A program made the position numbers and the translations under genes. 64,000 nt of DNA from Haloprofundus halophilus (GTDB taxonomy: Archaea > Halobacteriota > Halobacteria > Halobacteriales > Haloferacaceae): contig NZ_QQRR01000001.1 in the NCBI RefSeq assembly GCF_003439925.1, forward strand, positions 806,001 to 870,000, written 5' to 3'. Below the pieces are notes generated by a model, which worked only from the letters and a program-made list of their open reading frames with translations, was not told the DNA's origin and made no database searches. This document shows, one piece after another, positions 1 to 64,000 of this stretch; positions within the stretch are counted from its first letter, which is position 1, and each line of letters opens with the position of its first letter.

Positions 1-597
1 GATGGTCTGCTCGTCGAGTTCGACCGAGTCGCTCTTCGTGACGTTGATGCCGCCTTTGATCTGCTTGGAGATGGTGAGACTCGGCGGTTCGGTGTCGAGG
101 CGAATCTTGTTGTAGTACAGCTCCTGGCTGAGTCGCTCGTACTGGTCGACCTCGAACACCGAGAGGACGAACACGACGAGGTCAGCGGTCCGGACGACCG
201 ACAGCACCTCGCGGCCGCCGCCGCGTCCGCCCGCTGCGCCCTCGATGAGTCCCGGGACGTCCAGCACCTGGATGTTCGCCCCGCGGTACTGCAGCATCCC
301 GGGGTTGACGTCGAGCGTCGTGAACTCGTAGGCTCCCGTCTCGCTCTCGGCGTTGGTGAGCGCGTTGATGAGCGTCGACTTGCCGACGCTCGGGAAACCG
401 ACGAGCGCGATGGTCGCGTCGCCGGTTTTCTCGACGGCGTAGCCTTGCCCGCCGCCCGCGGAGGACTGGTTTTCGAGTTTCTCCTTCTTCTCCGAGAGTT
501 TCGCCTTCAGTCGACCGATGTGCGCCTCCGTCGACTTGTTGTACGGAGTGCTGGCGATCTCCTCTTCGATCGCGTCGATCTCCTCCTCCAGTCCCAT
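1..597 (-). CDS. DRG-family GTP-binding protein (3' end outside the window)
   Basis: The N-terminal 199 residues are present and the gene runs off the left edge. DRG proteins are Obg-related GTPases linked to ribosomes and translation in archaea and eukaryotes. A coiled N-terminus (about residues 1-50, rich in E and K) is followed by a G domain with P-loop GFPSVGKST, a switch segment around EFTTLDVNPG and the G3 motif DVPGLIEGA followed by a glycine-rich stretch. These are DRG/Obg hallmarks. The remaining G motifs and the C-terminal TGS domain would lie beyond position 1. The ATG at 595-597 is chosen because it begins the typical MGLEEEI sequence. Nothing unusual is seen. Confidence 0.93.
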   Translation of the reverse strand, partial: MGLEEEIDAIEEEIASTPYNKSTEAHIGRLKAKLSEKKEKLENQSSAGGGQGYAVEKTGDATIALVGFPSVGKSTLINALTNAESETGAYEFTTLDVNPGMLQYRGANIQVLDVPGLIEGAAGGRGGGREVLSVVRTADLVVFVLSVFEVDQYERLSQELYYNKIRLDTEPPSLTISKQIKGGINVTKSDSVELDEQTI

Positions 598-674
598 CGT
601 CGTAGCTTCCGCCGCGTGTGTCGAAAAACCCTTTCCTTCGACGGCGGCGGCGAGGGACGGACCTCGGCCGGAGC

Positions 675-790
675 ACTCACCTATGGAAGCACTCGCCTGT
701 GTCACTCACCTATGGAAGCACTCGCCTGTGTCACTCACCTATGGAAGCACTCGCCTGTGTCACTCACCTATGGAAGCACTCGCCTGTGTC
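675..790. repeat. Four perfect tandem copies of a 29 bp unit
   Basis: Units at 675-703, 704-732, 733-761 and 762-790 are identical and contiguous. Each begins ACTCACCTATGG and ends CGCCTGTGTC. There is no spacer, so this is not a CRISPR. The array lies between the start of the DRG gene (minus strand) and the next plus-strand gene, so it sits in the DRG promoter and upstream region. Since 29 is not a multiple of 3, apparent ORFs through the array are byproducts of the repetition. Confidence 0.97.
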
Positions 791-841
791 GTCCTTCGCG
801 CGCGCGGAGCGCACGCGAGACTGTCGCTGATTTCGGTACCG

Positions 842-847
842 TTATAC
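842..847 (+). promoter_or_regulatory. TATA box for the small gene at 875
   Basis: TTATAC lies 28-33 nt upstream of the ATG at 875 with no Shine-Dalgarno sequence between, the usual arrangement of a haloarchaeal leaderless promoter. It supports the 875 start rather than longer upstream starts that would run through the tandem repeat. Confidence 0.55.
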
Positions 848-874
848 GACATTACGGCAACCATTCGACGAGCG

Positions 875-1078
875 ATGCCGGACCCGGTGAAACTCCGAGA
901 CAGCACCGAAATCGTCCTGCCGTGCGCCTCGCTGGACGGTCTCCGAGAGGAGTTGGAGTCGCAGTTCACCGTGACGATTTTCTCGCGGGAGAACACGCGC
1001 TGTCGCATCATCGGGAGTCCGGTCGAGATCAAAGCCGCGAGCGAGTATCTGAGCCGCCACGGCATCACGCTCCCGTAG
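875..1078 (+). CDS. Small conserved-looking protein, 67 aa, function unknown
   Basis: The product starts MPDPVKLRDSTEIVLP and ends HGITLP. It has no membrane segment or signal. The middle (ESQFTVTIFSRENTRCRIIGSPVEIKAASEYL, quoted here in the parts ESQFTVTIFS and CRIIGSPVEI) alternates strand-helix-strand-helix and resembles a compact KH-like or single-domain nucleic-acid-binding fold, but I cannot prove that. The start at 875 is favoured by the TATA box at 842-847. Codon usage is normal for the window. It stands alone between the repeat array and the cox cluster. The reading frame is convincing, the function is not known. Confidence 0.75.
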   Translation: MPDPVKLRDSTEIVLPCASLDGLREELESQFTVTIFSRENTRCRIIGSPVEIKAASEYLSRHGITLP

Positions 1079-1102
1079 CGGTTCGCACGCTCATCGAAGC
1101 GC

Positions 1103-1125
1103 TTCTTACGGTCGGGGCGTAAGAA
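1103..1125. promoter_or_regulatory. Perfect 8 bp inverted repeat in the cox-cluster promoter
   Basis: TTCTTACG (1103-1110), 7 nt spacer, CGTAAGAA (1118-1125). The left arm lies at -28 to -21 relative to the ATG at 1131, where the TATA element of a leaderless gene should be, and the right arm ends 5 nt before the ATG. A dimeric regulator bound here would cover both TATA and transcription start, so this is a candidate operator for the first cox-cluster gene. Confidence 0.5.
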
Positions 1126-1130
1126 CCGAC

Positions 1131-1517
1131 ATGGACGAAAATCCGGGGCTCTCCGAACAGTACCGGACGGCCAGTCCGTGGCCGTTCTTCATCGCGCTCA
1201 GTATCCCGCTCGCGGAGGCCGGCATCCTGTTCAACCTCTTCGCCGTCGCCGTCGGCGGTCTGCTGCTGTTCTTCGGCTGTTGTGCGGGCATGATGCAGGA
1301 GGCGGGCTACGTTGACCGGCCGTGGCGGGCACTCGTCGCCTCGGCAGTGCTCGTCTTCGGGCTCGGGGCCCTGTTGCTGTACGCGGATACGCAGGTCGCA
1401 GCCGAAGCCGTACAGCTCGCAGAGCGCGGCTACGCCGTTCTCGTCGCGGGCGTCATCCTCCTCCTCGTCGGCGTACTCGGCGAGGTGTTCGTCGACGACG
1501 AGGAGTTCGCTGTCTAA
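1131..1517 (+). CDS. Cox-cluster membrane protein, 128 aa
   Basis: The sequence is hydrophobic with about four membrane segments: WPFFIALSIPLAEAGILFNL, a second rich in V, G, L and F directly after it, ALVASAVLVFGLGALLLYA and GYAVLVAGVILLLVGVLG. The C-terminus is short and acidic. Haloarchaea keep several small uncharacterised membrane proteins next to cytochrome oxidase genes, and position and topology put this one in that group (possibly the family Pfam lists as DUF7541, from memory). It may take part in oxidase assembly or membrane anchoring, which is inference. The gene is 48 nt upstream of the next cox-cluster gene. The start is supported by the promoter elements at 1103-1125. Confidence 0.85.
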   Translation: MDENPGLSEQYRTASPWPFFIALSIPLAEAGILFNLFAVAVGGLLLFFGCCAGMMQEAGYVDRPWRALVASAVLVFGLGALLLYADTQVAAEAVQLAERGYAVLVAGVILLLVGVLGEVFVDDEEFAV

Positions 1518-1565
1518 CCGAGCGGAACCAACAATCTATTTGACCGGCGTCCGTAACAGGTCACC

Positions 1566-2174
1566 ATGGCGAACACGAACTCGAACAAAGTCTTCGACAG
1601 GGAGACGCTTCTCGACCTGACGGTGAACATCATCCCGCTGTTCATCCTCCTGTTCTTCGTCGTCCTCTTCCTGCTCGTCCAACCGTGGGGCGGCGACCTC
1701 TTCCCCACTGCCATCATGGTCGGTCTGCACGCCGTCCCGTTCGTCCTGCTCGCTATCCTGACGTACTTCTCCGGGAAGGCCGTCGCCAGCGCCGAGAAAT
1801 CCTCGACGGTGTACTACCCGGGACAGGCGGGGATGCCGGGCGCGGAGGCCGAACACGGCGAGACGAACCAGGACGGCCGCGCCGACACGCAAGCAATCGA
1901 ATCCGGGACCGACCGCGACAGCGAGCTAACCGCCGGCGACGAGACGGATGACGACACCACCGGCGAAACAGACGACGACACCCTCAGCGAGACAGACGAC
2001 GACACCACCGGCGAGACGGATAACGACACCACCGGCGAGACGGATAACGACACCACCGGCGAGACGGATAACGACACCGCCGACGAAGCCGACGACACCA
2101 CCGCCGACGAGGCGAACGTCGGCGAGTCCGAGTCCGACGAATCTGACACGACCGACCGACAGCGGACCGAGTGA
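1566..2174 (+). CDS. Cox-cluster membrane protein with acidic repeat tail (DUF6684-like), 202 aa
   Basis: Residues about 18-70 form two membrane helices (LTVNIIPLFILLFFVVLFLL and MVGLHAVPFVLLAILTYF), matching the short two-helix cox-cluster family I recall as DUF6684. The rest, about residues 85-202, is a disordered acidic tail dominated by D, E, T and S, with six copies of an 8-residue ETD(D/N)DTTG unit. The family core is about 80-90 residues, so most of this protein is the tail. A T-rich element around 1533-1540 fits a TATA box for a leaderless start at 1566. The gene ends 48 nt before coxA. A role in oxidase biogenesis is plausible but unproven. Confidence 0.85.
   Translation: MANTNSNKVFDRETLLDLTVNIIPLFILLFFVVLFLLVQPWGGDLFPTAIMVGLHAVPFVLLAILTYFSGKAVASAEKSSTVYYPGQAGMPGAEAEHGETNQDGRADTQAIESGTDRDSELTAGDETDDDTTGETDDDTLSETDDDTTGETDNDTTGETDNDTTGETDNDTADEADDTTADEANVGESESDESDTTDRQRTE
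1941..2084 (+). repeat. Six in-frame 24 bp coding repeats (ETDxDTTG)
   Basis: Units start at 1941, 1965, 1989, 2013, 2037 and 2061. The units at 2013 and 2037 are identical, the others differ at a few positions. The period of 24 keeps the frame, so copy number changes would lengthen or shorten the acidic tail without frameshift. This looks like slippage-driven expansion. Confidence 0.92.
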
Positions 2175-2222
2175 CGGACGCCACCCGAACCTTTCTTTAC
2201 CCTGCGATTCCGAGCAGTCACC

Positions 2223-3983
2223 ATGCAGTTGAACGGACAGTTAGCGCTGACGGTCCTCATGGGGGTCTTCCTCGTGGGCGTCTTCGTCTGGCTGACGCGG
2301 GTGGAAAACTGGAGCGGTTACACCCCACTCAGCAGCGGCGGCGCAGTCGGCCAAGAATCCGGGTACGTCTCCGAGGAGAAACCCGCAGGAATCGTCCGGT
2401 GGTTGACGACGGTCGACCACAAAGATATCGGCCTGATGTACGGTGCCTACGGCATCTTCGCGTTCGTCGTCGGCGGCCTCATGGTCGTGTTGATGCGAAC
2501 CGAACTCGCGACGCCGGAGACGGTGCTCGTCCAACCGGGCTTCTACAACTCGCTCATGACGAGCCACGGCATCACGATGCTGTTCCTCTTTGGGACGCCC
2601 ATCATCGCGGCCTTCTCGAACTACTTCATCCCGCTCATCATCGGTGCCGACGACATGGCGTTCCCGCGAATCAACGCCATCGCGTTCTGGTTGCTCCCGC
2701 CCGCGGCGCTCCTTATCTGGGCCGGCTTCTTCCCCATTCCGAACCTCATTCCCGCGCAGACGGCGTGGACGATGTACACCCCGCTGTCGGCGGGTGTCGG
2801 ACAGGGTAATCAGGCGAACGCCGGCGTCGACCTGATGCTGCTCGGACTCCACCTCTCGGGCGTCTCGGCGACGATGGGCGCGATAAACTTCATCGCGACT
2901 ATCTTCACCGAGCGCGCCGAGGAGGTGACGTGGGCGAACCTCGACATCTTCTCGTGGACCATCCTCACGCAGTCGGGGCTCATCCTCTTCGCGTTCCCGC
3001 TTCTCGGCAGCGCGATGCTCATGCTCGTCGCCGACCGCAACTTCGGGACGGCGTTCTACGCCGTCGGCGAAGGCGGCGGGTCGATGCTCTGGCAACACCT
3101 GTTCTGGTTCTTCGGCCACCCCGAGGTGTACATCCTCGTGCTGCCGCCGATGGGACTGGTCAGCTACATCCTCCCGCGCTTCGCGGGCCGTCGGCTGTTC
3201 GGGTTCAAGTTCGTCGTCTACTCGACGCTCGCCATCGGCGTGCTCTCGTTCGGCGTCTGGGCGCACCACATGTTCTCGACCGGCATGGACCCGCGTCTGC
3301 GCGCCTCGTTCATGGCCGTCTCGATGGCTATCGCCATCCCCAGCGCCGTCAAGACGTTCAACTGGATCACCACGATGTGGAACGGCAACATCAGACTCAC
3401 CGCGCCGATGCTGTACTGCATCGGCTTCGTCTCCAACTTCATCATCGGCGGCGTGACGGGCGTGTTCCTCGCCTCCGTTCCCGTCGACCTCATACTGCAC
3501 GACACGTACTACGTCGTCGGTCACTTCCACTACATCGTGATGGGGGCCATCACCTTCGCGGGGATGGCGGGCATCTACTACTGGTACCCGCTCGTCACGG
3601 GTCGGATGTACCAGCGGAGCCTCGCGAAATGGCACTTCTGGCTGTGGATGATCGGGACGAACGTCACGTTCCTCGCGATGATTCTGCTCGGCTACGGCGG
3701 CATGCCGCGCCGGTACGCGACCTACCTGCCGCAGTTCGCGTCGCTGCACCAGATCGCGACGCTCGGCGCGTACATGCTGCTGCTGGGCGGCATCATCTTC
3801 GTGTGGAACATGGTGCAGTCGTACCTGGAGGGCCCCGTCGTCGAAGACGGCGACCCGTGGAACCTCGAGGAGTCGAACCTCCGCACCGTCGAGTGGGACT
3901 GGTTCGACCGAAAACTGCAGACGAAGATCGCCGACGGCGGTGTCGAGAGCGAAGCGAACGATGCCTCGTCGCAAACGGAGTGA
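2223..3983 (+). CDS. coxA: Cytochrome c oxidase subunit I, A-type haem-copper oxidase, 586 aa
   Basis: This is the catalytic subunit of a terminal oxidase that reduces O2 to water and pumps protons across the cytoplasmic membrane. The low-spin haem histidine region is MTSHGITMLFLF, followed by GADDMAFPRINAIAFW. The CuB and K-channel segment is FFGHPEVYILVLPP, whose glutamate marks an A1-type enzyme, followed by FGVWAHHMFSTG. The haem a/a3 histidines lie in HDTYYVVGHFHY. About twelve membrane helices are predicted, plus an extra N-terminal helix and an acidic C-terminus. Subunit II and III genes are not in the window, so the oxidase must be completed from elsewhere. A TATA-like CTTTCTTTAC lies at 2191-2200. 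The frame after the stop stays open for 45 more codons with a partly duplicated sequence. Confidence 0.97.
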   Translation: MQLNGQLALTVLMGVFLVGVFVWLTRVENWSGYTPLSSGGAVGQESGYVSEEKPAGIVRWLTTVDHKDIGLMYGAYGIFAFVVGGLMVVLMRTELATPETVLVQPGFYNSLMTSHGITMLFLFGTPIIAAFSNYFIPLIIGADDMAFPRINAIAFWLLPPAALLIWAGFFPIPNLIPAQTAWTMYTPLSAGVGQGNQANAGVDLMLLGLHLSGVSATMGAINFIATIFTERAEEVTWANLDIFSWTILTQSGLILFAFPLLGSAMLMLVADRNFGTAFYAVGEGGGSMLWQHLFWFFGHPEVYILVLPPMGLVSYILPRFAGRRLFGFKFVVYSTLAIGVLSFGVWAHHMFSTGMDPRLRASFMAVSMAIAIPSAVKTFNWITTMWNGNIRLTAPMLYCIGFVSNFIIGGVTGVFLASVPVDLILHDTYYVVGHFHYIVMGAITFAGMAGIYYWYPLVTGRMYQRSLAKWHFWLWMIGTNVTFLAMILLGYGGMPRRYATYLPQFASLHQIATLGAYMLLLGGIIFVWNMVQSYLEGPVVEDGDPWNLEESNLRTVEWDWFDRKLQTKIADGGVESEANDASSQTE

Positions 3984-4121
3984 AGCGACGGCGGCGAGGA
4001 AGAGCCAGTGACGGACGGCGGTGTCGTGAACGACGTGAACGACACTTCGTCGCAAGCAGAGCGCCGTGACGGCCGTGTCGTCGGCGGCGAGTCTGCGGAC
4101 GAACGCGACTCCGACGAATAA
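3984..4121 (+). other. In-frame open extension after the coxA stop
   Basis: After the TGA at 3981-3983 the coxA frame continues for 45 codons to TAA at 4119-4121 and encodes an acidic, haloarchaeal-type sequence. Within it DGGVVNDVNDTSSQAE resembles the CoxA C-terminal DGGVESEANDASSQTE, so the two are an imperfect direct duplication (about 3940-3980 and 4014-4055). A GTG at 4008 could start a 37 aa ORF, but a former CoxA tail cut off by a recent nonsense change is at least as likely. Confidence 0.6.
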
Positions 4122-4132
4122 CGCGGCCTCCC

Positions 4133-4144
4133 GCTTTCGTTTTT
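4133..4144 (+). terminator. Candidate T-tract terminator for coxA
   Basis: CTTTCGTTTTT lies just after the extended coxA frame. Archaeal intrinsic termination uses plus-strand T-rich tracts without needing a hairpin. This is the first T5 run after coxA. Confidence 0.35.
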
Positions 4145-4246
4145 CACCCGCCGAGCTGACGCTTCGCTCGGTCGACGGTCGATTCGACGCGTCGGTGCGC
4201 ACCGAACACCGACGTGCCTTTGTCGTTCGCCCCCCGAGCGATAGGT

Positions 4247-4330
4247 ATGTCCGACAAAGACCTCCTCGGCATCATCCTCGGGGCCGTCGCGCTCATGATG
4301 TTTGCGACCGGCATCATCCTCGTTATCTGA
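4247..4330 (+). CDS. 27-residue single-helix membrane microprotein in the cox cluster
   Basis: MSDKDLLGIILGAVALMM begins a 27 aa product made of a short charged N-terminus and one membrane helix that ends at the C-terminus (ATGIILVI). The third codon position is strongly G/C like real genes here, and the frame is bounded by an ATG and a TGA. It lies between coxA and another cox-cluster membrane protein on the same strand. Very small single-helix subunits are common in haem-copper oxidases, so an accessory oxidase subunit is a reasonable guess. No TATA box is obvious directly upstream. Confidence 0.7.
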   Translation: MSDKDLLGIILGAVALMMFATGIILVI

Positions 4331-4392
4331 CCCCGGAAGCGGGCGCAGGCGGCGTCGAAAGCGCTAATCGACTCGCGTCCGAAGCCCCGGTC

Positions 4393-4659
4393 GTGAGCAC
4401 GATACGACTCGAAGGTCCGCGGTTCGTCCTCATCCTCTACGTACTGCTCGTCGCGATCTCGGGGCTCGCCGGGTTTCTGACGGCGACGTTCGTCTCCGGA
4501 CTCCGGTCGCCGAGATTCCTCTTTCTCATCCCGTTTCCACCGACGCAACTCGGCTTCGCCGCCTACGGCGCGCTGACCGTCGCGCTGGTGCTCGGCGTCC
4601 CGCTGCTGCTCGTCGCGTACGTCTCGAGGAACATCGACGACGACGCCGCCCAGAACTGA
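4393..4659 (+). CDS. Cox-cluster membrane protein, 88 aa
   Basis: The product has two clear membrane helices, FVLILYVLLVAISGLAGFLT and a second around YGALTVALVLGVPLLLVAYV, joined by a loop containing RSPRFLFLIPFPPTQLG, and a short polar tail. The GTG at 4393 is chosen because GCTAATCG at about 4360-4367 is a suitable TATA element and the protein then starts just before the first helix. Longer forms would extend into unrelated sequence. Size and place match the small haloarchaeal cox cluster proteins (possibly DUF7520, from memory). Function unknown. Confidence 0.82.
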   Translation: MSTIRLEGPRFVLILYVLLVAISGLAGFLTATFVSGLRSPRFLFLIPFPPTQLGFAAYGALTVALVLGVPLLLVAYVSRNIDDDAAQN

Positions 4660-4686
4660 TAAGCACGCACCGCCGTATCTCTCGGT

Positions 4687-5088
4687 ATGTACCACGTGCT
4701 CGTTGGTGTCGACGACGACGTAGAGCGTGCCCGAACGTGCGCACGTGAAGTTGCCAATCTCCCCGGGAGCGCCGGCGAGATGACGGTCACGCTCCTGCAC
4801 GCGTTCGACGAGGACCCGGGCGACGCGTCCGCCACCGACGTCGAGGCGGTTCGCGCCGCCGCCGACTATCTCGACGACAATGGCGTCGCGTACGAACTAC
4901 TCGAATCCGGCGGCGACCCCGCACAGTCGATTCTCGACGCCGCCAATCGGGAGAACGCCGACCTCATCGTCGTCGCCGGGCGGAAGCGTTCGCCGGCCGG
5001 AAAAGCCATTTTCGGCAGCGTCAGCCAGTCGGTCATCCTGAGTTCGAACCGACCGGTGCTGGTCGCCGGCGTCGTCGGCGAGACGTAG
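4687..5088 (+). CDS. Universal stress protein family (UspA), 133 aa
   Basis: This is a single Usp domain. It opens with the typical strand MYHVLVGVDDD and ends with SSNRPVLVAGV. The nucleotide-binding loop reads AGRKRSPAGKAIFGSVSQ. In ATP-binding Usp proteins the pattern is G-2x-G-9x-G-S/T. Here the second glycine position is arginine, so ATP binding is doubtful although the terminal GS is kept. The gene begins 27 nt after the previous cox-cluster gene with a TGATAAG element directly upstream, so it probably has its own leaderless promoter. Partner and function are unknown. Confidence 0.9.
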   Translation: MYHVLVGVDDDVERARTCAREVANLPGSAGEMTVTLLHAFDEDPGDASATDVEAVRAAADYLDDNGVAYELLESGGDPAQSILDAANRENADLIVVAGRKRSPAGKAIFGSVSQSVILSSNRPVLVAGVVGET

Positions 5089-5097
5089 CGCCGCAGT

Positions 5098-5766
5098 TCA
5101 GAAAACGTCCTCGACGACGGCCGCGAACGCCGACGGCGAGACGTATCCCTCGCGCGTCTCGACGTGGTCGCCGCCGGCGAAGAAGACGACCGCCGGTGCG
5201 GTGTTGACCGCGTGTCGAAGCCGAAAGCCCGAGGCCGACGCGCCGTCGACACCGCCGACGGCGACTCGCTCCGGTACCGCGTCGAGCAGCGCCGGGAGGT
5301 CGGCTTCGAGCCGTTCGCACGGGTCGCAGTCGTGCTTCCAGACGGTCACGACGGCGTCGGGATGGTCGTCGAGAAACGCCTCGTAGGAGTCGTCGAGCGG
5401 GGCGACCGCCCGGGGAACCGGCGACGGCGGCGACACCTCGCAGACCAGATGCGCCATCACGGCTTTCGTCTCCGCCGTCGGCGACGTGTCCAGAAACGAC
5501 TCCACGGCGAGATAGGCCGCCAACTGCGCGCGCGTCACGCCGTTCGCGTCTATCTCTCTCGCCGCCGTCTCGGGAGCGAGGTCGAACGCCTCGGCGACCG
5601 CGTCGACGAACGTCTCGCGGTCGGCAGTCCGATACTGTCGACTGTACTCCGCTCGCGTCGATTCGAACGCCCCGGTCGTCGTGAGCGACCCGTCGTCGCC
5701 CTCGCGGACGACGCCGCCGTCGGTGAGACGGGCCAGCACATCGTCGATGTCCGGCTCGCCCGTCAT
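5098..5766 (-). CDS. Thioredoxin-like protein with helical N-terminal domain, 222 aa
   Basis: Residues from about 130 form a thioredoxin fold: VVTVWKHDCDPCERLEADLP holds a CDPC redox motif, followed by VGGVDG and the strand NTAPAVVFFAGG, where the cis-proline segment is TAP. The first 120 residues are acidic and helical, beginning MTGEPDIDDVLARLTDGG, and look like a small winged-helix or DNA-binding-like domain, not identified further. No signal peptide is present, so it should be cytoplasmic. The ATG at 5764-5766 is the only plausible start. It is convergent with the UspA gene, with 9 nt between the stops. Confidence 0.85.
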   Translation of the reverse strand: MTGEPDIDDVLARLTDGGVVREGDDGSLTTTGAFESTRAEYSRQYRTADRETFVDAVAEAFDLAPETAAREIDANGVTRAQLAAYLAVESFLDTSPTAETKAVMAHLVCEVSPPSPVPRAVAPLDDSYEAFLDDHPDAVVTVWKHDCDPCERLEADLPALLDAVPERVAVGGVDGASASGFRLRHAVNTAPAVVFFAGGDHVETREGYVSPSAFAAVVEDVF

Positions 5767-6000
5767 CGTCGTCTCTCCGGAGTGCGCCGCTGGCGTCCGT
5801 CTCGGTCGGTGCGGTTCATCGTCTCGATGTACGGGCCGAGACGGTTGATAGCCGTTGCGCCTTCGACGGCCGCCCGGCGACCGGCCGAGGCGTCCGACCG
5901 ACGCGAGCGGTCGGAGAACCGACAAACCGGCCGCCGGGACGCGCTTCTGTGTCTGCGAGTGGCCGGGACTGTTTTGTGGTGGTACGGCGTAGCACAGCGT

Positions 6001-6759
6001 ATGGACCTTCGAGACGCCGAACCCGCAGACGCGGAAGGGATTCGAACCGTCGCACGCGAGTCGCTTCTGGCTTCGTACAGTCCCGAACTCTCCGAGGACG
6101 TCATCGACGACGCCGTCGGGAGGTGGTACGACGACGACGAGGTCGGGGCGAATCTCGACGACCCGCAGGCGGTGTGGACCGTCGCCGTCGACGGCGACGA
6201 CGTGGTCGCCTTCGTCCAGAGCTACCTCGTCGAGGCCGACGGGACGGTCGGCCAGATCGATTGGCTCCACGTCGACCCCGACTCGCGCGGGAAGGGCCTC
6301 GGAAAGCAGCTGCTCAAGCGCGTCGAGACGGAGCTGATGGACCGCGGCGCGTCGCGCCTCGAAGGGAAAGTGTTGACCGTCAACGAGGGCGGTGCGAAGT
6401 TCTACGAGAACGCCGGCTACGACGCCGGCGAGACCCGGGCGGTGAAAATCGGCGACGAGGAGTTCACCGAACGCGCCTTCCGCAAGACCGCCTCCGAGTC
6501 CGCCGAGGAGTTCGTCCCGGTCGAAGAGCGAACGGACTCGGACGGACAGACGCTGTTCGTCGCCTACGACGAGAGCCAGCGCGCCCGGAAAGCGCCGTTC
6601 TACGTCACCTACACCGACGAGGGCAGAGAGGAACGCTACGGCTACTTCTGCGGCAACTGCGAGAGTTTCGAGACCGCGATGGACTCGATGGAACGCATCC
6701 AGTGCAACGAGTGCGGCAACCAGAGCAAATCCGCCCGCTGGGACTCGGCGTACCTGTAG
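6001..6759 (+). CDS. GNAT N-acetyltransferase with C-terminal zinc-binding domain, 252 aa
   Basis: Residues 1-150 are a GNAT domain. IDWLHVDPDSRGKGLGKQLL carries the acetyl-CoA binding R-G-x-G-x-G loop, and GAKFYENAGYDAGETRAVKI is the usual last part. Residues about 170-252 form a separate domain with two CxxC pairs (CGNC and CNEC), a likely zinc site; I recall this haloarchaeal domain as DUF5816. The combination suggests an acetyltransferase acting on a protein or small molecule, substrate unknown. The ATG at 6001 begins directly with MDLRDAEPADAEGI, a standard GNAT start. Confidence 0.9.
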   Translation: MDLRDAEPADAEGIRTVARESLLASYSPELSEDVIDDAVGRWYDDDEVGANLDDPQAVWTVAVDGDDVVAFVQSYLVEADGTVGQIDWLHVDPDSRGKGLGKQLLKRVETELMDRGASRLEGKVLTVNEGGAKFYENAGYDAGETRAVKIGDEEFTERAFRKTASESAEEFVPVEERTDSDGQTLFVAYDESQRARKAPFYVTYTDEGREERYGYFCGNCESFETAMDSMERIQCNECGNQSKSARWDSAYL

Positions 6760-7074
6760 TTCTCCGCGCTTCGTTCTCCGACCGCTCTTCTCGCCCGTCC
6801 GTCGACCGCCGTTACGACCGAGCGACGCATCCGTCATATACCGTTAGATGCGATACGAAATCCGGCGCTCTGCATCAGTTCTCGCGAAACGCAGATGGCT
6901 AATCGAGGTTCTGAAAGCACCGTAGCGACCACCTCACCGTTTCGGGCGCTTCGTCGGGTTGAGTGAGATGACGGACACCCGTTCAGTGCCGTTCGAGGCG
7001 ACTCGGAGCGCGTATTCTGCGGTCGTAGCCGCGCAGAAAGCTTATCATTCGATACAGTCCAGTGCCGTTGAACA
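6760..7074. other. Intergenic, no gene seen
   Basis: This stretch has no ORF with haloarchaeal codon bias, and its base composition is less G+C-rich than the flanks. GCTTATC at about 7040-7046 is a likely TATA box for the lipoprotein gene at 7075. Confidence 0.5.
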
Positions 7075-7962
7075 ATGTCCTCCAATCGACTACGGCGTGA
7101 TGTACTACGTCTGGGTGGACTCGCTCTCGTCTCGCAAGCGGGTTGTTTGAGCGCTTCCACCGACTCTGCAACGGGTTCTCCCGCCGAACCGAACTCCACC
7201 GGCGAGGGCCCGACGAACACTTCGATGTCGGGCGATAGTGCGGAAACGCTCGACCGTACCACGAGCACGGTTGATTTAGCCGTCCGGGATATCGTCTCGA
7301 CGCCGACGCTGGTGATACCGAATTCTCCGGACTCCATCGGAACATACGGCGAGTCTGACGAACAGTTCGTCGTCGCAGCAGTAGCGGGTCTCGGTCGGTC
7401 GTCCGCTCGCCACGAGTCGGTCGAACTCGCAGGTGGAGGAGCGACCTACCAACCCGCGGAACTGGGAGAGATAACGAACAGAGAATATCTCTGGGCCAAT
7501 GGTACCCGCTTCCGAGCGAGTGCCGAGGAGACTGTTCTGTTCACGGTTCCGAAACCGATCGAAGCGAACGAGGCCACAGTGCAGTGGCCTGGCGGGAGCC
7601 ACGTTTTAAACGAGGACACCGTGCGGAAACTCGGTCGACCACCGACAGAGTTCGAGGTGACCGAGTTCTTCACTCCTAAATCGGTCCCCTCTGGGGAGAC
7701 AGTCACCGTGACGCTCGTGGTCGAAAACGTGGGTGACGTCTCTGGGACGTTCATCGGAGCGCTCAACCGGAGTGGACCTTCGGTGGCGTACACCCCTGTA
7801 ACCAGTATCGCACTCGAGTTGAAGAGCGCTGAGTCTGCAACGTGGACGTACTCGTACACCCCCTACGCCGACCCCTCCGACGAGGAGGCGACGATGAACT
7901 TCACTATGGATTGGCGCGGCGGCCATCTCTCGAGCGAAATCACCGTCAAGCCAGACGGATAG
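7075..7962 (+). CDS. Tat-type lipoprotein, 295 aa, function unknown
   Basis: The N-terminus NRLRRDVLRLGGLALVSQAGC contains a twin arginine (R7-R8), a short hydrophobic stretch and a lipobox ending at Cys24, so it should be exported folded and lipid-anchored outside the cell. A T/S/G-rich linker follows. The mature part has two beta-rich sections; the second (about residues 200-290, with VTVTLVVENVGDVSGTF) reads like an immunoglobulin-like CARDB-type domain. Codon usage is less G+C-biased than its neighbours, hinting at a more recently acquired or weakly expressed gene. Ligand unknown. Confidence 0.83.
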   Translation: MSSNRLRRDVLRLGGLALVSQAGCLSASTDSATGSPAEPNSTGEGPTNTSMSGDSAETLDRTTSTVDLAVRDIVSTPTLVIPNSPDSIGTYGESDEQFVVAAVAGLGRSSARHESVELAGGGATYQPAELGEITNREYLWANGTRFRASAEETVLFTVPKPIEANEATVQWPGGSHVLNEDTVRKLGRPPTEFEVTEFFTPKSVPSGETVTVTLVVENVGDVSGTFIGALNRSGPSVAYTPVTSIALELKSAESATWTYSYTPYADPSDEEATMNFTMDWRGGHLSSEITVKPDG

Positions 7963-8110
7963 TACCGGCTCCGAAACAAGCTATCCTACCCGACGCACGA
8001 TATCGGACGAACTCACTTAGCGACTCGACCGGCTTCCTTGTCGACTCTCCCGGCCGAATCGTCCGCGACTCCCGACTCCCGAAAACGGAACCGTCGGCGA
8101 GTTTCGTCGA

Positions 8111-9829
8111 CTAGCCGAAACTGTCGACGGCGACGTCGACGACGCCGTCGGCGGCCGCCGTCTCGATCGACGCACCGACGAACGCGCCGTTCCGCTCTCT
8201 GTACTCGACGTTTCGGATGCCGCCGCCCCGTCTGGCGAACGTGAGCTTCGGCGGCTCGTCGTACGCTTTCTCGAACCGTATCTCCGCTCGGTTGTTCGAC
8301 GCTCTCACGCCGGAGTGCGAGTCGAACGGAGGCACGTTGTCTCTGACGACCGACGAGGGGCTCCCGATAGCCCACCGAGCGCCTTCGCTCCCGTGGTTGC
8401 CCCGATAGATGTTGCTCTCGGCCGCCGCCGAGTCGCTTATCGACGGGACGTCCGTCGCCTGCGTGATAGTGTTACCCTGCACGACGACCGCCGAACTGTC
8501 GACGTGTATCGACGCGACCGCATTCTCCCTGTTCTCGTTCGGCTGTCTGATGTGGTTCGAGCCGACGATGTGATGCGCCTCGCCGGAGTTGTGCAACGCG
8601 ATGCCGGAGAGCGCGAGGTCGCGCAGGTGGTTGTTCGTCACGGCGAACGACGTGGTGTCCTTCAGCAGAATTCCGTGGTCGCCGGTTCGCTCGATCGTGT
8701 TGTCGACGATGGTTCCGTCGCTCGCGTTCTGGACTCGGATGCCCGCTTCCCCGGCATCGAGGACGATGTTGCCCGCGATTTTCAGGTTCGAGATGTCTCC
8801 GAGGACGTTGATGCCGTGGCGGCTGTAGCCGCTGAGTTCGTTGTCGCCGATAGTGATGTTCGTCGCCCCGGAGGGGTCGACGGCGATGCCGGCGAACTTC
8901 TCGGTTTTGTTCGTCCAGAGGCCCTCGGTCACCTGCGTGCTCACGTTCCCCCTGATAGAGACGTTCGTGATGTTCGTCGGTCCGCGGACGTGACAGAAGC
9001 TCTTGTGGAAACCGAAGCCGATGTTGTTCGAGACGATGATGTGTGAACTGCCGGTTGCGACGCCTTCGGGACCGCTGGCGACGCCCGTCAGACTGCCCTC
9101 ACGACAGTTACCGAGGATGTTCTCGGAGATGATGACGGTGTTCGCGACGTCGTTCTCGCCGTCGGGCGTCCACAGGTCGCAGGCGATCGTTCGGTCGATT
9201 CCGTCTGTCACGACGTTGCCCGAGACGACGGTGTTCTGCCCGCCCAACTGGATGCCGCGGTCGCCGAAGTGGTGGATTCGGTTGTCCAGAATCCGGACGT
9301 TCTTGCTCGCTCGCCCGGCGCTGATACCGCTGCCCCCGCTGCCGTGTTCGCCGAACGGATGCGTGTGGGCGACGGTGTTGCCCCGAAGCGTGACGTCGTC
9401 GACGTCTCGGACGATGATTCCGTGGAGTTTCTTCGCGCCGTCGTCCTGATTTTTCGGATTTCCGTGGTAACCGACGCCCTCGACGCGGACGTTTCGACAA
9501 CTGCTGTTGTGACCGATTCGTATGCCGCCGACGTTCGCACCGTCGGCGGGTTTGATAAGCGTCGGCAACCCCGGCCCGAGTACGGTCACCCCGCTGACGT
9601 CGATGTCTAACCACTCCGTCGTCCGATACGGGGCGTTCTTCGGGCTGATCCAAACCGTCTCTCCGGGACTGAGGTCGGCGAACGCGCGTTCGAGTTCGGT
9701 TCTCGACGTGACGACTGTGCTCTGTGGTGGTAACATACCGTGTTCGAGTATCTCTGTCGTGTTCTCGTACGACAGCAACGCCAGTATTCCGGCTGTCGCG
9801 CCGAGCGTCTGTCGACGGGTGTACTCCAT
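8111..9829 (-). CDS. Tat-exported right-handed beta-helix repeat protein, 572 aa
   Basis: MEYTRRQTLGATAGILALLS is a twin-arginine signal (R5-R6). No cysteine follows it, so the product is probably released or bound to the cell surface. The region from about residue 60 to 510 is a run of 20-25 residue parallel beta-helix repeats (for example VRDVDDVTLRGNTVAHTH, NVRILDNRIHHFGDRGIQLG and GTIVDNTIERTGDHGILL), as in pectate-lyase/NosD-like carbohydrate-binding or cleaving proteins. A short C-terminal beta domain ends VDVAVDSFG. Catalytic residues cannot be assigned. The start at 9829 is chosen because it gives the signal peptide; the open frame continues upstream without one. Confidence 0.88.
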   Translation of the reverse strand: MEYTRRQTLGATAGILALLSYENTTEILEHGMLPPQSTVVTSRTELERAFADLSPGETVWISPKNAPYRTTEWLDIDVSGVTVLGPGLPTLIKPADGANVGGIRIGHNSSCRNVRVEGVGYHGNPKNQDDGAKKLHGIIVRDVDDVTLRGNTVAHTHPFGEHGSGGSGISAGRASKNVRILDNRIHHFGDRGIQLGGQNTVVSGNVVTDGIDRTIACDLWTPDGENDVANTVIISENILGNCREGSLTGVASGPEGVATGSSHIIVSNNIGFGFHKSFCHVRGPTNITNVSIRGNVSTQVTEGLWTNKTEKFAGIAVDPSGATNITIGDNELSGYSRHGINVLGDISNLKIAGNIVLDAGEAGIRVQNASDGTIVDNTIERTGDHGILLKDTTSFAVTNNHLRDLALSGIALHNSGEAHHIVGSNHIRQPNENRENAVASIHVDSSAVVVQGNTITQATDVPSISDSAAAESNIYRGNHGSEGARWAIGSPSSVVRDNVPPFDSHSGVRASNNRAEIRFEKAYDEPPKLTFARRGGGIRNVEYRERNGAFVGASIETAAADGVVDVAVDSFG

Positions 9830-10109
9830 TATTCGGGTCGTGTCGCTCCGCCACCGTCGTTCATCCGCCGTGCCGGACCGACAGCGACGGCGCAGGGAGC
9901 GGCGGTTCGAATCCGGATGGTCGCGAGGTCCGTCGGAGATGCCATTTGCGGCTACGTACAACCCGAACGGATTTAACAGTACAGCGTATCGTGATTCCGC
10001 TGACAAGTGAGATAGGTCTCGATTCGGCGAGAGGGGTCGAGAACCGCGTAGCTATCGAACACGCGCCCACGGCCGCGCGACGGATGGAGCGCGGACGCGA
10101 GCGACCCGC

Positions 10110-10466
10110 TCAGACTTCGTCGCGGTCAGTGTACGTGTACCGGCGGGCGATTTCGCCGTCCTCGAACTCGTGGAAGTCGGCGAAGCCGAACTCGACGGCC
10201 TCACCGTTCTGGAGGCCGCTGAACGTCCCGCGGACGGCGGCGGTGTCGCCGTCGACGACCACGTCGTGCACCTCGTGGCCGCCGTCCTCCAGCGGCCTGC
10301 CCTCCTCGTAGAACTCCAGCAGCGCGTCTCGTCCCTCGATGGCGTCCTGTCCGGGTCGTTCGTAGCGGACGTCCTCGCCGAAGAGCGCGACGAGGTCGTC
10401 GTAGCGTTCGGCGTCGACGAGGTCGTAGTACTCTCGGACGACTGATTCGGGGTCTGTGTCGGTCAC
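10110..10466 (-). CDS. SnoaL-like / NTF2-fold protein, 118 aa
   Basis: The sequence SVVREYYDLVDAERYDDLVA, then LFGEDVRYERPG, then GRDALLEFYEEGRP, has the helix-helix-strand pattern of the NTF2-like superfamily (SnoaL/ketosteroid isomerase type), with the usual central VHDVVVDGDTAAVRGTF strands. These small cone-shaped proteins bind hydrophobic ligands or act as isomerases or cyclases; substrate unknown. I choose the GTG at 10464-10466, which gives the normal family length; an upstream ATG would add 21 untypical residues. No operon partner is evident. Confidence 0.85.
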   Translation of the reverse strand: MTDTDPESVVREYYDLVDAERYDDLVALFGEDVRYERPGQDAIEGRDALLEFYEEGRPLEDGGHEVHDVVVDGDTAAVRGTFSGLQNGEAVEFGFADFHEFEDGEIARRYTYTDRDEV

Positions 10467-10620
10467 AGCGGGGGTACGTCGTCCAACAAGTAGTATCTCG
10501 CCCCCGTGGCAAAACGAGCAGACGCTCAACCGACAGCGTCGGGAGTCGACGTACTCGACTCCCTTCGACCGATTTGGCTGATTATCCGGCTACTTTTCGA
10601 CCGACTCGGCCGCCAGCGGA

Positions 10621-12231
10621 CTACCCCTCGCCGACCATCCGGTCTTCCTCCTCCCACTCGCGTTCGCGGAGTTCGTACTTCTGGACCTTCCCGGTCGCCG
10701 TCGTCGGCAACTCGGCGACGAACTCGATCTCGCCGGGGACTTTGTACGTCGCGATGCGCTCGCGCAGGAACGCGACCATCTCGTCGCTCGTCGTCCCCGG
10801 ACGCTCCGGATCGCCGTTGGCGGGGACGACGAACGCCTTCGGCGTCTCGCCCCACTTCTCGCTCGGCGCCGGGATGACCGCCACGTCGGCGACGGCGTCG
10901 TGGTCGAACAGCGCGTCTTCCAGTTCGATGCTGGAGATGTTCTCGCCGCCGGAGATGATGATGTCTTTCTTCCGGTCCTGGATGCTCACGAAGCCGTTCT
11001 CGTCGACCGTCGCGAGGTCGCCCATGTGGTAGTAGCCCTCGACGCGGTCGGTGAACGCCTCATCCGTCGCGTCGGGCTTCTCCCAGTAGCCGTCCATCAC
11101 CTGGTTGCCGCGGACGACGATCTCGCCGATGCTCTGACCGTCCTGCGGCACGTCCTCGCCGTCCTCGTCGACGACGCGGACCTCGGTGCCGAGATAGCCG
11201 ATGCCCTGCGTCTTCTTGACGGCGAACCGCTCGGCGGAGTCCTGGTCGAAGAACCGCCGGGCGTCGGAGGTGGTGATGAGCGGCCCGGTCTCCGTCGCGC
11301 CGTAGACGTGTTTGAGGTACCAGCCGAACTCGTCTTCGACCGTTCGAATCGTCGCCTCCGGCGGCGCGGCCCCCGCCGTCGCCACTCGGACGGGTCGCCC
11401 GGCGGTCGTCTCCGGTTCGTGTTCGGCGTAGTGCTCCTGGAGCATGTTGAGCACCGTCGGCGCGGCGCAGAAGTACGAGACGCCCTCGTCGTGGATGGCG
11501 TCGAAGATGCCGCCGGCGTCGACGCCGCGCGTGCAGACGTGTTTCGCGCCCATCCCCGTCACCGAGAAGATGTGACCCCAGCCGTTGACGTGGAACATCG
11601 GCAGCGTCCACAGGTAGACGTCGTCGTCGCGGAGCTCCTGGTGAATCGAGACGAGGTACGCGTGCAGCGTCTCGGTTCGGTGGGTTCGGCAGACGCCCTT
11701 CGGGTCGCCCGTCGTCCCCGAGGTGTAGTTGATGGTGACGATATCGGACTCGTCCATCTCGGGGCGGTCGTACTCGGTCGACTCGCCGACGAGTTCGTCG
11801 AACGACTCCCACTGTCCCTCCACCGCGTCGGGGTCGTCGGTGACGAACAGCTCCGTCGGAACCGAGTCGCGGACGGCCTCGATGTTCTCGGCGTACGCGT
11901 GGTCGGCGAAGACGGCTTTCACGCCCGCGTCGTTCAGGATGTACTCGAAGTCCGCCGGGACGAGCCGGTAGTTCAGCGGCGTGTGGATCGCGCCGACCTG
12001 CATCGACCCGTAGGCCGCCGCCAGGTGATAGTGGGTGTTCGGGTCCAGCACGGCGACTCGGTCGCCCTTCTCGACTCCTCTGGCCTGCAGCGCCGCCGCC
12101 CACCCGTCTGCGAGGTCGCCGAGTTCGGCGTACGTGTATCTCTCTCCGGTCGTCGCCACGACGGCCTCCTCGTCGCCGTAGTGTCGCCGGGCGCGGTCCA
12201 AGAAATCCGTCGCCAGCAGTGGTTTCTCCAT
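10621..12231 (-). CDS. Acyl-CoA synthetase (AMP-forming), fatty-acid type, 536 aa
   Basis: The enzyme activates a carboxylic acid to its CoA ester through an acyl-adenylate. Motifs in order: P-loop YTSGTTGDPKG (about residues 168-178), WTLPMFHVNGWG, HVYGATETGP, YHMGDLATVDENGF, DRKKDIIISGGENISS and the C-terminal catalytic lysine in PTTATGKVQKYEL. Length and motifs fit medium/long-chain acyl-CoA ligases; chain length cannot be read off. The gene stands alone on the minus strand, 154 nt from the SnoaL-like gene. An AT-rich TTTATAT element about 35 nt upstream of the ATG (near 12262-12268) is a likely TATA box. Confidence 0.94.
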   Translation of the reverse strand: MEKPLLATDFLDRARRHYGDEEAVVATTGERYTYAELGDLADGWAAALQARGVEKGDRVAVLDPNTHYHLAAAYGSMQVGAIHTPLNYRLVPADFEYILNDAGVKAVFADHAYAENIEAVRDSVPTELFVTDDPDAVEGQWESFDELVGESTEYDRPEMDESDIVTINYTSGTTGDPKGVCRTHRTETLHAYLVSIHQELRDDDVYLWTLPMFHVNGWGHIFSVTGMGAKHVCTRGVDAGGIFDAIHDEGVSYFCAAPTVLNMLQEHYAEHEPETTAGRPVRVATAGAAPPEATIRTVEDEFGWYLKHVYGATETGPLITTSDARRFFDQDSAERFAVKKTQGIGYLGTEVRVVDEDGEDVPQDGQSIGEIVVRGNQVMDGYWEKPDATDEAFTDRVEGYYHMGDLATVDENGFVSIQDRKKDIIISGGENISSIELEDALFDHDAVADVAVIPAPSEKWGETPKAFVVPANGDPERPGTTSDEMVAFLRERIATYKVPGEIEFVAELPTTATGKVQKYELREREWEEEDRMVGEG

Positions 12232-12462
12232 GTGGCTCGACGTTCGTGAACAATTATGATATAAATTACGGGCGCGGAAACGTTCGCCGCCCGCGCGGTC
12301 GGGTGATTCGAGGCGCGTTCAAATCGCTCCGCGAGCGGACGCGTGCGACTTTCTTCGCGCCAGAGTGGTCTCGGGACCGGACCGTCGGTCTCTCGCGATT
12401 AAATATCGCTCTATAGCTCTACCCACAAAAGTGGTTTATCCGTCGGCGGCTTGCTCTCGACG

Positions 12463-12714
12463 ATGACGCTCTCTGAGTACACCGGCCGCCACCCGCGCGA
12501 CGCGAGCGGCGGAGTTCGAATCGGTCGAGCGGTCCGACACCACCACTGGCAACCGAACGGAACCCGCTCGGAACCCTGCGCAAACTGCGAGTCGACGCTG
12601 TCGCTGCACGAACGTCACGTGCTCGTCACGCTCGTCGAAGACGACTTCGGCGACGCCGTTCGGCGGTATCTCTGCGACGAGTGTTGCCTTCGCGAGTGGG
12701 TCGAAGAGACGTAG
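12463..12714 (+). CDS. Small zinc-finger protein, 83 aa
   Basis: Residues about 35-75 hold two CxxC knuckles, PCANCESTLSLHERH and YLCDECCLREW, about 30 residues apart: a treble-clef or zinc-ribbon-like site. A histidine-containing stretch (AVRHHHWQ) precedes it. Short proteins with this pattern are common in haloarchaea and of unknown function. The ATG at 12463 is preceded by GTTTATCC at about 12434-12441, a suitable TATA box, so the ATG four codons upstream is less likely. It is convergent with the next gene. Confidence 0.8.
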   Translation: MTLSEYTGRHPRDASGGVRIGRAVRHHHWQPNGTRSEPCANCESTLSLHERHVLVTLVEDDFGDAVRRYLCDECCLREWVEET

Positions 12715-12742
12715 CGGGGGGACGACCTCGTCGGCCGCCGCG

Positions 12743-12958
12743 CTACGACGTCTCTCTGGCGGCCTCGAGCGACCAGAAGAAGCCGTAGTAGGCGAGCACG
12801 CCGCAGAGCATGGCGAGGTAGTACGCCCACTGCGGGGCCTGCAGGAAGTCGAACAGAAGCGTGACGACCGTCACCCACGCCATGGCGAAGACGAGGTCGA
12901 CGAACATGCCGCGACGGTGCTGTTGGACGTGTTCGCCGATGGCTTCGAGTCGGCTCAT
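12743..12958 (-). CDS. Small two-helix membrane protein of the acetate-transport cluster, 71 aa
   Basis: MSRLEAIGEHVQQHRRGMFV is a polar start, followed by two membrane helices (VDLVFAMAWVTVVTLLFDFL and AYYLAMLCGVLAYYGFFWSL). It is the last gene of a run DUF4212, symporter, UspA, this gene, on the same strand and 59 nt after UspA, so it is probably co-transcribed. A helper role in the symporter is inferred from location only. A longer frame is open upstream, but the added residues are R/G/P-rich and out of character. Confidence 0.8.
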   Translation of the reverse strand: MSRLEAIGEHVQQHRRGMFVDLVFAMAWVTVVTLLFDFLQAPQWAYYLAMLCGVLAYYGFFWSLEAARETS

Positions 12959-13017
12959 CGACGCGGCACCTCCGGACCCGTCGGCGACGCGGCGGGGGAA
13001 CGGTCGACCTCCACGGC

Positions 13018-13479
13018 TCACTCCGCACCCTGTCTGTCGACGACGAGCACGGGCACGTGCGTCGACCGGAGCACTCGTTCGGTGACGCTGCCGAGCAGCG
13101 CGCGGCTGACGCCAGCGCGTCCGTGACTTCCCATCACGACGAGGTCGACGTCCTCCTTCTCGGCGTAGTTGGCGATGACCTTGTGCGGCCGACCGACGCG
13201 AATCTCTTCGACGACGTCGATGCCGCGGTCACCGGCGGCGGCCGCGACGACGCCGGTCGACTCCGTCGCTCTGGACTCGAGTTCCCCCATCTCGCTGAAG
13301 TGTCCTTGCCGAATCCGGTCGACCTGCTCGGTGCCGAGTCCGAGGTTCACCGCGTCGATGTCGACGACGTACAGCGCGTGGAGTTCGGCACCGTAGCGCT
13401 CGGCGAGGTCGACGGCGTGGCTCACCGCCAGTTCCGCGACGGCGCTTCCGTCCGTCGGGACGAGGATGCGTTCGTACAC
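13018..13479 (-). CDS. Universal stress protein (UspA) of the symporter operon, 153 aa
   Basis: This is a single complete Usp domain: start VYERILVPTDGSAVAELAVS, end STHVPVLVVDRQ. The ATP-binding loop GSHGRAGVSRALLGSVTE fits G-2x-G-9x-GS exactly, unlike the UspA at 4687. The GTG start at 13477-13479 lies 2 nt after the stop of the symporter gene, so translation is probably coupled. Usp proteins are often encoded with transporters in haloarchaea and may regulate them by nucleotide sensing; this is inference from position. Confidence 0.93.
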   Translation of the reverse strand: MYERILVPTDGSAVAELAVSHAVDLAERYGAELHALYVVDIDAVNLGLGTEQVDRIRQGHFSEMGELESRATESTGVVAAAAGDRGIDVVEEIRVGRPHKVIANYAEKEDVDLVVMGSHGRAGVSRALLGSVTERVLRSTHVPVLVVDRQGAE

Positions 13480-13481
13480 GC

Positions 13482-15161
13482 TCAGTCCTCCGAGACGGGT
13501 TCGCCGCCGTCGGTCGCGGCGACGTCCTCGGCGGACTGCATCCGCGACATCGGTTCGGGGCTGTGGCACTGCCGGACCATCCGCTTGGTCGCCAGGTCGG
13601 GTTCGTCCGTCGCCAGCGAGACGCCGATGGTGACGGCGAACACGATGGGGACGGCGACGAGCGCCGACCCGATGGCGGGCACCGTCGCCGCCAGCGTCGC
13701 CGAGTACGGCTCGCCGTTGCCGATGTACGTCGGCAGCACCTCGTTTATCATCGGAATCAGCCAGATGACGAGTCCGGTCGTCATCCCGGCGAGCGCGCCC
13801 TGTCGGTTCGTGTTCTCCCACCAGAGTCCGAGGAAGAACATCGGGAACAACACCGCACCCGCCAGCGAGAACGCGTACGAGACCAGCGCGGCGATGGGTG
13901 CCGCCGGGTCCAGCGCCGCGAGCGTCGTGATGACGCCGAGCGCGACGATGCTCAGTCGACCGACGAGCACCTGCTGGCGCTGACTCGCGTCCTCGTTGAT
14001 GATGTTCGCGTAGATGTCGTGGGAGATGGCCGACGAGCCGGCGATGAACAGGCCGGCCGTAGTCGCGATTGCGGCGGCGATGCCGCCCGCGGCGACGAAG
14101 CCGACGAACCACTGCGGGAACTCGGCCAACTGCGCCGCCAACACGACGATGACGTCGCCCGCGGCGCTCGTCATCCCGGGGTCGCCGTACACCGGGCCGA
14201 TGTTGTTCGCGTAGATGTCGGTGCCGAACGCCGCGAACGCCGGAGCCGACAGGTACAGCAGGCAGATGAAGAACAGCCCCCACACCGTCGACCAGCGGGC
14301 GGTTCGCTCGTTTTCGACCGTGTAGAACCTGACGAGGACGTGCGGCAGGCCGCAGGTCCCGACGACGAGCGAAAAGGCCGTCGCGATCCACAGGTAGTAG
14401 CTCTCGTTGACGAACGGTTCGCTGAACTCCGAACTCAGTTCGGCAATCATCGTCCCGTACTCTATCTGCGGGAGCACCGTCGAGTAGCCCTGCGAGAAGC
14501 CGACGGCGTACAGCCCCGCGAGGAACGCGACGATGAGGATGACGTACTGGACGGCCATGTTCTTCGTCGCGCCGAGCATCCCCGAGAGCGTCAGATAGCC
14601 CACGGTTATCGCCATCATCAGGACGACCATCGACTGATAGCCGCTCAGTCCGGGGAGGCCGATGTCACCGAAGATGTACAGCCCGACCAGCCCCATCCCG
14701 CGGGCCTGTCCGATAGCGTAGACGAACCCGATGAGGAACGTCGTCACCGCCGCGATAGCGCGGGCGGTGTCGGAGTTGAAGCGGTCGCCGACGAAGTCGG
14801 GAGCGGTGTACTTCCCGAACCGGCGCATCTGCGCGGCCAGGAAGATGAGGAGGATGAAGTAGCCGGTCGACCAGCCGACGACGAACGCGAGGCCGTAGAA
14901 CCCGGACAGCGCGATGAGCGCCGCCATCCCGAGATACGACGCCGCGGACATCCAGTTCGCACCGATAGCCATCCCGTTTTCGACGTTCCCGATAGACCGG
15001 CCGGCGACCCACATCTCCTCGGTGTCGGCGACGCGGAACGCGTAGCCGATTCCCAGAAACAGCGCCAGCATCGCGGCGACGAGAACCGCCGGCGCGAATT
15101 TGAACGAGACGTTCAGCCCCTCCGGGAGCAGACCGCTCTGGAGTACGACCCCCGAAATCAT
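13482..15161 (-). CDS. Sodium:solute symporter (SSS), acetate permease type, 559 aa
   Basis: This is a membrane transporter with about 13 helices of the SSS family. Features include GNVENGMAIGANWMSAASYLG near residue 60, the segment FGKYTAPDFVGDRF, and GGIAAAIATTAGLFIAGSSA near residue 370, as in ActP-type acetate/pyruvate permeases. It is paired with a DUF4212 small subunit (4 nt overlap), which marks the haloarchaeal and bacterial two-gene symporter type. The nearby acetyl-CoA synthetase gene suggests a short-chain acid such as acetate as substrate, inferred only. The C-terminal tail (MVRQCHSPEPMSRMQSAED) is hydrophilic and cytoplasmic. Confidence 0.93.
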   Translation of the reverse strand: MISGVVLQSGLLPEGLNVSFKFAPAVLVAAMLALFLGIGYAFRVADTEEMWVAGRSIGNVENGMAIGANWMSAASYLGMAALIALSGFYGLAFVVGWSTGYFILLIFLAAQMRRFGKYTAPDFVGDRFNSDTARAIAAVTTFLIGFVYAIGQARGMGLVGLYIFGDIGLPGLSGYQSMVVLMMAITVGYLTLSGMLGATKNMAVQYVILIVAFLAGLYAVGFSQGYSTVLPQIEYGTMIAELSSEFSEPFVNESYYLWIATAFSLVVGTCGLPHVLVRFYTVENERTARWSTVWGLFFICLLYLSAPAFAAFGTDIYANNIGPVYGDPGMTSAAGDVIVVLAAQLAEFPQWFVGFVAAGGIAAAIATTAGLFIAGSSAISHDIYANIINEDASQRQQVLVGRLSIVALGVITTLAALDPAAPIAALVSYAFSLAGAVLFPMFFLGLWWENTNRQGALAGMTTGLVIWLIPMINEVLPTYIGNGEPYSATLAATVPAIGSALVAVPIVFAVTIGVSLATDEPDLATKRMVRQCHSPEPMSRMQSAEDVAATDGGEPVSED

Positions 15162-15589
15162 TCGTCCGTCCCTCCGTCGGCGGCGACGGTCGCATCGCCG
15201 TCGTCGGTCTCCGCTACGGAGTGGTCGATGCCGTACTTCGCGTCGAGCGCGTCACGCTTTCGCGCGTACCAAAACGACAGCAGCAACGCACCCGTCGGCG
15301 CGCCGATCGCGACGAGGAAGTAGTGCAGCGGGAAGCCGAGCACCGGCATCTGCGTGGTCATGACGCCGGGTGCGACGTACGTCAGCGTCACCGGCCCGAA
15401 GACGATGAGCGCCCACAGGACGAAGCCGGTCCAGACGACGCGCAGGTGTTCGCGCATGAACGGCGTACTCGGCTTCAAGAGATTCACTTCTCTGTCGAGA
15501 TAGTTCGTCTCTCGGTGGCTCCGCGCGGCCTGTCTGACCGCCCCACCGTCGGTCTCGACGGACGAATCTTGCGTGTTTCTCTCTACCAT
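15158..15589 (-). CDS. DUF4212 small subunit of the sodium:solute symporter, 143 aa
   Basis: Two membrane helices (VVWTGFVLWALIVFGPVTLT and FPLHYFLVAIGAPTGALLLS) with the family segment SFWYARKRDALDAKYGID define DUF4212, the small partner encoded before SSS permeases. The stop overlaps the symporter start by 4 nt (ATGA). The start at 15589 (MVERNTQDSS) is preferred over the ATG at 15610 because CTATAAC at about 15612-15618 lies 23-29 nt upstream of 15589 and could serve as TATA box for a leaderless message. With the other start the protein gains 7 residues. Confidence 0.88.
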   Translation of the reverse strand: MVERNTQDSSVETDGGAVRQAARSHRETNYLDREVNLLKPSTPFMREHLRVVWTGFVLWALIVFGPVTLTYVAPGVMTTQMPVLGFPLHYFLVAIGAPTGALLLSFWYARKRDALDAKYGIDHSVAETDDGDATVAADGGTDE

Positions 15590-15732
15590 CGGATGCTCTG
15601 TCGTTATCATTCGTTATAGTTGCTTTGTCTCACGAAGTCGTTGCCACTACTATCTGATTCGAGAGAATTAACACATAACTAGAGTGGACGGATTGAACTG
15701 AAGTTCGGCGGTCGGATCGCCGAACGGTCCGC

Positions 15733-17718
15733 TCAGTCGTCGCTGACCTTGGCCTCGATGTCGCCGACGATTTCGGGGTTACGCAGCGTCGACGTGTCCC
15801 CGAGTTCGTCTCCGTTGGCGATGTTCTCCAGCAGGCGGCGCATTATCTTGCCCGAACGCGTCTTCGGCAGCTCCGGCGTGAAGACGACCTGTTCGGGTCG
15901 CGCGATGGGGCCGATGGCGTCCTCGACGCCCTCGATGATTCGGCTTCGGAGCTCGTCGTTCTCCTCGTAGCCGTCCTCGGTGATGACGTAGGCGTAGACG
16001 GCCTCGCCCTTCACGTCGTGGCTCCCGCCGACGACAGCGGACTCTGCGACGCCCTCGACGCCGACGATGGCCGACTCGATCTCCATCGTCCCGAGCCGGT
16101 GCCCCGAGACGTTGATGACGTCGTCGACGCGGCCGAGCACGGTGATGTAATCGTCCTCGTCTATCTTCGCGCCGTCTTCGGGGAAGTACACCCAGTGGTC
16201 CTCGTCGGGGTCGGAGTACGCCTCCCAGTACTCGCTGACGAACCGGTCGTCGTTGTTGTACAGCGTCCGGAGCATCCCCGGCCACGGCTTCTGGACCGTG
16301 AGGTAACCCGCGTTCCCGGCGTCGACTTGGTCGCCCTCGGCGTCGACGATGCGCACGTCGACGCCCGGCAGCGCCGGTCCCGCGGAACCGGGTTTCATCT
16401 TCTTGACGCCGGGCAGCGTCGTCACCATCATCCCGCCGGTCTCGGTCTGCCACCACGTGTCGACGACGGGGCACTCCTCGCCGCCGATGTGTTTGTAGTA
16501 CCACTTCCACGCGCGCGGGTTGATGGGTTCGCCCACCGTCCCGAGGAGTCGCAGCGAGGAGAGATCGTGCTCCTCGGGGTACTGGCTGCCCCACTTCATG
16601 AACGCTCGAATCGCCGTCGGCGCGGTGTACAGCTGGTCGCACTCGTACTCCTCGATTATCTCCCAGAGGCGGTCGCGGTCGGGGTAGTCGGGCGTCCCCT
16701 CGTACATCACGGAGGTGGTCCCGAGCGTGAGCGGCCCGTAGACGATGTAGGAGTGGCCGGTGATCCAGCCGATGTCCGCAGAGCAGAAGTAGGTGTCTTC
16801 GGGTTTGATGTCGAGCACCGCCTGCGAGGTCCACGCCGCCCACGCGAGATAGCCGCCCGTGGTGTGTTTGACACCCTTCGGCTGTCCCGTCGTGCCGGAG
16901 GTGTACATCAGGAACAGCATGTCCTCGGCGTCGCGCCGGACGGGGTCGACCTCTGCGCCCTCTTGCTCGCTCACGAGGTCGGCGTAGGCGTGCTGGTCCT
17001 CGTCGAGGTCGTGACCGAAGCCGTCGCCGTCGCGGAGGCGTTCGACGACGACGGTCGTGGTGTCGTGGTCGACGCCGGAGAGACCTTGGTTGGCCTTGTC
17101 GAGGTGGTCGAGGGGGTCGCCGCGGCGGTAGTAGCCGTCGCAGGTGACGAGATACTCGGATTCGGCGGCGTTCATCCGCGTCGCCAGCGCGTCCGCGGAG
17201 AAGCCGGCGAAGACGACCGAGTGCGGCGCGCCGATGCGGGCACACGCCAGCATCGCGATGGGCGCCTCCGGAATCATCGGCATGTAGATAGTGACGACGT
17301 CGTCCTCGCCGACGCCCTCCTCGCGCAGCGCCGCGGCGAACTCGTTTACTTCATTTTGGAGTTCCGCGTAGGTGTAGGTCCGGTTCTCCTCGTCGGTCGG
17401 TTCGCCGATCCATTCGAGGGCGGCCTCGTCGCCGCGGCCGTCCTCGACGTGGCGGTCCACGCAGTTGTAGGAGGCGTTCAGTTTCCCGTCGGTGAACCAC
17501 TTGTAGAACGGTTCGTTCGAGTCGTCGAGCACCTGGTCGTACTGTTCGTACCACTCGACGAGGTCGGCGGCGCCCTCCCAGCACTCCGGCCAGTTCTCCT
17601 CGAACTCCTCGTAGATTCCCGGGTCGGAGACGTTCGCCTGCTCGACGAACGACTCCGGCGGCTCGAACTCCTCCTGCTCGGCGAGACGCGCTTCGAGTTC
17701 TACATTGTCTTCTGTCAT
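15733..17718 (-). CDS. acs: Acetyl-CoA synthetase (AMP-forming), 661 aa
   Basis: This enzyme makes acetyl-CoA from acetate, ATP and CoA. It is full length for the family. Landmarks: N-terminal ACAS domain (WPECWEGAADLVEWYEQYDQ), PHSVVFAGFSADALATRM, P-loop MYTSGTTGQPKG (about residues 270-281), TYFCSADIGWITGHSYIVYG, VDTWWQTETGG, NVSGHRLGTMEIESA and the catalytic, potentially acetylated lysine in PKTRSGKIMRR (near residue 623). It lies directly upstream of the DUF4212/SSS operon on the same strand, with 143 nt between, supporting joint use in acetate uptake and activation. CTCTTATGCC about 30-37 nt upstream of the ATG is a likely promoter element. Confidence 0.96.
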   Translation of the reverse strand: MTEDNVELEARLAEQEEFEPPESFVEQANVSDPGIYEEFEENWPECWEGAADLVEWYEQYDQVLDDSNEPFYKWFTDGKLNASYNCVDRHVEDGRGDEAALEWIGEPTDEENRTYTYAELQNEVNEFAAALREEGVGEDDVVTIYMPMIPEAPIAMLACARIGAPHSVVFAGFSADALATRMNAAESEYLVTCDGYYRRGDPLDHLDKANQGLSGVDHDTTTVVVERLRDGDGFGHDLDEDQHAYADLVSEQEGAEVDPVRRDAEDMLFLMYTSGTTGQPKGVKHTTGGYLAWAAWTSQAVLDIKPEDTYFCSADIGWITGHSYIVYGPLTLGTTSVMYEGTPDYPDRDRLWEIIEEYECDQLYTAPTAIRAFMKWGSQYPEEHDLSSLRLLGTVGEPINPRAWKWYYKHIGGEECPVVDTWWQTETGGMMVTTLPGVKKMKPGSAGPALPGVDVRIVDAEGDQVDAGNAGYLTVQKPWPGMLRTLYNNDDRFVSEYWEAYSDPDEDHWVYFPEDGAKIDEDDYITVLGRVDDVINVSGHRLGTMEIESAIVGVEGVAESAVVGGSHDVKGEAVYAYVITEDGYEENDELRSRIIEGVEDAIGPIARPEQVVFTPELPKTRSGKIMRRLLENIANGDELGDTSTLRNPEIVGDIEAKVSDD

Positions 17719-17890
17719 AGTCCACTGTCACCATCCCACAGCATCGGCATAAGAGTTACCACCGAACGCAGTCTGTGAGGTCACCGACTGCTGTCGGTTT
17801 CGCTCGTTTCGAGCGGGACGTGACAACGTAAAAAGAATCCGCGACGGCGCGAAGACGAGCGCGTTCGAGCATCCCTCGGGAACCGGTTCC

Positions 17891-18033
17891 GCCGTCGGTT
17901 CGTGGTCGGGCGTCACTTCGTCTCCTGTCGGCTCGTCACGCCGTCGGTTCGTGGTCGGGCGTCACGTCGTCTCTTGTCGGCTCGTCACGCCGTCGGTTCG
18001 TGGTCGGGCGTCACGTCGTCTCTTGTCGGCTCG

Positions 18034-18037
<4 letters not shown>
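17891..18037. repeat. Three tandem copies of a 49 bp unit overlapping the mutase stop
   Basis: Units are 17891-17939, 17940-17988 and 17989-18037. The second and third are identical; the first differs at two positions (CTTCG for CGTCG and CTCCT for CTCTT). On the minus strand each begins GTGACGAGCCGAC, and the TGA of the mutase gene (18034-18036) is inside the first unit it meets, so the array begins exactly at the gene's end. Confidence 0.95.
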
Positions 18038-19734
<1,697 letters not shown>

Positions 19735-20014
19735 GGCGTAAAATTTGCCCGATTATTCATAAAGGCTACGAGGTGGAAACTCGCACCTTCAGGTGTGAGC
19801 AGAAGTCGGCAACTCCGAGTCAGACCACCATCGATAGCAGGCTGACCCCCGAGATTGGCGGTGTTCAGATGAGTCACCGAAAGTGGGAACACCTCCAAAG
19901 CTACCTCCAACTCTAGCGACTCAGGTCTTTTGAGTCGTCTTTGGCTAGTCAAGTCGGCAATCCTAATCTGAATACTATTCCTGAGACAACTCCAATGTGT
20001 TATATGTAAACGAC

Positions 20015-20024
20015 CACATATGTG
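20015..20024. promoter_or_regulatory. CACATATGTG palindrome before tnpB
   Basis: A perfect 10 bp palindrome lies between the TATA box (20000-20006) and the ATG at 20027, at the expected transcription start. It could be a binding site for a repressor, perhaps TnpB or a host protein, but may be chance. Confidence 0.25.
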
Positions 20025-20026
20025 AG

Positions 20027-21271
20027 ATGTCGATGGAAGAGAACTCAGCCACTCGGACCGTACCTATCAAACTCGATGTGGCCGAGAATGACGCGGACCT
20101 CCTCCACCAGACTCTGAACCACTTCCTCGACGCCGCCAATTACGTCGTAAACGTAGCGTGGAAACCAGACTGGAAGATTACGAGTAAAAGGGAACTTCAC
20201 AACCTCACCTACTCCAACGTACGCGAGGACTCACCGCTTCCGGCAAACCTCGTGCAAGCCGCACGGAACCGTGCTGCAGAAGCAGTCAACGGCTGTGTCG
20301 AACGGTGGAAAGAAGGCAAGAAAGCCTCCAAGCCACGCTTCACCTCACGGTTCGCCAGCTACGACGCTCGAACTGTCACCGTCAACGACAACCACGCAAC
20401 ACTCGCTACTATCGATGGGCGAGTCGCCGCAAAGTTTGTCTTGCCAGACGAGTCTCGTGACACGCCACACTCGGCGTATTTGTTCAACGACGACTACGAT
20501 GTGAAAGGAGCCACACTCCATTACGATTCGGTTGAGGACTGTTTCTACCTTCATGTGCGGACAAAACCGTGTGTCGAGAACGATAATGCTGATAAAGGTG
20601 ACACCAAGCACGTCTCCGTCCTTGGTGTTGACCTCGGCATTACAAACCTCGCAGTCACTTCAACTGGTACGTTTTGGAGCGGTAGCGAACTCACTCACTG
20701 GCACCGCGAATACGAGAAACGCCGTGGCTCACTCCAACAAACTGGGACTCGATGGGCGCACATCAATGTTCAGCGAGTCGGTCGTAAGCAAACTGGGCGG
20801 TTTGAGCAGTTTCTTCACACCGTCTCTAGCCAACTCGTCGAAGAAGCTCTCAAGAACAAGTGTACTCACATCGTGTTCGAGCAGTTGAGAGGTATTCGAG
20901 AGCGTCTGCCGCATGCGAAAGCAGTCCAGAAGTGGGCGTTTTACAGGTTGTTCGAGAACGTTGTGTACAAGGCCGAATCTGAGGGTCTCGAAGTTGAGCA
21001 GATTAACCCTGCATACACGAGTCAGCGGTGCTCGAAGTGTGGCTTCACCCACGAGGACAATAGGCCAAAGACGAATGGGCAGGATGAGTTCGTGTGTCTG
21101 AAGTGTGGGTACGATGTTCACGCGGACTACAACGCCGCAAAGAATATCGGTCTGAAGTATCTCCGCGATCGGCAAAAGTCTGACCGCGGAGGCGCACCCG
21201 TAGGCGTGCGCTTGAACAGCGGGGTGATGAACGTGAACGGCGAATACTCGCCTACTGTCTTGAGCAGTTAG
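20027..21271 (+). CDS. tnpB: TnpB, RNA-guided RuvC-type endonuclease of an IS1341-like element, 414 aa
   Basis: The RuvC-type catalytic residues are all in place: Asp in GVDLGITNLAVTS, Glu in HIVFEQLRGIRER and Asp in YDVHADYNAAKNIGLKYL. The zinc ribbon is INPAYTSQRCSKCGF plus FVCLKCGY. So the nuclease looks intact. TnpB proteins use an RNA derived from the element's right end to cut the vacated donor site, favouring element retention. The N-terminal part (residues 1-170) is the wedge/REC-like region. The ATG at 20027 is preceded by TTATATG at 20000-20006, and a second ATG follows two codons on. Codon usage is less G/C-ending than in neighbours, a sign of transfer. No tnpA is nearby, so mobility needs help in trans. 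Confidence 0.93.
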   Translation: MSMEENSATRTVPIKLDVAENDADLLHQTLNHFLDAANYVVNVAWKPDWKITSKRELHNLTYSNVREDSPLPANLVQAARNRAAEAVNGCVERWKEGKKASKPRFTSRFASYDARTVTVNDNHATLATIDGRVAAKFVLPDESRDTPHSAYLFNDDYDVKGATLHYDSVEDCFYLHVRTKPCVENDNADKGDTKHVSVLGVDLGITNLAVTSTGTFWSGSELTHWHREYEKRRGSLQQTGTRWAHINVQRVGRKQTGRFEQFLHTVSSQLVEEALKNKCTHIVFEQLRGIRERLPHAKAVQKWAFYRLFENVVYKAESEGLEVEQINPAYTSQRCSKCGFTHEDNRPKTNGQDEFVCLKCGYDVHADYNAAKNIGLKYLRDRQKSDRGGAPVGVRLNSGVMNVNGEYSPTVLSS

Positions 21272-21312
21272 AACGGGAGTCCACGCTGAATGTCACGGCA
21301 TTCACGCCGTGA
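21180..21312 (+). ncRNA. Candidate omega-RNA region at the right end of the tnpB element
   Basis: In IS605-family elements the guide RNA scaffold comes from the 3' end of tnpB and the element's right end, with the guide directly beyond. Here the tnpB end and the following 41 nt contain two hairpins: GCGCAC/GTGCGC (21192-21211) and TCACGGC/GCCGTGA (21293-21312). The guide would begin shortly after 21312. Boundaries are inferred by analogy. Confidence 0.4.
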
Positions 21313-21390
21313 TAGCTTACTAAGGATTCGGGTCTCGGAGGACCGAATCGAGAAGACCTATAACGGACAGCGGCCCCTCGCCGGACGACG

Positions 21391-21627
21391 ATGCAACTCG
21401 CCACGTTGGACGTCTCACTCGGCCTCACGCTCCTCTGTCTGGGAGCGGTCGCCACCGTCGCACCGACTCGTATCGCCTCGCTCCGCGCGCTCCTGTTTCC
21501 CGCCCGGCACCGAAATCCCGACTCCCCGCCGCTCTCGTCGGACGCGGCGCTCGTGAAAGCGCTCGGCGTCACCGTTGCCAGCGTCGGCGGCGCGTTCGCG
21601 CTGCTGGCGCTCACCGTCGGACAGTAG
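21391..21627 (+). CDS. Small two-helix membrane protein, 78 aa
   Basis: Two membrane helices (about residues 7-35, LGLTLLCLGAVATVAPTRIA, and 55-76, LGVTVASVGGAFALLALTV) flank a polar loop with PARHRNPDSPPLSS. CTATAACGG at about 21357-21365 lies 26-34 nt upstream of the ATG, a good TATA box for a leaderless message. Hairpin-forming sequence at 21325-21349 precedes this promoter. Function unknown; it is the first normal G+C gene after the tnpB element. Confidence 0.75.
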   Translation: MQLATLDVSLGLTLLCLGAVATVAPTRIASLRALLFPARHRNPDSPPLSSDAALVKALGVTVASVGGAFALLALTVGQ

Positions 21628-21708
21628 TTTTCGGCCGCCTCCTCGTCACCGCAGACGGCTCTCACGGTTCGGGCGGTTCTCAGAATCGGCAGTCGTACGG
21701 CTTCGATT

Positions 21709-22059
21709 TTACTCGGCGAATCCGGCGGATACGAGCGCGTAGCTCGCCTCGTCCGTCCCGTAAGTCGGCGTGACCTCCTTGCGCGAGGGGTTGTACTCGA
21801 GGAACTCTCGGGCTGCGAGCTTCGGGAGGTGGAGGTGGTGCAGCGAGATGGCGATCTGGTCGGGGTGCGTCGTCTCTCCCGCCTCGGCTTCGCGTCGGTG
21901 AATCTCCTCGGCCAGTTCCCCGACCGCGACCGGACCCGGTTGCGCCGAGAGCGCGTGAATCAGGTGCCGGCGACGAGGACTCGTCAGCGCGTCGAGCAAC
22001 GCTCCGGTCTCTTCGGTTTCGGGCGTTGCGGCGTCTGCTACGACGTCTTGTGAGCTCAT
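21709..22059 (-). CDS. HTH protein of the DUF7344 (ArsR-like) type, 116 aa
   Basis: The core ALLDALTSPRRRHLIHALS, then AEEIHRRE and ISLHHLHLPKLAAREFLEYN, is a winged-helix unit typical of the haloarchaeal DUF7344 family: short cytoplasmic DNA-binding proteins near signalling genes. No ligand-binding domain is visible. The TATA box TTTATATAT lies at 22079-22087, about 20-28 nt upstream, with an inverted repeat (22094-22115) just beyond it that could be an operator. The gene follows the Bat-like regulator on the same strand with 47 nt between, but has its own promoter. Confidence 0.87.
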   Translation of the reverse strand: MSSQDVVADAATPETEETGALLDALTSPRRRHLIHALSAQPGPVAVGELAEEIHRREAEAGETTHPDQIAISLHHLHLPKLAAREFLEYNPSRKEVTPTYGTDEASYALVSAGFAE

Positions 22060-22093
22060 GGCCTATACCGACGAGAGGGATATATAAAGTACG

Positions 22094-22115
22094 ACTACCC
22101 AAATAATCAGGTAGT
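22094..22115. promoter_or_regulatory. Inverted repeat ACTACC-N10-GGTAGT upstream of the DUF7344 TATA box
   Basis: The arms are at 22094-22099 and 22110-22115, in the BRE/upstream position of the promoter at 22079-22087 and overlapping the stop codon of the upstream gene (22107-22109). The right arm extends to AGTACT, imperfectly matched by AGTA on the left. It is a candidate regulator-binding site. Confidence 0.4.
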
Positions 22116-23780
22116 ACTGCCAACCGTAATTTTGTCGAACAGTTTGGAGACGAGTTTCATCTCTCCCGCGCGGATGTGTTGGTGAAACGTCGCCGACGAG
22201 ATTCCGAGCGAGGTCGCCACGTCCTTGCCCGAACTCTCCCGCGGTTGGTCGAAGTAGCCGGCGAGGTACGCCGCCTTCAGGACGTTGCGCTGTCGGTCCG
22301 TCAGATCCGATTCGACGGCGGTGACGAAGTCCTCGTCGGTCAGCGGTCGGCGCTCGACCTGCCGCCGCGAGCGGAGCTGCACGTCGTCGTAGCGTTCGCG
22401 GAGCCCGCGCATGCACGACCCCACGTCGCCGTCCCGCGGTAGCAGTGCGACGGCGGTCGCGCCGCGTTCGTCGACGACGAGCGTGTCGACGGTCGTCCCG
22501 AGGTCCGTCAGCGCCTCGGCGACGGACTCCGTCTCGAACGCCAACTGAACCAGCGTTCCGTCGTCGCCCTCTCGGACGATCCGCTGTCGGACGACCGCCG
22601 ACGAGTCGGCCGCGCGTTCGACGACGTCGTCCCCGTCGCCGTCGAGGACCGTGAAGTACTCGACGGACGGGTCGCTCCCGGTGACCCCCTCCAGTCGCAG
22701 TTCGGCGTCGGCTGCCGCGGCCAGTCCGAGCAGTGCATCGTCGGCGTCGGCGATTCGGAGTTCGATCTCCGTCGCTCCGTTCGTCAGCAGTAGGCGTTTG
22801 CTCTCGACGGCGTTGATGGTGTGACCGATCGTCTGTCCGAGTTCGTCGAGCACCGACTGTTCTTCCTCGTCGAAGGCGTCGGTCTCGCGGGTGTACACCT
22901 CCAACACGCCGTACACCGTGTCGCGATACCTGATCGGCACGCAAGCGAAACCGCGGACGCTGCCGCTGTCGGCCCACTCTCGCCACGCCGCGGCGGTCTC
23001 GTCGTCGAACTCCGTGCCGTCTCCGGGATTCAGTCCGGTCGAGAGCGTCTTCCGGTCGGTGAACGAGCGCCACGCGGCGGTCGCCTGCGACCGGTCGCCG
23101 TTCGTCGTCGGCTGCGGGTCCGGCGGGTCGACGAGGTCGCCGACTTTCGTGCTGACGGTGAGCGCGTCGCGCGTCGCACGCGGCTCACAGATGCGGACGT
23201 AACAGTACGGCCCGGCGTTCGAGAGCCGCGTGCAGACGCGCTCTTCGACCTCGTCGCGACTCTTCGCGCCGACCAGCGCGGCGTTGGCCTCCCGGATGAC
23301 GGAGTTGACGCGGTTGAGCCGGTCGAGACGCTCTCGCTGTTCCCCCAGCGAGGCGGACTGCCGTCGCACGCGTAGCAGCGACTGCAAGCGGCCGCGCAGT
23401 TCCGCTTTCGACACCGGCGTCCGAATCAGGTCGTCGACGCCGGGCGGAAACTGTGCGGTGATCTGTCGCCACACGTCGCCGCCGTTCAGATTCCGCTCGG
23501 GGACGACGAGCAGAAACGGCAGGTGCAGCGGTCCGGCCCGGTCTTTCAACGCGCCGAGCGCCTCGCCGTCTCTCGCCAGCGCCTGCGGGTCGAGGATACA
23601 GAGGTCGACCTCCTCGGGCGGCACGTCCTCGGGCCGAGCGTCGACGATTTCGTGGTCCGAGTCGAGCGTCTCGGCGAGCAGTGACCGGTTCTCGTCGCGA
23701 CTGACCGCGAGCAGAATCCGCGCCCCCTGCTGTCGGGTCGCACCGCTCGCGGACCGTCCGACGAGAAGTCGGTCGGTCAT
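22107..23780 (-). CDS. Bat-like (bacterio-opsin activator) HTH-10 transcription regulator, 557 aa
   Basis: Domain order: a receiver-like domain at about 20-140 (ILLAVSRDENRSLLAETLDS ... VDLCILDPQALARDG ... IRTPVSKAELRGRLQSLL), where the usual phospho-Asp position (CILDPQ) keeps an aspartate; a GAF domain at about 165-315 (GFACVPIRYRDTVYGVLEVY); a bacterio-opsin activator-type domain at about 325-480; and a C-terminal HTH-10 (LTDRQRNVLKAAYLAGYFDQ ... VATSLGISSATFHQHIRAGE). Haloarchaeal Bat proteins control light- or oxygen-linked genes, but no opsin or carotenoid gene is here. It follows the KaiC-like gene by 40 nt on the same strand and is probably co-transcribed, suggesting the ATPase controls it. 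Confidence 0.9.
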   Translation of the reverse strand: MTDRLLVGRSASGATRQQGARILLAVSRDENRSLLAETLDSDHEIVDARPEDVPPEEVDLCILDPQALARDGEALGALKDRAGPLHLPFLLVVPERNLNGGDVWRQITAQFPPGVDDLIRTPVSKAELRGRLQSLLRVRRQSASLGEQRERLDRLNRVNSVIREANAALVGAKSRDEVEERVCTRLSNAGPYCYVRICEPRATRDALTVSTKVGDLVDPPDPQPTTNGDRSQATAAWRSFTDRKTLSTGLNPGDGTEFDDETAAAWREWADSGSVRGFACVPIRYRDTVYGVLEVYTRETDAFDEEEQSVLDELGQTIGHTINAVESKRLLLTNGATEIELRIADADDALLGLAAAADAELRLEGVTGSDPSVEYFTVLDGDGDDVVERAADSSAVVRQRIVREGDDGTLVQLAFETESVAEALTDLGTTVDTLVVDERGATAVALLPRDGDVGSCMRGLRERYDDVQLRSRRQVERRPLTDEDFVTAVESDLTDRQRNVLKAAYLAGYFDQPRESSGKDVATSLGISSATFHQHIRAGEMKLVSKLFDKITVGSTT

Positions 23781-23820
23781 GACCTACTCCGCCCCGCGCG
23801 TCTCCGGTTTCGTTTCCGTC

Positions 23821-25317
23821 TCATGGTTCGGGACCGTCGTTCGGCGTCTCCGGACGGCCGCTGAGGATGCCGCTGAGCCCGGTCAGCGGTTCGCCGATCT
23901 TCACGCCGTACTCGGTGATGCGGAACTCCCGAAGCTGGCGCTCGAAGTCGCTCGTCCGCTTCTTCAGCACACCGACCGCCTTCCGCATCTCTCCGTTCAG
24001 TTCGAGATGCTGGAGGAACAAAATATTATCCGCCAGATAGCTTAAGCCACCCTCGTCGGTCACCTGGAAGTCGCCGGTGATATCCTGCACCTCGTTGATG
24101 AGGATGACCGAAATGCCGCGGTTCTGGAGGTACTTACAGAGCGTGTGGAGGTTGTGCGTGAGCTCGTCGTTCTCCCCGAGGAGCGCGAACTTGTAGCCGA
24201 CGATGCCGTCTATCATCACGATCTCCGCGCCCTTCTCTTCGACCTCCTCGCGCACCCGCTGGTTGAACTCGTCGACGCTCAGCGACAGCGACTCCGTCTC
24301 GTTTATCGAGAGCACGTCCCGGTCGAGCATCTGCTCGATGGGAATGTTGACCGCGTTGCTGCGCTCTCTGAGCGTCCGTTCGTTCTCCTCGAACAGGTAG
24401 ACGACGGACCGCTCGCCGCGTCCGGCGGCCTCTTTCATGAACTGGATGCCCGTCGTCGTCTTCCCGACGCCGGTCGGCCCGGTGATTATCGTCACCGTCC
24501 CCCGCTCGATGCCGCCGTTGAGCAACTGGTCGAGTTCGGGCACGCCCGACGAGATGGTCTCGGACTCGAACTCGTACTCCGACGCCTGCGGGAGTCGGTT
24601 GGAGAACACCTCGATGCCGCCCCGGTCGATGGTGAGCGTGTGCGGGCCGCTCTGGAAGTCCGACCCGCGGAACTTCGTCACCGTCACCGCGCGCCGCTCG
24701 TCGGTCCGTTCGAGGTTGAGCGTCCCGTCGCAGATGAACTGCAGGTCGTCGTCCGGGCGGGACTCGGTCGCCTGCGCGGTGAACAACACGGTCGACCCCT
24801 GGACGTTGAAAAACCGCATCAGCGAGAGGATCTGCTTGCGGAACTGGTAGTCGTCGGGCGCGAGATACCGGAGTTGCGTCAGCGGGTCGATGAACAGACG
24901 GTCGGGGTTCAGTTCTTCGACGCGCGAGGTTATCTCCTCTGTCACCGACCCGCCCTCGACTTCGTCGGGGCTGAAGATGTCGTAGGAGAGGTTCTGCGCG
25001 AAGTACTCCGAGTCGGGACTCAGGTCGAGGAAGTCGACACCGTCCAACTCCACTCCGAGCGACGCCGCGTTCTGTTTGACGTTCTTGGTCGATTCCTCGA
25101 GATTGATGTACAGGACGGACTCGCCCGCGTCGAGCCCCGCACGCAGAAAGTGCATACCGAGAATACTCTTGCCGGCGCCGGGTTCGCCCCGAACCATGTA
25201 GGTTCGGTTCGGAACGAAGCCGCCGCCCAGTACCTTGTCGAGCCCGTCGACGCCCGTCGAGACGCGACCTTCCGCGGACGCGTCCCGCGCGGCGGACTCG
25301 TGATTGGCCTCTTCCAT
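23821..25317 (-). CDS. KaiC-like double RecA-domain ATPase, 498 aa
   Basis: The protein has two KaiC domains. Domain 1 has Walker A GEPGAGKS (about residues 44-51), catalytic glutamates in YINLEEST and Walker B LFIDPLTQ. Domain 2 has Walker A GPTGVGKT (about 280-287), EE in VYLFEENERT and IVMIDGIVGYKF. The C-terminal part ILFLQHLELNGEMRKAVGVL closely follows KaiC CII. At the KaiC autophosphorylation site a serine is kept (Ser426, in GGLSYLADN) while the neighbouring threonine is tyrosine. No KaiA or KaiB gene is near. Such archaeal proteins are signalling ATPases rather than proven clocks. The start at 25317 gives MEEANHES; an ATG three codons earlier is possible. Confidence 0.93.
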   Translation of the reverse strand: MEEANHESAARDASAEGRVSTGVDGLDKVLGGGFVPNRTYMVRGEPGAGKSILGMHFLRAGLDAGESVLYINLEESTKNVKQNAASLGVELDGVDFLDLSPDSEYFAQNLSYDIFSPDEVEGGSVTEEITSRVEELNPDRLFIDPLTQLRYLAPDDYQFRKQILSLMRFFNVQGSTVLFTAQATESRPDDDLQFICDGTLNLERTDERRAVTVTKFRGSDFQSGPHTLTIDRGGIEVFSNRLPQASEYEFESETISSGVPELDQLLNGGIERGTVTIITGPTGVGKTTTGIQFMKEAAGRGERSVVYLFEENERTLRERSNAVNIPIEQMLDRDVLSINETESLSLSVDEFNQRVREEVEEKGAEIVMIDGIVGYKFALLGENDELTHNLHTLCKYLQNRGISVILINEVQDITGDFQVTDEGGLSYLADNILFLQHLELNGEMRKAVGVLKKRTSDFERQLREFRITEYGVKIGEPLTGLSGILSGRPETPNDGPEP

Positions 25318-25404
25318 CGTCCGCAATAGTACGCTGTGGTATTTTTTCGTTGCGGGACGTCGAACTGTCGTCGAATCTGTCCCGACAGTCGCGACGAAAT
25401 CCGG

Positions 25405-26037
25405 CTATCCGAAGTTCTCGACCTTCGCGTCCGCGGGGTCGCCGCCGGCAGCCTCGACGGCGTCGCTGGCCTCCTGGACGAAGTCGGCGAAGCCGTAGAC
25501 GAACACCTGCGCATCGCCGTCGTGGACGTCTGCGACGTGGTCGCCGAGCTCGCCGTCGGTGACGACGACCGTCGCGCCGCGCTCGCGGAGGTCCGCGAGT
25601 CGTTCCTCGTGCGCGGGCGCATCGTCCTTGTAGACGAGTGCGACCGACCCGCCGTCGCGGAGTGCGCGCTCGCCGAGGCCGACGGCCGCGCCGACGCCCG
25701 GTCCGCCGGCGAGGACGACGACGGCGGTTTCGTCCTCGTAGTACTCGTTCCCGAACGGTCCGGAGATGTCGAGTTCGTCGCCCGACTCCAACTCCAGGAG
25801 GTGGCGGCTGAACGGTCCGGCCTCCTCGGGGTCGACGCCGACGGTTATCTCGAACGTGTCGTGGGCGTCGGGCGAAGAGAGCGTGTAGAAGCGCGCGTAC
25901 TCCTCGCCGTCGACGGTGGCCGAGAGTTTGACGAACTGCCCCGGGCGTGCGTCGAACCCGTCGGGCGATTCGAGAACGATAGCGACCGTGTTTGGGCCGA
26001 CCGAGCTGACGTCGGTGACGGCGACGGTTGCGTCCAT
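25405..26037 (-). CDS. Ferredoxin reductase-like FAD/NAD-binding protein, 210 aa
   Basis: This is a stand-alone oxidoreductase module. The FAD-binding barrel includes PGQFVKLSATVDGEEYARFY followed by TLSS, the R-x-Y-[TS]-x-S-S type motif, here R-F-Y-T-L-S-S. The NAD(P)-binding half starts with VVVLAGGPGVGAAVGLGERA and ends with the family signature FVYGFADFV and a C-terminal FG. There is no iron-sulfur domain, so a separate ferredoxin or other partner is needed. The start at 26037 gives MDATVAVTD, the expected first strand. It is divergent from korA, 250 nt away, which could link it to ferredoxin metabolism. Confidence 0.9.
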   Translation of the reverse strand: MDATVAVTDVSSVGPNTVAIVLESPDGFDARPGQFVKLSATVDGEEYARFYTLSSPDAHDTFEITVGVDPEEAGPFSRHLLELESGDELDISGPFGNEYYEDETAVVVLAGGPGVGAAVGLGERALRDGGSVALVYKDDAPAHEERLADLRERGATVVVTDGELGDHVADVHDGDAQVFVYGFADFVQEASDAVEAAGGDPADAKVENFG

Positions 26038-26287
26038 GTGCGGCCGTTTCGGAGGCCATCGCAAAGTCGCTTCCCACTCTCGTCGGCGCGTGCGAGACCA
26101 CGATGAGACGCGAGTGAGATAAGACGGTTTACAGTTCGAGCGGGGTCGATTGCAAACCCGTCACAGAGTCACATCGAAAGTAGGGCTTTTGGAGGGCTCA
26201 GGAGCGAAAAAACGCCCGAATGCGAGAGGGAGACACCCCGCTCCTTTCAGAAGGCTTTTGATTCGTCCGAGGGAACCACCGGTTAGC

Positions 26288-28045
26288 ATGCCTGCGGACT
26301 TCAACTGGGCCATCGGCGGAGAGGCTGGCGATGGCATCGACTCCACGGGGAAGATTTTCGCCCAGGCGCTCTCACGGGCTGGCCGGCACGTGTTCACCTC
26401 GAAGGACTTCGCTTCGCGTATCCGCGGCGGATACACGGCGTACAAGGTCCGGACTTCGGTCGACCAAGTGCAGAGTGTCGTGGACCGACTCGACGTACTC
26501 ATCGCGCTCACACCGCGAACCATCGAAGAGAACCTCGACGAACTGCACGAGGGGAGCGTCATCGTCTACGACGGCGAGCGCACCACGATGCAGGGCGTCG
26601 AGATTCCGGAGGGAATGGTCGGGCTGGACGTTCCCCTCCAGAGCATCGCCGAGGAGAAAGGCGGCGCAATCATGCGCAACGTCGTCGCGCTCGGCGCGGC
26701 GTGCGCCGTCGCCGACTTCCCCATCGAACATCTCGACAGTTCGCTGGAGAAGCGTTTCGGCGGTAAGGGACAGGCCATCGTCGACAACAACCGCGAGGCC
26801 GCCCGCGCCGGACGCGACTACGTCCACGAGAACTTCGACCACGAGTTCGACTACGACCTTGAGACCACCGACAACGACTACGTTCTCCTCAACGGCGACG
26901 AGGCCATCGGTATGGGTGCCATCGCCGCCGGTTGCCGCTTCTACGCCGGCTACCCCATCACGCCCGCGACCGACGTGATGGAGTATCTGACGGGTCGCAT
27001 CGAGCAGTACGGCGGTCACGTCGTCCAAGCGGAGGACGAACTCGCCGCTATCAACCTCGCGCTCGGCGGCGCACGCGCCGGCGCCCGCGCGATGACCGCG
27101 ACGTCCGGTCCGGGTATCGACCTGATGACCGAGACGTTCGGCCTCATCGCGACGAGCGAGACGCCGCTGGTCATCGTCGACGTGATGCGCTCGGGTCCCT
27201 CGACGGGGATGCCAACCAAACAGGAGCAGGGCGACCTGAACCAGATGGTGTACGGCGGTCACGGCGAGATTCCGCGCTTCACGCTCGCGCCGACCACCGT
27301 CGCCGAGTGTTTCCACAAGACCGTCGAGGCGTTCAACCTCGCCGAGAAGTACCAAACTCCGGTGTACCTCGCCGCCGACCTCGCGATGGCGGTCACCGAG
27401 CAGACGTTTGCGCCCGAGGAGTTCGACATGGACGCCGTCGAGATCGACCGCGGCAAGGTCGTCGACGACGACACCATCGGCGAGTGGCAGAACGAGAAAG
27501 GGCAGTTCAGACCCCACGCGCTCACCGAGGACGGCGTCAGTCCGCGCTCGTTCCCCGGGACGACCGGCGGCGCGCACATGTCGACGGGCCTCGAACACGA
27601 CGAACTCGGTCGCCGGACCGAGGACACCGACATGCGCGTCGAGCAGGTCGACAAGCGCAACCGGAAGGTCGAGACGGCACAGGAACGCGAACCGTGGGAG
27701 TACCGCGAGTTCGGCGATACAGATTCTGGAAACCTCGTCATCTCGTGGGGTTCCAACGAGGGCGCGATGGTCGAGGCCATCGAGTTCCTCGAAGAGGACG
27801 GCGTCGACGTCCGCTTCATCTCGGTGCCGTACATCTTCCCGCGTCCGGACCTCTCGGAGGTCATAAAGGACGCCGACGACGTCATCGTCGTCGAGTGTAA
27901 CAACACCGGGCAGTTCGCGGACATCCTCGAACACGACGCGCTTACCCGCGTCAAGCGCGTGAACAAGTACAACGGCGTCCGCTTCAAAGCCGACGAACTG
28001 GCCGAAGACATCAAAGAGACGCTCTCACAGGAGATTACCGCATGA
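26288..28045 (+). CDS. korA: 2-oxoacid:ferredoxin oxidoreductase, alpha (fused gamma-alpha) subunit, 585 aa
   Basis: Residues 1-190 are the gamma domain (WAIGGEAGDGIDSTGKIFAQ, ASRIRGGYTAYKVRTS) and residues about 200 on the alpha domain, with FYAGYPITPATDVMEYL, the YPITP motif, and QAEDELAAINLALGGARAGA. The complex with KorB oxidatively decarboxylates a 2-oxoacid (2-oxoglutarate or pyruvate) to the acyl-CoA and reduces ferredoxin. Haloarchaea have two such enzymes and I cannot tell the substrate with certainty; the symbol is by similarity to the 2-oxoglutarate type. CTTTTGATTC 25-34 nt upstream is a likely TATA element. The stop overlaps korB by 4 nt. Confidence 0.93.
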   Translation: MPADFNWAIGGEAGDGIDSTGKIFAQALSRAGRHVFTSKDFASRIRGGYTAYKVRTSVDQVQSVVDRLDVLIALTPRTIEENLDELHEGSVIVYDGERTTMQGVEIPEGMVGLDVPLQSIAEEKGGAIMRNVVALGAACAVADFPIEHLDSSLEKRFGGKGQAIVDNNREAARAGRDYVHENFDHEFDYDLETTDNDYVLLNGDEAIGMGAIAAGCRFYAGYPITPATDVMEYLTGRIEQYGGHVVQAEDELAAINLALGGARAGARAMTATSGPGIDLMTETFGLIATSETPLVIVDVMRSGPSTGMPTKQEQGDLNQMVYGGHGEIPRFTLAPTTVAECFHKTVEAFNLAEKYQTPVYLAADLAMAVTEQTFAPEEFDMDAVEIDRGKVVDDDTIGEWQNEKGQFRPHALTEDGVSPRSFPGTTGGAHMSTGLEHDELGRRTEDTDMRVEQVDKRNRKVETAQEREPWEYREFGDTDSGNLVISWGSNEGAMVEAIEFLEEDGVDVRFISVPYIFPRPDLSEVIKDADDVIVVECNNTGQFADILEHDALTRVKRVNKYNGVRFKADELAEDIKETLSQEITA

Positions 28046-28908
28046 GCTCAGACGTTCGATTCACCGACTTCAAGTCCGACAAACAGCCGACGTGGTGCCC
28101 CGGGTGCGGCGACTTTGGCACGATGAACGGCATGATGAAGGCGCTGGCGAACACGGGTAACGACCCCGACAACACGTTCGTCGTCGCCGGCATCGGCTGT
28201 TCCGGTAAGATAGGCACCTACATGCACAGCTACGCGATGCACGGCGTCCACGGCCGCGCGCTCCCGGTCGGCGCGGGCGTGAAGATGGCCAACCCCGACC
28301 TCGAAGTGATGGTCGCGGGCGGTGACGGCGACGGCTACTCCATCGGCGCGGGCCATTTCGTCCACGCCGTCCGTCGGAACGTCGACATGACGTACGTCGT
28401 CATGGACAACCGCATCTACGGCCTCACCAAAGGGCAGGCCTCGCCGACCTCGCGCGAAGACTTCGAGACGTCCACGACGCCGGAAGGCCCGAAACAGCCG
28501 CCGGTCAACCCGATGGCGCTGGCGCTGGCGGCGGGCGCGACGTTCATCGCGCAGTCCTTCTCCTCGGACGCGATGCGACACGCCGAAATCGTCCAGGAGG
28601 CCATCGAGCACGACGGCTTCGGCTTCGTCAACGTGTTCAGCCCGTGCGTGACGTTCAACGACGTCGACACGTACGACTACTTCCGCGACAACCTCGTGGA
28701 CCTCGGCGACGAGGACGACCACGACCGCCACGACTACGACGCGGCCAAGGACAGGATTCTCGACGCCTCCAAGGAGTACCAGGGCGTCATCTACCAGAAC
28801 GAGAACTCGGTGCCGTACGAGGAGCAGCACGGCCTCACCGAGAACATGGCCGACATCCCGGACGGCGCGCCCGACGACGCGATGGACCTGGTGCGAGAGT
28901 TCTACTAA
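28042..28908 (+). CDS. korB: 2-oxoacid:ferredoxin oxidoreductase, beta subunit, 288 aa
   Basis: This is the thiamine-diphosphate and [4Fe-4S] subunit. Cluster cysteines appear in TWCPGCGDFG, VAGIGCSGKIG and VNVFSPCVTFN. The TPP motif is VAGGDGDGYSIGAGHFVHAV followed by the MDNRIYGLTKGQ segment. The length is normal for the haloarchaeal two-subunit enzyme, which lacks a separate ferredoxin-like delta subunit. Its start ATG overlaps the korA stop (ATGA), so translation is coupled. A T5 tract and a strong hairpin follow 6-40 nt after the stop. Confidence 0.95.
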   Translation: MSSDVRFTDFKSDKQPTWCPGCGDFGTMNGMMKALANTGNDPDNTFVVAGIGCSGKIGTYMHSYAMHGVHGRALPVGAGVKMANPDLEVMVAGGDGDGYSIGAGHFVHAVRRNVDMTYVVMDNRIYGLTKGQASPTSREDFETSTTPEGPKQPPVNPMALALAAGATFIAQSFSSDAMRHAEIVQEAIEHDGFGFVNVFSPCVTFNDVDTYDYFRDNLVDLGDEDDHDRHDYDAAKDRILDASKEYQGVIYQNENSVPYEEQHGLTENMADIPDGAPDDAMDLVREFY

Positions 28909-28910
28909 CC

Positions 28911-29011
28911 CACCTTTTTCCGCCTCGGGGTCGCGCTTTGCGCGACCACTCGGCGCAAAAATCTGGACCAAAAAGGGCCGCTCACTCGGCCTTCGGCCTC
29001 GTTCGCGGTAC
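28911..29011 (+). repeat. Structured 3' element, copy A (downstream of korB)
   Basis: In order: ACCTTTTT (28912-28919), a hairpin GGTCGCGC-TTT-GCGCGACC (28929-28947), GCAAAAATCTGG, AAAAAGG, GGCCGCTCACTCGGCC and TCGTTCGCGGTAC. Copy B at 31808-31898 has the same order with different stem bases. The T5 run is probably the transcription terminator of korAB. The rest may be a dispersed 3' repeat. Confidence 0.65.
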
Positions 29012-29258
29012 AACTGCTTGTCCGTCAACCCCACCGTACAGCGATCGTTACTGCTTCAGTAGCCGCTACTACTTCAGCGACCGCGCCGCGACGAGGGTTT
29101 ATCAGCGAAGGCGGGACCAGACCCCCCGTGCGTTGACGAGTCGTCGCGGGGTCGGTCGAGGCGGGTGTACGGCGCGCCGCTCCGCGAGTGGGAGAATCGC
29201 TGTGCCGTCTGTTCGCTACAAATCTTCGACACAGCCGTGCGTCCACGCGTCGAAGTCG
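29012..29258. other. Intergenic, no gene seen
   Basis: There is no convincing coding frame. A short imperfect local repetition (TTACTGCTTCAGTAGCC then CTACTACTTCAGCGACC, about 29046-29083) is present. The neighbouring minus-strand gene ends at 29259. Confidence 0.4.
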
Positions 29259-29612
29259 CTACTTCGTCCGCCAAATCCGTCGTCCCGTCCGGAACAGCAG
29301 CAGAGCACCAGCTAACGACATGGCGGCCGCAGGGAGGTACACCCACTGAACACCACAGCCGAACCCACCGTAACCGAGCGGGTCGTCGAAGGCCCCTGTC
29401 AGAAGTAGCCCGAAGAGGAACGCTGCGAGCCCCAGTAGCGACGTGACAATGGACAGTACGAGCGAAAGGGACGATTGCCCCAGCCACGGACCGCCTCGGT
29501 TTGCGAGTCCCCAGACGAGAGCGAAACCGAGCAAGAGAACGCCGAACAGCGTCTGCGGGATGCCGCTGCCCGGCGTACAGAGTACAGTCTCGGAGATGAA
29601 AACGGAGACCAT
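29259..29612 (-). CDS. Small membrane protein, 117 aa, function unknown
   Basis: Three or four membrane helices: GIPQTLFGVLLLGFALVWGL, SLSLVLSIVTSLLGLAAFLF and VYLPAAAMSLAGALLLFRTG, then a basic C-terminus (RRIWRTK) predicted to lie inside the cell. The hydrophobic pattern on this strand is coherent, but codon bias is weak. It lies 43 nt downstream of the lipoprotein gene on the same strand, so the two may be co-transcribed. The start at 29612 could instead be an internal codon. I do not recognise the family. Confidence 0.6.
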   Translation of the reverse strand: MVSVFISETVLCTPGSGIPQTLFGVLLLGFALVWGLANRGGPWLGQSSLSLVLSIVTSLLGLAAFLFGLLLTGAFDDPLGYGGFGCGVQWVYLPAAAMSLAGALLLFRTGRRIWRTK

Positions 29613-29655
29613 GAGTCCCGCACACTGCGGGAACGTGTAGTCCTTCCGTCGTGTC

Positions 29656-30306
29656 TTAGCCTTCGTGTTCGATGCGCTCGAACAGCGACAGCACCGTCTC
29701 CCGTTCGTCGAGGTCGGCGGGGTGCATCGCCAGCGCGACTACGACGTCGTCGCCGTGGCTGACGGTTGCGACGTGGAACCGAATCGACACCGACTCGTTT
29801 ACCTGCGCAGTCGACTCCTCGACCGAAACGTTCTCGGCACTCACGTTACCCTCGTAGGTGACGACGGTCGCCCGTTCGCCGAGAACCGTCCGTTCGGTCT
29901 CGCCGACGCGGCGGAGGTCGCCGACCGAGTCGCCGGTGACTTCGTTCGAGAGGCCGAGCAGTCGTTCGACGAGTTCGTCGTTCGGCTCTCCGGCAAGCGG
30001 GTTGACGGAGACGCCGGCGACGTCGGGGTTCGGCGTCGAGAGCAAGACGACGGACGCGCCACCGTCGGAGCGTGCGTACGACGAGAGCCAGCCGACGAGC
30101 GTGACGTTCGTTCCGCCCCCGGCGACGTCGACTCGGCGGTCGACGACGACAGACCGACTCTCGCCGGGTTCGTAACTCGCGTCCGCCAGCGTCGAGTTCG
30201 GTATCGACGCCGGGTTCGACTCCAGCGTCAACGCGCTCCCGCCGACGCAACCCGAGAGCGCCACGAGGAGCGCGACCGCCGGCACGAGAAACGATGCGCG
30301 TTTCAT
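29656..30306 (-). CDS. Lipoprotein of the DUF6517 type, 216 aa
   Basis: MKRASFLVPAVALLVALSGC is a Sec-like lipoprotein signal with lipobox LSGC (Cys20) and no twin arginine. The mature part has regular beta strands and acidic surface segments, including DRRVDVAGGGTNVTLVGWLS and NPLAGEPNDELVERLLGLSN, as in the haloarchaeal secreted family I recall as DUF6517. It should sit on the outer face of the membrane. Function unknown. The start at 30306 is chosen because it begins the signal peptide; 16 upstream residues are R/G-rich. Confidence 0.85.
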   Translation of the reverse strand: MKRASFLVPAVALLVALSGCVGGSALTLESNPASIPNSTLADASYEPGESRSVVVDRRVDVAGGGTNVTLVGWLSSYARSDGGASVVLLSTPNPDVAGVSVNPLAGEPNDELVERLLGLSNEVTGDSVGDLRRVGETERTVLGERATVVTYEGNVSAENVSVEESTAQVNESVSIRFHVATVSHGDDVVVALAMHPADLDERETVLSLFERIEHEG

Positions 30307-30432
30307 ACTCCCCGGAGAGCGTGTGCGACCAAATCTCTTACCCCGCTCGAACACCCTCGGTCGTCCCAGACCCGTTACCGTGCGTGAACGGATGCACGCG
30401 TTTTTTATGAACTGGCAGGGAACTACCTACTT

Positions 30433-31803
30433 ATGCCAGCGGATACGTACGACATCGTCGTAGTGGGGGGAGGCACCGCCGGAGCCTTCGCCGCCGCGAC
30501 GACGGCCTCTGCGGGACTCGACACAGTCATCATCGAGCGGAAATCACCGGAGGAGGCGGGTCACATCGCCTGCGGCGACGCCATCAAGGGGAAGAGCTCG
30601 TTTCCCGACGTCATCGACCTCGACTACCTGAAAGAGGAGTCGTTTACCAACCGGAACATCCGGCGCGCGGTGTTCGAGAGTCCGGCGGGCGAGACGCTCG
30701 ATATCCCGCTATCGGAACCGGGCGCGGTGCTCGACCGCAAACGCTACGGCGAGATAATCCTCGAAGAGGCCGAGCGAACCGGCGCAGAGATCCATTACGA
30801 CACGGTCGTCCAGGACGTGACGCAGGCCGACGACGGGACCGTCACCGGTGTTCGCGCCAAGCGAAGAGGCGAGGCTATCGACTACGAAGCCGAGGTGACC
30901 ATCGACGCGGCGGGGGCGCTCTCGCTGCTGCAGGACAAAACCGACTTCTCGGGAACGACGTTCGACACGAACGTCAACTACTCGCAGTTCTGCTCGGCGT
31001 ACCGCGAGGTCGTCGACGTGAGAGAGCCCGTCGAGTGGGACGACGCCATCGTCTTCAAACCGACCGAGGAACTGGGATATCTCTGGTACTTCCCGCGCAC
31101 GTCGACCGAGATCAACGTCGGGCTCGGGTTCCAGATGAACAAAGAACCGATGAAACTCGTCGAGGCGCTCAAGAAGGACCTCCGCGGCCGCGCCGAGTTC
31201 GCGGGCGCGACGGTCAAGGACAAACTCGGTGCGGCGCTGCCGACCCGCCGACCGTACGACTCGGCGGTCGCCGACGGCTTCGTCGCCGTCGGCGACGCCG
31301 CGGGTCACGTCAACCCGACCACCGGCGGCGGTATCCCCGGCGCGGCAAAGTCCGCCCATCGCGCGGCCAACCGCGCCATCGCAGCTATCGGCGACGGCGA
31401 CGTGAGCGAGGAGGCGCTGTGGATGTACAACCACGACGTGATGACTGATTTCGGCAAGCGCTTCGCGGCTATCGACCTCTACAACATCTGGGGTAGCGTC
31501 CACGACGTGGACGAACTCGTCGGCATCGTCACCTCCGTCCCCGGTCAGCAACTGGCCGACGCCGTCGGCCGCGGGGGCACCGACTCGATGCATCTCGGCC
31601 TGAAACTGAAGACGCTCGTGCGGACGTTCGGACACTGGGACACGCTGTTCGAGTTGGCTCGCGTCCGTAGCAAAGCGAACGAGTTGAAGGCGCACTACGA
31701 CCGGTATCCGGCGCGTCCCGGCGGTTTCGAGACCTGGCGCGAGGTGCGCGACGACATCATGGACGACGTGTACGCTATCACCGGCGCGGACCCGAAGTAC
31801 TGA
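30433..31803 (+). CDS. Geranylgeranyl reductase family FAD protein, 456 aa
   Basis: This flavoprotein saturates isoprenoid chains of archaeal membrane lipids or related prenyl compounds. The N-terminus TYDIVVVGGGTAGAFAAATT is an FAD-binding GxGxxG loop, and VADGFVAVGDAAGHVNPTTG followed by GGIPGAA is the second FAD motif of the family. The IACGDAIKGKSSF region near residue 46 is the GGR-type C-x-D segment. The substrate (digeranylgeranylglycerophospholipid or a quinone side chain) cannot be read from sequence. A TTTTTTATGA element about 24-33 nt upstream serves as TATA box. It is divergent from the DUF6517 gene and followed by a structured 3' element. Confidence 0.93.
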   Translation: MPADTYDIVVVGGGTAGAFAAATTASAGLDTVIIERKSPEEAGHIACGDAIKGKSSFPDVIDLDYLKEESFTNRNIRRAVFESPAGETLDIPLSEPGAVLDRKRYGEIILEEAERTGAEIHYDTVVQDVTQADDGTVTGVRAKRRGEAIDYEAEVTIDAAGALSLLQDKTDFSGTTFDTNVNYSQFCSAYREVVDVREPVEWDDAIVFKPTEELGYLWYFPRTSTEINVGLGFQMNKEPMKLVEALKKDLRGRAEFAGATVKDKLGAALPTRRPYDSAVADGFVAVGDAAGHVNPTTGGGIPGAAKSAHRAANRAIAAIGDGDVSEEALWMYNHDVMTDFGKRFAAIDLYNIWGSVHDVDELVGIVTSVPGQQLADAVGRGGTDSMHLGLKLKTLVRTFGHWDTLFELARVRSKANELKAHYDRYPARPGGFETWREVRDDIMDDVYAITGADPKY

Positions 31804-31807
31804 AACC

Positions 31808-31898
31808 GACCTTTTTACTGCGGGGGGTGCGCGAAGCGCACCCCCACTTGCAAAAACGTCGATGAAAAAGGCCGCTCGCTCGGCCTCGCTCGCGGTAC
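31808..31898 (+). repeat. Structured 3' element, copy B (downstream of the geranylgeranyl reductase)
   Basis: It has the same order as copy A at 28911-29011: ACCTTTTT (31809-31816), a 10 bp hairpin GGGGGTGCGC-GAA-GCGCACCCCC (31823-31845), GCAAAAACGTCG, AAAAAGG, GGCCGCTCGCTCGGCC and TCGCTCGCGGTAC. The stem sequence differs from copy A but pairing is kept, pointing to a conserved RNA or DNA structure. The T5 run 8 nt after the stop is a likely terminator. Confidence 0.68.
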
Positions 31899-31935
31899 GA
31901 GAACTCGATTCTCCGCACCGCACAGCATTCACTGC

Positions 31936-32502
31936 TCACTCTTTGTTCTCGGCCAGCCACCTGTACGCCGGGTCGTCCGCAGCGAGTCGCCGCCGAATCG
32001 CGTCCGTGTCGCCCGGTGTGATTCCGTCGAAGAACTCGCGGTCCTCCTCGTGGAGGCGACGAATCTCCGACTCGGTGAAATCGTCGTACTCCGGTTCGGG
32101 GTCGACGGCCCGACTGGTATCTATCTCGTAGGCGTCGCCGAAACACCGCTCGAAGATGTACCTCGCTCGCCGGAGGTGCATCCGCGAACTGACGACGGAC
32201 ACCGTCTCCGTATCGGGCGCGTGCTCGTCGACCAACAGTCGAGCGAAGTAGCCGTTCCCGCGGGTGTCGTAGGCGTGGTCTTCGAGTAGAACGCGCTCGG
32301 GGGCAACCCCTCGCGAGACGGCGTAGTCGGCCATGACCTCACACTCCGCGCGCGGCACATCCGGGTTCGTCGCCGCACCGGTGACGAGCAGATACCGCCC
32401 GTCAGTCGCTTGCAATGCGTCGATGCCCGCGTCGACCCGTTTCCGGAGGTGTGGATGAATAGCGTTCGATCGAAGCCGGTCGCCGAGGACGACGATGACC
32501 AT
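31936..32502 (-). CDS. DUF218 (YdcF-like) protein, 188 aa
   Basis: The family pattern is complete: VIVVLGDRLRSNAIHPHLRK, RYLLVTGAATN, AECEVMADYAVSRGVAPERV, LLEDHAYDTRGNGYFA and VVSSRMHLRRARYIFER. YdcF/SanA-like proteins bind nucleotide-like cofactors and act in envelope or vancomycin-type sensitivity in bacteria; the archaeal role is unknown. It has no signal peptide. The ATG at 32502 gives a Rossmann-like first strand at once; the frame is open further upstream but adds unrelated residues. It is convergent with the geranylgeranyl reductase. Confidence 0.87.
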   Translation of the reverse strand: MVIVVLGDRLRSNAIHPHLRKRVDAGIDALQATDGRYLLVTGAATNPDVPRAECEVMADYAVSRGVAPERVLLEDHAYDTRGNGYFARLLVDEHAPDTETVSVVSSRMHLRRARYIFERCFGDAYEIDTSRAVDPEPEYDDFTESEIRRLHEEDREFFDGITPGDTDAIRRRLAADDPAYRWLAENKE

Positions 32503-32567
32503 GACACCCGTTTCTGCGCAGAAGACAAATACAACTGTGTCGGCTCCGCCGCCCGGCCCCGCTCCCC

Positions 32568-32617
32568 GGCCGGAAAGGGACCGCTCTCTGGCCGGTAAGG
32601 GATCGCTCTCTGGCCGG
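32568..32617. repeat. 22 bp tandem repeat, 2.3 copies
   Basis: Units 32568-32589 and 32590-32611 differ at two positions (GGCCGGAAAGGGACCG against GGCCGGTAAGGGATCG, each followed by CTCTCT), and a third GGCCGG follows at 32612-32617. It lies in the promoter region between two divergent genes. Confidence 0.9.
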
Positions 32618-32701
32618 TGACCCTGAACGCACCGCGAAACAGTCGGCAGCATGTACGACGGCCGCAACCGCTTTTGGCGTCTAGACCTTTCGTTTCGATA
32701 C

Positions 32702-33535
32702 ATGTCTAACGGACAGGAACTCACGAGCGAGGACGTGCCACTCGCGAACGGAATGCCGATGCTCGGTCTCGGCACCTGGGAGAACACAGACCCCGACGAC
32801 TGTCGAAACGCCGTCCAGACGGCGCTGGAGATGGGCTATCGCCACATCGACACCGCTCAGGCGTACGGCAACGAGTCCGAGGTCGGCGACGGAATCGCCG
32901 CCGCCGACGTTCCGCGAGAGGATATCTTCCTCGCGACGAAGGTGTGGATAGACAACCTCGCCTACGACGACGTCGTCGAGACGACGAAACAGAGCCTCGA
33001 CGACCTCAGCGTCGACTACGTCGACCTGCTGTACATCCACTGGCCCGCCCGCGAGTACGACCCCGAGGAGACGTTCGAGGCGTTCAACGAACTGTACGAC
33101 GAAGGCCTCGTAAAGCGTATCGGCGTGAGCAACTTCGAACCGGAACACGTCGACGAGGCCATCGAGCACTCCGACGCGCCCATCTTCGCCAACCAGGTCG
33201 AACTCCACCCGCTGCTCCCGCAGGAGGAGCTCCGCGAGCACTGCGCCGAGCGCGATATCGAACTCGTCGCGTACTCGCCGCTGGCGCGCGGGGCGATCGC
33301 CGACGACGAAACTATCTCCGCCATCGCCGACAAACACGACGCGAGTCCGTTCCAGGTGAGCCTCGCCTGGATTCGAGAGAAGGGCGTCACCGCCATCCCG
33401 AAGGCGACGAGCGAGGAACACATCCGCGACAACTGGGAGTCGTTGGCGGTCGACCTCGACGACGAGGATATCGACGATATCGACGCCATCGACCGCACCG
33501 ACCGGCGCGTCGACCCGAGCTTCGCCCCCTGGTAG
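32702..33535 (+). CDS. Aldo/keto reductase (AKR5-like), 277 aa
   Basis: This is an NAD(P)H-dependent carbonyl reductase in a TIM barrel. The catalytic tetrad is visible: Asp and Tyr in YRHIDTAQAYGNESEVG, Lys in IFLATKVW and His in VDLLYIHWPARE. The cofactor end is KGVTAIPKATSEEHIRDNWE, in place of the common P-K-S/T motif. The length is normal for the 2,5-diketogluconate reductase/AKR5 group. The ATG at 32702 gives MSNGQELTSEDVPLANGM, a standard start. Substrate unknown; probably detoxification of aldehydes or ketones, possibly including methylglyoxal-type compounds, which is inference. Confidence 0.93.
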   Translation: MSNGQELTSEDVPLANGMPMLGLGTWENTDPDDCRNAVQTALEMGYRHIDTAQAYGNESEVGDGIAAADVPREDIFLATKVWIDNLAYDDVVETTKQSLDDLSVDYVDLLYIHWPAREYDPEETFEAFNELYDEGLVKRIGVSNFEPEHVDEAIEHSDAPIFANQVELHPLLPQEELREHCAERDIELVAYSPLARGAIADDETISAIADKHDASPFQVSLAWIREKGVTAIPKATSEEHIRDNWESLAVDLDDEDIDDIDAIDRTDRRVDPSFAPW

Positions 33536-33566
33536 CGAGCCGAAATCGGTATCCGACGGCGAGGCG

Positions 33567-33574
33567 TTCTTTTT
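33567..33574 (+). terminator. T-rich tract after the aldo/keto reductase gene
   Basis: TTCTTTTT lies 32 nt after the stop and is the first T-rich run downstream, a plausible archaeal intrinsic terminator. Confidence 0.4.
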
Positions 33575-33593
33575 CGACGACCGTGCTCCGCGA

Positions 33594-33638
33594 GCGACGT
33601 CACCGGCGGGTCGTCGTCGGCGCGACGTCACCGGCGGG
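33594..33638. repeat. 17 bp direct repeat, 28 bp period
   Basis: GCGACGTCACCGGCGGG occurs at 33594-33610 and 33622-33638, separated by 11 nt, between the aldo/keto reductase terminator and the next promoter. Each copy contains the palindrome GACGTC. Confidence 0.85.
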
Positions 33639-33703
33639 GCGGTCGTTTCACCGCGAGTGTCGACCCACAAAATTCACATCACCCGGTACGACACTCTCTT
33701 GCG

Positions 33704-34444
33704 ATGAAGGCAACCTCGCAACCGGGATTGGTCGGCGCGATACGCATCGACCTCGCCCGGTTACACGAGACGTGGATGGAGCTCGTCTTTCCGCGGCAGT
33801 TGAACGTCGGCAACTCGGTCATCGGCAAGTGGAAACCGCAGACCGGCCCCCAACGTGCGACGTACTCGGCGTGGGGTGCCCTCGGCGTCCCCCTCGTGGC
33901 ACTGACGTATCCGTTGCTGTTGCTCGGCTTCGCGACGCGCTTCTACGCGAAGCGACTCGACAGCGCGGGAACGCGACTCGGTCTCGTCGGCGTCGTGCTT
34001 CTCTCGGTGGTCGGCTGGGGTGCGCTGTCGGCGTTCGCTCGCTATCAGTTCTCGGCGGACGGTTTCTTCGCCGTCGTCGCCGCGAGTCTCGTCGCGACGG
34101 TTTCGGCGGCCCTGGCCGTCGTCTTCTCGCGCGTCGGCGGGCGCGGAACGAGCGTTCTCCTCGCGTACCCCGCCGGGATGACGGCGTTGTTTCTGCCGCC
34201 GGTCGTCGCCGCCCTGTACTCGCCGACGCTCTCGGCGGTCGTCTTCCCGAACAGCCAGTCGGTCGCCGTCTGGCTTCTGGACAACGTGCTCGCGGTCGGC
34301 GGTCTCGACGAGTTCCTCCGCGAGCAGTTCACGCTCGAAGGGTTCGCGTACGTGCTGATGTGGTTCGGCGTCGCGGTGCCGCTCGGGTGGTTGCTCGGCA
34401 TCGTCGTCGTCCTCGCGGATATCGTTCGACCCCGCCGACGCTGA
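33704..34444 (+). CDS. Multi-pass membrane protein, 246 aa, function unknown
   Basis: The N-terminal 60 residues are soluble and amphipathic (RIDLARLHETWMELVFPRQL, GKWKPQTGPQ). Five or six membrane helices follow, including LGVPLVALTYPLLLLGFATR, LVGVVLLSVVGWGALSAFAR, AYPAGMTALFLPPVVAALYS and YVLMWFGVAVPLGWLLGIVV. The C-terminus is basic (RPRRR). The domain order resembles haloarchaeal YIP1-like membrane proteins, but no specific motif can be named. CAAAATTC at about 33668-33676 is a weak TATA candidate. It is followed by the 61 aa membrane protein gene on the same strand. Confidence 0.8.
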   Translation: MKATSQPGLVGAIRIDLARLHETWMELVFPRQLNVGNSVIGKWKPQTGPQRATYSAWGALGVPLVALTYPLLLLGFATRFYAKRLDSAGTRLGLVGVVLLSVVGWGALSAFARYQFSADGFFAVVAASLVATVSAALAVVFSRVGGRGTSVLLAYPAGMTALFLPPVVAALYSPTLSAVVFPNSQSVAVWLLDNVLAVGGLDEFLREQFTLEGFAYVLMWFGVAVPLGWLLGIVVVLADIVRPRRR

Positions 34445-34506
34445 CCGCTCGGCGTCGGACGCTCTCCCGGAGAAACCCTTAATCGCGCCCCGTCCAACGT
34501 TCTCCC

Positions 34507-34692
34507 ATGCAGTTCGACCTCACAACGACAGTCGCGTTGTTCGTCGTCCCGCTGCTCGTGATTATCGGCGGAACCGTGACGAGCCCGATGCCGGCGACCA
34601 TCAGCGTCGGCGTCAGCGTCGGAATCGCACTGTTCGGCGTGCTGGCGCTCGTCGTCGGCATCAAGCACGGCGAGTACCGCTCGACGCGTTGA
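34507..34692 (+). CDS. Small two-helix membrane protein, 61 aa
   Basis: Two membrane helices (TTVALFVVPLLVIIGGTVTS and TISVGVSVGIALFGVLALVV) are followed by a short basic end (KHGEYRSTR). CTTAATCG about 27 nt upstream is a TATA element for a leaderless ATG. Haloarchaea have many such small hydrophobic proteins, and I recall a family of this form as DUF7333, unconfirmed. It is convergent with the DUF373 gene, 18 nt apart. Confidence 0.75.
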   Translation: MQFDLTTTVALFVVPLLVIIGGTVTSPMPATISVGVSVGIALFGVLALVVGIKHGEYRSTR

Positions 34693-34710
34693 GCCCGTTT
34701 TCTCTCCGCG

Positions 34711-35820
34711 CTACCGCACGTCGAGCGTCTCGTCGGTCACGTTCGAGGCGACGGCGACCCCGACGATGCTGACGACCAGTCCCGCGACGATGAACGCCGC
34801 GAGCCGGTACGTCGCCGGCAGTTCGCCGGTCAGTCCCGGAACGGAGGCGTGCGGAAGGATCCCCTCGCGTTCGAGATACCACCCGGTGAACCCTCGAACG
34901 ACGAGACCGAGCGCGACGACCCCGAACGGGAGGTTCCAGTACGGCGAGTGCACATCGTCGGTCCGGATGAGTTCGTCGACGAGTCGGCCGGTGCTCGCGG
35001 TCAGCGCCGCCAACGCCAGCCACGGGACGCTGCTGTAGATGAACTGAATCGCCGGCACGACGACGGCGTCGCCCGTCGAGAGCGCCGAGGCCTCTAACCC
35101 GCCGAGGAAGACGCCGACGAGCGTCAGACCCGCGGCGACGACGTAGGTGACGACCGACACCTGCCCCGAGTAGAACGTGTCGCGCACTCGCTCGGGGACG
35201 TTAGCGAGGCGCTCGTCGATAGCCAGCCCCTTGTACAGAAGCACCGCGCCGAGAAGCGACGCGATGAACGCCCCCGCGAGCGCCGGGGAGCCGAACCGCA
35301 GCAACAGAAGCGGCAGGAGGAGCAGTCCGATACCCATCGGGACGAGCACGGTCTGTCTGAGTTCCTCGTCGGCGAGAAACTGCTTGAGGAGGTAGTAGGT
35401 CGACTCGATGTCGCGGGCCTGCCGGACGACGATTCGGTCGACGGCGTCGACGCGGAGGCGACTCTCGACGACGGGGACCAGACGTTCGTCCTCGGCGCTG
35501 TCGACGACGACGACGACGCTCTCGGGGTCGTACCGTTCGACGAGTTCGTCGAGCTGCGCGGCCACCGACCGGTCGGCTCCGACGAGCGAGTCGCTCGCCC
35601 CGGAGACGACGGCGACGACGGCCTCCTCGCGCTCGTCGCGGAGGTCGCGGGCGACGCGGAGCGCTTCGAGCAGACAGTTGACACTCGTGTCCTCGGGGTC
35701 GGCGAGTCCGACGTCGACGACGAGCGACTGCACCGCCTCCCACCCGGAGACGGGCGTCCGCAAGCCGGTCTTGCGTCCGATGTCGTTCGTCCGGTCGACA
35801 CAGAGGACCAGCGTAGTCAC
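34711..35820 (-). CDS. DUF373 family membrane protein, 369 aa
   Basis: The N-terminal 145 residues form a soluble Rossmann-like domain (TTLVLCVDRTNDIGRKTGLR, VNCLLEALRVARDL, VAVVSGASDSLVGADRSVAA). About seven membrane helices follow (from VLVPMGIGLLLLPLLLLRFG to AAFIVAGLVVSIVGVAVASN). This matches the archaeal DUF373 family, whose role is unknown but whose soluble part looks like a nucleotide- or signal-binding domain on the cytoplasmic face. The ATG at 35820 directly starts the first strand. It is followed upstream on the same strand by the SppA-like protease, 67 nt away. Confidence 0.92.
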   Translation of the reverse strand: MTTLVLCVDRTNDIGRKTGLRTPVSGWEAVQSLVVDVGLADPEDTSVNCLLEALRVARDLRDEREEAVVAVVSGASDSLVGADRSVAAQLDELVERYDPESVVVVVDSAEDERLVPVVESRLRVDAVDRIVVRQARDIESTYYLLKQFLADEELRQTVLVPMGIGLLLLPLLLLRFGSPALAGAFIASLLGAVLLYKGLAIDERLANVPERVRDTFYSGQVSVVTYVVAAGLTLVGVFLGGLEASALSTGDAVVVPAIQFIYSSVPWLALAALTASTGRLVDELIRTDDVHSPYWNLPFGVVALGLVVRGFTGWYLEREGILPHASVPGLTGELPATYRLAAFIVAGLVVSIVGVAVASNVTDETLDVR

Positions 35821-35887
35821 ACGTCAGCGAAATACCCGATAGGGTAAAAACCCTCCCGGTCGCCGGGACGCTGTCGTCCGCGTCGGC

Positions 35888-36877
35888 TCAGAACTTGAAC
35901 TCGACGCCTTCACCGTCGAAGTGACGCGACAGTCCCGCTCCGAGGGCGTAGGCGACACTCTCGGCCCCTCGACGGAGCCGGACGGCGAGTCCCTGCTGTG
36001 GTTCGAACTCCCGGATCACTGCGTCCGTATCGAGCAGTTCCGAGAGCCTGTCCTCCACGTCGTCGCGGGTGCCGAGTTCGTCGACGAGTCCCAGTTCGTG
36101 GGCGTCGGTGCCGATGTAGACGCGGGCCTCCGTCTCTCGAATCGTCTCGGGGTCCATCTCCCGCCCTTCGGCGACGCGCTCGACGAAGTGGTCGTAGAGT
36201 CTGTCGACGATGCCCTGGAGGTAGGCTCGCTCGTCGTCCGAGAGCTCCTTCAGCGCTACGCCCGCGTCCTTGTACTTCCCGGCGGCGAAGCGCTCGTAGG
36301 AGACGCCCAACTGCTCGGCGAGTTCGTGGACGTTCACCGACGAGCCGATGACGCCGATGCTGCCGACGATGCTCGCCTCGCGCGCCCAGAGTTCGTCGCA
36401 GCCGCTGGCGATCCAGTAACCGCCGCTGGCGCAGGTGTCGGTGGCGTAGGCGACGGTGGGGCCGTCGAAGTCGACGGCGGCGTTTCGGATGTCGTCGCTC
36501 GGAACGACTTCGCCGCCCGGCGTGTTCAGCCGCAAGAGAAGCGCGTCGGCGTCTCCCTCGCCGGCGCGTTCTATCTGGTCGACGACGTCGTCGGCGGGAG
36601 TCCCGGCGTTCCCGGTCGGGAGCGGACCGCGGCCGCCCCGCGAGATGGGCCCTTCGACGGCGACTTCGGCGACGTTGTACGCCGAGACGCGCGAGGCGGC
36701 GATTCGGGCGGCGAACCGCGCGCCGACGGCGGCGGTCGCGAGCACGAGAACGACGCCGAGGAGGTCTTCGAGCGAGTCGGGAACGTCGTAGAACAGCCAC
36801 CAACCGACGAGCGCGGCGGCGATCGCACCGACGGCGACGACGAGGAGGCGTTCGACGGTCGCTATCCGTGTGTTCAC
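35888..36877 (-). CDS. S49-family signal peptide peptidase (SppA-like), 329 aa
   Basis: The N-terminus has two membrane helices (LLVVAVGAIAAALVGWWLFY and LEDLLGVVLVLATAAVGARF), followed by the protease domain. The nucleophile serine is in ATDTCASGGYWIASGCDEL and the general-base lysine in YERFAAGKYKDAG, the Ser-Lys dyad of archaeal single-domain SppA. A third landmark is SIVGSIGVIGSSVN. It degrades signal peptides or small membrane protein remnants, with the active site exposed outside the cell in archaea. The length is typical. It shares strand and neighbourhood with the DUF373 and coiled-coil genes. Confidence 0.95.
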   Translation of the reverse strand: MNTRIATVERLLVVAVGAIAAALVGWWLFYDVPDSLEDLLGVVLVLATAAVGARFAARIAASRVSAYNVAEVAVEGPISRGGRGPLPTGNAGTPADDVVDQIERAGEGDADALLLRLNTPGGEVVPSDDIRNAAVDFDGPTVAYATDTCASGGYWIASGCDELWAREASIVGSIGVIGSSVNVHELAEQLGVSYERFAAGKYKDAGVALKELSDDERAYLQGIVDRLYDHFVERVAEGREMDPETIRETEARVYIGTDAHELGLVDELGTRDDVEDRLSELLDTDAVIREFEPQQGLAVRLRRGAESVAYALGAGLSRHFDGEGVEFKF

Positions 36878-36947
36878 GGCTGGACACCTGTCATAGCCGT
36901 AGCTGTGGGCGCTATCGGCTTAAAACTGCGAAGAGAAAGTGACGCGC

Positions 36948-37856
36948 TTAGAGAAGACCGGCGCGCTGCAGTTTCATCAGGTCCTCGGTATCGAGGGTCT
37001 CGCCGTCCTGGAACGCCTGGTAGATTTCCTCGGCTTCCTGTTTGGCAGCCTCGCGTTCCTCGGCACGGGAGTCCTTGCGCTGACGCTCCTCCTTCTTGTC
37101 GAGTTCGCGCAGGCGCTTCTGGACGCGGACGAAGTCCTCGTGGTGGCGGTCCGCCGCTTCCTGGGCCTCGACGAACAGCTCGTGCATCTCGTCAGCACGG
37201 TCGCGGATGTCGTCGGCCTCGCGGTAGGCCTCGATCATCTGGTTGTGGTGTTCCTGGGCCTCGTCGGCGAGCTCGGTCACCTTCTGGTGGTGCTTCGACG
37301 CCTCGGAGCGAACCTCCTCGGCCTCCTCGATGAGCTCTTCGAGTTCGCCGCTGTCCTCGACCTTCTCCTTGCGGTTCTGGTACTCCTCGCGCTTCTTCTC
37401 GATCTTCTCGATGAGTTCGCGCTCGTCCTCGGTGGAGAGTACCTCGGTCTGCTGACGGAACTCGAGCTGTTTGATCTCCTCTTCGAGCTCCTCGAGGTCC
37501 TTGCCGTCGTCGAGTTCGAGGTCGCTCTTCATCTCCTCGACTTTGTCGAAGAGCTCGTTCGCCTCGGCGTTCAGCTCGTTGCGCGACTTCTTGTGCTCCT
37601 GAACCTGCTCGTTGAGCGAGTCGCGCTGCTCGCGGTGTTCCTGGGCCTCGTCGACCTTCTCACGCGTCTTCGCGTTGAGGTCGTCGCGCTTGGAAGCGCG
37701 CTCGGAGGCCATCTGGTTGAGGTCGTTTCGTCGGTCGCGGAGCTGGCCGGCGAGTTTGATGAGTTGGCCTTTCGAGCCACTCTCCAGTTTCTCGTCGGTC
37801 AGTTCTACGTTGTTCGATTCGTCCAATGCTTTGATTCCGTATTGTTCCGCTGCCAT
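36948..37856 (-). CDS. Coiled-coil protein (COG1340-type), 302 aa
   Basis: From about residue 30 to 285 the sequence is a continuous E/K/R/Q-rich coiled coil with heptad spacing, and no globular motif is seen. Landmarks are RDRRNDLNQMASERASKRDD, QEHREQRDSLNEQ and the conserved end EIYQAFQDGETLDTEDLMKL, which is typical of this archaeal family (sometimes misnamed phosphoserine phosphatase). It is cytoplasmic with no signal. The function is unknown; it may act as a structural or ribosome/exosome-associated factor. A TATA-like TCTTATCCAC at 37930-37939 and another TATATG further up suggest a leader of 50 to 130 nt, long for a haloarchaeon. Confidence 0.92.
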   Translation of the reverse strand: MAAEQYGIKALDESNNVELTDEKLESGSKGQLIKLAGQLRDRRNDLNQMASERASKRDDLNAKTREKVDEAQEHREQRDSLNEQVQEHKKSRNELNAEANELFDKVEEMKSDLELDDGKDLEELEEEIKQLEFRQQTEVLSTEDERELIEKIEKKREEYQNRKEKVEDSGELEELIEEAEEVRSEASKHHQKVTELADEAQEHHNQMIEAYREADDIRDRADEMHELFVEAQEAADRHHEDFVRVQKRLRELDKKEERQRKDSRAEEREAAKQEAEEIYQAFQDGETLDTEDLMKLQRAGLL

Positions 37857-38302
37857 ACTTGATCAATCCTCGATACCATCACCGCTCCGGACGGATGGCG
37901 GTCGCTCTAACGATGTGCGTCTGACCGTGGATAAGAGATTCCTGATCATTCCCCGTGCGATTCCGCCAGATGCCGGAGGCGTTCTGGTACCATCAAGTAC
38001 TGGCGTCGGGCATATAAACACTTCGGTGAATTCGTGAGTGAAAACGGCTACCATACGTGGTACTGTGCCACGATTCGACCCCGAACGTACCAAGCGTCGT
38101 CATCGGTCGTCGTACTTAAACGACCGACACGTCGTTCGACGCGGACGGTTCACGGACCGAGTGACTCTCCGCGCGGTTCCGTTCGGCGAGTCGGTGCGGG
38201 GGTGATTCCGTGCTTCGTCCGAAAACGGTGCCTTCCGTGCTTCGTCCTCGCTTCGCTCGAACGAAACACCACAGATTTCTGTCCGCCGCCCCGCTCTCCG
38301 AT
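37857..38302. other. Intergenic region between divergent genes
   Basis: No convincing coding frame exists. Likely minus-strand promoter elements are TCTTATCCAC (37930-37939) and TGTTTATATG (38011-38020), with the near-dyad GGTAC-CATCAA-GTACTGG beside the latter (about 37987-38003). A 15 nt direct repeat TTCCGTGCTTCGTCC occurs at 38206-38220 and 38233-38247, upstream of the DUF371 gene. Confidence 0.5.
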
Positions 38303-38728
38303 ATGATCGAAGAAGTCGTTCGCGCACGCGGGCACGAGAACGTCTCCGCGCGCCACGCGAGCACGTTCGAGGTGACGACCGACGACTGGCTCACTCCGGC
38401 GGGTGACTGTATCCTCGCCGTCGAGGCCGACCGGACGCCCGCCGATTTCGACCCGGCGTTCGTCGACGCCTGTCGAAACGAGGACGCACGCATCGTCGCC
38501 ACGTTCGAGGCCGACGGTCACACCGAACGCGTCGAGGGTCACGGCCACCCCGACCTGACGTTCGAGGGCGACCGGAGCATGGTCGGCCGGACGAGCGAGC
38601 ACACTGACGACCGGACCGTCATGCTCGGTGCCGAGTTCGCCGCCGAGGGGTTCGACCGCGAGTTTGTCGACGCCCTCGCCGACGGCGCGGAACTGACGCT
38701 CACGCTCGGTGTCGACGCGGGCGACTGA
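38303..38728 (+). CDS. DUF371 family protein, 141 aa
   Basis: This is a complete archaeal DUF371 protein: ARGHENVSARHASTFEVTTD, DWLTPAGDCILAVEADRTPA, an acidic middle, and the conserved end segment VMLGAEFAAEGFDREFVDAL followed by LTLTLGV. Family members are single-domain cytoplasmic proteins found across archaea with no assigned activity. The ATG at 38303 fits the family start (MIEEVVRARGHENV); 31 upstream codons are R-rich and unlike it. It lies 66 nt before the endonuclease III gene on the same strand and could share a transcript with it. Confidence 0.9.
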   Translation: MIEEVVRARGHENVSARHASTFEVTTDDWLTPAGDCILAVEADRTPADFDPAFVDACRNEDARIVATFEADGHTERVEGHGHPDLTFEGDRSMVGRTSEHTDDRTVMLGAEFAAEGFDREFVDALADGAELTLTLGVDAGD

Positions 38729-38794
38729 CCGCGGGTCGGCGAAGGGACACGCCTCGGTCCCATCGCTTTTGTCGAATCGTGCCCTCCTTCCGGT

Positions 38795-39616
38795 ATGGCA
38801 GAGGAACCGACGGAGAACATCAGCGGCGGCGTCGCCGGCAGTGGCGTCGAGGCGACGTTCGACCCCAGCGAGGCGGAGACCCGCGCCGAAGCCGTCGTCG
38901 ACGAGCTCGGCGAACTGTACTGGCGGAAAGCCTACGGCGGCCAGGACGCCTTCGAGTGTCTCGTCCGCACAGTTCTGAGCCAGAACACCAGCGACGTGGC
39001 GAGTCAACCGGCGCACGACAGCCTGATGGCCCGCTACGGGTCGGCGGACGGCGACGGGGGAGACCTCGCCCGGAGGCTCGCCGACGCCGAGCGGTCGGAA
39101 CTCGCCGAGACCATCCAATCGGCGGGGTTGTACAACCAGAAGTCGGAGGTGATGATAGAGGCCGCCGCCGAGATCGTCGACGAGTTCGGAAGCGAGAACG
39201 CCTTCGACGAGTACGTCCGCGAGGCGGACCCCGAGACGGTCAGAGGTCGGCTCATGGAGATTCGCGGCGTCGGTCCGAAAACCGCCGACTGCGTCCTCCT
39301 CTTCTCGGGCGGCCGCGGCGGCGTCTTCCCCGTCGACACCCACGTCCACCGAATCAGCCGCCGGATGGGACTCGCACCGCCGGACGCTGACCACGAGAAA
39401 GTCCGCGAACACCTCGAACGCGACGTCCCCGCCGAGAAATGTGGGTTCGGACACACGGCGATGCTGCAGTTCGGCCGCGAGTACTGCAAAGCGCGGAAAC
39501 CGGCGTGTCTGGACGGCCCCGAGGCGTGTCCGCTGTACGACTACTGCGACAGGGTCGGCGTCGACGAGGTCGAGGAGTCCGTCGTCGACCCCGCGGAGGT
39601 CGTGGCCGACGACTAG
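38795..39616 (+). CDS. nth: Endonuclease III (HhH-GPD DNA glycosylase/AP lyase), 273 aa
   Basis: It removes oxidised pyrimidines and cleaves at abasic sites in base excision repair. The helix-hairpin-helix reads EIRGVGPKTADCVLL with the catalytic lysine in GPKTA, and the catalytic aspartate lies in VFPVDTHVHRISRRMGL. The [4Fe-4S] cluster cysteines are in CKARKPACLDGPEACPLYDY plus the next Cys, spaced CX6C-X6-C-X5-C. The E. coli enzyme has X2 in the middle, so there is a 4-residue insertion. A 25-residue acidic N-terminal extension (MAEEPTENISGGVAGSG) precedes the domain. No operon partner except DUF371 upstream. Confidence 0.93.
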   Translation: MAEEPTENISGGVAGSGVEATFDPSEAETRAEAVVDELGELYWRKAYGGQDAFECLVRTVLSQNTSDVASQPAHDSLMARYGSADGDGGDLARRLADAERSELAETIQSAGLYNQKSEVMIEAAAEIVDEFGSENAFDEYVREADPETVRGRLMEIRGVGPKTADCVLLFSGGRGGVFPVDTHVHRISRRMGLAPPDADHEKVREHLERDVPAEKCGFGHTAMLQFGREYCKARKPACLDGPEACPLYDYCDRVGVDEVEESVVDPAEVVADD

Positions 39617-39648
39617 TGTACGGAGAGTACTCGGCGCGGGTGTCGGAG

Positions 39649-40047
39649 CTACTCGTAGTCCTCGAACCCGTCGCCCTCCCGCTCCCGAACGAGTTCGTCC
39701 AACACGGCGTCGGCGCTGGCGAGGTTCGTCGCCAGCGGGATGTCGTGGACGTCGCAGATGCGCAGCAGCGCCGTGATATCGGGTTCGTGCGGCTGTGCGG
39801 TCAGCGGGTCGCGCAGGAAGATGACGCCGTCGCAGGTTTCGTCGGCGATTTCGGCGCCGATCTGCATGTCGCCGCCGAGCGGTCCCGACTGCTTTCGTTC
39901 GACGTCGAGGCCCGTCTCCTCGATGAGTCGCTGCCCCGTGGTCCCCGTGGCCATCAGTTCCATCCCCTCTAAGTCGTCGCTTCGACCGGTCGCGAACTCG
40001 ATGAGGTCGGGTTTCTTCTCGTCGTGGGCGATGAGCGCGAGGCGCAT
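39649..40047 (-). CDS. mgsA: Methylglyoxal synthase, 132 aa
   Basis: It converts dihydroxyacetone phosphate to methylglyoxal and phosphate. Phosphate-binding and catalytic segments are present: [52 protein letters not shown] (the catalytic Asp of GGD) and [15 protein letters not shown] (the His in QPHE). The C-terminus is short and acidic. The length is close to the bacterial enzyme. The convergent arrangement with the endonuclease III gene (32 nt apart) offers no pathway clue. Confidence 0.95.
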
Positions 40048-40162
40048 ACCTCAACTCGCGGCGTCGGCCTATTGAATCCACCTGCGAACGCGCTCTCCCG
40101 ATACGTCGTCTCGCTGACAGCGACCCCGAGACTCAATACCGTCGATGTGGCACGTCCCGTGT

Positions 40163-40477
40163 ATGTCGATGGAGACCTACACGCTGCGAGTCGAAGAGAC
40201 CGAGACGCGCGACGGCATCTCCGCCGACGTGTACGACGAGGACGACGTCATCGCGGCGTCGACGCGCGTCGCTTACGACGACTACGGCCTCGCGGCGACC
40301 GGGGACGACAGAAGTCCGGAGGCGGCGACCGAGACGGTCACCGCCGACACGCTCTCGCTCGACGTGCAGGTCGAACGAATCGACGGCCGGTTCGAGTTCC
40401 GCCTGCTCGGCGACGGCGAGGAACTGGCTCGCGAGTCGGTGACCGACGACGAGTGGGAGCTCGAAGCCGCGGAGTAG
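40163..40477 (+). CDS. Small acidic protein, 104 aa, function unknown
   Basis: MSMETYTLRVEETETRDGIS begins a beta-rich, strongly acidic product with no membrane segment or cysteine. Alternating strands such as LSLDVQVERIDGRFEFRLLG suggest a small beta-sandwich. CTCAATACC at about 40132-40140 lies 23-31 nt upstream of the ATG and fits a leaderless start; a second ATG follows two codons later. Codon usage is normal. I do not recognise the family. Confidence 0.75.
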   Translation: MSMETYTLRVEETETRDGISADVYDEDDVIAASTRVAYDDYGLAATGDDRSPEAATETVTADTLSLDVQVERIDGRFEFRLLGDGEELARESVTDDEWELEAAE

Positions 40478-40555
40478 AGCGACGAGAGGACGAGACGACG
40501 GGGGAACGAGAGGACGCGAGAATCCGAGAACGACCCGACGGCGTCGCTCGGTTCG

Positions 40556-42487
40556 CTACTTGAACCGGAACGTTTCGAGATTCTTCGGGGCGAACGTCCG
40601 CATGTTGAACTCGTGGTACAGCGCCGACGAGAGGTCCTGCACGGAGCGCTCGTCGCCGTGGACGCAGAGCACCTTCTCGGGGCGGGGGTTCATCGTGCGG
40701 ACGAAGTTCATCAGACCGTTGCGGTCGGCGTGGCCGGAGAAGCCGTCGACCGTCTCGACGCCCATCTTCAGCGTGAGCGTGCTCGACCGCCCGGAGTTTC
40801 GGCTGTCGCGGTCGTTGACGGGTATCTCGTCCCAGCCGTTCTGGATGCGGCGACCCAGCGTCCCCTGCGCCTGGTAGCCGACGAAGACGAGGTTCGAGTC
40901 CGGGTCGGGGCCGAGGTGGCGGAGCCACGACATGATGGGACCGCCGGTGACCATCCCGGAGGTCGAGAGGATGATGCAGGGGCCGTCGTCGGCGACCTCC
41001 TGGCGCTCTTCCTCGCCGCCGTCGATGTGGTTGAACTGCGGCGAGAGGAACGGGTTCTCGTCCTCGTGGAAGATGCGGTCGCGGAGTTCGTCGCGGAGAT
41101 ACTCGGGGTAGGTGGTGTGGATGGCCGTCGCCTCCCAGATCATCCCGTCGAGGTGGACGGGCATCTCCGGAATCTTGCCCGAGCGCATCGCCTGTTCGAG
41201 GACGAGCATGATCTCCTGTGACCGACCGACGGCGAAGGCGGGGATGAGGACTTTACCGCCCTGGTCGGCCGTCTCGTTGATGACCTCGACAAGTTTCTCC
41301 TCCGAATCTTCCTGGTCGGTCTGGTAGTCGTTGCGCCCGCCGTAGGTCGACTCCAACACGAGCGTCTCCACGCGCGGGAAGTCGTTGACCGCGCCGTTGA
41401 ACAGGCGGGTGTCCTTGTAGTGGATGTCGCCGGAGAACGCGACGTTGTAGAGGCCGTCGCCGATGTGGAAGTGCGTCACCGCCGACCCGAGGATGTGACC
41501 CGCGTTGTGGAACGTGAGTTTCACGTCGGGGGCGATATCGGTCACGTCGCCGTACTCGAGCGGGATGCAGTGTTTGATGGCTTCACGGACCATCTCGGAC
41601 TCGTACGGCGGCGTCCGTCCCTCCTTGACCGCCACGTCGAGGTAGTCGAGCGTGAGCAGCCCCATCAGGTCGCGCGTCGGTTCGGTACAGTAAATCGGGC
41701 CGTCGTAACCGTATTTGAACAGGAGGGGGAGCAACGCCGAGTGGTCGAGGTGGGCGTGCGTGAGTACGACGGCGTCGATGGAGTTCGCGCCCGAGCCGAG
41801 CGCCTCGGGCACTTGGAGGTACGGCACTTCGCCCTCCGCGCCGGGTTTGTCGCCGCAGTCGATGAGAATTCGGGTGTCGGCCGTCGAGAGGATGAACGAC
41901 GCGCGACCGACCTCGCGGCAGCAGCCGAGCGTCGAGATGCGAACCCACTGTTCGCGGCTGAGCTGCTCGCGGTGAATCTGGCGGCCGACCTTCTCCAAGA
42001 TGTCGCGGCGCTCCTCGCGCTCCTGTTTCAGGAAGTTGCGGACGTTGGAGACGGTGGAGGATTCGATAGGCGGCGTGCGGACGACTTCGGGCGTCCACCC
42101 GACCTGTTGGGTTATCTCGCGCAGCGTCGAGCCGTGGCGGCCGATGACCATGCCGGGTTTGGCCGCCTCGATGACGACTTCGCCGGTGTCGGCGTGGAAG
42201 TCGAGGTCGGTGACGTCCGCCTCCTCCGGAATCACGTCGAGGACCTGCTCGCGCGCTTTCTCCGGGTCGGTGAGCACGTCGGGGTCCGGTCGAACGGTGA
42301 TTCGCTTTCGGAGTTTGCTGGCGAGTTTGCGTATGAGGTCGCCGTTCTGCGCGAACTCCTTGGGGTTGCGCGTGTAGACGACAAGTTCCGGTCCCTCGTA
42401 CTTCACGTCCGAGACCACGATGTCGCTCGGAAGTTCGCTGTCGATCTCTGCTTTCAGTTCCTCAAGTTGCTTGTCTACTGAACTCAT
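40556..42487 (-). CDS. aCPSF1 / FttA beta-CASP ribonuclease and transcription termination factor, 643 aa
   Basis: This is the archaeal CPSF73 homologue. Two KH-type RNA-binding domains occupy the first 190 residues (VVIEAAKPGMVIGRHGSTLR). The metallo-beta-lactamase core has VVLTHAHLDHSALLPLLF, FHNAGHILGSAVTHFHIG, FSGDIHYKDTRLF and VLESTYGGRNDY. The beta-CASP part has KVLIPAFAVGRSQEIMLVLE, CIILSTSGMVTGGPIMSWLR and VDGFSGHADRNGLMNF. Zinc ligands are complete, so it should be an active endo/exonuclease that cuts nascent RNA at U-rich sites and ends transcription. The start MSSVDKQ at 42487 is the family start; upstream residues are atypical. It is divergent from the gene at 42737, with AT-rich TTATAAAAG (42687-42695) on that side. 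Confidence 0.96.
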   Translation of the reverse strand: MSSVDKQLEELKAEIDSELPSDIVVSDVKYEGPELVVYTRNPKEFAQNGDLIRKLASKLRKRITVRPDPDVLTDPEKAREQVLDVIPEEADVTDLDFHADTGEVVIEAAKPGMVIGRHGSTLREITQQVGWTPEVVRTPPIESSTVSNVRNFLKQEREERRDILEKVGRQIHREQLSREQWVRISTLGCCREVGRASFILSTADTRILIDCGDKPGAEGEVPYLQVPEALGSGANSIDAVVLTHAHLDHSALLPLLFKYGYDGPIYCTEPTRDLMGLLTLDYLDVAVKEGRTPPYESEMVREAIKHCIPLEYGDVTDIAPDVKLTFHNAGHILGSAVTHFHIGDGLYNVAFSGDIHYKDTRLFNGAVNDFPRVETLVLESTYGGRNDYQTDQEDSEEKLVEVINETADQGGKVLIPAFAVGRSQEIMLVLEQAMRSGKIPEMPVHLDGMIWEATAIHTTYPEYLRDELRDRIFHEDENPFLSPQFNHIDGGEEERQEVADDGPCIILSTSGMVTGGPIMSWLRHLGPDPDSNLVFVGYQAQGTLGRRIQNGWDEIPVNDRDSRNSGRSSTLTLKMGVETVDGFSGHADRNGLMNFVRTMNPRPEKVLCVHGDERSVQDLSSALYHEFNMRTFAPKNLETFRFK

Positions 42488-42736
42488 ATGTATGCTGCCC
42501 GTCGGTCCACTCCGGTCGGGCCTCGTACTGCCGTCTCGGGTCCCGTCGGTTCGTCGAACGCGCGTGAAATTCGAACGCACGTCGTGACCGTCGGTTCCGG
42601 AGAGACATACTCAACGGAGTAACTCTGTATGCTACGTGCGGGAAGAGGCAGTGAAAACCCGCTTGTCCGGCAGTATTACCTTCTCGTTATAAAAGCCTTC
42701 GCAAAAGGAAAGCCACCGGCGGTTCTCGGTTCCGCT

Positions 42737-43219
42737 ATGGAACTCACGCCCGACGCCGTCGCCGCCGAACGCGAGAGGCTGAAATCGCGCGCTCCAGACA
42801 CTGTCGCGCTCATCAACGAGGTTCGGGAGGCGCTCGGCGAGCGTTTCGGCACCGACGTCGCACCCGTGACCGAGGCGCAGTACCGCGCCGAGGTGGACAC
42901 CGTCTTCGCCGACGGCGACGTGGCGGTCAACGTCGCGGGCTACGCGCGGATTCTGCGGGAACTCGACGTCGAGGGCGACTATCCGGGCTTCGTCGTCGAC
43001 GAGGTGCTCGGCCGAGAGTTGGCGTCGACTATCGCGGGCGGGCAACCGCTCGCGCTGCTCGCGCAGGCGACGTTCCACGTCGCGGATACGATGACCCACA
43101 CCGAGGGCGTCGCCGGCGCGGACGACCTGGACGCGGCGCTGGCGGCGGGGTTTCAGACGCGGTTGCCCGGGTGGGAGTGGACCGAGACGGAGAGCCCGTT
43201 CGGGGTCGACGCGGTCTGA
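42737..43219 (+). CDS. Conserved-looking protein next to proS, 160 aa, function unknown
   Basis: MELTPDAVAAERERLKSRAP is a charged helical start, followed by an alpha/beta sequence with FGTDVAPVTEAQYRAEVDTV, a middle part ILRELDVEGDYPGFVVDEVL and the end WEWTETESPFGVDAV. No signal or membrane helix is present. It looks like one of the haloarchaeal-only uncharacterised families that sit by housekeeping genes, but I cannot assign it. TTATAAAAG at 42687-42695 would give a transcript with about 20 nt of leader. It lies 92 nt before proS on the same strand. Confidence 0.8.
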   Translation: MELTPDAVAAERERLKSRAPDTVALINEVREALGERFGTDVAPVTEAQYRAEVDTVFADGDVAVNVAGYARILRELDVEGDYPGFVVDEVLGRELASTIAGGQPLALLAQATFHVADTMTHTEGVAGADDLDAALAAGFQTRLPGWEWTETESPFGVDAV

Positions 43220-43311
43220 GGGAGTCTATCGAGACACGTCCGAACGTCCGACCGAGAGACCGTCGCACGCATCCAGAAGTCATATCCCACCGTACTGCGA
43301 CCGTTTCGACA

Positions 43312-44787
43312 ATGACCGACAACCAGGACCTCGGCATCACCGAGTCCAAGGAGTACAACACCGGCGAGTGGTACGCCGAAGTCGTCCAGAAGGCCGGACT
43401 GGCCAACTACGCCCCCGAGGGGATGAGCGGCTTCATCGTCACCCGCCCCCGCGGCTACGCCCTCTGGGAGGCCGTCCAGAGCTATCTCGACGAGAAGTTC
43501 AAGACGACCGAGGTGCAGAACGCCTACTTCCCCCTCTTCATCCCCGAGAGCTACCTCGAACGCGAGAAGGACATCGTCGAAGGGTTCGACCCCGAGGTCG
43601 CGTGGGTCACCCACGGCGGCCACGAGGAACTCGAAGAGCGCCTCGCCGTCCGCCCCACCAGCGAGAGCATCATCGCCCCCTACATGAGCCAGTGGGTCCG
43701 CAGCCACCGCGACCTCCCCCTGCGCGTCAACCAGTGGGCCTCCGTCGTCCGCTGGGAGGCGACGGACACGAAGCCGTTCTTCCGCACGAAGGAGTTCCTC
43801 TGGCAGGAGGGCCACACCGCCCACGCCAGCCACGAAGACGCCTGGGAGGAGACGCTGCTCCGTCTCGACCAGTACGAGTCGGCCTACGAGGACCTGCTGG
43901 CCATCCCCGTGCTCCGCGGGCGGAAACCCGACCACGACAAGTTCCCCGGCGCGGACACGACCACGACGGTGGAAGCGCTGATGCCCGACGGCAAGTCGGT
44001 GCAGGGCGCGACGAGTCACCACCTCGGCACGAGTTTCGCCGAGGCGTTCGACATCACCTACTCCGACGAGGACGAGGAGGACAGAAACGCTCACACGACC
44101 TCGTGGGGCTTGTCGTGGCGCTCTATCGGCGCGCTCATCATGACCCACTCCGACGACCAGGGGCTCGTGCTTCCCCCCACGGTCGCGCCCACCCAGGTCG
44201 TCGTCGTCCCCATCTGGCAGGAGGAGAACCAGGAGGACGTGCTCGACTACGCCGGACGCGTCGCCGACGACCTCGAAGAAGCGGGCATCCGCGTCGAACT
44301 CGACGACCGCGACGAGCGCAACCCCGGCTTCAAGTTCAACGAACACGAACTCAACGGCGTCCCCGTCCGCCTCGAAATCGGACCCAACGAGGTCGACGAC
44401 GACGAAATCACCGTCGTCCACCGCCCCGACGGCGAGTCGACGGTTGAGGCCCGCAAGGGAATCGTCGACACGGTCGAAGACCACTTCGACGAGGTGTACG
44501 CGAAACTGTACGCCGCCGCCGAGGAGAACGTCGAAGAGAACGTCCGCGACGCCTTCGCCCGAAGCGAGATTCTCGGTACTATCGGCCAGCACGGCGGCTA
44601 CGTCCGCGCGCCGTGGTGCGGCGAGGAAGCGTGTGAGACGGAGATCAAAGACCAGATCTCCGCGGAGATCGTGATGGTTCCCTTCCCCGACGACGAGGAG
44701 AAGCAGTTGGACCTCGACGAGCACGACGAGTGTGCCATCTGCGGCGAGACGTCCGAGGAGACGGCGTACTTCGCCAAGTCGTACTGA
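43312..44787 (+). CDS. proS: Prolyl-tRNA synthetase, archaeal/eukaryotic type, 491 aa
   Basis: It charges tRNA-Pro. Class II motifs: motif 1 around LANYAPEGMSGFIVTRPRGY, then RLAVRPTSESIIAPYMSQWV, motif 2 with FFRTKEFLWQEGHTAHASHE, and motif 3 in AHTTSWGLSWRSIGALIMTH. The anticodon-binding domain (VVVPIWQEENQEDVLDYAGR) and the archaeal C-terminal zinc-binding domain with Cys in APWCGEEACETEIKD and CAICGETSEETAYFAKSY are present, so it is full length. No editing INS domain is seen. CATATC at about 43281-43286 is a TATA box for the leaderless ATG at 43312. Confidence 0.97.
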   Translation: MTDNQDLGITESKEYNTGEWYAEVVQKAGLANYAPEGMSGFIVTRPRGYALWEAVQSYLDEKFKTTEVQNAYFPLFIPESYLEREKDIVEGFDPEVAWVTHGGHEELEERLAVRPTSESIIAPYMSQWVRSHRDLPLRVNQWASVVRWEATDTKPFFRTKEFLWQEGHTAHASHEDAWEETLLRLDQYESAYEDLLAIPVLRGRKPDHDKFPGADTTTTVEALMPDGKSVQGATSHHLGTSFAEAFDITYSDEDEEDRNAHTTSWGLSWRSIGALIMTHSDDQGLVLPPTVAPTQVVVVPIWQEENQEDVLDYAGRVADDLEEAGIRVELDDRDERNPGFKFNEHELNGVPVRLEIGPNEVDDDEITVVHRPDGESTVEARKGIVDTVEDHFDEVYAKLYAAAEENVEENVRDAFARSEILGTIGQHGGYVRAPWCGEEACETEIKDQISAEIVMVPFPDDEEKQLDLDEHDECAICGETSEETAYFAKSY

Positions 44788-45083
44788 GCGTACGACTCCG
44801 TCTTCGCGCTCGTAGCGAGACTCTCCGACGAACTGCAGACGACCCGACTGTACGGCGACGAGTAGTCCACGGTCCCTTCCTCCTCGCTCGTCCGTATCGA
44901 ATACGCCCGACTGTACGGGATGTGGAGGTAACTCCCGTCTCCGACTTCGACTCGAACGCCGGCGACTTTCCCGGAGTCGAAGATGTTCTCGGCCGGGACT
45001 CCGCCCTCGACCACGCAGATAAATCGTCGCCGCGAGCGCTCGGGTGGAGCCTCAGCAGCCGCGAACCGTCCCGAATCCGTCAC
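44598..45083 (-). CDS. Doubtful ORF antisense to the proS 3' end, 161 aa
   Basis: A GTG at 45081-45083 (start VTDSGRFAAAEAPPERS) opens a frame to 44598. The part outside proS (44788-45083, about 98 codons) has coding-like G/C third positions and an alternating strand pattern (GKVAGVRVEVGDGSYLHIPY, YSSPYSRVVCSSSES). A TATTAG element 26-31 nt upstream could drive a leaderless message. But the last 63 codons lie antisense to proS and are serine-rich, a typical shadow. Either a gene that lost its proper stop, or noise. No function suggested. Confidence 0.33.
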   Translation of the reverse strand: MTDSGRFAAAEAPPERSRRRFICVVEGGVPAENIFDSGKVAGVRVEVGDGSYLHIPYSRAYSIRTSEEEGTVDYSSPYSRVVCSSSESLATSAKTESYAQYDLAKYAVSSDVSPQMAHSSCSSRSNCFSSSSGKGTITISAEIWSLISVSHASSPHHGART

Positions 45084-45151
45084 GGTCGTTCGGCCTATAA
45101 AGTCTATCCTAATAACCTTATATGCCATAAAAACACCCTTATCCTTTCAGG

Positions 45152-45169
45152 GGTACGCTAATAAGTACC
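45152..45169. promoter_or_regulatory. Dyad GGTAC-N8-GTACC around the gltB TATA box
   Basis: Arms at 45152-45156 and 45165-45169 enclose GCTAATAA, which lies about 23-30 nt before the gltB ATG and is the best TATA candidate. A regulator bound to these arms would directly mask TBP binding. This fits a nitrogen-controlled gene, but the regulator is not identifiable here. Confidence 0.4.
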
Positions 45170-45186
45170 AGCGCCAAGGCAGTCGT

Positions 45187-48100
45187 ATGACCAAGCCACA
45201 CAGAGACACCCGCAGGGTCGGCCTCGCGGACCCGACCGACGAGCGGTCGAACTGCGGCGTCGGCGTCGTCATGGACCTCGACGGCGGCGCGTCCCACGAC
45301 GTACTCGCAGACGGGCTGGAACTGCTCGTAAACCTCGAACACCGCGGCACCACCGGCGCGGAGGAGAACACGGGCGACGGCGCGGGCGTGATGATTCAAC
45401 GACCCGACGACTTCTTCGCCGACGAACTCGACTCCGACCTCCCCGAACTGTGGGCGGTCGGTTCCGTCTTCTTCCCGCAGGACGACGACCAGCGCGAACG
45501 GGTCGTCGCCGTCGTCGAGGAGGCGCTCGCCGACCACGGCCTCGACGCGTTCCACTGGCGCGACGTCCCCACGGACAACTCCGACCTCGGCGCGACGGCC
45601 GTAGAGTCCGAACCGGACGTCCGGCAGCTGTTCGTCCGCCCGTCCGACGAATCGACCGAGGCCGAGGCGTTCGACCGCGCGCTGTACGTCGGCCGCCGCG
45701 CCGCCGAGAACGCCGTCGACGACTCGGGCATCGAGGGGAGCGGTCGGTTCTACGTCTGCTCGCTCTCGCGGCGGACGCTCGTCTACAAGGGACTGCTGAA
45801 AGCCGAGCAGCTGCCGACGTACTATCCGGACCTCCGCGACGAGCGGATGAAGTCGGCGCTGGCGATGGTTCACGCCCGATTCTCGACGAACACGCTCGGC
45901 GCGTGGCACCTCGCGCACCCGTACCGCAACGTCGTCCACAACGGCGAGATAAACACCATCCGCGGCAACGTCAACTGGATGCGCGCCCGCGAGACGGAGC
46001 TCGAACACCCCGAGTTCGGCAGCGATATCGAGACGATAAAGCCGGTGACGAACGCCGACCAGAGCGACACCGCCAGCGTCGACAACGTCGTCGAACTGCT
46101 GCTGCAGGGCGGCCGCGACCTGCCGCACGTCCTCCGGATGCTGATTCCGGAGGCGTACCGCAACGACCCCGCGATGGACGAGGATCGCCGGAACTGGTAC
46201 GACTTCCACGCGAGCCTCGTCGAACCGTGGGACGGCCCGGCGCTGGTCGCCGCCACCGACGGCGAGCGAGTCGCGGCGGTGCTCGACCGCAACGGCCTGC
46301 GCCCGTGTCGCTACGACGTGACGACCGACAACCGCCTCGTGATGGCGAGCGAAGTCGGCGCGCTCGACCACGACCCGGCCGAAATCGAGGAGCGGGGGCG
46401 TCTCCAACCCGGTCAGCTGTTCGTAGCCGACCCCGCGGAGGGCCGCGTCGTCCCCGACGAGGAGGTGTTCGACTCGCTCGTCGACGAGAGGTACGGCGAG
46501 TGGGTCCGCGACGAGCAGCGTCACCTCTCGGCGTTCGCCGACCCCGAGGCGTTCGGCACGCGCGACGCCGTCGAGTCGTTGCGCGCCCAGCAGGTGGCGT
46601 TCGGCTACACGCAGGACCAACTGAACCACCTCATCGAACCGATGGCCAGACAGGGGAGAGACCCCGTCGGCTCGATGGGCGACGACACGCCGCTGTCGGT
46701 GCTCTCGGAGTTCAACCGGCCGCTGTTCACCTACTTCAAACAGCTGTTCGCGCAGGTGTCGAACCCACCCATCGACTACATCCGCGAGAAGCTGGTGACG
46801 AGCCTCGAATCCCGCCTCGGCAACCAGCGGAACATGCTCGCGGAGTCCCCCGAACACGCCCGCCAACTCGTGCTCGACTCGCCCGTCGTCACCGACGAAG
46901 AGACGGCGGGAATCAAGAACCTCGACGGGAGCGACGGCCTGCGCAGCGAGACGCTCGACGCGACGTACGACCCCGACGACGAGGAACTGGAGGCGGCCGT
47001 CGAGCGCCTCCGCGAGGACGCCCGCAAGGCCATCGAGGGCGGCGCGGACATCGTCGTGCTCTCGGACCGCGCGGCCGGCCCCGACAGGGTACCGATTCCG
47101 AGTCTACTGGCGACCGGAGCGGTTCACCACAGCCTCGTCCGCAACGGCCTGCGGAACCGCGCCGGCCTGGTCGTCGAGTCCGGTGACCCCCGCGAAGTCC
47201 ACCACCTCGCGACGCTCGTCGGCTACGGCGCGGGCGCGGTGAACCCCTACCTCGCCTACCAGACCATCGAGGACATCGTCGCCGGCCCCGACGGGGCGGA
47301 CCCCGAGGAGGCCATCGCGGCGTACGTGAAGGCGCTCGAGGACGGCCTGCTGAAGACGATGGCGAAGATGGGCATCTCGACGGTCGAGAGCTACCGCGGC
47401 GCGCAGATATTCGAGGCCGTTGGTCTCTCCTCGTCGTTCGTCCGCGAGTACTTCGAGGGCACCGAGATCCGCACCGAGGGCATCGGCATACCGCAGATAG
47501 AGGCGGACCTGCTCGCGCGCCACGCCGTCGCCCACGGCGAGGACCCGAAGCTCGAAGTACAGGGCGAGTACGAGAACCGCTCGTCGGGTCTCCACCACCA
47601 GTGGAACCCGAAGTCGGTCGGCGCGCTCCAGCGCGCGGTCCGCTCCGGTAGCTACGAGACGTATCGGGAGTTCGCCGAACTCGTCAACGACCAGAGCGAG
47701 GAACTGCAGACCCTCCGGGGGCTGCTCGAGTTCGACTCCGACCGCGATTCCGTCCCAATCGAGGAGGTCGAACCCGTCGAGGAGATCGTCGAGCGGTTCT
47801 CGACGGCGGCGATGAGCCTCGGGTCGCTCTCGCCGGAGGCCCACGAGAACAACTCCATCGCGATGAACCGCATCGGCGGGAAGTCGAACTCGGGTGAAGG
47901 CGGCGAACCGCCCGAGCGCTTCGGCACCGAGAAGGAGTGCAACGTCAAGCAGGTGGCCTCCGGTCGCTTCGGCGTCACGAGCCACTACCTCTCGTCGGCC
48001 GACGAGTTGCAGATAAAGATGGCCCAAGGGAGCAAACCCGGCGAGGGCGGCCACCTCCCCGGCAAGAAGGTCAACGAGATGATCGCGCACGTCCGCTACT

Positions 48101-49722
48101 CGACGCCGGGCGTCGGCCTCATCTCGCCGCCGCCGCTGCACGACATCTACTCCATCGAGGACCTCAAGCAGCTCATCCACGACCTGAAGGTCGCAAACGA
48201 GGACGCCGACATCAACGTGAAACTCGTCTCCGAGGCGGGTATCGGCACCATCGCGGCGGGCGTGGCGAAGGCCAACGCCGACGTGGTACACATCTCCGGC
48301 GACTCCGGGGGAACCGGCGCGTCCCCGAAGACGAGCATCAAGAACGCGGGGTTGCCGTGGGAGCTCGGCCTCGCGGAAGCGAACCAGATGCTCTGCGCGA
48401 CGGGCCTGCGCGACCGCATCCGCGTCTCCACCGACGGCGGGATGAAGACGGGCCGCGACGTCGCCATCGCGGCGCTGCTCGGCGCGGAGGAGTACATCTT
48501 CGGGACGGCGTCGCTCGTCACCGCGGGCTGCGTGATGGCGAGGCAGTGCCACGAGAACACCTGCCCGGTCGGCGTCGCCACGCAGAACGAGGACCTGCGG
48601 AACCGCTTCCCCGGCCAACCCGACCACGTCATCAACTACATGACGTTCATCGCGCAGGAACTGCGCGAGATCATGGCCGAGCTCGGCTTCGAGACGGTCG
48701 ACGAGATGATCGGGCGTCCGGGATATCTCCGGCAGGTCGACACCGACCACGAGAAGGCCAAGCACCTGGACCTCTCGGCGGTACTCGCGGAGCCGGCGGG
48801 CGACCAGCGCCGGAAGACGCAGGAGCAGTCGCACTCGGATCTCGACACGCAACTTGACCGCCAGCTCGTCGAGGAGGCCGCCGCGGCGCTCGAAGACGGC
48901 GACCCCGTCCACCTCAGTCACGAGCTCTCGAACGTCGACCGCGCGGTCGGCGCGATGCTCTCGAACCGTATCTCGGACGCCTACGGCGGGGACGGGCTCC
49001 CCGACGACACCATCACCTGCGAGTTCGACGGCGTCGCCGGCCAGAGCTTCGGAGCGTTTCTCGCCTCAGGCGTGACGATGCGTCTCACCGGCGCGGCGAA
49101 CGACTACGTCGGCAAGGGGCTCTCCGGCGGCAAGGTCGTCGTCGAGACGCCCGCCGAGGCGAGCTACGAACCCGACGAGAACGTCCTCGTCGGCAACGTC
49201 GCGCTGTACGGGGCGACGCAGGGCGAACTGTACGTCAACGGCGTCGCGGGCGAGCGCTTCGCCGTCCGCAACTCGGGCGTGAAAGCCGTCGTCGAGGGCG
49301 TCGGCGACCACGGCTGCGAGTACATGACCGGCGGCGTCGTCGCCGTACTCGGCGGGACGGGCCGGAACTTCGCCGCGGGGATGTCCGGGGGCGTCGCCTA
49401 CGTCTACGACCCCGACGAGGAGTTGGCGGCGAAGGCGAACACCGAGATGGTGTCGCTCTCGCGGGAACTCGACGACAGCGACGAGGCGATGCTGCGCCGC
49501 CTCGTGGAGAACCACGCCGACTACGCCGACAGCGAGCGCGCCCGGTCGCTGCTGGCGGAGTGGCCCGCCGAAGTCCAGAACTTCACGAAGGTGATGCCGG
49601 ACGCGTACGCGAAAGTCATCTCCGAGGAGGGCCGCGCCGACGTCCGCGAGGAACTCCCGGCGCCCGCCGGTTCGGTCGAAGACGCTCGCCTCGGCCGCGA
49701 AGTCGCACAGAGCGACGACTGA
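45187..49722 (+). CDS. gltB: Glutamate synthase, large subunit, 1511 aa
   Basis: It transfers the amide of glutamine to 2-oxoglutarate to give two glutamates. Domains: N-terminal class II amidotransferase with the nucleophile Cys in DERSNCGVGVVMDL (about residue 23, so a short propeptide must be removed); a central domain; the FMN synthase domain with GSLSPEAHENNSIAMNRIGG (about 877) and VVHISGDSGGTGASPKTSIK (about 1034); [3Fe-4S] cysteines in TAGCVMARQCHENTCPVGVA (about 1115); and a C-terminal GXGXG beta-helix (GAANDYVGKGLSGGKVVVET). It is ferredoxin- or NADPH-dependent; no small subunit gene is adjacent. The ATG at 45187 starts MTKPHRDTRRVG; TATA-like GCTAATAAG (45157-45165) is 22-30 nt upstream. 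Confidence 0.97.
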   Translation: MTKPHRDTRRVGLADPTDERSNCGVGVVMDLDGGASHDVLADGLELLVNLEHRGTTGAEENTGDGAGVMIQRPDDFFADELDSDLPELWAVGSVFFPQDDDQRERVVAVVEEALADHGLDAFHWRDVPTDNSDLGATAVESEPDVRQLFVRPSDESTEAEAFDRALYVGRRAAENAVDDSGIEGSGRFYVCSLSRRTLVYKGLLKAEQLPTYYPDLRDERMKSALAMVHARFSTNTLGAWHLAHPYRNVVHNGEINTIRGNVNWMRARETELEHPEFGSDIETIKPVTNADQSDTASVDNVVELLLQGGRDLPHVLRMLIPEAYRNDPAMDEDRRNWYDFHASLVEPWDGPALVAATDGERVAAVLDRNGLRPCRYDVTTDNRLVMASEVGALDHDPAEIEERGRLQPGQLFVADPAEGRVVPDEEVFDSLVDERYGEWVRDEQRHLSAFADPEAFGTRDAVESLRAQQVAFGYTQDQLNHLIEPMARQGRDPVGSMGDDTPLSVLSEFNRPLFTYFKQLFAQVSNPPIDYIREKLVTSLESRLGNQRNMLAESPEHARQLVLDSPVVTDEETAGIKNLDGSDGLRSETLDATYDPDDEELEAAVERLREDARKAIEGGADIVVLSDRAAGPDRVPIPSLLATGAVHHSLVRNGLRNRAGLVVESGDPREVHHLATLVGYGAGAVNPYLAYQTIEDIVAGPDGADPEEAIAAYVKALEDGLLKTMAKMGISTVESYRGAQIFEAVGLSSSFVREYFEGTEIRTEGIGIPQIEADLLARHAVAHGEDPKLEVQGEYENRSSGLHHQWNPKSVGALQRAVRSGSYETYREFAELVNDQSEELQTLRGLLEFDSDRDSVPIEEVEPVEEIVERFSTAAMSLGSLSPEAHENNSIAMNRIGGKSNSGEGGEPPERFGTEKECNVKQVASGRFGVTSHYLSSADELQIKMAQGSKPGEGGHLPGKKVNEMIAHVRYSTPGVGLISPPPLHDIYSIEDLKQLIHDLKVANEDADINVKLVSEAGIGTIAAGVAKANADVVHISGDSGGTGASPKTSIKNAGLPWELGLAEANQMLCATGLRDRIRVSTDGGMKTGRDVAIAALLGAEEYIFGTASLVTAGCVMARQCHENTCPVGVATQNEDLRNRFPGQPDHVINYMTFIAQELREIMAELGFETVDEMIGRPGYLRQVDTDHEKAKHLDLSAVLAEPAGDQRRKTQEQSHSDLDTQLDRQLVEEAAAALEDGDPVHLSHELSNVDRAVGAMLSNRISDAYGGDGLPDDTITCEFDGVAGQSFGAFLASGVTMRLTGAANDYVGKGLSGGKVVVETPAEASYEPDENVLVGNVALYGATQGELYVNGVAGERFAVRNSGVKAVVEGVGDHGCEYMTGGVVAVLGGTGRNFAAGMSGGVAYVYDPDEELAAKANTEMVSLSRELDDSDEAMLRRLVENHADYADSERARSLLAEWPAEVQNFTKVMPDAYAKVISEEGRADVREELPAPAGSVEDARLGREVAQSDD

Positions 49723-49926
49723 GTCGAGAGCCGAGTCGCCCGCTCTCCGTCTCCAGACCCCTCGTTCGGCCCATCCGAACGGTCCCGTGAGTGACCGGAC
49801 GCCGCCTGATTCCGTCCGTTAGACATCTTCACTGACTCTCTCGCGCTGAGTAGCGACAGTGCTACGAGAAGTTATCGTATCTCTGAATTGAATTTATACT
49901 ATGTCGTACTGTCGGAAATCGTAGCG

Positions 49927-50817
49927 ATGGAGAGAAACGACAACTCTGACGAGTCGATCGGACGCACAGTCGGACGCCGCGACGCGCTCAAGACGCTCGG
50001 AGTCGCTTCGGGGCTCTCGCTTGGTGCCGTCCCGGCGTTCGGCAGTTCGACGGCGGCGGCGCAGCAGCAGCGACAGCAGGTCGTCGTCGAGGAGTTCGAG
50101 TACGGCAACCAGCGACTGACCGAGCGGTATCAGTTCGCTAACGGGCGGCCCGGAATCTCGACGGTGCAGAACGTCTCTCGCTCCGGCGAACGGTCGTTGC
50201 GAATCGCCGGCGTCGACGGCCTCCTGTTCGCGTCGTCGCTGCCGCGGAGCCCGACGCCCGGGGACACGTTCTCGTACTGGGTGCGCGCGACCGGCGGCGC
50301 GGACACGGTCAACTTCGGATACGCGGTCACCGACCCGAACAACATGTACTACGTGAAACTGCAGTTCCCCTCCAGCAACGTGTTCCTCTACCGGGAGGTC
50401 GGCGGGGCCAAGGAACTCATCGGCGCCTCGAACTCGGGGTTCTCGCTCCGCCAGAACCGCTGGTATCGCGTCGTCGTCCGGTGGGGGCAGGCGGGGTCGC
50501 ACACGGTGGGGCTGTTCGGCGCAAACGGTGACCGGCTCACGCAGTTTTCCGGAACCGATTCGCAGTATCGGGGCGGCGGTATCGGCTTCTTCGCGTACCT
50601 CGCATCGGGCGGAGCCGCCTTCTACGACGGCGTGACGAAGCTCTCGCCGACGGGAGGCGGACGGAACGGCTCGGGCGGACAGAGCGGTTCGGGCGGGCAG
50701 AGCGGTTCGGGCGGGCAGAGCGGTTCGGGCGGACAGAACGGCTCGGGCGGACAGAGCGGTTCGAGTGGACGGGACGGTTCGGATGAGTCGAACAACTCAA
50801 CGGCGGAGGGTCGATAG
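49927..50817 (+). CDS. Tat-exported beta-sandwich protein with GGQSGS tail, 296 aa
   Basis: GRRDALKTLGVASGLSLGAV is a twin-arginine signal (R17-R18) with cleavage after AAA. The mature domain (about residues 55-245) alternates strands, including ERSLRIAGVDGLLFASSLPR, FSYWVRATGGADTVNFGYAV and WYRVVVRWGQAGSHTVGLFG, and resembles a LamG/concanavalin-like carbohydrate-binding fold. The C-terminus is a G/S/Q-rich linker with five GGQSGS-type units, with no cell-wall anchor visible. ATTTATAC at about 49891-49898 is the TATA box, 29-36 nt upstream. It is likely an extracellular polysaccharide-binding protein, by inference. Confidence 0.83.
   Translation: MERNDNSDESIGRTVGRRDALKTLGVASGLSLGAVPAFGSSTAAAQQQRQQVVVEEFEYGNQRLTERYQFANGRPGISTVQNVSRSGERSLRIAGVDGLLFASSLPRSPTPGDTFSYWVRATGGADTVNFGYAVTDPNNMYYVKLQFPSSNVFLYREVGGAKELIGASNSGFSLRQNRWYRVVVRWGQAGSHTVGLFGANGDRLTQFSGTDSQYRGGGIGFFAYLASGGAAFYDGVTKLSPTGGGRNGSGGQSGSGGQSGSGGQSGSGGQNGSGGQSGSSGRDGSDESNNSTAEGR
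50674..50763 (+). repeat. Five in-frame 18 bp repeats (GGQSGS)
   Basis: Units begin at 50674, 50692, 50710, 50728 and 50746 and encode GGQ(S/N)GS. They form the flexible tail of the Tat protein and, being a multiple of 3, can expand without frameshift. Confidence 0.9.
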
Positions 50818-50882
50818 CGGTTCGCCGACGTACCGACCGACCGCGGGAAACGACTGTTAAGCCGGCGGCCGTAAGGTACCGT

Positions 50883-51308
50883 ATGGCGTCGAGACCCAGT
50901 GACGACTTCGCCGACAGCATCGTCTACCTCGTGCGGACTGCGCTCGGCGATGCACTCCGCAGTGTCATCTACTTCACGCCCGACGAGTTCGAGGTGCTGT
51001 ACCTCCGCTCGGGGCTCTACGCGGACGACCCTTCGCGCGTCCGCTCGGTGAAGGAACCGCTCGTCGAGAACGAACGCCTCGGCTTCTCCTCGCAGGAGAC
51101 GTACCAGGACCTGTTCGGCGACGAGTCGACCGAACCCGACATCGGCGAGTACGAGTACACTATCCGCGTCTTCTCGAAGGGGTTCGTCTGTCGCGTACTC
51201 GTCGACGACCACGGCGTCATCGTCACGACCGACGAGTTAGACATCGCCGAGTTCGAGGCGCAGGCGGTGAGCCTTCGGTCGCTGCTCGCGACTGAGAACC
51301 GAACCTAA
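50883..51308 (+). CDS. DUF7522-like protein, 141 aa
   Basis: The pattern DSIVYLVRTALGDALRSVIY, FTPDEFEVLYLRSGLYADDP, then YEYTIRVFSKGFVCRVLVDD and HGVIVTTDELDIAEFEAQAV matches a widespread haloarchaeal family that I recall as DUF7522. It is soluble and acidic with no catalytic motif. It may be a regulatory or protein-interaction domain. Promoter: CTGTTAAGCC at about 50853-50862. It is followed by the peroxiredoxin gene 72 nt downstream on the same strand; no functional link is known. Confidence 0.82.
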   Translation: MASRPSDDFADSIVYLVRTALGDALRSVIYFTPDEFEVLYLRSGLYADDPSRVRSVKEPLVENERLGFSSQETYQDLFGDESTEPDIGEYEYTIRVFSKGFVCRVLVDDHGVIVTTDELDIAEFEAQAVSLRSLLATENRT

Positions 51309-51380
51309 AGCTACCGGGGGCGTGTAGCCGCCACACCTAACCGAGCCGTGGTTTTCACGGTGGCGTCCATCTCGCGAGAT

Positions 51381-51863
51381 ATGCCAGACGTAGGCGACGA
51401 CGCACCCGACTTCGAGTTGCAGAGCACCGCCGGCGAATCGGTTTCGCTCTCGGAGACGCTCGACTCCGGTCCGACTGTCGTACTCGTGAATCGCGGCCAC
51501 TGGTGCAGTTTCTGCGCCGAACAGCTCCAGACGTTCAGCGAGGTCTCGTACGACCTCTGGTTCAACGAGGGCGTCGACGTGCTCCCGGTAGTCACCGACT
51601 CCGTCGGGCCGGTCACCGAGATGCGCGACCGCTACGACCTCGACGTCCAACTGCTCGCGGACCCCGACGGCGAGGCAGCCGAGAAGTACAGCGGCACCGA
51701 GCAGACGAGCCACGGTCTGACCGGCATCGCCGCGACGTACGTTATCGACGAGGACGGCGTCGTCCGGTACGAGCAGGTCGCAGACCACCCCGCCGACCGG
51801 ACGTACGGCAACTGGGTCCGCTACTTCATCCGCAACGACTACGAGGACCCGTTCGAGGGTTAG
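51381..51863 (+). CDS. Peroxiredoxin (AhpC/TSA-like), 160 aa
   Basis: This is a thiol peroxidase-like thioredoxin fold: DVGDDAPDFELQSTAGESVS, then VVLVNRGHWCSFCAEQLQTF with C-x-x-C at the active site, and TSHGLTGIAATYVIDEDGVV containing the cis-proline-like segment. The first cysteine of CSFC is at the peroxidatic position of bacterioferritin-comigratory-type proteins; the second could form an intramolecular disulfide. The start at 51381 (MPDVGDDAPDF) is the family start, preferred over an in-frame GTG at 51348. It likely defends against peroxides. It lies just upstream of the SDR pseudogene. Confidence 0.9.
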   Translation: MPDVGDDAPDFELQSTAGESVSLSETLDSGPTVVLVNRGHWCSFCAEQLQTFSEVSYDLWFNEGVDVLPVVTDSVGPVTEMRDRYDLDVQLLADPDGEAAEKYSGTEQTSHGLTGIAATYVIDEDGVVRYEQVADHPADRTYGNWVRYFIRNDYEDPFEG

Positions 51864-52014
51864 ACCGGAGCGCCGGCGCTCACGGACGGTGAGCGTCGAA
51901 GATTCGAGTCCGACCGTCCACGAGGCGGCTCGATGGGGGTCACGTCTCTCTTCTCGTGTGCGACCGGTTCCGCTCGACGCGCGTCTTTCGCGCTCCGCCG
52001 CGAGAGCAGAACAT

Positions 52015-52279
52015 ATGAAAACCGCTCTCCGTCTCGGCGGGACGCGCTTCGTCGGCCGCAACACCGTCGAGGAACTGCTCGGCCGCCACCACGACGCGAC
52101 GACGTTCACTCGCGGCGCTCGCGGCGACCCCTTCGCCGACCGCGCGGGCGTCTCGCACGTCCCCGGCGACCGAACACGTCGAAAGGGGGCGCGGCGGGGC
52201 GGAGAACGGCCCTGAGAGGGTAGACGAGGGGAGGGTGTTGGAGGCTGCGGCGGCCGCGGAGCGAACGGACGACGCGTAA
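52015..52279 (+). pseudogene. Internally deleted SDR/epimerase paralogue
   Basis: The N-terminus LGGTRFVGRNTVEELLGRHH ... FADRAGVSHVPGDRT matches VGGTRFIGRHVVDDLLENGY ... FADDDRVGRVEGDRT of the intact neighbour at 52342. After 55 residues the similarity stops, and an R/G-rich frame ends at 52215. In another frame a piece ending ERVDEGRVLEAAAAAERTDD at about 52200-52279 looks like an SDR C-terminus. So it appears to be a tandem duplicate that lost its middle (about 230 residues) and frame. No catalytic YxxxK remains. Confidence 0.75.
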
Positions 52280-52341
52280 TCACGGCCAATCGGACCGGCA
52301 CTCGTACACTTTTCACCCCGCACCACCGACCGGGAACCGAC

Positions 52342-53349
52342 ATGAGCGACACGAGCGACTCGGATTCAGCACTCGTCGTCGGCGGGACGCGCTTCATCGG
52401 CCGGCACGTCGTCGACGACCTTCTGGAGAACGGTTACGAGGTCACCATCTTCAACCGCGGCAACCACGAGAACCCCTTCGCCGACGACGACCGGGTCGGT
52501 CGCGTCGAGGGCGACCGAACCAACCGAGCGGACCTCGAACGCGCCCGCGACGAGGCGGAGCCGAACATCGTCGTCGACTGCGTCGCGTACAAACCCGAGG
52601 ACGTTGAAGCGGCGGTCGACGTGTTCGCCGACGTCGACGGCTACGTCTACATCTCCAGCGGGAGCGCCTACGGCAGCGAGGAGATTCCCAAACGCGAGGG
52701 CGTCACCGAACTCTGCGACTGCACGCCCGAGCAAGCCGAGGACGACTCCGCCGAGAGCTACGGCCCCCGGAAAGCCGAGGGTGACCGCGTAATCTTCGAG
52801 GCCGCGGAGCGCGGCGTCAACGCCACCTCGGTCCGTCCGTGCATCGTCTACGGACCGCACGACTACACAGAGCGACTCGACTACTGGCTGGACCGCGTCG
52901 ACAACTACGACCGCGTCGTCGTACCGGGCGACGGCACGAACATCTGGCACCGCGCGTACGTCGAGGACGTGGCGAGCGCGCTCCGCATCGTCGCCGAGTC
53001 GGGCGAACCCGGCGAAGCGTACAACGTCGGCGACCAACGACTCGTCACGCTCGAAGAGATGGTGGAGGTCGTCGCCGACGCCGCGGACACCGAGATAGAG
53101 GTCGTCCACGCGGGCGAGCGCGAACTCGCCGCCGCGGACCTCGAACCGACCGATTTCGTCCTCTACCGACCGTACCCGCACGTCCTCGACACGAACAAGC
53201 TCGCCTCACTGGGTTGGGAGTCGACGCCGGTCGACGAGGCGATGCGTCGAACCGTGAAGGAACACCGCGAGAGCGACCGCGACGGCTCCGAACACGACCC
53301 CGGCCGCGACGCCGAAGAGCGGGTGCTGGGCGTGTTGGACACGATATAA
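52342..53349 (+). CDS. NAD(P)-dependent epimerase/dehydratase-like SDR, 335 aa
   Basis: This is an extended short-chain dehydrogenase. The cofactor motif is SALVVGGTRFIGRHVV (a modified GxxGxxG) and the active-site pair is in YGPRKAEGDR (Y-x-x-x-K). Later parts include GDGTNIWHRAYVEDVASAL and DFVLYRPYPHVLDTNKLASL. It resembles CSP41-type/atypical epimerases, whose substrate is often unknown. A 20-residue acidic tail ends the protein. The ATG at 52342 gives MSDTSDSDSALVVGG; a truncated duplicate lies upstream, so the pair arose by tandem duplication. Codon usage is normal. Confidence 0.9.
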   Translation: MSDTSDSDSALVVGGTRFIGRHVVDDLLENGYEVTIFNRGNHENPFADDDRVGRVEGDRTNRADLERARDEAEPNIVVDCVAYKPEDVEAAVDVFADVDGYVYISSGSAYGSEEIPKREGVTELCDCTPEQAEDDSAESYGPRKAEGDRVIFEAAERGVNATSVRPCIVYGPHDYTERLDYWLDRVDNYDRVVVPGDGTNIWHRAYVEDVASALRIVAESGEPGEAYNVGDQRLVTLEEMVEVVADAADTEIEVVHAGERELAAADLEPTDFVLYRPYPHVLDTNKLASLGWESTPVDEAMRRTVKEHRESDRDGSEHDPGRDAEERVLGVLDTI

Positions 53350-53396
53350 AACGAATCGTCAGTCGCCGGTCGTCGATTCGCCGACTCAGAGCCGAC

Positions 53397-54086
53397 TCAG
53401 AACCCGAACCGCTCGTGGTTCATCTCGGGCACTTCCTCCTCGAGCCACTCGCGGAACCACTTGACGCGCTTCAGGCGGCGGTGGGCGACGCTCTCTGCGG
53501 TGTCGCTCTCGATGCGACGGGAGGCGTCGACGCCGCGCTGGAGGACGCGCTCGACCATCTCGGCGGCGTCCATGTGCGTTCGGGCCTCGTAGCCCATCCG
53601 GAGCAGCATGAGCGCCGTGCCGTTCGCGCCGACTTTGTCGAGGATGTCGGCCTCCATCAGACACTGCGTCTCCAGCGACACGTCCGAGAGCGGTCCCTGA
53701 TACGAGTGGTCCTCGATGGCCTGGCAGACCTCGTCGATGAACGACTGCGGGAACTCGCCGTGCGAGGAGAGGTACTCGCGGGCGACGCGCGCGCCTTCTT
53801 CGGCGTGGACGTCCTGGTCGGCGTCGAGTTTCGCGATGTCGTGAAACAGCGACGCGACGGCGACGACGTCGACGTCGGCGTTCTCGCGCTCGGCGATGTG
53901 GGTCGCGAGCGCGACGACGTTGATGATGTGGTTGAAGCGGTAGTCGGCGCTGTGCCACGGGTACCACCGCATCCGTCCGCCGTCGTCCTCGTTCTCGACG
54001 CTGGCGGCGAGGTAGTCGTAGACGAACTGCTTCATCTCCTCGAACTGTTCCTCTGTAACCTCCGTCTCTTTTATCTCGACCCCCAC
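53397..54086 (-). CDS. HD-domain phosphohydrolase, 229 aa
   Basis: The HD signature is RFNHIINVVALATHIAEREN ... VVAVASLFHDIAKLDADQDV, with H, HD and D metal ligands, followed by HAEEGARVAREYL and IEDHSYQGP. Such proteins are metal-dependent phosphohydrolases acting on nucleotides or similar compounds. The start is a GTG at 54084-54086 that has a true Shine-Dalgarno sequence, GGAGGT, with 7 nt spacing, which is unusual here, where most genes are leaderless. An alternative GTG three codons earlier lies too close to it. The frame upstream is open for about 100 codons but encodes atypical sequence. Confidence 0.87.
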   Translation of the reverse strand: MGVEIKETEVTEEQFEEMKQFVYDYLAASVENEDDGGRMRWYPWHSADYRFNHIINVVALATHIAERENADVDVVAVASLFHDIAKLDADQDVHAEEGARVAREYLSSHGEFPQSFIDEVCQAIEDHSYQGPLSDVSLETQCLMEADILDKVGANGTALMLLRMGYEARTHMDAAEMVERVLQRGVDASRRIESDTAESVAHRRLKRVKWFREWLEEEVPEMNHERFGF

Positions 54087-54093
54087 GGAGTCC

Positions 54094-54099
54094 ACCTCC
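54094..54099 (-). promoter_or_regulatory. Shine-Dalgarno GGAGGT for the HD gene
   Basis: The minus strand reads GGAGGTGGACTCCGTG, ending in the start codon at 54084-54086. A leadered message is implied, in contrast to the many leaderless genes in the window. This site fixes the start. Confidence 0.6.
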
Positions 54100-54288
54100 G
54101 ATGGGAAGGGCTTTCGGTCATTGTTGCTCGAAGAGAGGGTCGTTTCGCTCTTAGGCGTTACGACAGGGCCGACGACTCGGAAAATCCGGACTCGGTGAAC
54201 CCCTTCCTCGCTGCGCCTCTCGCGGTTTCGGGCGCACGAATCCGCCGCAACGCGAACCAGTAAGTGGGTTCGATGGCTCCCAACGTTT

Positions 54289-55026
54289 ATGACCGAGTTG
54301 CTGTATCTCGACGACACCGACGCCCGCGAGTTCGAGGCGACAGTCGAACGCGTCCTCGACGACCGAGTCGTCCTCGACCGCACCGCGTTCTACCCGACCG
54401 GCGGCGGTCAACCGAACGACACCGGGACGCTCACCCTCGCCGGCGACGAACCGGGCGACGAGGCGCGGACGTGGACCGTCACCGACGTCTCGAAGAAAGA
54501 CACGGTGTACCACACGCTGTCGGAGGAGCCACCCGAGGTAGGGGCGACGGTCACCGGCCGACTATACTGGGAGCGCCGGTACTCGCACATGAAGTATCAC
54601 ACGGCCCAACACCTCCTCTCTGCGCTCCTGCTCTCGGAGTACGACGCCGAGACGACCGGCAATCAACTGTACGCCGACCGCGCGTACCTCGACTGCGCCT
54701 ACGAGCGTTTCGACGAGGCGGACCTCGCCGACATCGAGGCGCGGATGAACGATCTCGTCGACGACGCGATGGCCGTCCGCTGGTACGTCATGGACCGCGA
54801 GGAGGCCGAAGCGACGCTCGACCCCGAGCGGACCCGCCTCCACCTCCTGCCGGACTCCATCACCGAGATTCGGCTGGTCGAAATCGGCCCCGAGGACGAC
54901 CCGTACGACCGGACCGCCTGCGCGGGCACCCACGTCGAGAACACCGACGAGCTCGGCACCGTCGAAGTCACGGGCCGGGAGACGAAAGGCGGCGAGAAAG
55001 AGCGCGTGAAGTTCCGGCTGGTTTAG
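54289..55026 (+). CDS. alaX: Alanyl-tRNA editing protein AlaX, 245 aa
   Basis: It hydrolyses mischarged Ser/Gly-tRNA-Ala. The first part, with YPTGGGQPNDTGTL, matches the AlaX N-terminal beta domain. The zinc ligands HTAQHLLSALLL (H-x-x-x-H) and TACAGTHVENT (C-x-x-x-H) are the editing site, followed by GTVEVTGRETKGGEKERVKF. The length (245) fits AlaX-M proteins. The 3' end overlaps the convergent FkbM gene by 4 nt. Divergent from the HD gene. Good start: TATA-free, but ATG at 54289 begins MTELLYLDDTDAREF. Confidence 0.93.
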   Translation: MTELLYLDDTDAREFEATVERVLDDRVVLDRTAFYPTGGGQPNDTGTLTLAGDEPGDEARTWTVTDVSKKDTVYHTLSEEPPEVGATVTGRLYWERRYSHMKYHTAQHLLSALLLSEYDAETTGNQLYADRAYLDCAYERFDEADLADIEARMNDLVDDAMAVRWYVMDREEAEATLDPERTRLHLLPDSITEIRLVEIGPEDDPYDRTACAGTHVENTDELGTVEVTGRETKGGEKERVKFRLV

Positions 55027-55850
55027 TCGGTCGTCTCCGCTACTTCGTCCGCGGTCGGAACGCAGAGCCACGCCCCGGGCCGCGCTCGAATCCGGTAGCC
55101 GAGCGACCGCAGCAGCGACGCGACTTCGTCGGTTCGGTCCTCGCCGCCTTCCCTGTGCGGTTCGAAGTAGACGGTCGGCCGCACCGAGCGAAGCGTCTCG
55201 CGCGCGCCCCGGAGCACCTCCAACCCGTACCCCTCGACGTCGATTTTGAGGTGGTCCGGCGAGGGAAGGTCGCCGTCTTCGTCTCCGTCTTTATCGCCCG
55301 CGCCGATTCCTTCGACGATGTCGTCGAGGGCGACGACGTGAACGTCGACCTCGTCGCGGACGCTCGCCTCCCACGCCCCGGCGTTTCGGGCGTCGAACGA
55401 CCCGAGTTCGTCGTACGTGGAGCGGTGGAACCGGCGGATTTCGGTCCGGTCGCCCACACCCTCCTCGCGGACGGTGATGCGGTCTCCGAACCCGTTGCGG
55501 GCGACGTTCGCCCGGAGTTGCGCGGCGACGTCCGGATTCGGTTCGAAAGCGACGACGCGGGCGGTGGGTTCGTTGGCGGCGACGGCCAGCGAGTAGACAC
55601 CGGTGTTCGCGCCCACGTCGTAGACGACGTCGCCGGGTTCGCAGGCGCGGAGGAGTCGGCGTAGCAACGCGTCGTCGCCGTGTTTGTTGACGAGTTCGTA
55701 ACTCCGAAAGCTCGCGGACCCGACGCGTTTCTTCGGTGCGTACCATCCGTGCCGGTGGTTGCGACGGACGGCTGCGTAGTACGCCGAGAAGACGACGTAC
55801 CGGAGGCTGTACTGCGCCCGTCGAAGCCCACCGTCGATGCGCCCGCTCAT
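55023..55850 (-). CDS. FkbM-family methyltransferase, 275 aa
   Basis: This is an SAM-dependent methyltransferase. The SAM loop is CEPGDVVYDVGANTGVYSLA, followed by ARVVAFEPNPDVAAQLRANV, VALDDIVEGI and HLKIDVEGYGLEVLRGARET, the FkbM signature (K-I-D-V-E-G). An N-terminal basic, tyrosine-rich helix (LRYVVFSAYYAAVRR) may contact membranes. The substrate is unknown; FkbM proteins often methylate sugars or lipids and occur in surface glycan loci. It overlaps alaX by 4 nt tail to tail. The ATG at 55850 starts MSGRIDGGLRRAQYSL. Confidence 0.93.
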   Translation of the reverse strand: MSGRIDGGLRRAQYSLRYVVFSAYYAAVRRNHRHGWYAPKKRVGSASFRSYELVNKHGDDALLRRLLRACEPGDVVYDVGANTGVYSLAVAANEPTARVVAFEPNPDVAAQLRANVARNGFGDRITVREEGVGDRTEIRRFHRSTYDELGSFDARNAGAWEASVRDEVDVHVVALDDIVEGIGAGDKDGDEDGDLPSPDHLKIDVEGYGLEVLRGARETLRSVRPTVYFEPHREGGEDRTDEVASLLRSLGYRIRARPGAWLCVPTADEVAETTD

Positions 55851-56125
55851 AGCACGGAGTTCGGACGGCGGCGACAGAAGGGTTCGGGTTCGACGTGTGA
55901 CCCCTCTCGGGTCCGGTCCTAGCCCCCACGGTCGGTGTCTCGCTATCGAGTGACCGTCTGAGCGTCGGGCTGACTCCTCGTCGACGGTTGCTTACAAGAA
56001 CAAGGCTAGCGCTTTCGGAACTGCTTGTCGTCAGTTTGCGTGGGTCGTCTGAACGACCGTCGGCGCGCGAGGTTCACCGTGCCGACGTGCGTTTGCCACG
56101 CTGCTCGACGGCCCGTGGTGAATCT
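55851..56125. other. Intergenic, no gene seen
   Basis: There is no coding frame with haloarchaeal codon bias and no clear promoter element for the Tat gene that begins at 56126. Confidence 0.35.
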
Positions 56126-56587
56126 ATGACCGACGAGAGTGACAACACTACGGACGAACGCGAATCGACTCGACGAACCGTGCTGAAAACGGGCGCGCTG
56201 TCCGCTGGAGGCCTCGCGCTCGGCCTGTCGGCGACTGGCGGCGCGGCCGCCCAAACGGACGGGAACCAACCCCGGTACAAGGCGCTGTTCCAGTCGAACA
56301 ACTTCAACCCCGGTGCGAGACTTCGCATCGTCTCCGGGGTGGTGAACTACACGCCGCAGCAGACCGGCTTCACCGCGTGGAGCGACTACAACACGCGTGT
56401 CGCCACGTACCTCAACACCAACGAGCGATTCCTCGTCTATCCTGCCGACGACGCGAACATCCAGCAAGGACAGGTGTACCGCGTCCGCCCGAACTACTCG
56501 TTCCTTCCCGAGGACGACCAGGGGTTCGTCGACTCGCAGTTGATTCCGGTGCAGGGCGACGACGGTGGCGGAAACGAGAGCAACTAG
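56126..56587 (+). CDS. Tat-exported protein, 153 aa, function unknown
   Basis: RESTRRTVLKTGALSAGGLA gives a twin-arginine signal (R16-R17), with a predicted cleavage near AAAQTDGN. The mature part of about 110 residues contains KALFQSNNFNPGARLRIVSG, NYTPQQTGFTAWSDYNTRVA and YPADDANIQQGQVYRVRPNY, a beta-rich domain without cysteines. It ends in a DGGGN-type flexible tail. Only the secretion route is clear. The start at 56126 is chosen because it directly precedes the signal; 46 upstream codons are unlike a coding sequence. Confidence 0.8.
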   Translation: MTDESDNTTDERESTRRTVLKTGALSAGGLALGLSATGGAAAQTDGNQPRYKALFQSNNFNPGARLRIVSGVVNYTPQQTGFTAWSDYNTRVATYLNTNERFLVYPADDANIQQGQVYRVRPNYSFLPEDDQGFVDSQLIPVQGDDGGGNESN

Positions 56588-56725
56588 CCGGTGTGGCACA
56601 GCGTCGACAACGCCTGCCTCGCCGTCTTTTCGGCGGGTTCGCCCCGCGGACGCTCACTGCGCCCGCTCCCCGTTTCGAATCCGCCCTCGGTGCGAATCTA
56701 GGTACGTCTACAACTCGCCGCAGAA

Positions 56726-56742
56726 GGGCGGATTCGAACCGC
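56726..56742. repeat. 17 bp copy of the tRNA-Gln T-arm
   Basis: GGGCGGATTCGAACCGC occurs here and again inside the tRNA-Gln gene at 56827-56843, 101 bp apart. Only the T-arm region is copied; the rest of a tRNA is not found around it. Possible remains of an integration (att) event or of a decayed tRNA gene. Confidence 0.7.
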
Positions 56743-56820
56743 GAAGACTCGAATCCTCTCGTCTTCTAGGCTGCGAATCCGCGTGGACTATCCGCTCGTC
56801 ACGTCCGTTCCTCGCAGGAT

Positions 56821-56892
56821 AGTCCCGGGCGGATTCGAACCGCCGTCAATGGCTCCAAAGGCCATTATGATTGGCCACTACACCACGGGACT
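56821..56892 (-). tRNA. tRNA-Gln (UUG anticodon)
   Basis: The 72 nt gene reads AGTCCCG at the 5' end and CGGGACT at the 3' end (perfect 7 bp acceptor stem). The anticodon stem is ATGGC/GCCAT with loop CTTTGGA, anticodon TTG, and the T-arm is GGCGG-TTCGAAT-CCGCC. The 3' CCA is not encoded. No intron is present. Confidence 0.95.
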
Positions 56893-56973
56893 CGACCGAG
56901 TCGGTCGGTTCCGACTACGTGAAATCGGTCGTCCTCCGGCTATTAGTGATTTCCGCTCTGAGTCGGTAGGCCG

Positions 56974-57138
56974 TCACTCGGGCCGTCTCTCTACCGCGTA
57001 ACTGCCACAGTTGGGGCAGACGTGATACTGTACGTCGTAACCCGTCTCGCACGACAGGCAGACGTACGGAAGCTCCTCCTCGGAGGTGAGCCCCGCCAAC
57101 CGCTTGAGTTTGCTCAGCGCGCTATCGGTCCCGCTCAT
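56974..57138 (-). CDS. Small zinc-ribbon protein, 54 aa
   Basis: The product starts MSGTDSALSKLKRLAGLTSE and has two CxxC knuckles, YVCLSCETGYDVQYHVCPNC, in its last 30 residues, followed by GSYAVERRPE. It is a compact zinc ribbon, of the kind seen in many tiny haloarchaeal proteins that act as partners for RNA or DNA enzymes. Third positions are G/C-rich. It is 63 nt downstream of the DtxR-type gene on the same strand and may be a member of the same transcription unit. Function unknown. Confidence 0.8.
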   Translation of the reverse strand: MSGTDSALSKLKRLAGLTSEEELPYVCLSCETGYDVQYHVCPNCGSYAVERRPE

Positions 57139-57201
57139 GAATCGGGCCTCTCACTGAACGCGCTTAGTTGTATGTTCGTTCACGTCCGGAGACAGGACGG
57201 T

Positions 57202-57636
57202 TCAGTCTGCGAGATTCTCCGACTCAACCTCGAGATACCGACAGGCGTCGGTCTCGGGGTCGAAGCAGTCGGGACACTCGCTGTTGCGGTCGATGATGGT
57301 GTCGAGTCGCTCGGCGACGGTGTCGTCGATGACGCTCTCCAACTCGCGGGCCTCCCCTCGGAAGTCCTCGACTTCGAGAACGTTCGTGAGAAACCGCTCG
57401 ATGATGCAGTACGTCTGAAGCGCGTCGCGGGCGCGGACGATTCCCTCGTCGGAGAGCCGGACGCCTTTGTACTTCTCGTGCTCGGCGAGGCCGCGGTCTT
57501 CGAGTTTGCCGATCATCTCGTTGGCGCTGGCGGGACTGACGTCGAGCATCTTCGCGAGTGCGCCAGTCGCCGCCGGGCCGTCCTCCATCTCCTGGATGAG
57601 GTAGATCGCTTTCAGATACTGGTCTGCCGTGTTCAT
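57202..57636 (-). CDS. DtxR/SirR-type metal-dependent transcription regulator, 144 aa
   Basis: An N-terminal winged helix (ALAKMLDVSPASANEMIGKL, GLAEHEKYKGVRLSDEG) is followed by the iron-binding and dimerization domain (LQTYCIIERFLTNVLEVEDF, REARELESVIDDTVAERLDT) and a short Cys-rich end (ECPDCFDPETDACRYLEVE). No SH3-like third domain, as usual for haloarchaeal Idr/SirR proteins. With Fe(II) or Mn(II) such proteins repress uptake genes. It follows the ferritin-like gene by 13 nt, so the two are probably an operon, next to sufCBD. Confidence 0.93.
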   Translation of the reverse strand: MNTADQYLKAIYLIQEMEDGPAATGALAKMLDVSPASANEMIGKLEDRGLAEHEKYKGVRLSDEGIVRARDALQTYCIIERFLTNVLEVEDFRGEARELESVIDDTVAERLDTIIDRNSECPDCFDPETDACRYLEVESENLAD

Positions 57637-57649
57637 CGGTTGGTTCCCA

Positions 57650-58147
57650 TCATTCTCGTGTCTCCATGATTTTCGTCACCTCTTCGACGCCCTCGGCTTC
57701 TTCGGCGCGGATGTCGCGGAGGACCGAGAGCAGACGCTCTCGTTCGATAGAGAACGACGCGTCGCTGGCTTCGATTCCCTCGATGAGGTCGTCGTAGAAC
57801 TTGTAGGCGGTCTCTTCGTTACAGAGCTGATCGTAGAGGACGCCGTCGAAGTCGTCGGGTTTCGTCTTCCCGTAGCGCGCTTCGACGAGCGTCTCGATGT
57901 CCTCGAACGGGATGCTCTCGGCGTCGAGCTCGTCGATGATCGCTTCCAGTCGCTGGCGGTGGTCGGCGGACTCCTCGGCGGCGTGCTCCAGCAACTGCTC
58001 TATCTCCGCGTCGAGTTCGCGCTCGTCGGCGGACAGGGACTGGTAGTGGTGGTACGCGCGCGCTTCGACCACCTCTTCGAGCACGATTCCGATCTGTAGC
58101 AGGCGTGCGAGTTGGTGGTCCGAGCCTACGCGGTGGCCGACGCTCAC
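57650..58147 (-). CDS. Ferritin-like (rubrerythrin-related) protein, 165 aa
   Basis: It is a four-helix bundle: LQIGIVLEEVVEARAYHHYQ, LLEHAAEESADHRQRLEAII, QLCNEETAYKFYDDLIEGIE and LLSVLRDIRAEEAEGVEEVT. Carboxylate-rich pairs in each helix suggest a di-iron site, though the last helix lacks the usual histidine. It may store or oxidise iron or detoxify peroxide. The start is a GTG at 58145-58147 giving MSVGHRVGSDHQLARLL. Its GTGA overlaps the stop of a 14-codon ORF (58144-58188) that itself sits at the expected leaderless start. The downstream regulator gene is 13 nt away. Confidence 0.9.
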   Translation of the reverse strand: MSVGHRVGSDHQLARLLQIGIVLEEVVEARAYHHYQSLSADERELDAEIEQLLEHAAEESADHRQRLEAIIDELDAESIPFEDIETLVEARYGKTKPDDFDGVLYDQLCNEETAYKFYDDLIEGIEASDASFSIERERLLSVLRDIRAEEAEGVEEVTKIMETRE

Positions 58148-58188
58148 GGGGTCGGCCCTCCGCTCGCGTTCGATACCCTGTCGGTCAT
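58144..58188 (-). CDS. Leader ORF of 14 codons before the ferritin-like gene
   Basis: ATG at 58186-58188 encodes MTDRVSNASGGPTP and stops at 58144-58146, so its TGA overlaps the ferritin GTG start (GTGA). A TATA box CTTAAG at 58213-58218 lies 25-30 nt upstream of this ATG, so a leaderless transcript would begin with this ORF and the ferritin protein would be made by coupled reinitiation. Otherwise the ATG is chance. Confidence 0.45.
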   Translation of the reverse strand: MTDRVSNASGGPTP

Positions 58189-58212
58189 ACCCGTTGGTCG
58201 GGGGGTAACGAA

Positions 58213-58218
58213 CTTAAG
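58213..58218 (-). promoter_or_regulatory. TATA box CTTAAG of the ferritin/DtxR operon
   Basis: It is located 25-30 nt upstream of the ATG at 58188. No other TATA element lies at the proper distance from the ferritin GTG at 58147. Confidence 0.5.
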
Positions 58219-58288
58219 CGGTTCCCCTCGCGTCTCTCCGGAACCCGCCGAAAAATCGAACGTAGGGCGACGCGGGCCGCGACTCGCC

Positions 58289-59506
58289 TCAGTCGAGGCG
58301 CTGAACGATGAGGTCGTCGAGGTCGTCGCGGAACTCGTCGACTTCGATCTCTTCGAGGACAGGAACGAAGAAGCCCTCCACGAGCATGTTTCGCGCCGTC
58401 TCCGGGTCGATGGAGCGCGACGTCATGTAGAACAGCTCCTCTCGGTCCACCTGTCCGACCGTCGCCGAGTGGCTGGCTTCGGTGTCGTGGTTGTGGATGA
58501 TGAGCTTCGGCGAGGCGTCGGCCTCGGACTCGTCGGAGAGCATCAGCGTGTTCTCGCGCTGGTAGGAACTCGTGTCCCACGCGTCCTCGCCGACGTCCTG
58601 GACGCCCTCGTACACCGAGCGCGCCTCGTCGTCGAGCACGCCGCGGGTGACGAGGTCGGCGGTCGTGTGCTCGGCCTCGTGCCAGACGCGGGCGTTCACG
58701 TCGAAGTGCTGGTCGTTGTGACCGAAGAACGCGCCGACGATCTTCGTCTCCGAGGAGTCGCCGACGAGGTTCGTCTCCACGTCCGAGCGAGTCAGTCGGG
58801 AGCCGAGGTTACCCTCGATCCAGTTGATAGTCGCGTACGTGCCGGCGTGACCGCGCTTCAGCGTGAAGTGGTACGTCTCCTCGTCGAGGTTCTGCAGCGA
58901 GCCGTACTGGACGTAGCTGTTCTCGCCGGCGGCGACTTCGACGAGGTTGCTGAAGTAGCGCTCGCCCTCGATCTCCTCGCTTCCGGTCCCCGTCTCGGTG
59001 CCCTCCAGAATCGTCGTCGACGCCGACTCCTCGGTGACGACGAGCGTCTGGCTGAACAGCGAGCGGGAGTTCATCTCCGCGCGGATCTTCACGTCGCCGG
59101 CGTCGACGCCCTCGGGGACGTAGACGAACGTCCCGGTGGTGAAGAGCGCCGCCGACAGCGCCGTGAGGTAGTTGTGCTGGGGGTCGAGCACCGTGCCGAA
59201 GTGCTCGCGGACGAGTTCCTCGTGCTCGTCGAGCGCCTCGGTGAAGGGGAGGACGACGGCGTCGCCCTCGGCGGTGCGCTCGGTCTCGTCGGACTGGTTC
59301 AGCGGGTCGACGAGAGTCTCGAAGTCGAGCGCTTCGAGGTTCGTCCAGCGGCGGCCGGGCGTCTGGATGACGTCCGGCAGCGGGAGTTCGTCGAGCGCCT
59401 CGAACGCGTCGAGGCGTCGCTGGAGCAGCCACTCCGGTTCGTCTCGCTCCTCGGAGATCTCGCGGATGGTGTCCTCCGAGAGGCTGGATGGCAGTTGCAC
59501 GCTCAT
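58289..59506 (-). CDS. sufD: SufD, Fe-S assembly scaffold component, 405 aa
   Basis: It is part of the SufBC2D complex that assembles [Fe-S] clusters. The beta-helix core (DEETYHFTLKRGHAGTYATI, GAFFGHNDQHFDVNARVWHE) and the C-terminal HDTEASHSATVGQVDREELF, MTSRSIDPETARNMLVEGF motif are the family features. The start codon is directly adjacent to the sufB stop (0 nt gap), showing the order sufC-sufB-sufD. The length is normal. It lacks the cysteine and glutamate of SufB, as in SufD. It is 141 nt before the ferritin-like gene. Confidence 0.94.
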   Translation of the reverse strand: MSVQLPSSLSEDTIREISEERDEPEWLLQRRLDAFEALDELPLPDVIQTPGRRWTNLEALDFETLVDPLNQSDETERTAEGDAVVLPFTEALDEHEELVREHFGTVLDPQHNYLTALSAALFTTGTFVYVPEGVDAGDVKIRAEMNSRSLFSQTLVVTEESASTTILEGTETGTGSEEIEGERYFSNLVEVAAGENSYVQYGSLQNLDEETYHFTLKRGHAGTYATINWIEGNLGSRLTRSDVETNLVGDSSETKIVGAFFGHNDQHFDVNARVWHEAEHTTADLVTRGVLDDEARSVYEGVQDVGEDAWDTSSYQRENTLMLSDESEADASPKLIIHNHDTEASHSATVGQVDREELFYMTSRSIDPETARNMLVEGFFVPVLEEIEVDEFRDDLDDLIVQRLD

Positions 59507-60937
59507 CTATCCGAGGCTCCCCTCCATCTCGAGTTCGACGAGGCGGTTGAGTTCGACCGCGTACTCGATGGGCAGTTCCTCCGTGATGGGTTCGATGAAC
59601 CCGGAGACGATCATCTGCTTGGCGTCGTCGTCGTCGAGACCGCGCGACTGGAGGTAGAAGATGTCCTCGTCGCCGATCTTGCCGACGGTCGCCTCGTGGG
59701 CGACGTCGACGCGCGACTCGTTGATCTCCATGTACGGCATCGTGTCCGAGGTGGACTCGTTGTCGAACATCAGCGCGTCGCACTCGACGGCCGTCGAGGA
59801 GTCGTACGCGCCGTCGGCGATGTGGACGAGGCCGCGGTAGTTGGTGCGGCCGCCGTCCTTACTGATACTCTTGGACTCGATGGTCGACTTCGTCTCGGGG
59901 GCGTTGTGGTACACCTTCGCGCCGGTGTCGATGTTCTGCCCCTCGCCCGCGAACGCGATGGTGATGTGGTTGTCCGAGGCGCCGCGGCCCTTCAGGATGG
60001 ACGCCGGGTAGAGCATCGTCGCTTTCGAGCCCATCGAGCCCGAAATCCACTCCATGCGGCCGCCCTTCTCGACGATGGCGCGCTTGGTGTTGAGGTTGTA
60101 CGTGTTCTTCGACCAGTTCTGCACCGTCGAGTACTGGACGTGGGCGTCCTCGCCGACGAACACCTCGACGCCGCCGGAGTGCAGGTTGAACGCCGAGTAC
60201 TTCGGCGCCGAACAGCCCTCGATGTAGTGGACTTCCGAGCCCTCCTCGGCGACGATGAGCGTGTGCTCGAACTGGCCCATCCCTTCCGAGTTCATGCGGA
60301 AGTACGCCTGCACCGGCATGTCGACGGTCGTGTCCTCGGGGACGTAGACGAACGACCCGCCGGACCAGATGGCGCCGTGGAGCGCGGCGAACTTGTTGTC
60401 GCTCGGGGGGACGCACTTCGTCATGAAGTACTCCTTGACGATGTCTTCGTGCTCCTGGACCGCCTGGTCCATGTTCATGAAGACGACGCCCTTCTCCTCC
60501 CAGCGCTCCTGCATGTTCTGGTAGACGACCTCGGACTCGTACTGCGCGCCGACGCCCGAGAGCGCGTTCTTCTCGGCTTCCGGGATGCCGAGTTTGTCGA
60601 ACGTGTCCTTGATCTCCTCGGGGAGGTCCGTCCAGTCGTCGACGCTGCCGCGCGTCTCGACGTCCGGTCGGATGTACGGGATAATCTCGTTCACGTCGAC
60701 TTCCGAGAGGTCCGGCTGGCCGGGCCAGTCGGTCGGCATCGGCATCTTCTGGAACTGCTTCAGCGCGCGGAGGCGTCGCTGGAGCATCCACTCGGGTTCG
60801 TCTTTGTCCTCGGAGATGACCCGGATGGTCTCCTCCGTGAGGCCCTTGTCGGCTTGGAAGGAGGATTTCTGCTCCTTCTTGAACTCGAAGCGGGCCTCGG
60901 TGTCTGTCTCTTTTAGGTGGTCTTGTTCTGAACTCAT
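59507..60937 (-). CDS. sufB: SufB, Fe-S cluster scaffold, 476 aa
   Basis: SufB core motifs include AALHGAIWSGGSFVYVPEDT, YIEGCSAPKYSAFNLHSGGV and GHINIGTGAK-like VYHNAPETKSTIESKSISKD. The C-terminal VDVAHEATVGKIGDEDIFYL, QSRGLDDDDAKQMIVSGFIE holds the usual SufD-partner and cluster region. It should bind the nascent cluster with SufC and SufD. The stop abuts the sufD ATG. The start at 60937 gives MSSEQDHLKETDTEARFEFK, 34 nt after sufC. Full length. Confidence 0.96.
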   Translation of the reverse strand: MSSEQDHLKETDTEARFEFKKEQKSSFQADKGLTEETIRVISEDKDEPEWMLQRRLRALKQFQKMPMPTDWPGQPDLSEVDVNEIIPYIRPDVETRGSVDDWTDLPEEIKDTFDKLGIPEAEKNALSGVGAQYESEVVYQNMQERWEEKGVVFMNMDQAVQEHEDIVKEYFMTKCVPPSDNKFAALHGAIWSGGSFVYVPEDTTVDMPVQAYFRMNSEGMGQFEHTLIVAEEGSEVHYIEGCSAPKYSAFNLHSGGVEVFVGEDAHVQYSTVQNWSKNTYNLNTKRAIVEKGGRMEWISGSMGSKATMLYPASILKGRGASDNHITIAFAGEGQNIDTGAKVYHNAPETKSTIESKSISKDGGRTNYRGLVHIADGAYDSSTAVECDALMFDNESTSDTMPYMEINESRVDVAHEATVGKIGDEDIFYLQSRGLDDDDAKQMIVSGFIEPITEELPIEYAVELNRLVELEMEGSLG

Positions 60938-60971
60938 GGTTAGTTAGGTTGGTGTAGCTGGTGCAGCCTTA

Positions 60972-61886
60972 TCAGGCTGTCTCGTAGGTCTGCTCGCGGA
61001 CCCAGTCGTAGCCTTTGTCCTCGAGTTTGACGGCGAGTTCGGGGCCGCCCTCCATGACGACCTCGCCGTCGAGCATGATGTGGACGACGTCGGGTTCGAC
61101 ATAGTCGAGGATGCGCTGGTAGTGCGTGATCTGCAGGATACCCGTCCCCTGCTCGTCGCGGAGCGCGTTGATGCCCTCGGAGACGTCCTGCAGGCGGTCG
61201 ATGTCGAGACCGGAGTCGATCTCGTCGAGCACGGCGAGCGAGGGTTCGAGAATCGCCGCCTGAAGCACCTCGTTCTGCTTCTTCTCGCCGCCGGAGAAGC
61301 CCGCGTTGAGATAGCGCTGGGCGAACTTCTCGTCCATGTCGAGCAGCTCCATCTTCTCCTTCAGGAGCTGTTGGAACTCGGCAACACCGACTTCGCCCTC
61401 GTCCGCGGGGCCCTCCATCGGGGAGGTGTCGTAGCCCGACTCCTCTTCTTCCTCGGCGTCGTCGCCGTCGTCCTCCTCGAACAGCTCTTCGCGCTCTTCG
61501 AGTTTGGCGTTCAGCGCCTGGCGGAGGAAGTTCGTCATCGTGACGCCTTCGATCTCGGCGGGGTACTGGAAACCGAGGAAGATACCGAGCGCCGCGCGCT
61601 CGTTCGGTTCCAGTTCGAGCAGATTCCACGTGCGCTTGTCTTCGGGAATCTCGAACTCGTCGCCGAACTCGTTCTCGTCGAGGTGGAGCAGAATCTCACC
61701 GTCTGTGACCTCGTAGGCGGGGTGCCCGGCGATGATCTTCGCCGTGGTCGACTTCCCGGAGCCGTTCGGGCCCATCAGGGCGTGAATTTCGCCCGACTTG
61801 ACTTCCAGGTCGACGCCTCGGAGAATCTTCTCTCCGTCCTCGACTGCGACCTCCGCATGGAGGTTCTTGATTTCGAGTGTTGCCAT
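60972..61886 (-). CDS. sufC: SufC ATPase with an acidic insertion, 304 aa
   Basis: This is the ABC-type ATPase of the SUF system. Walker A is [15 protein letters not shown], the signature [14 protein letters not shown], Walker [13 protein letters not shown] and the switch His in QITHYQRIL. Between the Q-loop region and the signature there is an acidic insertion (about residues 135-165, with [15 protein letters not shown]) that lengthens the protein to 304 residues against about 250 in bacteria; haloarchaeal SufC proteins are often like this. It is the first gene of the operon. A dyad at 61928-61941 sits 42-55 nt upstream. Confidence 0.95.
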
Positions 61887-61927
61887 AGTGTGTTCCTCGT
61901 GTTCGACGGTGGGGGCTTGCGCCCATT

Positions 61928-61941
61928 AATGCTTACGCATT
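61928..61941. promoter_or_regulatory. Dyad AATGC-TTAC-GCATT upstream of sufC
   Basis: This is a perfect 5 bp inverted repeat (61928-61932 and 61937-61941) with 4 nt spacing, about 42-55 nt before the sufC ATG and next to AT-rich sequence (TTAAT, GTAAAT) able to act as a TATA region. It is a candidate operator for the SUF operon, perhaps for the nearby DtxR-type regulator, which is not shown. Confidence 0.35.
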
Positions 61942-62062
61942 TACCCCCTACGGTTTCCGCTGCGAGGAAATTTGTTTTCGGTATCGAAAACACAGGGTCG
62001 ACAGAACCCGTCGACTGCGGGAGGTTTTGTCGCCGCTCGACGAACGAAGCGGGAACTCGTTC

Positions 62063-64000
62063 TCAGCCGAACTGGCCGAGTCCGGTCTGCTGTTGGCCGC
62101 TTTTGACCTCGTCCCACGAGAGGCCGAGCGCCTCGATGATTCGGGCGATGGGCCCTTCGAGCGTCTTTTCGAGCATCTTGTCCCAGTCCACCTCGAACTC
62201 CTCGGGGACCTGGTCGGCGTACTCGAAGCAGATAACGTCGGGGTTTCGTTTGAACTCGCCGTACAGCGGGTCCGTCCGCGCGTCGAAGCCGCGCTCCTCC
62301 TCCATCCGGCGGAAGAACGCCGGATGAACCTTCTTCAGGTAGAGGCGTTTGGGCTTCGACCCGCGCTGGAAGTTCGTCCCCAACAGGAGGTTCGCGTACT
62401 TCGCACCCCGTACTTGGGCCGTGTCGGTGTCGTAACTCTCCAGCCGCTTGCCGATACCGCTCGGGATGCCTATCTCCTCGAGGTTCGCGTCCTCGTCCTG
62501 GAAGTCCCGAATCACGTCGCGGACGTACTCTTTGATGTCGTCAGTGTCGCTCCCGGTGACGATCATCTCGATGACCTGCTTCTGCACCCGCTTCGTGATC
62601 GGCGCGATGTCGGAGCGCTTGTACTCGAAGCCGGTGATGTCGATGTCGTCGACGTCCTTGCCCTCCTTCCAGACGATGTGTCCGGCGTAGCGTTTCTTGC
62701 GACCCGCCTGGAAGAACCGCCGGTAGAGCTTCTCGAACTCGATCTGGAACCGGTGTTCGTCGGCGTCGAGTTCCTCGCGCGCGAAGTCGTCGTACCGCTC
62801 GTTGATGTGTTCCTCTATCTCGAACGACTGCTCGATGGCTTCGTCCTTCGACACGTCGGGACCGAGGCTTATCATCACGCTGTCGGTGTCGCCGTAGGCG
62901 ACCTCGTAGTCGATCTCGTTCGCGGCGGTCTGCGTGAAGTCGATGACCTCCCGACCCGTCGCGGTGATGGCCGCGGCGTTCTCCTTGTCGTAGAGGCGGA
63001 ACCGGTCCCACCCCGAGACGCCGTAGAGGGAGTTCATGATGACCTTCACCGCCGCCTGCTGGCGGTCGTACTGCTCGTACGCCGGAGAGCCGGGTTTGTA
63101 GTCGTTCCGGAGCGCCTTCTTCTCCTCGCGCTCGGTCAGCAGGTCGTCGATCATCTCGCGCATCATCCCGTCGGGTTCGCGGCGGAAGCGCGTCCCGTTC
63201 GGTGCGCGGTACGTTTCGCCCTCGTAGTCGGGGCCGACTTTCGTCTCCGGCGAGGCGTTGATGGTCACCATGCACATCGGGTACAGCGACTTCAGGTCGA
63301 GCACCGTGACGTTCTCCTTGACGCCCGTGATGGGGTCGAACACCGCGCCGCCCTCGAAGTCCTCGGACTCCTGTTGGCCCTTGGTCGGCAGGACGAACTC
63401 GCCGTGGGCTTTGTGCAGCACGTAGACGTCCACCGCATCGCCCGCCGTCGGGGCGTCTTCGAGCAGACAGCCGACGAACGTCCGCACCTCGTCCCAGAAG
63501 GGGATGACCTCCTGCTTGCGGTCGATTTCGACGCAGAGCTCCACGTCGCGGACGTTGTACTCCAGGAGCCGAGTGGGGTCCTGCTCCCAGAGGTCGCCGA
63601 TGCTGCCCGCGTAGCGTTCCTTGCCCACGTCGAGTTCGAGTTCGCCGACGGCGTCGAGGCGATAGGACTCCAGTTCGCTGAACTGCGTCTTCTTGTACGC
63701 GTACAGCAGGTCGAACACCACGCGGCCCTTGACGTTCGGTCCGCCCCACCCGCTGCGCCACACTTCGTTCACCCGCGAGAGGCGGTCGATGCGGAGGTCG
63801 TAGTCGGTGAACGCGTCGAGTTTCTCCAGTCGGTCGAGGAAGTACGGCGCGTCGAAATCCTCGAAGTTCCAGCCGGTGAGCACGTCGGGGTCGGTCTCTT
63901 CGACGTATGTGACGAACGCGTCGAGCATCGCCTCCTCCTCGTCGAAGATACGCACGTCGACGTCGGTGTCGTCGCGGTACGGGGCGTACTCGTCCAGCGC
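62063..64000 (-). CDS. polB: DNA polymerase family B, C-terminal part (5' end outside the window)
   Basis: This is the main replicative-type B polymerase. Visible are exonuclease motif II TGWNFEDFDAPYFLDRL and motif III NVRDVELCVEIDRKQ, then polymerase motif A LDLKSLYPMCMVTI, motif B QAAVKVIMNSLYGVSGWD and motif C VAYGDTDSVMISLG. No intein interrupts these motifs, although haloarchaeal polB genes often carry them. The frame is open to position 64000, so the N-terminal third is missing. The C-terminus (LGLSWDEVKSGQQQTGLGQF) is complete. Confidence 0.96.
   Translation of the reverse strand, partial: ALDEYAPYRDDTDVDVRIFDEEEAMLDAFVTYVEETDPDVLTGWNFEDFDAPYFLDRLEKLDAFTDYDLRIDRLSRVNEVWRSGWGGPNVKGRVVFDLLYAYKKTQFSELESYRLDAVGELELDVGKERYAGSIGDLWEQDPTRLLEYNVRDVELCVEIDRKQEVIPFWDEVRTFVGCLLEDAPTAGDAVDVYVLHKAHGEFVLPTKGQQESEDFEGGAVFDPITGVKENVTVLDLKSLYPMCMVTINASPETKVGPDYEGETYRAPNGTRFRREPDGMMREMIDDLLTEREEKKALRNDYKPGSPAYEQYDRQQAAVKVIMNSLYGVSGWDRFRLYDKENAAAITATGREVIDFTQTAANEIDYEVAYGDTDSVMISLGPDVSKDEAIEQSFEIEEHINERYDDFAREELDADEHRFQIEFEKLYRRFFQAGRKKRYAGHIVWKEGKDVDDIDITGFEYKRSDIAPITKRVQKQVIEMIVTGSDTDDIKEYVRDVIRDFQDEDANLEEIGIPSGIGKRLESYDTDTAQVRGAKYANLLLGTNFQRGSKPKRLYLKKVHPAFFRRMEEERGFDARTDPLYGEFKRNPDVICFEYADQVPEEFEVDWDKMLEKTLEGPIARIIEALGLSWDEVKSGQQQTGLGQFG

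Follow-up and report, generated by a model that had tools for sequence, protein, structure and literature searches.

Two stretches of the window, by which we mean the whole 64,000 nucleotides of Haloprofundus halophilus DNA that we analyzed, are members of a haloarchaea-wide family of dispersed palindromes. Each of them follows the stop codon of a gene at a distance of a few bases, and each carries a T-run on both strands. We lean towards the reading that the family consists of portable, two-faced T-tract terminators, which would be moved from place to place as DNA modules.

Anatomy and distribution of the palindrome family

The first-pass annotation had listed a series of blocks that the two stretches share in the same order, behind two unrelated genes. 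On inspection of the sequence, every one of these blocks was present in both copies and in the order given, and the upstream genes are indeed unrelated, one encoding the beta subunit of a 2-oxoacid:ferredoxin oxidoreductase and the other a geranylgeranyl-reductase-like FAD oxidoreductase. The foot of copy 1 begins one base past the stop codon of the former gene, and that of copy 2 three bases past the stop codon of the latter (Table 1). The left end of copy 1 reads CCACC (28910–28914) followed by T5, its stem is formed by GGTCGCGC/GCGCGACC, and to the right of the A5 at 28957–28961 come TCTGGACC, a further A5 (28970–28974), CCGCTCACTCGGCCTTCGGCCTCGTTCGCGG and a GTAC that ends at 29011. Copy 2 opens with CGACC (31807–31811) and T5, has GGGGGTGCGC/GCGCACCCCC as its stem, and continues behind its second A5 (31865–31869) with GGCCGCTCGCTCGGCCTCGCTCGCGGTAC up to 31898. 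The pairing extends further than the stem, a point that had been overlooked in the first-pass annotation: in both window copies T5 stands opposite A5, and the outer three-base foot is paired too (CCA/TGG in copy 1, CGA/TCG in copy 2), with arms of 26–27 nt. Both copies were predicted to fold more stably than dinucleotide shuffles on either strand (z of −3.5 and −3.3 on the plus strand, and −3.6 and −5.2 on the minus strand). An Rfam search of the window at gathering score returned tRNA only, with no match at either copy.

Table 1. Features of the two palindrome copies and of the genes beside them, in window coordinates
Feature	Position	Strand	Evidence
Stop codon TAA of the 2-oxoacid:ferredoxin oxidoreductase beta-subunit gene (28042–28908)	28906..28908	+	Sequence; Pfam TPP_enzyme_C, PFO_beta_C
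Copy 1, palindrome H1: foot CCA 28910–28912, T5 28915–28919, variable stem-loop, A5 28957–28961, foot TGG 28964–28966	28910..28966	+	Sequence, pairing, folding, covariance model
Copy 1, unpaired but conserved tail ACC-AAAAA; read on the minus strand, T5 then GGTCCAG	28967..28974	+	Sequence
Copy 1, second hairpin (CCGC...GCGG) and GTAC; its arm precedes T5 on the minus strand	28975..29011	+	Sequence, folding
Stop codon TGA of the geranylgeranyl-reductase-like gene (30433–31803)	31801..31803	+	
Copy 2, palindrome H1: foot CGA 31807–31809, T5 31812–31816, stem GGGGGTGCGC, A5 31852–31856, foot TCG 31859–31861	31807..31861	+	Sequence, pairing, folding, covariance model
Copy 2, second A5, second hairpin GGCCGCTCGCTCGGCCTCGCTCGCGG, GTAC	31865..31898	+	Sequence, folding
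Convergent DUF218 gene facing copy 2; start codon position provisional	31936..32787	−	

Reading copies side by side gave the family frame CCACC-T4-6-(variable palindrome)-A4-6-NC-TGG-ACC-AAAA, to which a second hairpin is added in the window copies. A covariance model seeded with five clear, alignable copies from the same genome returned 50 rows at E ≤ 1 and 24 at E < 1e-3, too many for chance in a genome of 3.47 Mb; four of the 24 repeat a listed copy on its other strand, five are the model's own members, and the copy count for this genome is a lower bound, as 150 of 2318 first-look candidates were scored. An exact pattern, CCACCTTTTN(20-50)TGGACCAAAA, matched in 56 of the 146 genomes of the order and at 15 places in the H. 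halophilus genome, and a reversed control pattern had no match in the same 146 genomes. A similar pattern matched 32 of the 392 phylum genomes; a hand count of the table places all 32 within the 81 genomes belonging to the order, and 0 in the 311 outside it. The likeness between the window copies is thus confined neither to two places nor to low-complexity sequence.

Copies were also present on twelve haloarchaeal plasmid records, with no annotated feature beneath them. Viral contigs held 39 stretches with a loose form of the pattern, none of which had an A-tract ahead of TGGACC, and so they provided no evidence for a viral carrier. A scan of genome contigs yielded at least 80 loci; among the matches listed, 25 were non-haloarchaeal by title, and these, nearly all of them without the frame, were dropped from the location, foot and tract, tail, wobble and tag statistics reported below. 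We rejected the idea that the element is an exact repeat, since strict patterns for the second hairpin matched only one to three times in the H. halophilus genome and the conserved part is the H1 frame.

Position behind genes and occupancy of slots in Haloprofundus

Under a crude acidic-ORF rule for calling genes, a sense stop codon lies 1–8 nt ahead of the foot in 27 of 142 haloarchaeal copies, compared with 12 of 1400 positions drawn at random from those loci, and a tRNA end stands next to the element in a further class of 7/142. On the right, an opposing gene's stop codon falls within 130 nt of 64 of the 142 copies, compared with 107 of 1400 random positions. Seven copies belong to both the sense-stop and the opposing-stop classes, and 51 of the 142 are unclassified, with no gene end recognized beside them. 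Together with the many copies in the H. halophilus genome and in the order, these counts bear out the earlier suggestion of a dispersed, terminator-like repeat at gene ends. As in an archaeal T-tract terminator, the element has a T-run of at least four shortly past the gene end.

Several of the places, or slots, that the element occupies could be followed across the genus, in which one congener (G146) is Haloprofundus marisrubri SB9, identical to the named record at 1500 of 1500 bases. Behind porB, all five Haloprofundus genomes carry an element within a few nucleotides of the stop codon. By inspection, its hairpins are of four types; the T-runs are 4, 5 or 6 long, and the feet are CCA/TGG, GCA/TGC (twice), GAACC/GGTTC and, in the remaining genome, a mismatched pair that also has an extra hairpin inserted. 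The reductase-gene slot is intact in four of the five genomes and reduced to a remnant in the fifth; inspection of 30 reductase loci, including paralogues and other families, identified the element in seven besides this remnant. A third slot, behind a second class-A gene, is occupied in 5/5 genomes, with one degenerate copy and two hairpin types. At a radical-SAM gene, H. halophilus has the element together with a 29-bp duplication; in one congener both are missing and the sequence runs straight on into the bases that lie downstream in H. halophilus, and in other relatives the site is filled or decayed. The slot at an M29 peptidase gene holds 2, 1, 1, 1 and 0 units across the five species, two of the single units being degenerate, and the junction bases are identical in all four occupied species. 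One genome (G102) carries similar units at several loci, with a likeness that by inspection starts at the foot and extends about 165 bp. The filled and empty slots, the differing hairpin types per slot, the recurrence of similar hairpins at several places in a single genome, and the duplicated gene ends described below lend indirect support to the earlier proposal that the repeat may be mobile.

Since T-runs are supplied on both strands, and since the place behind porB is kept despite the differences between hairpins, we favor a portable, two-faced terminator that would be replaced as a unit. On one strand, CCACC-T4-6 presents the tract right behind the upstream stop codon or tRNA, and on the other TTTTGGTCCAGNTTTT does so, often behind a second hairpin. 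The RNA polymerase of haloarchaea, together with the archaeal termination factor, probably halts at such T-tracts; in this manner the element would close the upstream gene and insulate its convergent neighbor. The palindrome around the tracts would be a feature of the DNA, units would be exchanged wholesale for other family members, and new copies would be gained at the 3′ ends of genes. At copy 2, a minus-strand terminator would serve the convergent DUF218 gene. At copy 1, the second hairpin scored as terminator-like in the minus-strand sense in a terminator scan, and a Pfam search of the small ORF facing this copy found no family. According to a report on Haloferax volcanii, T5C terminates at 95% in vivo in a reporter and T-stretches mark intergenic ends in that organism (PMC7237163).

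Some observations weigh against this reading. The exact frame match is absent from 90 of the 146 genomes of the order, which argues that the element is not an essential terminator. A T-tract alone needs neither an equal A-tract nor an outer foot, so the palindrome requires a further reason, and the 51 unclassified copies also count against it. On the sense strand, T5 comes ahead of the hairpin, and in that direction the element is therefore not a bacterial-style terminator with a hairpin followed by a U-run. If the portable terminator is real, a large archaeal group carries movable terminators whose place behind particular genes is kept while their hairpins are swapped like parts, and these would add a class of archaeal dispersed element accompanying duplicated gene ends and offer a direct way to test how haloarchaea terminate transcription and insulate it.

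Relation to known elements

The closest known systems are T-stretch terminators, PATE/SMR repeats, REPs and attC sites, and none of them fits the family in full. Integron attC sites are imperfect palindromes behind stop codons, with variable stems, conserved feet and R-box motifs. The family resembles them in its palindrome behind the stop codon, its variable stem and its conserved feet, and in one array hicA genes lie between the element copies; we rejected this identity because R-box consensus pairs were present at both feet in 0 of 170 copies. We also set aside a MITE, which has terminal inverted repeats and a target duplication of fixed length, as the repeat lengths vary here and, by inspection, the ends CCACC and GCGG are not mutual inverted repeats. 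In bacterial bidirectional intrinsic terminators, one hairpin region with the order A-run, stem, T-run serves two convergent genes, whereas H1 on the sense strand has its T-run first and its A-run last, and only the second hairpin on the minus strand has the bacterial form.

The T5C terminator of H. volcanii (Berkemer et al., 2020; PMC7237163) shares with the present element a short intergenic T-run soon past the stop codon. In the accessible part of that report, the signal consists of the T-run and a following C, with hairpins upstream of some 3′ ends, but there is no mention of a palindrome around the T-run, a conserved foot, a T-run on the opposite strand or a dispersed family, all of which are features of the present element. 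The transposase-free PATEs and small mobile repeats (SMRs) of Haloquadratum walsbyi are likewise haloarchaeal, non-coding, about 50–110 bp long, palindromic and dispersed; as described, SMR copies are commonly >95% identical and have inverted terminal repeats and no target duplication (PMC3119063). The present element, in contrast, has hypervariable stems and duplicated gene ends, and no such terminal repeats were seen, so that it does not classify as an SMR. No description of the element was found in the freely accessible literature that we searched, which is not proof of novelty. Bacterial REP/BIME sequences are extragenic palindromes in either orientation, some of them in tandem groups and with proposed roles in termination, and they carry the tag GTAG or CGTC (PMC3733652, PMC2817692); within 6 nt upstream of the foot we found GTAG in 0/170 copies and CGTC in 5/170, and on this basis rejected identity with REP/BIME.

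Duplicated gene ends, stem pairing and competing accounts

Where the element is inverted, it is often flanked on either side by a direct repeat of the 3′ end of the adjoining gene. Of 154 flank pairs, which count some loci more than once and take in at least one unrelated contig (L122), 61 score ≥16, compared with 7 of 538 control positions chosen at random. Once duplicates had been removed, with non-haloarchaeal loci still included, the 145 unique copies showed 50 near repeats and 4 far ones. Read in the sense of the gene, the order is the gene end with its stop codon, an optional hairpin, TTTTGGTCCAGNTTTT-palindrome-AAAAGGTGG, about four unrelated bases, the second gene-end copy, and then other downstream sequence. 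Across 39 junctions, identity between the gene-end copies was 0.31–0.49, at or near chance, in the four bases immediately outside the foot and reached ≥0.92 from the eighth base on, a fairly sharp boundary.

Such duplications would be expected if the palindrome were a mobile, non-autonomous piece of DNA that enters at the 3′ ends of genes and leaves a target duplication of ~25–60 bp; termination would then be incidental, and survivors would be seen only where the coding end has been kept. We regard this account as a real possibility, if a doubtful one. The flanking repeats and their boundary speak for it, as do the filled radical-SAM site with its duplication beside the empty site of the congener, and the similar units in G102 whose likeness starts at the foot. 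However, the repeat length varies widely, unlike that produced by a classical transposase, a terminal inverted repeat was not seen, many copies (class A) are without duplication, and junctions common to the genus suggest that the insertions are old and jumps infrequent. A further scheme, which we consider rather unlikely, is an undescribed, DNA-structure-guided exchange in which interchangeable hairpin units would be plugged in at gene 3′ ends and the last tens of gene bases duplicated beyond them, leaving the coding end intact; this would also accommodate arrays and occasional cargo such as toxin-antitoxin genes.

Gene end and palindrome together form tandem arrays: an M29 peptidase paralogue in H. 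halophilus carries a 103-bp unit 3.3 times over, the M29 peptidase gene itself is followed by 2 copies, and several occur in Halobellus salinus (locus L133). At two loci (L132 and L097) the second copy is shortened in or near the hairpin. For five chosen gene families, gene-end copies within a locus differed by 0–5 mismatches in 24 bases, mostly 0–1, while the same end mostly differed more between species, which argues that the repeats are homogenized or recent. All three observations agree with a palindrome-driven error of replication or repair, in which the polymerase would stall at the hairpin and switch template, generating gene-end duplications, arrays and corrected palindromes with no dedicated mobility. 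We nevertheless judge this improbable, as it leaves unexplained the spread of one frame to unrelated genes in many genera, and as correction would erase the conserved unpaired parts: in 148 of 169 distinct copies the helix contains two opposed bases that do not match (CC facing TC or GC), and the tail ACC is retained in 151 of the 169.

The first-pass annotation had taken the perfect pairing of two different stems to indicate selection on structure. Pairing is indeed kept up within the units. The middle pair of the foot, which the pattern did not fix, was complementary in 169/169 distinct copies (C-G in 154, G-C in 11 and A-T in 4, with the C-G share inflated and alternative feet underestimated, as many loci were fetched with CCA/TGG fixed), and the T-run equals the A-run in length in 159/169. 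The inner hairpin had a median z of −2.2 against mononucleotide shuffles, with 52% of copies below −2. The conclusion drawn from such pairing is not secure, however, since hairpins differ as whole units between species and since the 950 pairs in those stems that could be scored (111 of the 169 copies) comprise 941 Watson-Crick pairs, 1 G.T, 4 A.C and 4 others. By comparison, G.U makes up 26 of 463 pairs (5.6%) in 22 tRNAs taken from these loci and from the window, a contrast that is indicative only, because the stem finder and the tRNA brackets were built differently. Copies do covary, with almost no wobble, and on these counts we set aside covariation at the RNA level as the principal account. 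That wobble is so scarce on either strand suggests a DNA-level process, and the apparent covariation looks like DNA-level swapping or palindrome correction rather than compensatory RNA evolution. Under the portable-terminator reading, replacement of whole units by other family members would preserve pairing even as the stem sequence changes; if so, "covarying" terminator stems call for caution, as they can arise without RNA selection. A structured 3′ UTR RNA, acting in stability or regulation with its helix under selection, would account for the stable predicted folds, the complementary foot and the equal tracts, but we deem it very improbable given the near-lack of wobble, the restriction of Rfam matches in the window to tRNA, the occurrence of the element in both orientations relative to genes, and a T-tract placed right behind the stop codon, where it would end the transcript ahead of the hairpin.

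Possible exchange of modules, and hairpin modules inserted at the foot

At locus L297 of genome G102, two elements lie ~420 bp apart in inverted relative orientation. Their first palindromes (H1) are identical but their downstream hairpins differ, which suggests that the modules of the element are separately exchangeable.

Several elements have a second small hairpin module inserted at the foot, the outer paired bases of H1 (L308, behind porB in genome G147; L316; L022; L028; L033), where it separates TCTG from TGGACC. This module has the appearance of a repeat whose target is the element palindrome; SMR-A repeats are reported to target PATEs in the same way.

Surroundings of the element at individual loci

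Positions of features at three surveyed loci
Locus	Positions	Feature
L005	1255-1440	tRNA-Arg 3′ part duplicated ~110 bp downstream; element directly after duplicate
L076	3990-4032	full element frame on Woesearchaeota MAG contig, after apparent tRNA end
L133 (Halobellus salinus)	~4000-6200	array of element units behind large methyltransferase-like gene

The tRNA-Arg duplicate is possibly a trace of integration at the tRNA. The frame in the Woesearchaeota MAG reflects either a wider distribution of the element or a binning error. The Halobellus salinus array has a cassette-like arrangement: between its units sit two toxin genes, both hicA (Pfam HicA_toxin), and a small ORF precedes each of them; one of these ORFs contains DUF7387.
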